A stretch of DNA of 32,466 bases from Rubrobacter sp. (GCA_013697825.1 JACCWD010000129.1:1-32466), one strand, 5' to 3'. Counted from the stretch's first letter, positions 1 to 32,466 are shown. Notes: generated from the letters alone by a model not told the origin. Made by a program: numbers and translations.

Positions 1-111
1 TTCAGCCAGATCACTGCCCTGTTTCCGAGGAAGATCCACGCGGTGAGGGCGGAAGGCTTCGAGTTGAAGATCGTCTGTTTCATCCTGGCGTTCGCTATTC
101 AGTTCTTATAG
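1..111 (+). CDS. C-terminal fragment of an ORF cut by the window edge (...FSQITALFPRKIHAVRAEGFELKIVCFILAFAIQFL*), resembling the C-terminus of a DDE transposase
   Basis: Frame 1 is open to TAG at 109-111. The tail pattern resembles my recollection of IS transposase C-termini; family assignment is tentative. Confidence 0.4.
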   Translation, partial: FSQITALFPRKIHAVRAEGFELKIVCFILAFAIQFL

Positions 112-162
112 GGGGCAACTCGGGTTATTAGATTAAACGTAGGAAGAATACAGGCATTCGTA

Positions 163-2010
163 TTGTCCAGACATGGAACCAATTTGCTGCTCATTGATAA
201 TGAAGCTCTTGAAAATGAGGAGAAGAAAAAATTAGAAGGGTATTGTTCTTTTGACGGTTATGGAGGATACAAAGTATTGCCATCAGCCGTGAATGCTCAC
301 ATTCCGGCGCAAAACATAGAAACCGTGCTTCCTTTGCTTGAGAAAGCGCATAAAAGTTTCTTGAGCAAGGCTGTTGGCACAGTGGGTGGCGGCACGACAC
401 CTTTTCTCAAATATCATTCTCCGGGAATAGTCAAGTATCTCAGGAAATCAGTCAGCCACGAGATTTCCGAACCTTCGTATGTAGCGAAAAACGTATTGCT
501 TGAATCGAATGTCGAATTCGGAAAAGAAGGAAAGGATTTTACTGATCAGTTTCCTTTGAACACCATCCTCTTCGGCCCTCCCGGAACCGGGAAGACGTAC
601 ACCGTGCAACGGAAAGCTGTCGAGATTATCGATCCTTCAGCGGCGAACCTTCCGGATGGGGAGATCGGGGAGAAGTTCCGGGGGTATCGGGACGAGGGGC
701 GCATCGAGTTCGTCACTTTCCATCCTTCTTTCTCGTATGAGGAGTTTGTGGAGGGGTTTCGGTATGACCCGAGCGCGAGGGTTCCGACGCTTCACGACGG
801 GATTTTCAAGGAGATATGCGGGGCGGCGGACGGGGTGGATGAGGTGTCTTCCGAGAGTGGTGGGCGGGTGTGGAAGGTTTCGCTCGGTGGGCGCGGGGAG
901 CATCGCGTCTTCGAGCGGTGCATGGAGAATGGGGAGATCGCGGTCGGGTGGCTCCATGGCATCGACCTCACCGGAGCGGAGGGTGGAAGGATCGCGGAGC
1001 TTTTCCGGGAGCATCATCCCGGAAGCAATTTCCGATCCACGAACCGCCTCGTGAACGAGATGCACGAAGGGGACTATGTCGCGGTGTACGATTCCCCGAC
1101 GGCGATACGCGCGCTCGGCGTGGTCACGGGCGGCTATGAATTCAAGGACGGATACGAAGACGGATACCACCACGTCCGCCCCGTCCGATGGCTCGACCGA
1201 GAGGTGCGCGACATCCACGCGCTTAACGGAAACACGCGCCTCACAATGGAGACCGTATACAATCTTTGGCGCATCCCACCGTCGAAGCTCGCCGCGCTCC
1301 TCTCGGACACACCCGAGTCGGACACTGACAAACCATACGTCCTCATCATCGACGAGATAAACCGGGGGAACATCTCGCGCATCTTCGGGGAACTCATCAC
1401 GCTTTTGGAGACGGACAAACGGCGCGGGGCGGAGAATGAACTTTCCGTGAAGCTGCCGTATTCGCAAAAAGACTTCGCCGTTCCGGGGAACCTCCACGTC
1501 GTCGGGACGATGAACACCGCCGACCGGAGCATCGCGCTCCTCGATGTCGCCCTCCGCCGACGCTTCGAGTTCGAGGAGATGATGCCGGATGCGGGGGTGA
1601 TTCGGAAGGTTCTCACGAAGAAAGAAGCCGAGACGGACATCATCGATCTCATATGCTCGGTCTTCGAGGTTTTGAATGCCCGCATCACGGCGCTTCTCGA
1701 CCGCGACCATCAAATCGGCCACTCGTACTTCCTCGGCGCGACTTCGCCGGATGGTCTTCATCACACGCTTTATCGCCGCGCCTTCCCGCTCCTTCAGGAA
1801 TATTTCTATAACGACCCGGCGCAAATGAGGCGGCTCCTCGGCGAGTATCATTCCGACGACGGGGGGAGCGGCTTCATCGAGAAACCGAAGATGAATTTCG
1901 GAAACGGGGATTTTTCGTTCGACGCGGAGGCGGACGATGCCCCATGGACGTTCCACGAGTACGATGCGGAGGAACTCGAAGACGCTCTCCGAAGGACGTT
2001 CCTCGAATGA
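163..2010 (+). CDS. mcrB: McrB-type AAA+ GTPase of a type IV restriction system, with an EVE/PUA-like domain inserted between Walker A and Walker B
   Basis: GPPGTGKTY Walker A, YVLIIDEINRGNISRIFGELITLLE Walker B, GTMNTADRS McrB signature, RRRFEF. The inserted segment WKVSLGG...IAVGWLHGIDL...GDYVAVYDSPTAIRALGVVTGGYEF...YHHVRPVRWL is EVE-like. TTG start at 163; the true start is uncertain. Confidence 0.88.
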   Translation: MSRHGTNLLLIDNEALENEEKKKLEGYCSFDGYGGYKVLPSAVNAHIPAQNIETVLPLLEKAHKSFLSKAVGTVGGGTTPFLKYHSPGIVKYLRKSVSHEISEPSYVAKNVLLESNVEFGKEGKDFTDQFPLNTILFGPPGTGKTYTVQRKAVEIIDPSAANLPDGEIGEKFRGYRDEGRIEFVTFHPSFSYEEFVEGFRYDPSARVPTLHDGIFKEICGAADGVDEVSSESGGRVWKVSLGGRGEHRVFERCMENGEIAVGWLHGIDLTGAEGGRIAELFREHHPGSNFRSTNRLVNEMHEGDYVAVYDSPTAIRALGVVTGGYEFKDGYEDGYHHVRPVRWLDREVRDIHALNGNTRLTMETVYNLWRIPPSKLAALLSDTPESDTDKPYVLIIDEINRGNISRIFGELITLLETDKRRGAENELSVKLPYSQKDFAVPGNLHVVGTMNTADRSIALLDVALRRRFEFEEMMPDAGVIRKVLTKKEAETDIIDLICSVFEVLNARITALLDRDHQIGHSYFLGATSPDGLHHTLYRRAFPLLQEYFYNDPAQMRRLLGEYHSDDGGSGFIEKPKMNFGNGDFSFDAEADDAPWTFHEYDAEELEDALRRTFLE

Positions 2011-3290
2011 AGGGCGGAGCGAAGACCATCCCGATGCGCGAGTGGGAAAAGCTCTCGTACGAAAAGATTGGGAATGAAAGCGTCGCCCGGCTCGAAGAGG
2101 CGAACACCCGGCTCGGCGGAAATGTCTTCGACTTTTTCCGGCACGAGTTCCGGGCGCGGAGCTTCGTCGGGGTCGTGGCGGCGGGCGGGACGGTGGTGGA
2201 GGTTCTTCCGAAGATCCACGGCGACGAAAAGGAAAGCCTCGGGTATCTTCTCGCGCTTCTCCGGTATACGCGTACGCTCTCGACGAAGCGGGGGGATGAG
2301 GCGGGCCTCGGGGAGAGTCATGGGAGCTTCCTCGAAGCGTGGATCTCTTTTTTCGCCGCGGAATTGAATGGCCTCCTTCGGACGAGTTTCAAACAAAAAT
2401 ACGTCGAGGTCGAGGAGCGGAGCGCGTTCGTCCGGGGGAAGCTCCTCACCGAGCGCGACCTCGACGGCTCCTCGGCCCTCTCCGCCCGGTACCCGTGCCG
2501 ATACGAAATATTCACCCCGAACCACCTCCTCAACCGCACCCTCAAATTTTGCAACGCCCTCCTCATGAAGACGACCCGCTCCCCCGCGAACCGGGCGACC
2601 CTCCGGCAAAACGACTTCCTCCTCGCCGATGTGGACGACGCGCCGGTGTTCGTCCGCGACCTCGACCGGATACACCTCGACCGCCTCGCCCGCGAGTATG
2701 CGCCGATCCTCGCCCTTTGCCGCCTCCTCCTCGAAAACTCCGCCCTCGACCTCCGTGCCGGGCGCATCACGCAACTCGCCATCGTCTTCGATATGAACAT
2801 CCTCTTCGAGAAGTTCGTCGCGGAGTTTTTGCGGAGGAACAAAGAACGTATACGCATCGGAGGGTGTCGGATCGAGAAGGTCGAGACGAAAGAAAACCTC
2901 GGAAAGCTCTTCGGGGAGTTCAAAATGGAGGTGGATGTCGTCCTCCGCACCTCCGGCGGGGCGTATCTCCTCGACACGAAATACAAAGTCCTCGGAGACG
3001 AGAAGAACCACGGCGGGATTTCGCAGTCGGATTTTTATCAAATGCATGCTTATGCGACCGCCGGGGAGAAGGGGTATGACGGGGTCATCCTCCTTTATCC
3101 GAGGACGACGGCGTCCCCGTCCGAGAGGGCTCTCGTCAACGAGCGCGACGGCGTGAGGCTTTTCGTGCGGTATGTGGATGCGGTGCGGATACATGCCGGA
3201 AGGGGGAGCGTGGACGTGAAGGCCATCGAGAAGGAAATGAACGAGGCTTTCGAGAGCGTCGAGAGTGTCGAGGAAAGGGCTTCGGCGTGA
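2007..3290 (+). CDS. mcrC: McrC-type nuclease subunit (PD-(D/E)XK)
   Basis: ATG at 2007 overlaps the mcrB stop (ATGA). EVDVVL...YLLDTKYK is the McrC PD-(D/E)XK motif. The longer ORF start at 1944 is less likely. Confidence 0.88.
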   Translation: MKGGAKTIPMREWEKLSYEKIGNESVARLEEANTRLGGNVFDFFRHEFRARSFVGVVAAGGTVVEVLPKIHGDEKESLGYLLALLRYTRTLSTKRGDEAGLGESHGSFLEAWISFFAAELNGLLRTSFKQKYVEVEERSAFVRGKLLTERDLDGSSALSARYPCRYEIFTPNHLLNRTLKFCNALLMKTTRSPANRATLRQNDFLLADVDDAPVFVRDLDRIHLDRLAREYAPILALCRLLLENSALDLRAGRITQLAIVFDMNILFEKFVAEFLRRNKERIRIGGCRIEKVETKENLGKLFGEFKMEVDVVLRTSGGAYLLDTKYKVLGDEKNHGGISQSDFYQMHAYATAGEKGYDGVILLYPRTTASPSERALVNERDGVRLFVRYVDAVRIHAGRGSVDVKAIEKEMNEAFESVESVEERASA

Positions 3291-4528
3291 GTGTACATGC
3301 GAGGGCGATCATCATGGTGGTGTCGCGCACGGACGCGGTGAGGCGGGCGGTTGAGCGGCTTTCGCCGGGGGTGGTGGGTATCATCTCTTCGCAGGAAGTT
3401 CTCGGGGAGGTGGCGGTCGAGTGCCATGGGATGCGGGATCGGGCGCGGTTTTTGTATGGGATCGTGGATTCCGCGATGGAGATCGAAGACGCTTTCGAGC
3501 GTTTCGAGAGGCTCCTTTCGGAGCTTGAGAATATCGGGTATTCGCCGGATGACATCGCGCTCGACGCGACGGGCGGGACGGCTCCCATGAAGATCGGGGC
3601 GGCTCTCGCGGCGATGACGCACGGTATTCGGATGATCCACCAAAGAGTTCCACAGGATTACGTGGACGGTGAATGGAAGCGCGACGAATCGAAAGCCATC
3701 GAGATCTTCCCGATGGAGAACCCGCTCGAATCCACCGGACTCCTCCGCGAGGGGCAAGGCGTCGAACTCTTCGACCGCCGCGACTATGGGGCCGCCGCGC
3801 TCATCTTCCACGATGTCGCCCGGAAGGTCGAGGGGGCGGAGCGTGCCCATTACTATACTGGCCTCGCCCTCCTCGCCGACGGATATGGGGCGTGGAACGT
3901 CGCCGACTATGGGACGGCGCTTCAAAAACTTCCCGCCGCGAGAAAAGAGTTCTCGGTCGGGTTCTCGGTCGGGTTCTCGGACGCGGCGTTCGCGGGGAGG
4001 GCGGCGAAGCTCTCGGCCGTGATCGCCGCGAACCTCGGGTTTTTGCAGCGCGTCCGGGGAAAGCTCTCCGCCGAGAAAGTCGTGGATATGCTCGAGAACG
4101 CGAGGCGGCGCATAGCCGATCAAAGCCGCCACGACGACGGCGTCGCCCGTCTTTACCGATGCGTCGAAATGCTCCACCAATGGCGACTCGAAAAACACCA
4201 CGGCGTCCGCGCCACCGACACGAACTGGCAAAAAGTCCCCGAAGAAGCGAGAAAAACGTTCCTCGAAAAATCCGGCCTCCCCGACCTTCCGAAGCACCTC
4301 AACCTCGGCCACGCCCGCGCCCTCGACCGCATCCTCTCCGACTCGGGCGAAGAAGACGAAAGCATCTTCCGCGACCTCCTCCGTCAAAGAAACAACTCCA
4401 TCCTCGCCCACGGCCTCGAACCGATCGGGGAAAGCTCCGCCCGCCGCTTCCTCGAATATGTGGACACGATGGTGGACGAGGGTGGAATATCCGCCTCGGC
4501 GCGGCATATACGGCTCGGCGAGTTGTAA
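3287..4528 (+). CDS. CARF-HEPN protein, TIGR02710/Cas02710 (Csm6-related)-like, coupled to mcrBC
   Basis: GTG at 3287 overlaps the mcrC stop (GTGA). CARF-like ALDATGGTAPMKIGAALAAMTHG...NPLESTG. C-terminal HEPN-like R-NNSILA-H (RQRNNSILAHG, codons 4388-4411). Confidence 0.75.
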   Translation: MSVHARAIIMVVSRTDAVRRAVERLSPGVVGIISSQEVLGEVAVECHGMRDRARFLYGIVDSAMEIEDAFERFERLLSELENIGYSPDDIALDATGGTAPMKIGAALAAMTHGIRMIHQRVPQDYVDGEWKRDESKAIEIFPMENPLESTGLLREGQGVELFDRRDYGAAALIFHDVARKVEGAERAHYYTGLALLADGYGAWNVADYGTALQKLPAARKEFSVGFSVGFSDAAFAGRAAKLSAVIAANLGFLQRVRGKLSAEKVVDMLENARRRIADQSRHDDGVARLYRCVEMLHQWRLEKHHGVRATDTNWQKVPEEARKTFLEKSGLPDLPKHLNLGHARALDRILSDSGEEDESIFRDLLRQRNNSILAHGLEPIGESSARRFLEYVDTMVDEGGISASARHIRLGEL

Positions 4529-4622
4529 AGCTTACGGAGGAGGAGATCCGGGTGGTCGAGGAGAGCGTGGAGCGGGGTTAGAATCAGGGTTGACGAAGTT
4601 CTCGGAAGAAGGGAGGCGGAGG

Positions 4623-4651
4623 ATGTCCGATATTGCGAAGAGGGACGAGGA
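4623..4651 (+). pseudogene. 5' fragment of the interrupted TA antitoxin gene (MSDIAKRDEE...)
   Basis: Joining this to the sequence right of the transposon (one TSD copy removed) gives MSDIAKRDEEEIKRRVAENLDALDRAGKMEVLDLSERLSGDAPGRDTRAALLAYAGAIPAEDLDLMK*. Confidence 0.8.
4643..4651 (+). repeat. Left target-site duplication GGACGAGGA
   Basis: Identical 9-mer at 9556-9564; collapsing one copy restores the interrupted antitoxin ORF. Confidence 0.85.
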
Positions 4652-4662
4652 GGCCTTGCACA
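4652..4662 (+). repeat. Left terminal inverted repeat GGCCTTGCACA
   Basis: Reverse complement of 9545-9555. Confidence 0.85.
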
Positions 4663-4766
4663 AGAAATAGCCGTTAGTGGCGAATATTTGTGCAACTGAA
4701 TATCCTGCACAAAAAAAGCGACGAGTGAATAAGAGGAGAAACCGCTACCTGGAAAGTGAGACTCGT

Positions 4767-5747
4767 CTACCGAATGGGGACACCCCGAGCCGGAAGATAC
4801 GCTACGTTGTTCGGCGTGAAAGAAGCCTCAATACCCAGAGAGTGCATCGCATGGATCAAGACACAGAGGTTATGGCAAAGTACCTTGCATAGAGCCTCGT
4901 TCACTTGCCCCGTATCACTCTTGCTCCGCACTGAATCCCCGAACTTGGCCTTCATCATTGAGAAGACAGATTCGACGCTTGATCGGCGGTGGTAGTGGGT
5001 TAGGAACTCTTCGCGATTGAACATGAAGTAGTGATACATCCTGGACCACGCGGAATCTTCGGCGGGCGGCAGGCTGTTGGACTTGAACGGGATGAACGGC
5101 GTGGCTCCGATGCCCTCTGTGGCGTCCGCGTTCTTGTGAGAGAGATACGCCTTATCCGCGCTTATGCGTTCAACGTCGAAGTGGGCGGCGGTTCTCTCAA
5201 TGAGCGGGACGAAGTAGTTGGTGTCATGGGCGGTCCAACCGGAAACCTCGACGCCGGTTACGACCTTCGTGTTCGTGCCGCACATCAGGTGCAACTTGAC
5301 CCATTCGCGGTTGTCCGTAACGCGCCCGTGCTTTTTGCTGTACCACCGGACGAACCTCGACGTGCTGAAGCCCGAAGAGTCAACGGCGAAATCATGCTCG
5401 ACCGCCTTTAGTGGCAAGCTGCTCGTCGTGACGAGGCTCCCCAGCGTCCCGGTAAGCTCCGGCTTCGATAGGTAGTTGCTCACGGAATTGAAGTGAGGGG
5501 TACTGTCTATCAGGCCGTCGGCGTAGGCTTCCCGAAGGTCGCTAGTAAAACGCCTGCTAGAAAACCCGCCATAGACCTTGTAGACGGACGCGAAAAGCAT
5601 GTCCGAAAGCGGGAGCCGGGGCCTTCCCCGACCCGTTTGCGGAGGCTGCGGAACGGTATTGCAGAGATCGGCCAAGAGTGCCACAAAGCGCGTCCTTTCC
5701 TCGCTTTGCGCGGCGTTGTAAGCGGTCCATTTATGGCCCTCTATCAT
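4767..5747 (-). CDS. DDE transposase (IS4/IS5-like group)
   Basis: DFAVDSSGFSTSRFVRWY...WVKLHLMCG; SADKAYLS; YHRRSSVESVFSMMKAKFGDSVRSKSDTGQVNEALCKVLCHNLCVLI. Confidence 0.85.
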   Translation of the reverse strand: MIEGHKWTAYNAAQSEERTRFVALLADLCNTVPQPPQTGRGRPRLPLSDMLFASVYKVYGGFSSRRFTSDLREAYADGLIDSTPHFNSVSNYLSKPELTGTLGSLVTTSSLPLKAVEHDFAVDSSGFSTSRFVRWYSKKHGRVTDNREWVKLHLMCGTNTKVVTGVEVSGWTAHDTNYFVPLIERTAAHFDVERISADKAYLSHKNADATEGIGATPFIPFKSNSLPPAEDSAWSRMYHYFMFNREEFLTHYHRRSSVESVFSMMKAKFGDSVRSKSDTGQVNEALCKVLCHNLCVLIHAMHSLGIEASFTPNNVAYLPARGVPIR

Positions 5748-5826
5748 GTGGTAAGTATACGTGAGCGGTCACGCATAGCAACAGCGATTCCTTTTATATA
5801 AGCCGAATTCTTTATTTTGCCGAAGG

Positions 5827-6885
5827 CTATTCGACTAGCCGCAAGCGTGGCATCTCATGCACATAAAGGGAGTGGAATTCTTCTGTGTAGAGTGCTACGG
5901 TCTTGCTGAGCTCCGGGATACTGTAACCGTAGTGCCTCAAATGCAAGTCCACCACATCTTTAACGATGGATGGCTCTTCTTGTGCTATCGGGTAGGGTTC
6001 GTTGGTTCGGTATCCGAGTTCACCCATCTTCATCCAAAAGCGTTTAGCTTGTCTATCGGTAATCTGATCGAGGTCGCGGGCGCGCCGGATCAGCGCAGAC
6101 ATCGCTACCTTCCAATGGTATTTCAACGACCCTAACTTCTGGAAGTTAAGGGGTCTTAAGTCGGACTTGATCTCCTTTGCGGGCATCAGTAGCTCGGCTG
6201 CAAACTTGTCGGCTTCCCTCTCTTGCTCTACCGATGGCAAGGTGTGCATGACAACGTGTCCTATTTCATGCGCCAGAGTGAAGCGCATCCGATCCCCAGG
6301 AATATCCCTATTGACGAAGAAGAACGGGGGCAGCCCTGGAGTTCGCAGACTGATCGCGTCGAGCTTGTGAGTACCGAACGAACCGCTAATCACGATGCCG
6401 CCAGCATTCTCTATTGAGCGCACGAGGTTCTGAACGGGCCCGAGGGGTAGACGCCAGCTTCTACGGATCAGTTGGGCGATCTGTTCCGGTGAATCGTAAT
6501 CCTCAATGTCCATCCTGACGAAGCCTGCGTCCGTTTCAATCTCAACGCTTCGCAGCAGCCGCGCAATCTCTATGCGCCGAATGTTCAGGGTCGCCTGTAG
6601 TTCACGCTGTTTACTGAGAGGCAGGCTCTGGCGTTTGCGATGGTATATACACGGGCTGCCGTAACCATACCTACGGTCACGCCGGAAAAAAAAGGCGGTT
6701 GGGTACTCCACCGCTTCAGCTATTGCTTTGAGGCGATCATCTGGAATCTCTAGCACGCCGCTCTCAAATTTTGAGATGGCAGCCTGAGACACACCCGCCT
6801 TTTTCGCCAGTTGCGTTTGGCTGTAGCCACGCGACTCGCGGGCGAGTATGAGCATTTCGGGGTTTGGTCCGTCTATTGGCCTCAA
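5827..6885 (-). CDS. XRE-type HTH plus ImmA/IrrE-type metallopeptidase (DUF955)
   Basis: N-terminal HTH LAKKAGVSQAAISKFESG; zinc motif FTLAHEIGHVVMH; EREADKFAAELLMP. Confidence 0.9.
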   Translation of the reverse strand: MRPIDGPNPEMLILARESRGYSQTQLAKKAGVSQAAISKFESGVLEIPDDRLKAIAEAVEYPTAFFFRRDRRYGYGSPCIYHRKRQSLPLSKQRELQATLNIRRIEIARLLRSVEIETDAGFVRMDIEDYDSPEQIAQLIRRSWRLPLGPVQNLVRSIENAGGIVISGSFGTHKLDAISLRTPGLPPFFFVNRDIPGDRMRFTLAHEIGHVVMHTLPSVEQEREADKFAAELLMPAKEIKSDLRPLNFQKLGSLKYHWKVAMSALIRRARDLDQITDRQAKRFWMKMGELGYRTNEPYPIAQEEPSIVKDVVDLHLRHYGYSIPELSKTVALYTEEFHSLYVHEMPRLRLVE

Positions 6886-7496
6886 CTCTGGCCGTCTTCT
6901 TCATCCCTCCGCTCGCCCGGTTTAGGTCCGACTCGTGGCGCGCGCGATCCGTCCTGTGGAGTAGGCGGCTCAAGCACGTCATCTTCCGTATCGGCTTCAC
7001 CGCTGATGTCCAGCATCCACTGTAATTCCGGTCCGATGCTGCACGTGACCGCTATGGTCTGGATGGATGTTTCAAGTTCGTCCAACAGGTACCCGGCAAC
7101 CAGTCTGGTAGATTCGGCTGGCATGCCGGGAAGCTGAAGTTGATAGGAGAACTGTAGCTGCTGCCTAGTAGGGATGTTGCTGGTTCTAAAGCGACGACTT
7201 CTGTACTTCTTGAAACGGACAACCACTCTATCTTCAAAGGTGAGAACGAGGAACCCACGGTTGTCTCCAACATGCACACCAGGATCGTCCGCGAACTCTT
7301 TGCGGGCCAAGTCGGTAATGTGGTTATGGACCATAAGGGCTCTGGCTGAGGCACTGAGCGGAATCCGAAGATCGGGCGCACGCTTCCCGAATTCCTCCCA
7401 CTTGCCCCAGCCGCCTTGTATACAGGCGGCCAGTTTCCTCGCACGTTGCGGATACAGGATCGCTTGTGCCTCTTCGGCAGATATAGTTTCATTCAT
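6882..7496 (-). CDS. Hypothetical protein translationally coupled to the XRE-ImmA/IrrE gene
   Basis: ORF with 4-nt overlap with the downstream ImmA/IrrE gene on the minus strand; no family recognised. Confidence 0.7.
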   Translation of the reverse strand: MNETISAEEAQAILYPQRARKLAACIQGGWGKWEEFGKRAPDLRIPLSASARALMVHNHITDLARKEFADDPGVHVGDNRGFLVLTFEDRVVVRFKKYRSRRFRTSNIPTRQQLQFSYQLQLPGMPAESTRLVAGYLLDELETSIQTIAVTCSIGPELQWMLDISGEADTEDDVLEPPTPQDGSRAPRVGPKPGERRDEEDGQS

Positions 7497-7535
7497 GCAT
7501 CGCAGTGTGAAGTATCAAGGGGTCAAAGTCAAGCA

Positions 7536-7558
7536 ATTTTATAACCTATTTTATAACC
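7536..7558. promoter_or_regulatory. Direct repeat ATTTTATAACC x2 (12-bp period) in the divergent intergenic region; candidate operator/promoter
   Basis: ATTTTATAACC at 7536-7546 and 7548-7558, upstream of the minus-strand HTH operon. Confidence 0.45.
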
Positions 7559-7657
7559 AAGCTACCCTAGAATACTTTAGCGAATGGAACCCTCGCATGT
7601 TGTATTCACAACACTACGCCACTTGTGATGCCAGACCGCTCACGGTAATATTGCTAT

Positions 7658-7828
7658 ATGTCAGAAGAGAAGAACCCGGCGGCGGTGGAGCTTGGCAGGC
7701 GTGGCGGGCTAAAAGGCGGCAAAGCTCGTGCCGCTAAGATGACACCTGAAGAGAGATCCGAGTCGGCGCGTAAAGCTGCTAAGGCGCGTTGGGATAAGAA
7801 ACGCCGAGAAGAGTCTGAGTCTTCGTAG
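7658..7828 (+). CDS. Small KGG/GGRKGGKARA-type basic protein (56 aa)
   Basis: Manual translation: MSEEKNPAAVELGRRGGLKGGKARAAKMTPEERSESARKAAKARWDKKRREESESS*; a common small-protein pattern. Not in the supplied ORF list (below its length cutoff). Confidence 0.65.
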   Translation: MSEEKNPAAVELGRRGGLKGGKARAAKMTPEERSESARKAAKARWDKKRREESESS

Positions 7829-7858
7829 CCCTCGTTAGGTTCTTAGTCAGGGGAAACC

Positions 7859-9499
7859 ATGCACCGTTCCATTACCGAAAACACTCTGTTCTACGGCGAC
7901 AACCTCTCAATCATGCGTGAGTACATCGCAAGCGAGAGCGTAGACCTCGTTTACCTGGACCCGCCATTCAACTCCAGCCGCACCTACAATGTCCTCTTCC
8001 GCGATGAATCCGGCAAGCACTCGGAAGCTCAGATAGAAGCCTTTGAGGATACTTGGCACTGGGGGCCGGATGCCGAACAGACGTACCACGAGCTAGTTAC
8101 CGAAGCCTCAGACGAGGTATCCAAAGCCGTAGCCGCGCTTAGGGAATTGATCGGGACGAATCAGGTTATGGCGTACCTCGTGATGATGGCCGCTCGGCTC
8201 GTGGAACTACACAGAGTTCTGAAGCCAACCGGAAGCCTGTATCTTCATTGTGATCCGACCGCCAGCCACTATTTGAAGATCGTCTTGGATACTATCTTCG
8301 ACCCGCGCCAGTTCAGGAATGAGATCATCTGGAAGCGAACCAGCGCACACGGCGACGCAAAGCGCCGTTACGCCGACGTTAGCGATACGATACTCTTCTA
8401 TACAAAGACCAATCAAGCCGAGTTCTCCGTACAGTACAAGCCACACGACCAGTCCTATGTGGACAAGTTCTATCGGCACGTAGACCCCGACGGGCGACGC
8501 TACCAGATTGATAACTTGACTAGTCCTAACCCTCGCCCCAATCTCGTATACGACTACAAAGGATACAAGCCTCACCAGTACGGTTGGCGAGTATCACGGG
8601 AACGTATGGAACGGCTAGACGCAGAAGGTAGGCTTTACTTTCCTAAGAATCTCGATGGAAGAATTCGTCAGAAACGGTACTTGGACGAGATGCATGGCAA
8701 CCCAATCAGCAACGTATGGGATGACGTGCAGCCTGTAAGCTCTCATGCAGCCGAACGTCTCGGATACCCGACACAGAAGCCCTTAGCCTTGCTAGAGCGG
8801 ATCATCAACGCAAGCAGCAATCCCGGCGACGTGGTTCTTGACCCGTTCTGCGGCTGCGGAACGGCCATAGCAGCAGCGCAGAAACTAGGGCGCAAATGGA
8901 TCGGGATAGACGTTACCCATCTCTCTATCGCCCTTCAGAAGTACCGCCTCGAAGCCATGTTCCCTGGCATCGAGTTTGAAGTCAGAGGAGAACCGGGAGA
9001 CGTAGGAGCCGCAAGGCAACTAGCCCTGGACGACCGCTTTCAATTCCAGTGGTGGGCATTGTCTCTAGTCAGAGCAAAGCCGCTTGGAAGCAAGTCTGGG
9101 GGCAAGACCGGGAAAAAGGGTGCAGACAGAGGGATAGACGGGATCATCAACTTCTTTGACGGAGGTGGCAAGCCGAAGAGGGTACTCGTGCAGGTCAAGT
9201 CAGGCAAAGTGAAAAGTGGCGACATACGCGACCTTGTAGGCACTGTAGAACGCGAAGGGGCAGCGATAGGGGTCTTCATCACGCTGGAGAATTCGACCCG
9301 CGACATGAGGACAGAAGCCGCCAGCGCGGGCTTCTACCGCTCCGATGGCTGGGGCCAGGACTACCCGAAGATTCAGATACTCACTACAGAAGAACTGTTG
9401 CACGGCGCGGGAATAAAAATGCCCCCGCAGTACGGTACGTTCAAAGAATCCCAACGAGTACGAGCAGACGCGGAAGAGCATCCACGCCTCAACTTCTAA
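7859..9499 (+). CDS. DNA (N6-adenine/N4-cytosine) methyltransferase fused to an Mrr-like PD-(D/E)XK nuclease domain
   Basis: DLVYLDPPFNSSRTYN (motif IV), VVLDPFCGCGTAIAAAQKLGRKWIGID (motif I). C-terminal RGIDGIINFF...VLVQVKSGKV nuclease motif. Confidence 0.85.
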   Translation: MHRSITENTLFYGDNLSIMREYIASESVDLVYLDPPFNSSRTYNVLFRDESGKHSEAQIEAFEDTWHWGPDAEQTYHELVTEASDEVSKAVAALRELIGTNQVMAYLVMMAARLVELHRVLKPTGSLYLHCDPTASHYLKIVLDTIFDPRQFRNEIIWKRTSAHGDAKRRYADVSDTILFYTKTNQAEFSVQYKPHDQSYVDKFYRHVDPDGRRYQIDNLTSPNPRPNLVYDYKGYKPHQYGWRVSRERMERLDAEGRLYFPKNLDGRIRQKRYLDEMHGNPISNVWDDVQPVSSHAAERLGYPTQKPLALLERIINASSNPGDVVLDPFCGCGTAIAAAQKLGRKWIGIDVTHLSIALQKYRLEAMFPGIEFEVRGEPGDVGAARQLALDDRFQFQWWALSLVRAKPLGSKSGGKTGKKGADRGIDGIINFFDGGGKPKRVLVQVKSGKVKSGDIRDLVGTVEREGAAIGVFITLENSTRDMRTEAASAGFYRSDGWGQDYPKIQILTTEELLHGAGIKMPPQYGTFKESQRVRADAEEHPRLNF

Positions 9500-9544
9500 G
9501 AATTTTTGTGCAGACCATCCATTATTTGTGCAAGCGGCTTTTTA

Positions 9545-9555
9545 TGTGCAAGGCC
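9545..9555 (-). repeat. Right terminal inverted repeat TGTGCAAGGCC
   Basis: Reverse complement of 4652-4662. Confidence 0.85.
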
Positions 9556-9564
9556 GGACGAGGA
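9556..9564 (+). repeat. Right target-site duplication GGACGAGGA
   Basis: Identical to 4643-4651. Confidence 0.85.
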
Positions 9565-9784
9565 GGAGATAAAGCGGCGGGTGGCCGAGAATCTCGACGC
9601 GCTCGACCGGGCGGGAAAGATGGAGGTCCTCGATCTCTCCGAGAGGCTTTCCGGTGATGCGCCGGGGCGGGACACGAGGGCGGCGCTCCTTGCGTATGCG
9701 GGCGCCATCCCTGCGGAGGATCTCGATCTCATGAAGTAGGTAATAGAGGAGGGGTGCGAGAGGGTGGATGAAGAGGAGTGGTAG
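9556..9784 (+). pseudogene. 3' part of the interrupted TA antitoxin gene, with an in-frame TAG at 9737-9739 before a conserved-looking tail VIEEGCERVDEEEW*
   Basis: Frame continues 9740-9784 as VIEEGCERVDEEEW*, a typical antitoxin C-terminus. The natural stop overlaps the toxin GTG start. Chimeric ORF 9506-9739 could still express part of it. Confidence 0.75.
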
Positions 9785-10188
9785 GGGCGGGGCGGCCTCA
9801 CGGGGTTCTTCTCGACACGAACGTCGTGATCGCGGCCTTCAACCGAGAGGGCGAGGCGCGGGAGCGGATCGAGGAATCACCCGCCGGTTCCCTCTTCGTT
9901 CCCATCATCGTACTCGGCGAATTGCGCTTCGGGGCGCGGAAGTCTGGCAGGGTCGAGGAGAACCTGCGAAAGATCGAAGCCTTCGCCGCCGCGTCGGACG
10001 TTCTTCCTTGCGATGAGGCGACCGCCCGACTTCATGGCGACGTAAAGGCCGATTTGCGCCGGAAGGGTCGGCCCATCCCGGAGAACGATATTTGGATCTC
10101 CGCAACCGCGCTCCAGCATGACCTCACAATCGCCACCCGCGATCCCCACTTCGATCACGTCGAGGGACTGAGAACCGAACGATGGTGA
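9778..10188 (+). CDS. vapC: PIN-domain (VapC-type) toxin
   Basis: LLDTNVVIAAF, VLGELRFGARKS, PENDIWISATAL, IATRDPHFDHV: all PIN acidic residues present. Confidence 0.88.
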   Translation: MVGAGRPHGVLLDTNVVIAAFNREGEARERIEESPAGSLFVPIIVLGELRFGARKSGRVEENLRKIEAFAAASDVLPCDEATARLHGDVKADLRRKGRPIPENDIWISATALQHDLTIATRDPHFDHVEGLRTERW

Positions 10189-10276
10189 AAAGAGAGGCGA
10201 ACACCGAGGAAGCCGACACGACGGCGCCCATAAAGCTAAAATCCCTCCCCGTGGCGAACACGACGAAAAACACCGC

Positions 10277-10936
10277 ATGAGCACCGGACCCCTCGCCCTC
10301 ATGGTTCGCGTCCGCGACGAGCCGGGGACCCTCCACGCCCTCACCCGCGTCATCTTCGAGCGCCGGGCGAACATCACGTACGTGGACATCGCCGAGCGTG
10401 GCGAAGAGGTGTCCACCGTGTATTTCGAGATGGAGGAAGTCTCCTCGGAGGAGGCCATGATCGGCGCCCTCGGAAACCTCTCCATAGTCCATTCGGTCGA
10501 ACGCGCCCCATCGTTCGCGAAGATTTACGGCAAGCGCATCATCGTGGTGGGGGGCGGGGCGCAAGTCGGGCAAGTCGTCGTCGGGGCCGTCGCCGAGGCC
10601 GACCGCCACAACATCCGCGGAGAGAAGATCTCCGTGGACACCATCCCCCTCGTCGGAGAGAAGGAACTCGCCGACGCGACCCGCGCCGTCGCCCGCCTCC
10701 CCCGCGCCGTCGCCCTCGTCCTCGCGGGTTCGCTCATGGGAGGCGATGTGGCGAAGGCGGTATACGAAATTCGGGAGAAAGGCATCATCGTGCTTTCACT
10801 GAACATGCCCGGAAGCGTCCCGGACGCGGCCGACCTCGTGGTGAGCGATCCGGTTCAATGCGGTGTGATGGCGGTGATGGCCGTCTCGGAGTCGGCGCGG
10901 TTCGATATACGGCTTCAGCGTGGGAGGAGATATTGA
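10277..10936 (+). CDS. ACT-domain / DUF5612-like regulatory protein
   Basis: N-terminal ACT pattern LALMVRVRDEPGTLHALTRVIFERRANITYVDI, then KRIIVVGGGAQVGQVVVGAVAEADRHNIRGE. Confidence 0.75.
   Translation: MSTGPLALMVRVRDEPGTLHALTRVIFERRANITYVDIAERGEEVSTVYFEMEEVSSEEAMIGALGNLSIVHSVERAPSFAKIYGKRIIVVGGGAQVGQVVVGAVAEADRHNIRGEKISVDTIPLVGEKELADATRAVARLPRAVALVLAGSLMGGDVAKAVYEIREKGIIVLSLNMPGSVPDAADLVVSDPVQCGVMAVMAVSESARFDIRLQRGRRY
10889..10936 (+). repeat. Copy 1 of the duplicated gene end encoding ESARFDIRLQRGRRY*
   Basis: 48 nt matching 11593-11640; includes an identical 26-mer TTCGATATACGGCTTCAGCGTGGGAG. Confidence 0.9.
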
Positions 10937-10949
10937 TGGGCGGAGACGC

Positions 10950-11273
10950 TTATTTGAGTATGCCTTCGCGCTTCTCTTCTTCATAAAGACGCTCGACGAC
11001 GAACTCCTTGAGCATCGTTTGATAGCCTTTGCCTTTGCTCTCGGCGAGCGTTTTCAATCGGTCGAGTACATCCTCGTCGAAGCGCACCGCTACGGGCTTC
11101 GTTCGAGGACGGGGTGGAGGGAGCGCATCTTCCGGCGTGCTTCTCGCCTTTTCGAGGTACTCCTCCGTTACTTCGTGGGTGTCCCAGAATTCCCGCGCCT
11201 CTTTCTCGTTCATTTCCGGCGGCACCTCGGAAGGGTCGGTTAAGGGGATCATTCGCGCTTCGCCATCGCTCAT
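10950..11273 (-). CDS. brnA: BrnA-type antitoxin
   Basis: MSDGEARMIPLTDPSEVPPEMNEKEAREFWDTHEVTEEYLEKA...KPVAVRFDEDVLDRLKTLAESKGKGYQTMLKEFVVERL. Start overlaps the brnT stop by 4 nt. Confidence 0.85.
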   Translation of the reverse strand: MSDGEARMIPLTDPSEVPPEMNEKEAREFWDTHEVTEEYLEKARSTPEDALPPPRPRTKPVAVRFDEDVLDRLKTLAESKGKGYQTMLKEFVVERLYEEEKREGILK

Positions 11274-11563
11274 CTTTTTCTCCTTCGGTACGATCTTTTC
11301 TCGTTTTTGCTCGCGTCTCGGGCTGTGACCACCCGCGTCGTCCCACCGCCGCGCTCCATGACGACGACGAGAATTCTGCCATCCTCGGTCGCGCCGATCA
11401 CACCGGCCCGCCCACCATGCGCCGGGAATGGAACCCGGCCCGGATCCCAAACCGCGTCCTCGGCCTCCCACGTGTCCACCCCGTGCCGCACAATATGCTC
11501 GATGTTGTCTTCATCCCAGTCGAACACTCGATGCCTTCCTTTTGTATATTCTATAGTATTCAC
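11270..11563 (-). CDS. brnT: BrnT-family toxin
   Basis: VFDWDEDNIEHIVRHGVDTWEAEDAVWD...RILVVVMER...TRVVTARDASKNEKRSYRRR. Confidence 0.87.
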   Translation of the reverse strand: MNTIEYTKGRHRVFDWDEDNIEHIVRHGVDTWEAEDAVWDPGRVPFPAHGGRAGVIGATEDGRILVVVMERGGGTTRVVTARDASKNEKRSYRRRKR

Positions 11564-11592
11564 AAATTAGCCTGCGAAGCGGAACCATCCCG

Positions 11593-11640
11593 GAGTCCGC
11601 CCGCTTCGATATACGGCTTCAGCGTGGGAGAAGGTATTGA
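11593..11640 (+). repeat. Copy 2 of the duplicated gene end encoding ESARFDIRLQRGRRY*
   Basis: Same peptide as 10889-10936 with only synonymous differences. Confidence 0.9.
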
Positions 11641-11647
11641 CCGGGGG

Positions 11648-11724
11648 TCGCTTCGCTCACGTTCTCGGTTTTTAGTTCCCGGTGCTCGGCAAAAACCAAA
11701 AACCGAGAACGGCGAGCGAAGCGA
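11648..11724. repeat. Heptad-periodic inverted-repeat array H1
   Basis: TCGCTTCGCTC/GAGCGAAGCGA and GTTCTCGGTTTTT/AAAAACCGAGAAC stems; units GTTCTCG GTTTTTA GTTCCCG GTGCTCG / AAAAACC AAAAACC GAGAACG. Confidence 0.85.
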
Positions 11725-11825
11725 GCATATGCGATACAATCCTCTCTCGGAGGAACCCCCTCCGCGACCCTCGGCATTTGTTTGTCCCGCGCGACGATGC
11801 CGCTCGACAACGAATCGGAGAAGGT

Positions 11826-13610
11826 ATGGACTTTCGCAATATCGCTATCATCGCCCACGTCGACCACGGCAAAACAACCCTCGTGGACGGGATGCTTTCC
11901 CAAACCATGGACTTCGGCCACGGCCAAAAACTGGCGGAGAGGGCGATGGACTCGAACGTCCTCGAACGCGAACGCGGAATCACGATCCTTTCGAAGAACA
12001 CGGCGGTCGAATACGACGGCGTGAAGATAAACATCGTGGACACGCCGGGACACGCGGACTTCGGCGGCGAGGTCGAGCGCGTCCTCGGCATGGTGGACGG
12101 CGGACTCCTTCTCGTGGACGCCGCCGAGGGGCCGATGCCGCAGACTCGGTTCGTGCTTCGGAAGGCGATCGAACTCGGGCTGAAAATTATCGTCGTCATA
12201 AACAAGATCGACCGCCACGACGCCCGCCCCGACGAGGTCGTGAACCTCACTTTCGACCTCATGGCGGAACTCGGAGCGTCCGACGAGCAACTCGACTTCC
12301 CCGTCCTTTATTCCGTCGCCCGCGAAGGACGCGCTTTCACCGACATGGACGAGCCGAAGGAGAATATGAAGGAACTCTTCGAGACCGTCCTCGAAGAGAT
12401 ACCGCCGCCGGATGCCGACCTCGCCTCGCCGTTTCAGATGCTCGTGGCGAACCTCGATTATTCGGACTATCTCGGGCGCATTGCGATCGGAAGGGTTCGG
12501 CGCGGAACGGTGAAACGAGGCGAGTTCGTGAACCTCATCCACAAGGACGGCTCGATGTCTCGCGTTCGCGTGGCGCAGCCGTTCACGCATCTCGGACTCG
12601 AACGGGTCGAGGCCGAGGAGGTCGGGGCGGGGGACATCGTGGCGGTGTCGGGCATCGAGAGCGCGGAGATAGGGGAGACCATCTCCGACCTCGAAACGCC
12701 GGAGGCGCTCCCGATCATCACCGTGGACGAGCCGACGGTGAGCATGGTCTTCCAGCCGAACACGAGTCCGCTCGCCGGGAAGGAAGGCAAGTTCGTCACC
12801 TCGCGCCACCTCAAAGACCGCCTCGAACGCGAGGTTCAAACGAACGTGAGCCTCCGCGTATCGGAGCTTCGCCCCGACGAGTTCGAGGTCGCCGGAAGAG
12901 GGGAACTCCATCTCTCGGTGCTTCTCGAAAACATGCGGCGCGAAGGGTATGAAATTCAAGTCGCCTCCCCGCAAGTCATCACGAAGGAGGTGGACGGGAA
13001 GGTTCATGAACCCGTCGAGCATCTCGTCGTGGACGTGCCGGAGTCGTTCTCCTCGACGCTCATCGGGACGCTTTCGAGCCGGAAAGGCCGCCTCCTCGAT
13101 ATGGAGCCGCAAGGAAGCCGCGTTCGGATGGAGTTTCGCATTCCTTCGCGCGCGCTTTTCGGGTTTCGCACGCAGCTTCTCTCGATGACATCGGGCGAGG
13201 GCATCATGAGCCACGTCTTCGACGGGTACGAGCCGTGGGCCGGCGATCTCAAAACGAGGCGGAACGGGAGCCTCGTGGCGATGGAGGCCGGGGGGGCTTT
13301 CGCGTACTCGATCTGGAAATTGCAGGATCGCGGCGAGTTCTTCATAAACCCGGCGACCGAGGTATACGTCGGCATGATCGTCGGCGAACACAGCCGAGAG
13401 AGCGACCTGAACATAAACGTCTGCAAAAACAAAAAGCTAACGAACGTCCGCTCGGCGGGCGCGGACGACTCCCTCGCCCTCACGCCGCCACGAAAACTCA
13501 CCCTCGAAGATGCCCTCGAATACATAGCCGACGACGAGCTAGTGGAAATAACGCCGAAGACCATCCGCCTCCGCAAAAAGGTTCTCGCCCCGAACATGCG
13601 GAAGGTGTGA
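11826..13610 (+). CDS. typA: Ribosome-associated translational GTPase TypA/BipA
   Basis: NIAIIAHVDHGKTTLVDGML, RERGITI, DTPGHADFGGEVERVL, NKIDRHDARP; full length. Start set at MDFRNIAII. Confidence 0.95.
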   Translation: MDFRNIAIIAHVDHGKTTLVDGMLSQTMDFGHGQKLAERAMDSNVLERERGITILSKNTAVEYDGVKINIVDTPGHADFGGEVERVLGMVDGGLLLVDAAEGPMPQTRFVLRKAIELGLKIIVVINKIDRHDARPDEVVNLTFDLMAELGASDEQLDFPVLYSVAREGRAFTDMDEPKENMKELFETVLEEIPPPDADLASPFQMLVANLDYSDYLGRIAIGRVRRGTVKRGEFVNLIHKDGSMSRVRVAQPFTHLGLERVEAEEVGAGDIVAVSGIESAEIGETISDLETPEALPIITVDEPTVSMVFQPNTSPLAGKEGKFVTSRHLKDRLEREVQTNVSLRVSELRPDEFEVAGRGELHLSVLLENMRREGYEIQVASPQVITKEVDGKVHEPVEHLVVDVPESFSSTLIGTLSSRKGRLLDMEPQGSRVRMEFRIPSRALFGFRTQLLSMTSGEGIMSHVFDGYEPWAGDLKTRRNGSLVAMEAGGAFAYSIWKLQDRGEFFINPATEVYVGMIVGEHSRESDLNINVCKNKKLTNVRSAGADDSLALTPPRKLTLEDALEYIADDELVEITPKTIRLRKKVLAPNMRKV

Positions 13611-13623
13611 GCCGCTTCGCGGC

Positions 13624-13676
13624 GGTTCTCAGTTCTCAGTTTTTAGCTGAGAACCGAGAACTAAAAACCGGGAACG
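13624..13676. repeat. Heptad-periodic inverted-repeat array H2
   Basis: GGTTCTC AGTTCTC AGTTTTT AG / CT GAGAACC GAGAACT AAAAACC GGGAAC. Confidence 0.8.
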
Positions 13677-13744
13677 GTCGCGGAGCCGAAGGCGAAGCGA
13701 CACATGATAGAGTCTCCTTCGTGGGCAAAGTCGTGGAAAAGAGG

Positions 13745-14329
13745 ATGGAGCGGTTTCTCGGCGACCTCCGGCGGAGTCCGGTGGTTCCGACGGTTCGCTC
13801 GGACGGGAAGCCTTTGGAGGAGGCTCTCGCCGAGGAGCATCCGGCGATACTCGTGCTCGGCGGGAATATCTTCGACCTCACGCGGCGCATCGGGGGCGGG
13901 AAGCGGCGGACGCAGATTTTCGTCAATGTGGATCTCATCGGCGGCATCGCCGGGGATAAGAATGGGATCGGCTTTTTGTCCGAACACGTCGAAGGTATCG
14001 TCTCGACGAATCGGCAGGTTATAGAGCGGGCGAACTCGACGGACCTCATCACGGTCCAACGCCTCTTCGCGATCGACACGACGGCGATGGAGCGCGGCCT
14101 GAAACTGGTTCGGCGCACGAAGCCGCGGTGTGTGGAGATTCTCCCCGCGCTCGCGTATCCGCGCATGGCTTCGAGTTATTCGGAGCTTCTCGACCGCCCG
14201 GTTCTCGCCGGGGGGTTCGTGACGAGCGAGGAGGAGCTTTCGCGCATCCTCGACGCGGGAGCGGTCGGGGTTTCGACGAGCCACGAGGCGCTGTGGAAGC
14301 ACACGGTTGATTCCGGGGTGAAATCCTGA
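13745..14329 (+). CDS. glpP: Glycerol-3-phosphate-responsive antiterminator (GlpP family)
   Basis: HPAILVLGGNIFDL, IFVNVDLIGGIAGDKNGIGFL, VEGIVSTNRQVIERA, VEILPALAYPRMASSY, VLAGGFVTSEEELSRILDAGAVGVSTSHEALW. GTG starts at 13721 or 13733 also possible. Confidence 0.88.
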   Translation: MERFLGDLRRSPVVPTVRSDGKPLEEALAEEHPAILVLGGNIFDLTRRIGGGKRRTQIFVNVDLIGGIAGDKNGIGFLSEHVEGIVSTNRQVIERANSTDLITVQRLFAIDTTAMERGLKLVRRTKPRCVEILPALAYPRMASSYSELLDRPVLAGGFVTSEEELSRILDAGAVGVSTSHEALWKHTVDSGVKS

Positions 14330-14344
14330 TAGCTTGACGCCCAC

Positions 14345-14443
14345 AAAGCCATTCTGTGGCGAAAGCCCAATGACTTAGAGAGCCTCGCGCGGAGCCAACG
14401 TTTTCGGTCGAATGACCGGAACGCAGCCCGTGCGGGGCTTTTC
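14345..14443 (+). promoter_or_regulatory. Structured leader between glpP and the first FGGY kinase, with a terminator-like 3' hairpin
   Basis: Stems CCACA/TGTGG, CGTTTTCGGTC/GACCGGAACG and terminal AGCCC-gtgcg-GGGCT followed by TTTT. Confidence 0.5.
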
Positions 14444-14538
14444 GTGTGGGGCGAGGGAAAGGAGCCTCACGACCGGGGCGTATTAAACTGTGCATAAGGG
14501 AAAGGCTTCATAGAGTCTCTTTGGGAAAGGAGAGAGCG

Positions 14539-16107
14539 ATGGCTGAGGCACCGTACTTGATGGGCATCGACGGAGGAACCGGGGGCGTGAGGGTTGGCAT
14601 CTTCGACTGCGAGGGAACCGCCCTCGTCTTCCGCGGTGTCGAACACGGCACGAACTTCCCGCGCTCGGGGTGGGCGGAGCAAAGCCCCGACGACTGGTGG
14701 TCGTGCCTGTGCGAGGCGAGCCGGAAAGCCGTCGCCGACAGCGGCGTCCCGCCCGAGGAGATCGCCGGTATCTCCACCGACGCCACCACATGCACCGTCG
14801 TCGCGATGGACGGGCAAAACCGGGTGCTTCGACCCGCGCTTTTATGGATGGACGTGCGGGCCTCGGATCAAGCCCTCCGCGTTCAGCAAACCGGGGACCC
14901 GGCCCTCAAATACAACGGATACGGCCCCTCCTCCGCCGAGTGGATGCCCTCGAAAACCTTGTGGCTGAAAGAGAACGAGCCGGAGACGTACGACGCGGCG
15001 GAGCGCATATGCGACTACGCGGACTGGATGACCTTCCGCCTCACGGGCGAGTGGACGGCCTCCATAAACACCGCGAGCTTCCGCGCATACTACGACCGCG
15101 ACACCGGCGGATGGCCGGAGAGTTTGTATGACTCCCTCGGAATCGGCGACGTGCTCGAAAAGTTCCCCCCGCGAGTCCTCGACATGGGAGCGGCGGTCGG
15201 CGGTTTGACAAAGGAAGCCGCCGAAGAGATGGGTTTGCCGGAGGGTATTCCGGTCGCGCAAGGCGGGGGCGACGCTTTCGTCGGCGCGCTCGGACTCGGC
15301 GTGACGGAGCCGGGGAAGCTCGCTCTCATCACCGGCTCTTCGCACGTCATCGTCGGACAGGCCGCCGAGCCTCACTACGGGCGCGGGTTCTTCGGGTCGT
15401 ACACGGACGGCATCATGCCGGGGCAATACAGCGTGGAGGGCGGACAAGTGAGTACCGGCTCCATCGTCGCGTGGTTCAAAAACCAGTTCGCCGGGGAGGC
15501 GATGGCCGAGGCGAAGGAGCGCGGCGTCGACCCGTACGACGTCCTCAACGAGCAAGCCCGCGACATCCCCGTTGGATCCGACGGCCTCATCGTCATCGAC
15601 TATTTCCAGGGGAATCGCACCCCGTACACCGACCCGCTCGCCCGAGGCATGATGTGGGGGCTTTCGCTCGGCCACACCCCGGCCCATATGTTCCGGGCGA
15701 TCCTCGAAGGCATTTGCTACGGAACCGAGCATATCTTCCGCACGATGCGCGAGAAGGGCTTCCAGCCGGGCGAGTGCGTCGTCGCCGGAGGCCCGACGAA
15801 GAGCGACCTTTGGATGCAAATGCACGCCGACGTCTCGAACGTCCCCGTCTCCTTCACCACCGAGGGCGAAGGCCCCGTACTCGGCTCCGCGATGCTCGCC
15901 GCCGTCGGAGCGGGCGTGTACCCGGACATCCAAACCGCCGCCGAGCATATGGTCCACACCGAACGAACCATCGAACCGAACCCCGAGGCGCATGAGGCGT
16001 ACAAATTCTATGTGGATCGGTACATAGACACGTACCCGCAAATGCGCGAGCCGATGCACGCGACCGCCCGCCACCTCGCGGGCGAGGGAAAGATGGCCGA
16101 AGCGTAG
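14539..16107 (+). CDS. FGGY-family carbohydrate kinase (copy A)
   Basis: LMGIDGGTGGVRVGIFD N-terminal FGGY phosphate motif; ALITGSSHVIVG; close paralog of 25360-26919. Confidence 0.88.
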   Translation: MAEAPYLMGIDGGTGGVRVGIFDCEGTALVFRGVEHGTNFPRSGWAEQSPDDWWSCLCEASRKAVADSGVPPEEIAGISTDATTCTVVAMDGQNRVLRPALLWMDVRASDQALRVQQTGDPALKYNGYGPSSAEWMPSKTLWLKENEPETYDAAERICDYADWMTFRLTGEWTASINTASFRAYYDRDTGGWPESLYDSLGIGDVLEKFPPRVLDMGAAVGGLTKEAAEEMGLPEGIPVAQGGGDAFVGALGLGVTEPGKLALITGSSHVIVGQAAEPHYGRGFFGSYTDGIMPGQYSVEGGQVSTGSIVAWFKNQFAGEAMAEAKERGVDPYDVLNEQARDIPVGSDGLIVIDYFQGNRTPYTDPLARGMMWGLSLGHTPAHMFRAILEGICYGTEHIFRTMREKGFQPGECVVAGGPTKSDLWMQMHADVSNVPVSFTTEGEGPVLGSAMLAAVGAGVYPDIQTAAEHMVHTERTIEPNPEAHEAYKFYVDRYIDTYPQMREPMHATARHLAGEGKMAEA

Positions 16108-16177
16108 CCGACCGGGGCGGCTCCGCGAGCATCGGGGGCCGCCCCGCAAACGAACACACGAAAAGGGGGAGAACCAC

Positions 16178-16972
16178 ATGAGCGGCACGAACCTCAGACT
16201 CGGACGGCTCTTCGACCGCGAGAGCGGACGTTCCTTCATAACCGCCTTCGATCATGGAGGGAGCCTCCGGGTTCCGCCGGAGTCCGGGGGAGCGGTCGAG
16301 GTCGTCGAACGTATCGTCGCGGGCGACCCGGACGGAGTCCTCATCACACCCGGCCTCCTCAAACAATCGTCCCATCTCTTCGCCTTCCGGGGCGCGCCCG
16401 TCCCCGTCGTGCGTGCCGACTGGACGACGCTCGACGAACGCACGAGGGAACTCGGGGAGCATTACCGCGTCCTCCTCGGCCCGGCGGATGCGGCTTCGCT
16501 CGGAGCCGGGGCGGTCGTCATGTTCCTCATCCACGGCCCGGAGGAGGGCGCGATGTTCGCGGATAATGTGGCCGCCGTCGCCGAAGCCGCCTCCGAGGCC
16601 CGCGACGCGGGGATTCCACTCATCGTCGAGGCGACGTTGTGGGGTTCGCGTGTCGAGGATCGGAAAGACCCCGACCTCCTCGCGTACATATGCCGGATGG
16701 CTGCCGAACTCGGGGCCGACGCGGTGAAGACCGAATACACCGGAGACCCCGCCACGATGGCCGAGGTCGTCGAGGGATGCCCGGTCCCCATCCTCACCCT
16801 CGGCGGCGCGAAGAGCGGGTCGGAGGAAGCCGTCGTCGAAGCCGCTCGCGGAGCTATCGAGGGCGGCGCGAAGGGCATCATATTCGGAAGGAACGTGTGG
16901 ATGGCCGACGACCCGGTCGGGATGTCGAAGGCTCTCCGCGAAGTCGTCCACGGCGTCCCGGTGAGGAGATAA
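16178..16972 (+). CDS. Class I fructose-bisphosphate aldolase-like (DhnA/FbaB/LsrF family)
   Basis: TAFDHGGSLRVP; PLIVEATLWGSR; GADAVKTEYTGD; PILTLGGAKSGSEE; GAKGIIFGRNVW. Confidence 0.82.
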   Translation: MSGTNLRLGRLFDRESGRSFITAFDHGGSLRVPPESGGAVEVVERIVAGDPDGVLITPGLLKQSSHLFAFRGAPVPVVRADWTTLDERTRELGEHYRVLLGPADAASLGAGAVVMFLIHGPEEGAMFADNVAAVAEAASEARDAGIPLIVEATLWGSRVEDRKDPDLLAYICRMAAELGADAVKTEYTGDPATMAEVVEGCPVPILTLGGAKSGSEEAVVEAARGAIEGGAKGIIFGRNVWMADDPVGMSKALREVVHGVPVRR

Positions 16973-16975
16973 ATT

Positions 16976-18028
16976 ATGGAGATACTTTGCGTCGGGGACC
17001 TTTTCCTCTCCTCGGAGAACTTCCGAAAGGCCATCGAGGACGCGCTCGGAGACGGTTCGCACACGGTGCGCGAAGTTTCGTGGGCCGGGGAGAAGGCCGA
17101 GGAACAACATCATCTCCAGCAGATCATGGAGGTCGAAGGCTCCGAAGCCGTCCCGACCCCGGATGAGATCGTCGAAGCCATCGGCGAGGCGGAGATCATC
17201 GCCGTCCACTTCGCCCCGATCCCGGAGGCCGTCCTCGAAGCGGGATCGAATCTGAAAGCCGTCGTCGTCGCTCGCGCGGGCTTCGAGAACGTGAACGTCG
17301 AGGCGGCAAACGAGCGGAGCGTCGCCGTCGTGAACCTCGTCGGGCGGAACGCCCCGGCGGTCGCCGAGCAAGCCATCGCCCTCATGCTCGCCGAAACACG
17401 GGACATCGCCCGCGTTGACCGGGGCATCCGGGAAGGAAAGTGGCCGAAGAAGTTCCCCGCCACGCCGTACGACCTTTTCGGTCGGACGGTCGGACTCATC
17501 GGGTTCGGACAAGTCGCCCGGCAACTCGCCCCCCGCATCTCCGGCTTCGAGGTGAAATTGCTCGTGTGCGATCCATACGTGGATGCGGAGACCATCGGAT
17601 CCTTCGGCGGCGAGAAGGTGGACGACATGGACACCGTCTTCCGCGAGTCGGATTTCGTGAGCCTCCACGCCCGCCTCACCGAGGAGACACACCGCTTCAT
17701 CGGGCGCGAACACTTCGACCTCATGAAGCCGACGGCGTTCTTCATAAATAACGCCCGAAGCCGCATGGTTCGCTACGATGACCTCCTCGAAGTTTTGAAG
17801 GAGGGCCGCATCGCCGGGGCCGCCCTCGACGTCCACGACGACGAGCCGCTCGGCGAGGGGAGTCCGTGGACGGAACTCGAAAACGTAACGCTCGCTCCGC
17901 ACATCGCCGGAAGCACAACGAGCACGTGGGAGAACTCCGTCCTCATGACGGCGGAGGCCGTGAAGGAACTCGCCGACACGGGACGAGCGACGAACACGGT
18001 GAACGCCGAGAGTTTGGAGGGGCGATGA
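16976..18028 (+). CDS. D-isomer-specific 2-hydroxyacid dehydrogenase
   Basis: TVGLIGFGQVARQLAPRISGF; VSLHARLTEETHRFIG; MKPTAFFINNARSRMV; NVTLAPHIAGST. Confidence 0.88.
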   Translation: MEILCVGDLFLSSENFRKAIEDALGDGSHTVREVSWAGEKAEEQHHLQQIMEVEGSEAVPTPDEIVEAIGEAEIIAVHFAPIPEAVLEAGSNLKAVVVARAGFENVNVEAANERSVAVVNLVGRNAPAVAEQAIALMLAETRDIARVDRGIREGKWPKKFPATPYDLFGRTVGLIGFGQVARQLAPRISGFEVKLLVCDPYVDAETIGSFGGEKVDDMDTVFRESDFVSLHARLTEETHRFIGREHFDLMKPTAFFINNARSRMVRYDDLLEVLKEGRIAGAALDVHDDEPLGEGSPWTELENVTLAPHIAGSTTSTWENSVLMTAEAVKELADTGRATNTVNAESLEGR

Positions 18029-19530
18029 GTCCTTATCTTCTCGGCATTGACAGCGGAAACACCTCGACGAAGGCGGTCGTGTTCGACGAGGAAGGGTACG
18101 AGCGGGGCGTCGGGAACGTGAACAACGAGCAAATAAACTCGCATCCCCGCTGGGTCGAACAGGATATGGAAAAGGCGTGGGAAAACTGCCGGGACGCGGT
18201 TCGGAAGGCGATACTCGCCGCGAAAGTAGACGGCAAAGACATCTCCGCCGTCGGGATGTCGGGCCACGGCGACGGCATATACCTCGTGGACGAGCGCGGC
18301 GAGCCGACATGGAACGGCATCCACTCCATGGACTCGCGGGCGCACAAGCTCCTCGCCCGCTGGAACGAGTCGAGCATCGGGGACCGGGCGCTCAAATTCA
18401 ACGGGCAACGACCCTTCGCCGCCCTTCCGCCCGTCCTCCTCGCGTGGTTCAAAGAGAATCAGCCGGAGGTTTTGGAGAGGACGCGGTGGGTTCTTTACGT
18501 GAAGGATTGGCTCCGATACAAACTCACCGGGGAATACGCCACCGACCCCTCCGAAGCGTCGAGCGGCTTCACCGACGTGAGGACGCAAGATTACTCCGAC
18601 GAGGCGTACGAGATATACGACCTCGAAGAAGTCCGGGGAAAGCTCCCCCCCATCGTTGGATGCACCGAGGTCGTCGGAAAGGTCACGGAAGAAGCCGCCC
18701 GTCTCACGGGGCTCGAAGCGGGGACTCCGGTGGTGTGCGGGGCGCATGATGTGGATTGCGCCTCCGTCGGGGTCGGGTGCGTCGAGGTGGGCGACCTCAC
18801 CATGATCGCCGGTACATGGTCCATAAACGAGGTCGTGAACGACGAGCCGACCTTCAACGAAGGCGCGGCGTGCCGAAATTTCGTGAAGCCCGGACTATGG
18901 CTGAACATGTCCGCCTCCCCGACCTCGGCGACGAACCTCGAATGGTTCGTCCAAAAAATGTGCCCCCTCGAAGTGAAGCACTCGAAGGACATGGGAGTCT
19001 CGCCCTTCGCGTTCGTCAACGAGGAAGTGAAGCGCGTGATGAACGACGACTCGCGGGTTTTCTACCACCCCTTCATATACTCCTCGCCCCACGGCGACGA
19101 CGCGACCGGGGGCTTCTTCGGCCTCCGCGGATGGCATACGCGGGGCCACCTCCTCCGGGCCATCTTCGAGGGCGTCGCTTTCAACCACAAAACGCACGTG
19201 GACATTCTCCGGGGAGCCTTCGACGTGAAGCGGGTGAGGCTCACCGGGGGAGGCTCGACGAGCCGGACATGGTCGCAAATCTTCGCCGACACCCTCGGCG
19301 AGACCGTCGAGGTGACGGGGGCGGGGGAGACGGGCGCGCTCGGAGCGGCATTGTGCGCCGGGGTCGGAACCGGAATATACGGCTCGCTCGAAGAAGCGGC
19401 GGAGAGCGTCATCCGGGCCTTCCGCATCCACGAGCCCGATCCGAGAAACACCGCACGCCTCGCCGAGGCATACGAGACGCACCTGTCCCTCGTCGAGAGA
19501 ATGGAGCCGGTATGGCCGCGCACGGGATGA
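18025..19530 (+). CDS. FGGY-family kinase, LyxK/EryA-like
   Basis: YLLGIDSGNTSTKAVVFDEEG; GMSGHGDGIYLVDERGEP; MIAGTWSINEV; VRLTGGGSTSRTWSQIFADTL. Start ATG about 18025, overlapping the preceding stop; the longer ORF start at 17866 is rejected. Confidence 0.85.
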   Translation: MSPYLLGIDSGNTSTKAVVFDEEGYERGVGNVNNEQINSHPRWVEQDMEKAWENCRDAVRKAILAAKVDGKDISAVGMSGHGDGIYLVDERGEPTWNGIHSMDSRAHKLLARWNESSIGDRALKFNGQRPFAALPPVLLAWFKENQPEVLERTRWVLYVKDWLRYKLTGEYATDPSEASSGFTDVRTQDYSDEAYEIYDLEEVRGKLPPIVGCTEVVGKVTEEAARLTGLEAGTPVVCGAHDVDCASVGVGCVEVGDLTMIAGTWSINEVVNDEPTFNEGAACRNFVKPGLWLNMSASPTSATNLEWFVQKMCPLEVKHSKDMGVSPFAFVNEEVKRVMNDDSRVFYHPFIYSSPHGDDATGGFFGLRGWHTRGHLLRAIFEGVAFNHKTHVDILRGAFDVKRVRLTGGGSTSRTWSQIFADTLGETVEVTGAGETGALGAALCAGVGTGIYGSLEEAAESVIRAFRIHEPDPRNTARLAEAYETHLSLVERMEPVWPRTG

Positions 19531-19560
19531 CCTTCGGGCGCCGGAAGGCGGTTCGGGACG

Positions 19561-19638
19561 GCTGTTTATTGGTTATTGGTTACGGGTTGTTGGCAAAAAC
19601 CAAAAACCAAAAACCAATAACCAATAACCAAGTACAGC
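19561..19638. repeat. Heptad-periodic inverted-repeat array H3
   Basis: TTATTGG TTATTGG TTACGGG TTGTTGG c AAAAACC AAAAACC AAAAACC AATAACC AATAACC, bracketed by GCTGT/ACAGC. Confidence 0.9.
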
Positions 19639-19654
19639 CGAAGGCGGAGCGACC

Positions 19655-20638
19655 GTGATCCTTTGCGTCGGCGGAACGCCCGCGATGCAACGAACGCTCT
19701 CTTTCGAGCGTCTCGTTCCTGGCGAGGTGAACCGCGCCACGGAAGTGCGCGTAACGGCCTCTGGGAAGGTCACGAACGCCGCCCGCGTCGCGGCCACGCT
19801 CGGGAGCCGATCCACATTCGTCTCTTTCCTCGGCGGAGACTCGGGCCGCTTCGTGGCCGAAAAACTCGACGAGGACGGCGTCTCACACGACGTGGTGTGG
19901 ACCGACGCTCCCACGCGCACATGCGCGACCCTCCTCCACGACGGCGGCGAGGCGACCGAACTCGTCGAGGAAGCGCGCCCCGTCTCCGCCGAGGATGCCG
20001 CCGCGCTCGAAGAGGTCGCGCGAAAGCATCTCCCCGGAGCCGACGCGCTTTGTCTCATCGGTTCCCTCCCCTCCGGCATCCCGGAAAATTTCTATGCGCG
20101 GCTCGTCGAAGCGGCGAACGAGACGGGTGTCCCGACCCTCGTGGACGCGCAGAAAGCTCCGCTCCTCGAAGCCCTCGCCGCCCGCCCCTTCGTCGTGAAA
20201 CCGAACCTCGAAGAAGCCGTCGCGACGCTCGAACTTCGGGGAGGCGCCGACGCCCGCGAAGCGGCACTCGCGCTCGTGGAGGCGGGAGCGCGGTGGGCCA
20301 TCGTCTCCGAAGGGGCGGATGGCTCCGTGCTCGCCGAAGGATCGGGGCGGACGTGGCGCATATCGCCGCCGAAGCTCGAAGCGGTGAACCCCATCGGCTC
20401 CGGCGATTCGATGGCGGCGGGCCTCCTTCACTCACTCACGCGAGGCTCCTCCGTGCCGGAGGCCGCCGCGTACGGGACGGCGTGCGCCGCCGCGAACGTC
20501 CTCACGAAAACCTCCGGCGTCGTGAGGCTTTCGGATGTCGAGGAGCTCTCGCCGAGGGTGCGGATCTCGGAAGAGCCGACGCGCCCCGACGCAATGGAAA
20601 GACACGGTCGTCCGGTCGCGGAAAGGGAACGAAAATGA
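19655..20638 (+). CDS. PfkB-family kinase, 1-phosphofructokinase/tagatose-6-P kinase (FruK/LacC)-like
   Basis: ILCVGGTPAMQRTLSFERLVPGEVNRA; VNPIGSGDSMAAGLLHSL PfkB signature. GTG start. Confidence 0.88.
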   Translation: MILCVGGTPAMQRTLSFERLVPGEVNRATEVRVTASGKVTNAARVAATLGSRSTFVSFLGGDSGRFVAEKLDEDGVSHDVVWTDAPTRTCATLLHDGGEATELVEEARPVSAEDAAALEEVARKHLPGADALCLIGSLPSGIPENFYARLVEAANETGVPTLVDAQKAPLLEALAARPFVVKPNLEEAVATLELRGGADAREAALALVEAGARWAIVSEGADGSVLAEGSGRTWRISPPKLEAVNPIGSGDSMAAGLLHSLTRGSSVPEAAAYGTACAAANVLTKTSGVVRLSDVEELSPRVRISEEPTRPDAMERHGRPVAERERK

Positions 20639-20840
20639 CGAGTGTCTCCGGTTTGAAACCGTTGGGAAGGAACATCCTTCGCGGGTGGCGCGGGCGAGAT
20701 ACCCGTGCCACCGAAAAGCCATCTCCATCCGGTGGCGGAAGGGGGATGGAAATGATGAGCATCTCCGGTTTGGAAGCGGTGGAAAGGAACACCATCGCGG
20801 GCGAGATGTCCGCGCCCTCGGAAGGGGAGCCGAAATGTTA
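20611..20840 (+). repeat. Two ~117-bp imperfect tandem repeats
   Basis: TCCGGTcGCGGAAaGGGaAcGaAAATGAcGAGtgTCTCCGGTTTG at 20611 versus TCCGGTgGCGGAAgGGGgAtGgAAATGAtGAGcaTCTCCGGTTTG at 20728. Confidence 0.75.
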
Positions 20841-20841
20841 G
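20635..20841 (+). CDS. Candidate 68-aa microprotein overlapping both neighbours, containing an internal duplication
   Basis: ATG at 20635 overlaps the pfkB-type stop (ATGA); TAG at 20839-20841 lies just inside the next CDS start (20835). Two 117-bp imperfect tandem units, a multiple of 3. Confidence 0.35.
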   Translation: MTSVSGLKPLGRNILRGWRGRDTRATEKPSPSGGGRGMEMMSISGLEAVERNTIAGEMSAPSEGEPKC

Positions 20842-21872
20842 CCGCCGTGTTTCGAGGGCCGGGGGAACTCGACGTGACCGAGGTTCCGACGCCGGAGGCC
20901 GGTCCGGGCGAGATTCTCGTGAAGGTCGGGGCGAATACGGTGTGCGGCACCGATGTCCGTATCCTCCGCGGCGAGAAGACGAGGGGCATCGCCCGCGACT
21001 TCATCCTCGGCCACGAGTTCGCCGGGCATGTCGCCGAGGTTGGGCGCGGCGTCGAAGGGTATGAGGTCGGGTCTCCGGTCGTCATGGCTCCGGCCATGGC
21101 GTGCCTCCGGTGCCATTATTGCAAACGCGGCATGGAGAACGTGTGCGTCAACAAAAAGATAGTCGGCAACGTCGTGGACGGCGGCCTCGCCGAGTACATG
21201 AGAGTTCCGGCGGAGGCGGTCGCGGCGGGCAACCTCTTCGTCGCTCGGAAAGATATGCCGCCCGAGCATCTCGCGCTCGCGGAGCCGCTCGCGTGTTGCG
21301 TGAACGGACTCGGGAATTACCGGGTCGAACTCGACGACACCGTTCTCATACTCGGGGCGGGGCCGATCGGGTTGTTCCATCTCCAACTCGCGCTCCTCTC
21401 GGGGGCGGGGAAGGTCATCGTGAGCAATCCTTCCGAAGACCGCCGCGAGTTCGCGACGGAACTCGGGGCGCACGTCGTCGTCGACCCGACGACCGAAGAC
21501 CTCGCGGAAGCCGTGGCCGAACATACGGACGGGATCGGGGCGGACGTCGCGGTCATATGCATCGGGATTCCGGGCCTCGTGAACGACGCGATGCTAATGG
21601 TTCGGAAGGGCGGGCGGGTGAACGTGTTCGCGGGACTCGCCGGGGCGGGACGGTCGGAGGTCGAGGCGAACCTCATCCACTATAACGAGATCGTCGTCAC
21701 CGGAGCGTCCGACTCGAAGCGCGAAAACTACGACACGGCGCTCCGGCTCATCGAGAGCGGGCGCGTGGCGGTGGAGCGGATGGTCACGCACCGGTTCCCG
21801 CTCTCGGAGGCGGTCGAGGCGATAGAGAAGTCCGCGAGCGGCGAGGGAATAAAGGTGGCGGTGATGCCGTGA
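20835..21872 (+). CDS. Zinc-dependent medium-chain (polyol/threonine-type) dehydrogenase
   Basis: CGTDVRILRG; GHEFAGHVAEVG; zinc-binding CLRCHYCKRGMENVC; ILGAGPIGLFHLQLA. Confidence 0.9.
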   Translation: MLAAVFRGPGELDVTEVPTPEAGPGEILVKVGANTVCGTDVRILRGEKTRGIARDFILGHEFAGHVAEVGRGVEGYEVGSPVVMAPAMACLRCHYCKRGMENVCVNKKIVGNVVDGGLAEYMRVPAEAVAAGNLFVARKDMPPEHLALAEPLACCVNGLGNYRVELDDTVLILGAGPIGLFHLQLALLSGAGKVIVSNPSEDRREFATELGAHVVVDPTTEDLAEAVAEHTDGIGADVAVICIGIPGLVNDAMLMVRKGGRVNVFAGLAGAGRSEVEANLIHYNEIVVTGASDSKRENYDTALRLIESGRVAVERMVTHRFPLSEAVEAIEKSASGEGIKVAVMP

Positions 21873-21889
21873 TGCTCCCTCCGGTCGCC

Positions 21890-21932
21890 GGGAGTCGGGA
21901 GCCGCTCGCTTTCGCTCGCTTCGGGAGTCGGG
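21890..21932 (+). repeat. GGGAGTC-type heptad elements (H5), two copies of GGGAGTCGGG
   Basis: GGGAGTCGGG at 21890-21899 and 21923-21932. Confidence 0.7.
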
Positions 21933-22127
21933 GTTTTATCGACTCTCTCCTCCCGGGTATCTTCGCCTCTCCGCCCGACGGGCCGACGGCGAGGGATTCG
22001 GCTCCGTGTTTTCCTCGTCTTCCGAAGCGGAGCCGGACACGGAGAAGCCGGATACGGAGCGAAGCGGCTTCCGACTTCCCGGAGCGACCGAAGCGAGCGA
22101 CCCGACCGAAGCAAAGGAGAGTGGGCG

Positions 22128-23000
22128 ATGAAAGAGACGGAAGGGGCTTCGCGGGGATCTCGCGTCCCGGACAAACTCTACGAAGGATACGTCTTCGACC
22201 TCGACGGCACGATATATCTCGGCGACGAACTCCTTCCCGGCGCGAAGCGGATGGTCGAGAAGATTCGCGAGCACGGGAAGCGCGTCGTCTTCCTCTCGAA
22301 CAATCCGACGAAGGGTTTGAAAGACTATGTCGAGAAATTGACGCGGCTCGGGCTTCCGACGCCGGAGGATGACATCGTGAACACCGTCGTCACGGCGACG
22401 GAGTATCTCCTTCAAAACCACCCCGACGCGACGGTGTACCCGATCTCCGAGGAGCCGCTCAAAGTCGCCCTCTCCGAGGCGGGCATCCGAATGAGCGAGG
22501 AGCCTTCGGAGATCGACATCGTGATCGCCTCGTATGATCGGGGCTTCGAATATAAAAAGCTCCAAATCGCCTTCGACGCGATATGGTTCCACAAACGGGC
22601 GTGGCTCATGATGACGAACCCGGATCGGTATTGCCCGTTTCCCGGAGGCCGCGGCGAGCCGGACGCCGCCGCCATCGTCGGTGCCATCGAGGGATGCACG
22701 GGGGAGAGGTGCCGCGTCAACGTCGGGAAGCCCTCTCCGGTGATGCTCGAGACCATCGAGAAGATGCTCGGCCTCGACGCGAAGGATTGCGTGATGACTG
22801 GGGATCGTCTTTATACCGAGATCCGGATGGCGAAAGACGCCGGAATGCCCTCGGTGGTCGTCCTCACAGGCGAAACGAAGGCCGAAGACCTCGAAAGCGA
22901 ACCACCGGAAAACCTCCCCGAGTTCGTCCTCGACCGAATAGACAAGCTCATCCCCCCGGGGATATGGAAGGAATCGGGATGGACGGAGAACGATGGATAG
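22128..23000 (+). CDS. HAD-superfamily (subfamily IIA, NagD/AraL-like) phosphatase
   Basis: YVFDLDGTIYLGDELLPGA; VFLSNNPTK; NVGKPSPVMLETI; VMTGDRLYTEIRMAKDAGM. Confidence 0.88.
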   Translation: MKETEGASRGSRVPDKLYEGYVFDLDGTIYLGDELLPGAKRMVEKIREHGKRVVFLSNNPTKGLKDYVEKLTRLGLPTPEDDIVNTVVTATEYLLQNHPDATVYPISEEPLKVALSEAGIRMSEEPSEIDIVIASYDRGFEYKKLQIAFDAIWFHKRAWLMMTNPDRYCPFPGGRGEPDAAAIVGAIEGCTGERCRVNVGKPSPVMLETIEKMLGLDAKDCVMTGDRLYTEIRMAKDAGMPSVVVLTGETKAEDLESEPPENLPEFVLDRIDKLIPPGIWKESGWTENDG

Positions 23001-23183
23001 CCGGAACGAAAGCGCCGGGAATGAGGAGCCGCTCCGCGAGACACGCCATCGGCGCGTCTCTACGACGGAATTCGGGAAAGGCATATGGTCGAAACCCGGG
23101 TCACCGAGGCATCCGGTCGAAGTTCGGCGGGGTTTTGTCAAGCGGGAGGGCGATGGTGCCGGAGGAGTGGAAGCCGGGAACTC

Positions 23184-23218
23184 CCCGACTCCCGAAGCGA
23201 AGCGACATCCCGACTCCC
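23184..23218 (-). repeat. Inverted copies of the GGGAGTCGGG element (H6)
   Basis: CCCGACTCCC at 23184-23193 and 23209-23218, inverse of the 21890/21923 copies. Confidence 0.7.
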
Positions 23219-23237
23219 GGCATTTACGGAGGTGTGC

Positions 23238-24587
23238 ATGGACGATGAACGTATAAAACAAGCTCTTCGGGGGGCGACGGATACGGAGGACGTTGTGATC
23301 GAGGCCGGTGGCCTCTCGCGGGTTGGCGAGGTCTTCTCGAAGAACTTCCCCGGACGCGCCGCCGTCATCGTCGCCGACGAGAACACATTCGGGGTGGCCG
23401 GGGAGGGAACCCGAAAGAGCCTCGCGGACGCCGGGGTCGAGCTTCGCGAGCCGTATGTGTTTCCCGGAGCGCCGACGTTGTACGCGAAGTATTCGAACAT
23501 CGAGACGCTCGTGGAGGCGCTTCGGGGAGCGGACGCGGTTCCGGTCGCCATCGGCTCCGGCACTTTGAACGACATCGCCAAAAGGGCCGCTTATGAGATC
23601 GGCGAGGCGTACATGTGCGTCGGGACGGCGGCTTCGATGGACGGGTACACGGCGTTCGGGGCTTCCATCGAGAAGGACGGACACAAGCAGACTTTGACGT
23701 GTCCGGCTCCGAAGGTCGTCGTCGGGGATGTGGATGTTCTCGTCGGTGCTCCGGAGGACATGACCGCCGCCGGGTATGCGGATCTTCTCGGGAAGATCAC
23801 CTCCGGGGCGGACTGGCTCGTCGCGGACGCGCTCGGCTTGGAGGAGATCGACCGGGACGGATGGTCGCTCGTTCAGGATGGCCTCCGCGAGTGGGTGCGT
23901 GGTCCGGATGGTTTGCGTGCCGGGGACGACGAGGCTATGGATCGCCTCACCGAAGGTCTCGTGATGAGCGGACTCTCCATGCAGTCGTACCAGTCCTCCC
24001 GGACGGCCTCCGGCGCGGAGCATCAATTCAGCCATCTTTGGGAGGGCGAGGGTCTCGGGCGCGACCGGAACCCGCCCCTCTCGCACGGCTTCAAAGTCGG
24101 GGTCGCCTCCGTGGCGATAGCCGCGCTTTACGAGCGGATACTCGAACGCGACCTCTCGAACCTCGACGTGGATTCGGTCGTCGCGGCGTGGCCTTTGTGG
24201 GAGGAGGTCGAGGCGAAAGTACGCTCGCTCCACACAATGGACGAACTCGAAGAGGCCGCCGTGAAGCAAAGCGGCGCGAAGTACGTGGACGCCGACGGAC
24301 TTCGGGCGAGGCTCGAGCTTCTCACTCGGGAGTGGCCGGGGCTTCGGGGGCGACTCGAATTGCAACTATTGTCGGCGGCGGAGATACGCGACATGCTCGC
24401 CTCCGCGGGATGCCCGACGAGTCCCGAGGAGATCGGATTAAATCGTGAAGAGTTCCGGGCGACGTATCGGCGGGCGCTCACGATCCGGTCGCGGTACACC
24501 ATCCTCGACCTCGCCAACGAGGCGAATATCCTCGACGAGTGCGTCGAAGAACTCTTTGCTCCGGGAGGGTTTTGGGCGGATTTGTGA
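23238..24587 (+). CDS. sn-glycerol-1-phosphate dehydrogenase-like protein (AraM/EgsA family)
   Basis: AVIVADENTFGVAG; AIGSGTLNDIAKRAAYEIG; VGTAASMDGYTAFGASI; SGADWLVADALG; HQFSHLWE; HGFKVGVASVAIAALYE. Confidence 0.87.
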   Translation: MDDERIKQALRGATDTEDVVIEAGGLSRVGEVFSKNFPGRAAVIVADENTFGVAGEGTRKSLADAGVELREPYVFPGAPTLYAKYSNIETLVEALRGADAVPVAIGSGTLNDIAKRAAYEIGEAYMCVGTAASMDGYTAFGASIEKDGHKQTLTCPAPKVVVGDVDVLVGAPEDMTAAGYADLLGKITSGADWLVADALGLEEIDRDGWSLVQDGLREWVRGPDGLRAGDDEAMDRLTEGLVMSGLSMQSYQSSRTASGAEHQFSHLWEGEGLGRDRNPPLSHGFKVGVASVAIAALYERILERDLSNLDVDSVVAAWPLWEEVEAKVRSLHTMDELEEAAVKQSGAKYVDADGLRARLELLTREWPGLRGRLELQLLSAAEIRDMLASAGCPTSPEEIGLNREEFRATYRRALTIRSRYTILDLANEANILDECVEELFAPGGFWADL

Positions 24588-24643
24588 TCCCCGCCGGAGA
24601 GGGTAAAAACATCGGGCAGAGACAGCGAAAAGAGGAGGCGTAA

Positions 24644-25102
24644 ATGAAGATAGCGATTGGCGCGGACGACGCGGCTCTCGAGCTGAAGGCCGCGCTCATC
24701 GAGCGTCTCGAAGAGAAGGGCTACGAGGTCGCGGACTACGGGATAAAGGAGGGATACGACTATCCCGACGTGGCCGTCGAGGTCGCGGAGGCGGTGGCGA
24801 AGGGCGAGCACGAGCGGGCGATACTTTGCTGCGGAACGGGCCTCGGCATGAGCATCACGGCGAACAAAGTCCCCGGAGTGCGGGCCGCGCAGTGCCACGA
24901 CGTGTATTCGGCGGAGCGGGCGAGGAAGTCGAACAACGCGCAGGTTCTCACTATGGGTCAGCGCGTCATCGGGCCGGAGGCGGCGAAGGTCGTCCTCGAT
25001 GCGTGGCTAGAATCGGAGTTCGCGGGTGGCTCCTCGGCGGCGAAGGTCGAGAAGATGGAGGCGATAGACCGGAAGTACCACCCGGAAGGAGTCGGGATAT
25101 AA
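24644..25102 (+). CDS. rpiB: Ribose-5-phosphate isomerase B / LacAB_rpiB-type sugar-phosphate isomerase
   Basis: MKIAIGADDAALELKAALIERLEEKGYEVADYG; ILCCGTGLGMSITANKVPGVRAAQCHDVYSAERARKSNNAQVLTMGQRVIG. Confidence 0.93.
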   Translation: MKIAIGADDAALELKAALIERLEEKGYEVADYGIKEGYDYPDVAVEVAEAVAKGEHERAILCCGTGLGMSITANKVPGVRAAQCHDVYSAERARKSNNAQVLTMGQRVIGPEAAKVVLDAWLESEFAGGSSAAKVEKMEAIDRKYHPEGVGI

Positions 25103-25104
25103 AA

Positions 25105-25318
25105 AGGCTTCAGGCATCAGGTTTCAGGCTTCAGGAAAGACTTTTCGGGCGGATGCGTGGTCGCTGGCCGGAACCTCGCGGACGGGTGGAGACACCTTTG
25201 TGGACTCCGGCGTGAGAGCGCGAAACACTCGCGTCGTGACGGGCGAAGGGAAAGGTCGGAGTCTTCCGCCGGGGGCAGGCTGTAGCCTGTAGCCTGTAGC
25301 CTGAAGCCCAAGCCGCGC
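25105..25318. repeat. Heptad-periodic arrays H4 (left 25108-25135 and right about 25272-25305), inverted with a ~135-bp insert
   Basis: Left GGCTTCA GGCATCA GGTTTCA GGCTTCA GG; right CAGGCTG TAGCCTG TAGCCTG TAGCCTG AAGCC. Confidence 0.75.
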
Positions 25319-25359
25319 CATTGAAAGCGCGTAGGCAAACACGGGGAAAGGGGAAAAGC

Positions 25360-26919
25360 ATGGCCGAAGGGCCGTATTTGATGGGCATAGATTTCGGGAC
25401 GGGGGGCGTGAGGGTCGGCGTCTTTGATGTCGAGGGGAACCCGCTCGTTTTTCATGGAGTCGAGTGGGAGACGGAGTATCCTCGGAGCGGATGGGCCGAG
25501 CAAGACCCGGGCGTGTGGTGGAAGAGCCTCGTCGAAGCGACGAACAAAGCCGTCGCGGATAGCGGCGTATCGCCCGAGGAGATAGCGGGGATCTCGACCG
25601 ACTCCACGGCTTCGACGGTGATGGTCATCGGGGAGGACGACGAGCATCTCCGGCCGGCGATCATGTGGATGGATGTCCGGGCCTCGGATCAAGCGTCGAG
25701 GATCGCCGCCACGAGCGATCGTGCATTGAAATATTCGGGATACGGCGACGTGTCGGCGGAGTGGGGTCTTCCGAAGGCGTTGTGGATGAAGGAGAACGAG
25801 CCGGAGAACTTCGAGCGGGCGAAGCACATTTGCGACTGCAACGACTGGCTCATCCACCGCCTCACAGGCGAGTGGGCCTCCTCCATAAACATCGCGAGCG
25901 CGAAGTATTTCTACGACCGCGACGAGGGAGGATGGCCCGAAAGCCTCCTCCGATCCATCGCCTTCGAGGATTTTTTGGAGAAGTTCCCGAAGGACGTCCT
26001 CGACCTCGGAGCGGTGGTCGGCGGTTTGCGGAAGGAGGCGGCGGAAGAACTCGGTCTCAAGGAAGGCACGCCTGTCGCGCAGGGAGCCGTGGACGCGTAC
26101 GCGGGCGCTCTCGGCCTCGGGGTGGTCGAGCCGGGGAGGCTCGCGCTCATCACCGGCTCGTCGCACGTCATGATCGGGCAGTCCGCCGAGCCGATACACG
26201 GCCGCGGTTTCTGGGGCTCGTACACCGATGCGATGATCCCCGGTCAATACACGGTCGAGGCCGGGCAAGCATCCACCGGTTCGGTCGTGGCGTGGTTCAA
26301 AAACCGCTTCGCTGGGGTCGCCGCCGAGGAGGCGAAACGGCGCGGCGTGGACACGTATGACGTCCTCAACGAGCTTGCCGAGAGGGTTCCGATCGGCTCG
26401 GACGGCCTCATCGTCATGGAATATTTCCAGGGGAATCGTTCGCCGCACACCGATCCCTTGGTTCGGGGGATGATGTGGGGGCTTTCGCTCGGGCATGGGC
26501 CGGGGCATATGTTCCGGGCGATCATCGAGGGGATATGCTTCGGGACGGAGCAGATTTTCCAGGCGATGCGCGGCCACGATTTCGAGCCGAGGATAAACGT
26601 CGTCTCCGGCGGCCCGGCGAAGAGCGACTTGTGGATGCAAATGCACGCCGACATCTCGAATTTGCCCATCGCGTTCACGAAGGTGAGCGAAGGCCCGGTC
26701 CTCGGGGCGGCGATGCTCGCCTCGGTGGGGGCGGGTATTTACCCGGACGTGCAAACCGCGTCTGCGAACATGGTCCACGTCGAACGGAGCATCGAGCCGA
26801 ACCCGGAGGCGCACGAGGCGTACAAATTCTATATGGATCGCTACGTCGAGACGTATCCGAAGATGAAGGACCTCATGCACGAGATGTCGCGCCACGAGGC
26901 GGGCAGCGCGACGACGTAA
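25360..26919 (+). CDS. FGGY-family carbohydrate kinase (copy B)
   Basis: LMGIDFGTGGVRVGVFD; GSDGLIVMEYFQGNRSPHTDP; paralog of 14539-16107. Confidence 0.88.
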   Translation: MAEGPYLMGIDFGTGGVRVGVFDVEGNPLVFHGVEWETEYPRSGWAEQDPGVWWKSLVEATNKAVADSGVSPEEIAGISTDSTASTVMVIGEDDEHLRPAIMWMDVRASDQASRIAATSDRALKYSGYGDVSAEWGLPKALWMKENEPENFERAKHICDCNDWLIHRLTGEWASSINIASAKYFYDRDEGGWPESLLRSIAFEDFLEKFPKDVLDLGAVVGGLRKEAAEELGLKEGTPVAQGAVDAYAGALGLGVVEPGRLALITGSSHVMIGQSAEPIHGRGFWGSYTDAMIPGQYTVEAGQASTGSVVAWFKNRFAGVAAEEAKRRGVDTYDVLNELAERVPIGSDGLIVMEYFQGNRSPHTDPLVRGMMWGLSLGHGPGHMFRAIIEGICFGTEQIFQAMRGHDFEPRINVVSGGPAKSDLWMQMHADISNLPIAFTKVSEGPVLGAAMLASVGAGIYPDVQTASANMVHVERSIEPNPEAHEAYKFYMDRYVETYPKMKDLMHEMSRHEAGSATT

Positions 26920-26948
26920 AATCCATCCGACCGGAAGGACACGATACA

Positions 26949-28007
26949 TTGACCACGGTGAGCGTACTCGGGGCGGGGATCATGGCGAGCGCGCTCGCCT
27001 TCCCCCTCGCCGACAACGGACACGAAGTGCGCCTCGTCGGGACGCACCTCGATCGGGACATCGTTGATTCCATAAAAGAAACGGGTGTCCATCCGAGCCT
27101 CGACCTCGAAGTCCCGGAAGGCGTCCGGGCATTCCAACTCGAAGAGGCCGAAGAGGCTTTCGACGGCGCGGAGGTCGCGATGAGCGGCGTGAATTCTTTC
27201 GGTGTGAGGTGGGCCGGAAAACGGTTCGCCTCGCTCCTCCGACCCGGCATGAAGGTCATCGCCGTCACGAAGGGCATGGAGGCCGACGAGGAGGGGAATC
27301 TGAAGATACTCCCCGACGTGCTCGCCTCGGAGGTTTCCGCCGAATTCCGCGAGAGCGTCTCGTGGTCGGCCATCGTCGGTCCGGCCATCGCGGGCGAGGT
27401 CGCGGTGCGCCACGACACGTGCGTGGTCTTCACGGGGGGCGACGAGGACATCCTCGCCGACCTCGCCTCGATGTTCCGCACGGATTGTTATCACGTGTGG
27501 ACGAGCGTGGATTTCGTCGGGTGCGAGGTGTGCGCGGCGGTCAAGAATTGCTACGCCTTCGGGGCGGGCTTCATGGACGGCATCCTCGATAAGGAAGGGA
27601 AGACCGACGCGAGATACCGCCGCTATAACTACGGCTCCGCCCTCTTCGCTCAGGCGACGCGCGAGATGGGGCAATGGATGGAGCTTCTCGGCGGGGATTC
27701 CGAAACACCGCACGGCCTTCCCGGAGTGGGGGACATGCTCGTCACGAGCATGGGCGGGAGGAACGTAAAGGCCGGGCGCTTCGTCGGGTCGGGAGTTCCG
27801 TTCTCCGAGGTTCGGGAAAAGAAGATGAAGGGTGTCACGCTCGAAGGGGTGGCGGCCATAAACGTCATAGGCGGCGTGCTCCCGAAGCTCGCCGGGCGCG
27901 GCCTCGTCGGCGAGGATGATTTCCCGCTCATGCGGCATCTTTACGATGTGGTGGCGCACGACGCTCCCGTGGACATGCCGTGGGAGACGTTCTTCGGCGG
28001 CGAGTGA
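26949..28007 (+). CDS. NAD(P)-dependent glycerol-3-phosphate dehydrogenase-like protein (GpsA family)
   Basis: VSVLGAGIMASALAFPLADNGHEVRLVGT; KVIAVTKGMEAD; AIVGPAIAGEVA; GCEVCAAVKNCYAFGAGFMDG. TTG start. Confidence 0.85.
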   Translation: MTTVSVLGAGIMASALAFPLADNGHEVRLVGTHLDRDIVDSIKETGVHPSLDLEVPEGVRAFQLEEAEEAFDGAEVAMSGVNSFGVRWAGKRFASLLRPGMKVIAVTKGMEADEEGNLKILPDVLASEVSAEFRESVSWSAIVGPAIAGEVAVRHDTCVVFTGGDEDILADLASMFRTDCYHVWTSVDFVGCEVCAAVKNCYAFGAGFMDGILDKEGKTDARYRRYNYGSALFAQATREMGQWMELLGGDSETPHGLPGVGDMLVTSMGGRNVKAGRFVGSGVPFSEVREKKMKGVTLEGVAAINVIGGVLPKLAGRGLVGEDDFPLMRHLYDVVAHDAPVDMPWETFFGGE

Positions 28008-28029
28008 GTGGCGAGACGAAGCAAAAAAG

Positions 28030-28054
28030 AAAGTCCCGCAAATCTCGGGACTTT
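28030..28054. terminator. Bidirectional intrinsic terminator between the GpsA-like gene and tRNA-Arg
   Basis: AAAGTCCCG-caaatct-CGGGACTTT hairpin flanked by A/T runs. Confidence 0.8.
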
Positions 28055-28060
28055 AATATG

Positions 28061-28134
28061 CGCGCTCGGCAGGACTCGAACCTGCGGCCTTCTGATTCGT
28101 AGTCAGACGCTCTATCCGGCTGAGCTACGAGCGC
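28061..28134 (-). tRNA. tRNA-Arg (anticodon ACG)
   Basis: Minus strand GCGCTCGTAGCTCAGCCGGATAGAGCGTCTGACTACGAATCAGAAGGCCGCAGGTTCGAGTCCTGCCGAGCGCG: 7-bp acceptor stem, CTGACTACGAATCAG anticodon arm, GGTTCGAGTCC T-arm; no encoded CCA. Confidence 0.96.
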
Positions 28135-28258
28135 GAGCTTGAAGCTGTGGTTATCATATCTCTCCGGGGGGCATCTCTCAAGGCGTTTCTCCGGGGGCGT
28201 CGTTGAGGCTATACTTGTGGGCTAGTGTCTTGAAGAGAGTTTTACGGAGAGAGCGAGG

Positions 28259-28960
28259 TTGCATCACGCTTTGAGCGGGACGGTTCTTTTGGTCATAGGC
28301 GATGACGAGGAGCGGCTGAGATTGAGGCGCTCGCTCGCGGGCGAGGGGTGGCGCGTCATCCCCGCCGGCTCCGGCTCGCAGGCCCGCCAGATGGCGGAAA
28401 GGCAAGAATTCGAGGTCGCCGTCGTGGATAATCGTTTGCCCGACGAGCGCGGCTTCCAGCTTATCTCCGTTGTCGGGAAGCCGGGGGTTTCGACCGTCGC
28501 TCTTCTTCGCGACGAGGACACTATGGACCGCATCGTCGGCATCGAGCTCGGGGCGGACTACTATATGCGCTCTCCGGTCAATCCGAGGGAGCTTGTGGCG
28601 CGCGTCAAGCAGATCTTCCGCAAGAAAGAGCGTTCGGGGGACGATTCTTCGTCGGGGAGGATCCTCGTCGGCGAACTGGAGATCGACCCCGACCAGATTC
28701 AGGTGATGAAGGGCGGGCATGAGATCATGCTCTCCCCCCGCGAATTCAAACTCCTCCATACCCTCGCGAAGAGTCCGGGAAGGGTATTTCCGAGAGGCTC
28801 TTTGCTCCGGCAAGTTTGGGGCGAGGATGAGTACATAGACGAGCGAACCGTCAACGTATATGTCCAAAGGCTCCGAACCAAGCTCGGCGACGACTCGAAC
28901 AAGCCGCGAATCATCGAAACCGTCCGGGGTTTCGGGTACCGTCTCATAAAGCCCGAATAA
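28259..28960 (+). CDS. OmpR-family response regulator with atypical receiver
   Basis: Receiver VAVVDNRLPDERG plus C-terminal winged helix LSPREFKLLHTLAKSPGRVFPRGSLLRQVWG...VQRLRTKLG...ETVRGFGYRL. Confidence 0.88.
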   Translation: MHHALSGTVLLVIGDDEERLRLRRSLAGEGWRVIPAGSGSQARQMAERQEFEVAVVDNRLPDERGFQLISVVGKPGVSTVALLRDEDTMDRIVGIELGADYYMRSPVNPRELVARVKQIFRKKERSGDDSSSGRILVGELEIDPDQIQVMKGGHEIMLSPREFKLLHTLAKSPGRVFPRGSLLRQVWGEDEYIDERTVNVYVQRLRTKLGDDSNKPRIIETVRGFGYRLIKPE

Positions 28961-28961
28961 G

Positions 28962-29996
28962 TTATTGCTGGCGGCGGATGAGCGCGCCGCCGCGGATGAT
29001 CTCCCCGGTCCTCACGTCGTATCCGTGGCCGACGATGCAATCTTCCAAATAAGCGTTCTCCCCGACGGTGGCACCCGGAAGCAAAATACTGCTTTTTATG
29101 GTGGCTCCACGGCGGATCCAGCAATCCCGACCGACCGTGACATTCCCCGCCAACGTCACGTCCCTCCCGATGACGGCGTCCCTCCCGACGACGACGTACC
29201 CGTCGAAGTTGACGGAGTCGTGGATCTTCGACTCCTCCCCGACCCATAAACTTTCCCCGCGCTTCTCACCCGGAACCTTGACCCGCACCTTCCCGGAAAG
29301 CACGTCGTAATGCGCCTGGCGGTACGCCTCCAAAGTCCCGATATCCGACCAGTAAAAATCCCCCTCGTACCCGGCGAAGACCTCGCCGTTCTCGAGGAAC
29401 TTCGGGAACACGTCCTTCGCGAAGTCGAAGAAGGAGTCTTCGGGGACGTAGTCGAGGGCGCGAGGCTCGAAGACGTATATGCCCGTGTTCGCGAGCGTGC
29501 TTATGGCCTCCGCCGGGTTCGGCTTCTCCTGGAAGCCGACGATGTCGCCGCCCTCGCTCGTCTCGACCACCCCGAACTCCGAGGTGTCGTAGACGCGACG
29601 GAGCGCGATCGTGGCGAGCGCGCCCTTCTTTTTGTGGAAGGCGACCATCTCCCCGATGTCTATATCCGTGAGTGCGTCCCCGGAGACGACGACGAAGGTC
29701 TCGTCGAAGTGTCGGGCGAGCCGCTTCACGCCGCCCGCCGTCCCGAGGAGCTTCTCCTCGCGGCTGAGATGCACGCTCATCCCATTCACCCGCGACTCCT
29801 CGCCGTACGTATTTATGAGCGTGTCCGCGAGATAGTGGACGTTCGCGTGAACCTCCTTCACGCCGTGGGTGGCGAGGAGGTCGAAGATGTGTTCGATGAT
29901 CGGGCGGTCGACCACCGGGGCCATCGGCTTCGGAACCTCGCCCGTCAATGGGAAGAGGCGAGTGCCTTTGCCCGCCGCGAGCGCCATCGCTTTCAT
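28962..29996 (-). CDS. Sugar-1-phosphate nucleotidyltransferase with left-handed beta-helix repeats (mannose-1-P guanylyltransferase-like)
   Basis: MKAMALAAGKGTRLFPLTGEVPKPMAPVVDRPIIEHI; VVSGDALTDID; hexapeptide-like C-terminus GRDAVIGRDVTLAGNVTVGRDCWIRRGATI. Confidence 0.88.
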   Translation of the reverse strand: MKAMALAAGKGTRLFPLTGEVPKPMAPVVDRPIIEHIFDLLATHGVKEVHANVHYLADTLINTYGEESRVNGMSVHLSREEKLLGTAGGVKRLARHFDETFVVVSGDALTDIDIGEMVAFHKKKGALATIALRRVYDTSEFGVVETSEGGDIVGFQEKPNPAEAISTLANTGIYVFEPRALDYVPEDSFFDFAKDVFPKFLENGEVFAGYEGDFYWSDIGTLEAYRQAHYDVLSGKVRVKVPGEKRGESLWVGEESKIHDSVNFDGYVVVGRDAVIGRDVTLAGNVTVGRDCWIRRGATIKSSILLPGATVGENAYLEDCIVGHGYDVRTGEIIRGGALIRRQQ

Positions 29997-30052
29997 GTGT
30001 CCGCTCCGCGCCTTGTCTGAAATGCGCTCCCCGCTACCGTATATTCCCCTCT

Positions 30053-30955
30053 GTGCATGACGAGACTTTACAACGTTTGCGAAATGTTTTCCCCCACGCG
30101 AAGCTCGACGAGCCGATGCGAAGGTACACCGCATGGAAAATCGGCGGCCCCGCCGACGCCCTCATAGAGCCGAAAGACTCGAACGAGCTTGTGGAGGCCA
30201 TCCACAAAGCCCGCGAAAACGACATCCCCGTCACCATCCTCGGTGGCGGCACGAACGTCCTTATAAGGGACGGCGGCATACGTGGATTGACCATACGCCT
30301 CGCCAAATCCATGAAAAACATCGCCTTCGACGGGAACCTTATGACCGCCGACGCAGGCGCGCTTTATCCCGTCCTCGCCAACACCTCCGCCGCTCGCGGC
30401 CTCACCGGGATGGAGTTCGCGACCGGAATCCCCGGAACCGTCGGCGGCGCCGTCTTCATGAACGCCGGGGCATACGGAACCGAGACGAAGGAGGTTTTGG
30501 TCCGGGCCGAGGTTTTCAAGGACGGCGAAATCGTCGAAATGTCCGGCGACCACCTCGAACTCTCGTATCGTCACAGCGTCCTCCACGAACACCCCGAATG
30601 GACGGTGCTCCGGGCGTCATACGAGCTTTCCCCCGGCGACCCCGAAGAATCGAAGCGGACGATAAAGGAGTTCCGCTCGCAAAGGATGACGGGGTCTCCG
30701 AGCAAGCCGAGTTGCGGCTCGACCTTCAAAAGACCACCCGGAGACTATCCGGGCCGCGTCATCGAGGCGGCGGGGATGAAGGGGAAGCGGCTCGGGAACA
30801 TTGAAGTCTCGCCCGTCCACGCGAACTATCTCGTGAACCTCGGTGGCGGCTCCTCGGAGGACGCTCTCGAACTCATGCGAGTGGTGAAGCACGCTGTCCG
30901 TGAAAAACTCGGCGTGGAACTCGAGCCGGAAGTGCGGGTAGTGGGGGAGGCGTGA
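30053..30955 (+). CDS. murB: UDP-N-acetylmuramate dehydrogenase
   Basis: YTAWKIGGPADALIEPKD; ILGGGTNVLIRDGGIRGL; GMEFATGIPGTVGGAVFMNAGAYG; YRHSVLHE; SPVHANYLVNLGGGSSEDALEL. GTG start. Confidence 0.95.
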   Translation: MHDETLQRLRNVFPHAKLDEPMRRYTAWKIGGPADALIEPKDSNELVEAIHKARENDIPVTILGGGTNVLIRDGGIRGLTIRLAKSMKNIAFDGNLMTADAGALYPVLANTSAARGLTGMEFATGIPGTVGGAVFMNAGAYGTETKEVLVRAEVFKDGEIVEMSGDHLELSYRHSVLHEHPEWTVLRASYELSPGDPEESKRTIKEFRSQRMTGSPSKPSCGSTFKRPPGDYPGRVIEAAGMKGKRLGNIEVSPVHANYLVNLGGGSSEDALELMRVVKHAVREKLGVELEPEVRVVGEA

Positions 30956-31053
30956 TACGGTGGGAGTATATGTTCCCGAGGGGCGAGGAGGAACGATGAA
31001 AGACTCTCATCTGCGAGCGAAGCCTCGCTCAAAAGGCACGCGCTTTCTCGATC

Positions 31054-31206
31054 GTGATTTTGGTTCTCGCGGTGTGCGGAGCGGTCTTTGGCTGGCTCGC
31101 CGGGGGAATTTTCATCGGCGCGGTCTTCGGCCTCGTCGTCAGATTGTTCGCCGCCGCCTGGAGTGGACACGTGATGAGCGAGCCGAATCAAGAACGTCCG
31201 CCGTAG
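31054..31206 (+). CDS. Possible small membrane protein (50 aa)
   Basis: Manual translation from GTG: VILVLAVCGAVFGWLAGGIFIGAVFGLVVRLFAAAWSGHVMSEPNQERPP*; Gly-rich hydrophobic segments. Confidence 0.35.
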   Translation: MILVLAVCGAVFGWLAGGIFIGAVFGLVVRLFAAAWSGHVMSEPNQERPP

Positions 31207-31227
31207 GACAGCCCCGTCTAACGAATT

Positions 31228-31842
31228 TTACGAACCGGAGTGGCCCACCGTCTTTTGCTGATGGCTGACGGATGACGGCTGGCCGCTCCGAGATCCCCGG
31301 AACAAATCCGGGATGTCCGCGAGATCGGTGTGCGAGTCGCACACGTCGAAGAGGGACTGGCTCGTGCATTGCGACGCACTTATGACTTCGACGCGGATGC
31401 CTTTTTCGCTCTGTAAAAGATCCACGGCCTCCACATAGTCGCCGTCGCCGGAGACGAGGACGTATGTGTCGGCGTGCTCGGCGAGGCGGAACATGTCCAC
31501 CACAATGCCGACGTCCCAGTCGCCCTTGTGGGAGACGGTTTTCTCACCGTTCGGGGCGAGGGTTTCGTGGACGGCGAGCGGCTTCGAGCGGACTTTGTAG
31601 CCGAACTTGTTCAAGTTGTAGACGAACGAGCGGGCCGAGCCCGTGTTCGGTTCCTCCATCTCGACCTTCTCGACTATATAGAAAGTCGCCCGGAGGAGGG
31701 ATCTCTCACCGACGGCCTCTTTGAGGAGGCGGTCGTAGTCGAGCATTCCGCTGTAGTAGTTCTTTATGGAGTGGTAAAGGTTCGCGCCGTCCACGAACAC
31801 GGCCACCCGCTTTTTCGCGTCTTTGGAGAGGTCTCTTGCCAT
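31228..31842 (-). CDS. NYN-domain (LabA/PIN-like) putative ribonuclease
   Basis: RVAVFVDGANLYHSIKNYY; KGDWDVGIVVDMFRLAEHADTYVLVSGDGDYVEAVDLLQ; GIRVEVIS. Confidence 0.88.
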   Translation of the reverse strand: MARDLSKDAKKRVAVFVDGANLYHSIKNYYSGMLDYDRLLKEAVGERSLLRATFYIVEKVEMEEPNTGSARSFVYNLNKFGYKVRSKPLAVHETLAPNGEKTVSHKGDWDVGIVVDMFRLAEHADTYVLVSGDGDYVEAVDLLQSEKGIRVEVISASQCTSQSLFDVCDSHTDLADIPDLFRGSRSGQPSSVSHQQKTVGHSGS

Positions 31843-31982
31843 AGCGTTCGGATGTTATCAGAAAACGCGGCGGGCTAAATACGGGTCGTTCCGAAGGTTC
31901 TTCGGTTTGTCGAATCGCCGCTCTACGGTAACATTTGGGGATTGTGTTTCCGGTGCCGGACAGCCAGATGAGAGGGCGGTTG

Positions 31983-32330
31983 ATGGACTTCGATGTGAGC
32001 ATAGAGGAGCATGCCGAGGCATACTCCGTCATAGCCGTGCGCGGCGAGGTGGATCTCCACACCGCCCCGAAGGTTCAATACGCTATCGAACGCGCCGCCG
32101 CCAACGAGAGCGCCGCCGCCGCCGTCGTCGTCGTGGACATGTCCTCCATCACCTTCATAGACTCCACCGCCCTCTCCATGCTCGCCCGCGCCAAACGCTC
32201 CCTCGACGAGCAAAGCATCTCCTTTCGCATAGCCGAGCCATCCAGCCCCGTCGAGCGCATCTTCTCCGTAACCGGATTCCGCGACTACTTCGACATCTTC
32301 GAAAGCCGCGAGGAAGCCGTCGCTAGATAA
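31983..32330 (+). CDS. STAS-domain anti-sigma factor antagonist
   Basis: VIAVRGEVDLHTAPKVQYAIERA; VVVVDMSSITFIDSTALSMLARAKR. Confidence 0.85.
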   Translation: MDFDVSIEEHAEAYSVIAVRGEVDLHTAPKVQYAIERAAANESAAAAVVVVDMSSITFIDSTALSMLARAKRSLDEQSISFRIAEPSSPVERIFSVTGFRDYFDIFESREEAVAR

Positions 32331-32364
32331 AGGTTCTCCCTAGGCGTATGGTAAAACGTATGGC

Positions 32365-32466
32365 GTGAAGAAAACGACTGTATATTTGCCGGAAGACCTC
32401 AAGTCCTCTTTGGGGCGCATAGCCAAAGATCGGGGTCTCAGCGAGGCCGAGTTGATCCGGGAGGCG
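32365..32466 (+). CDS. Ribbon-helix-helix (CopG-type) protein N-terminus, truncated by window end
   Basis: VKKTTVYLPEDLKSSLGRIAKDRGLSEAELIREA, a typical RHH antitoxin/repressor N-terminus. Confidence 0.75.
   Translation, partial: MKKTTVYLPEDLKSSLGRIAKDRGLSEAELIREA

Follow-up and report, generated by a model that had tools for sequence, protein, structure and literature searches.

Gene order at the locus

The DNA analyzed here (the window, 32,466 nucleotides) is the entire contig C134 of a metagenome-assembled Rubrobacteraceae genome (3.2 Mb, 215 contigs, 82% complete). At its start, three plus-strand open reading frames, namely, mcrB, mcrC and a gene for a CARF-HEPN protein, are joined by the two 4-nt overlaps that a preliminary description had reported, ATGA at 2007-2010 and GTGA at 3287-3290. 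That description placed the 5' limit of the set at position 163, which has to be corrected: the first 125 bases come from the end of an insertion sequence (IS), and the McrB frame is open from position 112. The features are the following.

1-125, plus strand: 3' end of an IS that interrupts mcrB; the transposase frame ends at 111, and an 18-bp terminal inverted repeat occupies 108-125
Contig C166, about position 15126 (locus L162): the other IS end; the terminal inverted repeat is common to both contig ends
126-130, no strand: 5-bp target-site duplication TATTA, with a second copy just before the IS on C166
127-2010, plus strand: mcrB without its first ~54 codons; 681 aa when summed over the two contig ends
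859-1317, plus strand: EVE/YTH-fold domain inside the AAA+ domain of McrB, between Walker A and Walker B
2007-3290, plus strand: mcrC, with a McrBC-family N-terminal domain and a PD-DxK nuclease (..MEVDVVL..YLLDTKYK)
3287-4528, plus strand: CARF-6H-HEPN protein (Csm6-like, TIGR02710), 413 aa
3563-3589, plus strand: CARF motif II DATGGTAPM, with A99 (3581-3583) in place of the cA4-binding K137 of TtCsm6, the Csm6 of Thermus thermophilus
4388-4411, plus strand: HEPN active-site motif RNNSILAH; R368, N369 and H375 correspond to R415, N416 and H422 of TtCsm6

The contig with the other IS end was found by searching for the upstream neighbor of the McrB of Rubrobacter radiotolerans, a UvrD-type helicase-nuclease, the N-terminus of the R. 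radiotolerans McrB being some 55 residues longer than that of the McrB in the window. At the end of C166, a gene for such a helicase-nuclease is followed by an overlapping ATG that opens the frame MPDRYSEE...LREYGI and then by the IS end; the inverted repeat on both contig ends is ACCC[A/G]AGTTGCCCCCTAT. The frame of the empty site reads ...REYGIRLNVGRIQAF..., and its R. radiotolerans counterpart reads ...RNYGIRLNVGRIEAF.... Since the IS ends, the TATTA duplication and the reading frame all fit, the mcrB of the window is split by the IS and, hence, McrBC is probably inactive in the sampled genome, where the mcrC and ribonuclease (RNase) frames are still open.

The gene order upstream, on C166, is WYL-WYL-UvrD/PDDEXK-UvrD/PDDEXK. 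Each subunit of the pair combines a UvrD helicase with a PD-(D/E)xK nuclease, the arrangement characteristic of AdnAB, and the best PDB match of the second subunit is 6PPU chain B, the mycobacterial AdnB (4e-58). The adnB and mcrB genes overlap by 11 nt, and adnB, mcrB and mcrC are directly consecutive in the complete R. radiotolerans genome. By bridging the contigs via the split IS, we infer the full operon WYL-WYL-adnA-adnB-mcrB::IS-mcrC-CARF/HEPN, the adnB-mcrB bridge resting on the matching ends of C166 and C134. Thus, the three genes do overlap, as expected of the single coupled unit that had been proposed, but the unit reaches further upstream and takes in two AdnAB-like genes; a stand-alone McrBC-RNase pair is rejected because the genes belong to an adnAB operon.

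The trio is not a product of chance, since it recurs in the sister species together with the 4-nt mcrC/CARF overlap and since the dN/dS values, calculated between the two members of the genus, are 0.27 for CARF, 0.29 for McrC and 0.37 for McrB, which shows purifying selection on all three genes.

Base composition varies along the operon, with 41% G+C in the N-terminal remainder of mcrB (125-560) and 58-63% elsewhere. Between the CARF gene and typA (4767-9499) lie genes for an IS5-like transposase, for an RmrA-like HTH/M78 peptidase, which is accompanied by a small partner, and for a fusion of a DNA methyltransferase with an Mrr-like domain; in the sister species, typA is located directly 3' of the CARF gene. 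Further along the window, two small adjoining minus-strand genes (10950-11563) resemble, by eye only, a BrnT/BrnA toxin-antitoxin pair, and two FGGY-like carbohydrate kinase genes (14446-16107 and 25321-26919), some 10 kb apart, are 72% identical at the DNA level.

McrB, its inserted domain, and McrC

The McrB protein matches AAA_5 (8e-14) and the McrB GTPase in PDB (2e-65), contains the Walker A motif GPPGTGKT, a Walker B region and the MNTADRS motif, and is 58% identical to McrB of R. radiotolerans; McrC matches PF10117 (1e-61) and is 64-69% identical to McrC proteins of Rubrobacteraceae. The original assignment to type IV restriction is borne out by the presence of both an AAA+ GTPase with the MNxxDRS signature and the McrC nuclease, with the qualification that mcrB is interrupted by the IS.

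The insert in McrB comprises ~153 residues and is missing in R. radiotolerans McrB, but is common in the McrBs of plasmids and viral contigs. The Pfam EVE profile gives no match to it, and Pfam and PDB sequence searches leave the domain unnamed. The AlphaFold2 (AF2) model of the insert, with a pLDDT of 90, is matched by Foldseek to YTHDF2 (3e-5), a YTH reader of m6A, and to MJECL36 and PH1033, both of which are EVE-like proteins. Hence, the "EVE insertion" of the preliminary description was correct as a fold class, the predicted fold being YTH/EVE-like.

On rhizobial and Sphingomonas plasmids (L134, L138, L140), PD-(D/E)XK and UvrD genes are found beside McrBC with an inserted-domain McrB, a WYL gene being present once, so that the AddAB/AdnAB-McrBC link occurs in Alphaproteobacteria, too. 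The 20 viral McrB loci encode McrB relatives without CARF or AdnB neighbors, and none combines McrBC with CARF/HEPN; viral carriage of the CARF gene is rejected, given that viral contigs yielded no match to it.

A Csm6-like protein with an altered CARF pocket

The product of the third gene exceeds the curated cut-offs of TIGR02710 (126 bits vs 83.9), of the Csm6 HEPN profile PF09670 (77 vs 27) and of the Csm6_6H profile PF22205 (32 vs 27.6), and its best PDB relative, both by sequence and by fold, is TtCsm6, in agreement with the family assignment made at the outset. The two motifs noted at that time are present as well, DATGGTAPM at residues 93-101 and RNNSILAH at residues 368-375, the latter conforming to the R-x4-6-H pattern of HEPN with an asparagine following the arginine; these R, N and H residues are retained in the unbroken family copies. 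The whole-chain AF2 model is modest (mean pLDDT 64, with most of the CARF part at 66-92), so the fold assignment is based on the CARF part and the HEPN assignment on the sequence profiles. Accordingly, the third gene is predicted to encode a Csm6-like CARF-HEPN RNase.

In TtCsm6, the K137A substitution eliminates cA4 binding, T59A/S60A abolishes RNase activity, and Y161 is required for cA4 cleavage (PMC10897365). The protein encoded in the window has VSR in motif I and A99 at the K137 position, i.e. the cA4-binding residues of TtCsm6 (T59/S60 and K137) are not kept. Alanine or threonine occupies the K137 column in all 15 family copies examined, CRISPR-linked and adnAB-linked alike, and lysine does so in 10 out of 10 TIGR02710 homologs aligned from outside the family. 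In addition, the family copies differ from TtCsm6 in having (V/A)SR instead of TLGTS in motif I and HQRV instead of the Y161 strand. A changed motif is no proof of a different ligand, as Cam1, with its unusual motif I and somewhat different pocket, binds cA4; the substitutions are, therefore, evidence, albeit not proof, of a changed ligand or a changed binding mode in the family copies.

CARF effectors are thought to rely mainly on cyclic oligoadenylates (cOA) produced by Cas10. We searched for cOA synthases with three profiles, PF22335, PF18144 and PF18182 (Cas10, SMODS and mCpol, respectively). None of the three was found in the genome to which the window belongs (82% complete), nor in G005 and G017 (99-100% complete). 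Cas10, in particular, was absent by PF22335 from this genome, which agrees with the original report that no Cas10 was visible, and likewise from the sister species, G005 (100% complete), G017 (99%), G011 (99%) and other carriers of the RNase gene; in the genome of the window, which is 82% complete, a missed cas10 is possible. SMODS was not detected in any of the six genomes tested, and the lone mCpol match (G039) coincides with a Cas10 match, so CBASS and mCpol are rejected as ligand sources. Also rejected is a type III locus next door: none adjoins the genes or lies elsewhere on the contig, and the genome yielded no Cas10. With no enzyme for the alarm molecule found and a key binding residue changed, the CARF-HEPN RNase probably responds to a signal other than the CRISPR alarm molecule.

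The same genome contains, on the 4.7-kb contig C153 (L193:3805-4599, minus strand), an isolated 5'-truncated relative of cas6; neither an array nor any further cas gene was seen on that contig, and the gene is likely to be a CRISPR remnant.

Partners of the RNase gene

A TIGR02710 match is present in 16 of the 40 family genomes, the one in G038 being weak. The gene follows adnAB and mcrBC in G000 and, across two contigs, in G001; it follows adnAB in the absence of mcrBC in G017 and G008; and it neighbors cas6, in operons of type I CRISPR systems or what is left of them, in G002, G005 (plasmid), G009, G010, G011, G016, G019, G020, G022, G025 and G028, where an MNT/HEPN-like pair often accompanies it. 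In a set of Rubrobacteraceae type I operons (L033, L034, L036, L037, L042 and L136; types I-B, I-B/I-D-like and I-D-like), the CARF-HEPN gene is placed between the effector genes and cas6, sometimes with the MNT nucleotidyltransferase/HEPN-like pair, and several of the respective genomes lack Cas10. The annotation of the R. radiotolerans plasmid shows cas7, CARF and cas6 genes in a single run. In its chromosome, R. radiotolerans has adnAB-mcrBC without CARF in the slot where G017 has adnAB-CARF, with HDAC-like and GGDEF/EAL genes downstream in both; G017 has neither Cas10 nor the cas6 of the family and yet keeps adnAB-CARF/HEPN. In the phylogenetic tree, the CRISPR-linked copies fall on one side of a branch (support 91/85), and those linked to adnAB group together with weak support (72/49). 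The RNase thus appears to form two groups that correspond to two kinds of partners, AdnAB(-McrBC), this grouping being weakly supported, and type I CRISPR.

McrBC and CARF/HEPN occur together only in the genus of the window, in two species; the best TIGR02710 and McrC loci outside this genus, among 397 Actinomycetota genomes, show no such combination. Hence, recurrent linkage to mcrBC, which had been put forward as a check, holds within the genus and is not seen in the other genomes examined. The other two findings that would have refuted the description did not turn up, the fold being CARF/HEPN-like and no type III locus adjoining the genes. The proposal of a two-part module made of McrBC and the RNase does not stand, considering that orthologous CARF-HEPN genes accompany adnAB without mcrBC as well as type I CRISPR. 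The related idea of a two-tier defense is still plausible, except that the RNase is not consistently paired with McrBC and its recognition of modified DNA. Since the partners vary, the McrBC link is best viewed as one state of a moving association. Overall, the original observation is sound apart from the start of mcrB, and its interpretation is partly right.

Several copies of the gene are damaged: that of the sister species has a TAA stop after RNNSILAHGL, just past the catalytic histidine, and frameshifts are present in two of those linked to CRISPR. Such a pattern is to be expected of an effector that is costly and readily lost, but also of decay.

In a different genus (G012, L186:10874-15457), an Hma-like SNF2 helicase gene (1522 bits against the HmaA profile) and a frame resembling a methylase are located behind adnAB. 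The 3' end of adnAB looks like a docking slot for defense genes.

A possible role of the RNase

The following scenario, which we favor with roughly even confidence, accommodates these data: the Csm6-like RNase serves DNA-targeting immunity as its arm of last resort, causing dormancy or abortive infection, works without a Cas10 cyclase and senses a signal other than cA4. McrB would detect modified DNA via its EVE/YTH-like insert, McrC would cut this DNA, and the AdnAB-like helicase-nuclease would degrade the DNA ends; once engaged, these DNA-degrading arms would give rise to a nucleotide signal distinct from canonical cA4, which would be sensed by the CARF domain, whereupon the HEPN domain would cleave RNA. 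Most likely, the RNase would then be a late, cell-halting arm behind the enzymes that destroy the invading DNA. That AdnAB, McrBC and type I CRISPR all destroy DNA suggests, short of proof, that the signal is tied to DNA destruction. A bolder version, which we offer tentatively and regard as rather unlikely, is that a family-specific Csm6-like branch has left cyclic-oligoadenylate signaling and now responds to something that the degradation of DNA yields, such as short oligonucleotides or a different nucleotide set free by AdnAB/McrBC or Cascade-Cas3; if so, type I CRISPR and type IV restriction would have gained a Cas10-free abortive RNase arm.

It is also conceivable, if somewhat unlikely, that the 3' end of adnAB is just an insertion slot, where McrBC and CARF-HEPN landed separately as passengers or decaying cargo, with no joint mechanism. 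Indeed, the content of the slot differs between genera, being mcrBC alone in G005, CARF-HEPN alone in G017 and G008, the Hma-like SNF2 gene in G012, and both mcrBC and CARF-HEPN in G000 and G001; moreover, each two-system genome has one broken member, mcrB::IS in the genome of the window and the CARF stop in its sister. Mere cargo, however, would hardly account for the 4-nt mcrC/CARF overlap in both species and the 11-nt adnB/mcrB overlap, nor for dN/dS ratios well below unity in all three genes with the HEPN and McrBC motifs intact.

Alternatively, the RNase could guard AdnAB, the counterpart of RecBCD, firing upon its inhibition by phage proteins and independently of McrBC. AdnAB is the constant partner outside the CRISPR loci (G017, G008, G000, G001), and the tandem WYL regulators upstream are reminiscent of DNA-damage circuits (PafBC, PMC9122601); nevertheless, we consider such a guard improbable, because adnAB has no RNase behind it in G005 and G012 and the copies linked to type I CRISPR do not need adnAB. 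Similarly improbable is an ordinary Csm6 that is served with cA4 or cA6 by a type III Cas10 located elsewhere in the cell, in some strains, and missed in the draft assembly: TIGR02710 members from outside the family do occur in type III loci, and the RNase gene coexists with Cas10 (PF22335) in five family genomes (G002, G009, G010, G020 and G025), but the type III operon of G010 comes with a CARF-HEPN-like gene of its own that is distinct from the family one, the near-complete G005 and G017 have no detectable Cas10, and the equivalent of K137 is lost throughout the copies examined.

The components of the operon are of known kinds, a Csm6-type effector, McrBC and AdnAB. What makes it interesting is a branch of CARF-HEPN proteins that lacks both a visible cyclase and the lysine that binds cA4. 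This conserved lineage is associated with systems that degrade DNA (AdnAB, McrBC and type I CRISPR), occurs in, among others, two genomes that are 99-100% complete and in which Cas10 was not detected, and carries a substitution of the residue on which cA4 binding depends in the closest relative of known structure. Thereby, the question of what CARF proteins sense in the absence of Cas10 becomes a direct binding problem within one small family.

Comparison with known systems

A literature search under the family name TIGR02710 retrieved no papers, although an earlier mention within CARF classifications is possible, and no papers that join McrBC with AdnAB were found. The predicted RNase resembles TtCsm6 (PDB 5FSH, 8JBB, 8JH1) in its CARF-6H-HEPN layout, full-length profile match, R-N-x5-H motif and fold (Foldseek E 5e-12), but the identity in the fold alignment is ~20%, and its gene is found with AdnAB-McrBC rather than with Cas10. 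The upstream pair is similar to mycobacterial AdnAB (PDB 6PPU) in consisting of two adjoining UvrD + PD-(D/E)xK genes; unlike the mycobacterial pair, it is accessory in Rubrobacteraceae (4 of 13 genera) and has defense genes behind it. The closest parallel for the McrBC part are the McrBC systems with an EVE/YTH domain (Bell et al. 2020, PMC7641849), such as Thermococcus McrB with its YTH domain, which share the AAA+ GTPase with its NTAD motif, the EVE/YTH-fold reader and the PD-DxK nuclease of McrC; here, in contrast, the reader is placed within the AAA+ domain, a CARF-HEPN RNase is the third gene, and AdnAB-like genes lie upstream. CoCoNuTs, in which McrBC relatives likewise neighbor CARF and HEPN genes and for which a DNA-then-RNA echelon has been proposed, are characterized by an NxD motif, by coiled coils and by CARFs resembling those of RtcR or Can (PMC11090510). 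Because the NxxD GTPase motif marks the canonical McrB branch and NxD the CoCoNuT branch (PMC11090510), the NTAD motif of the McrB in the window rules out its identity as a CoCoNuT, and its system further differs in that the CARF domain is fused to a Csm6-type HEPN.
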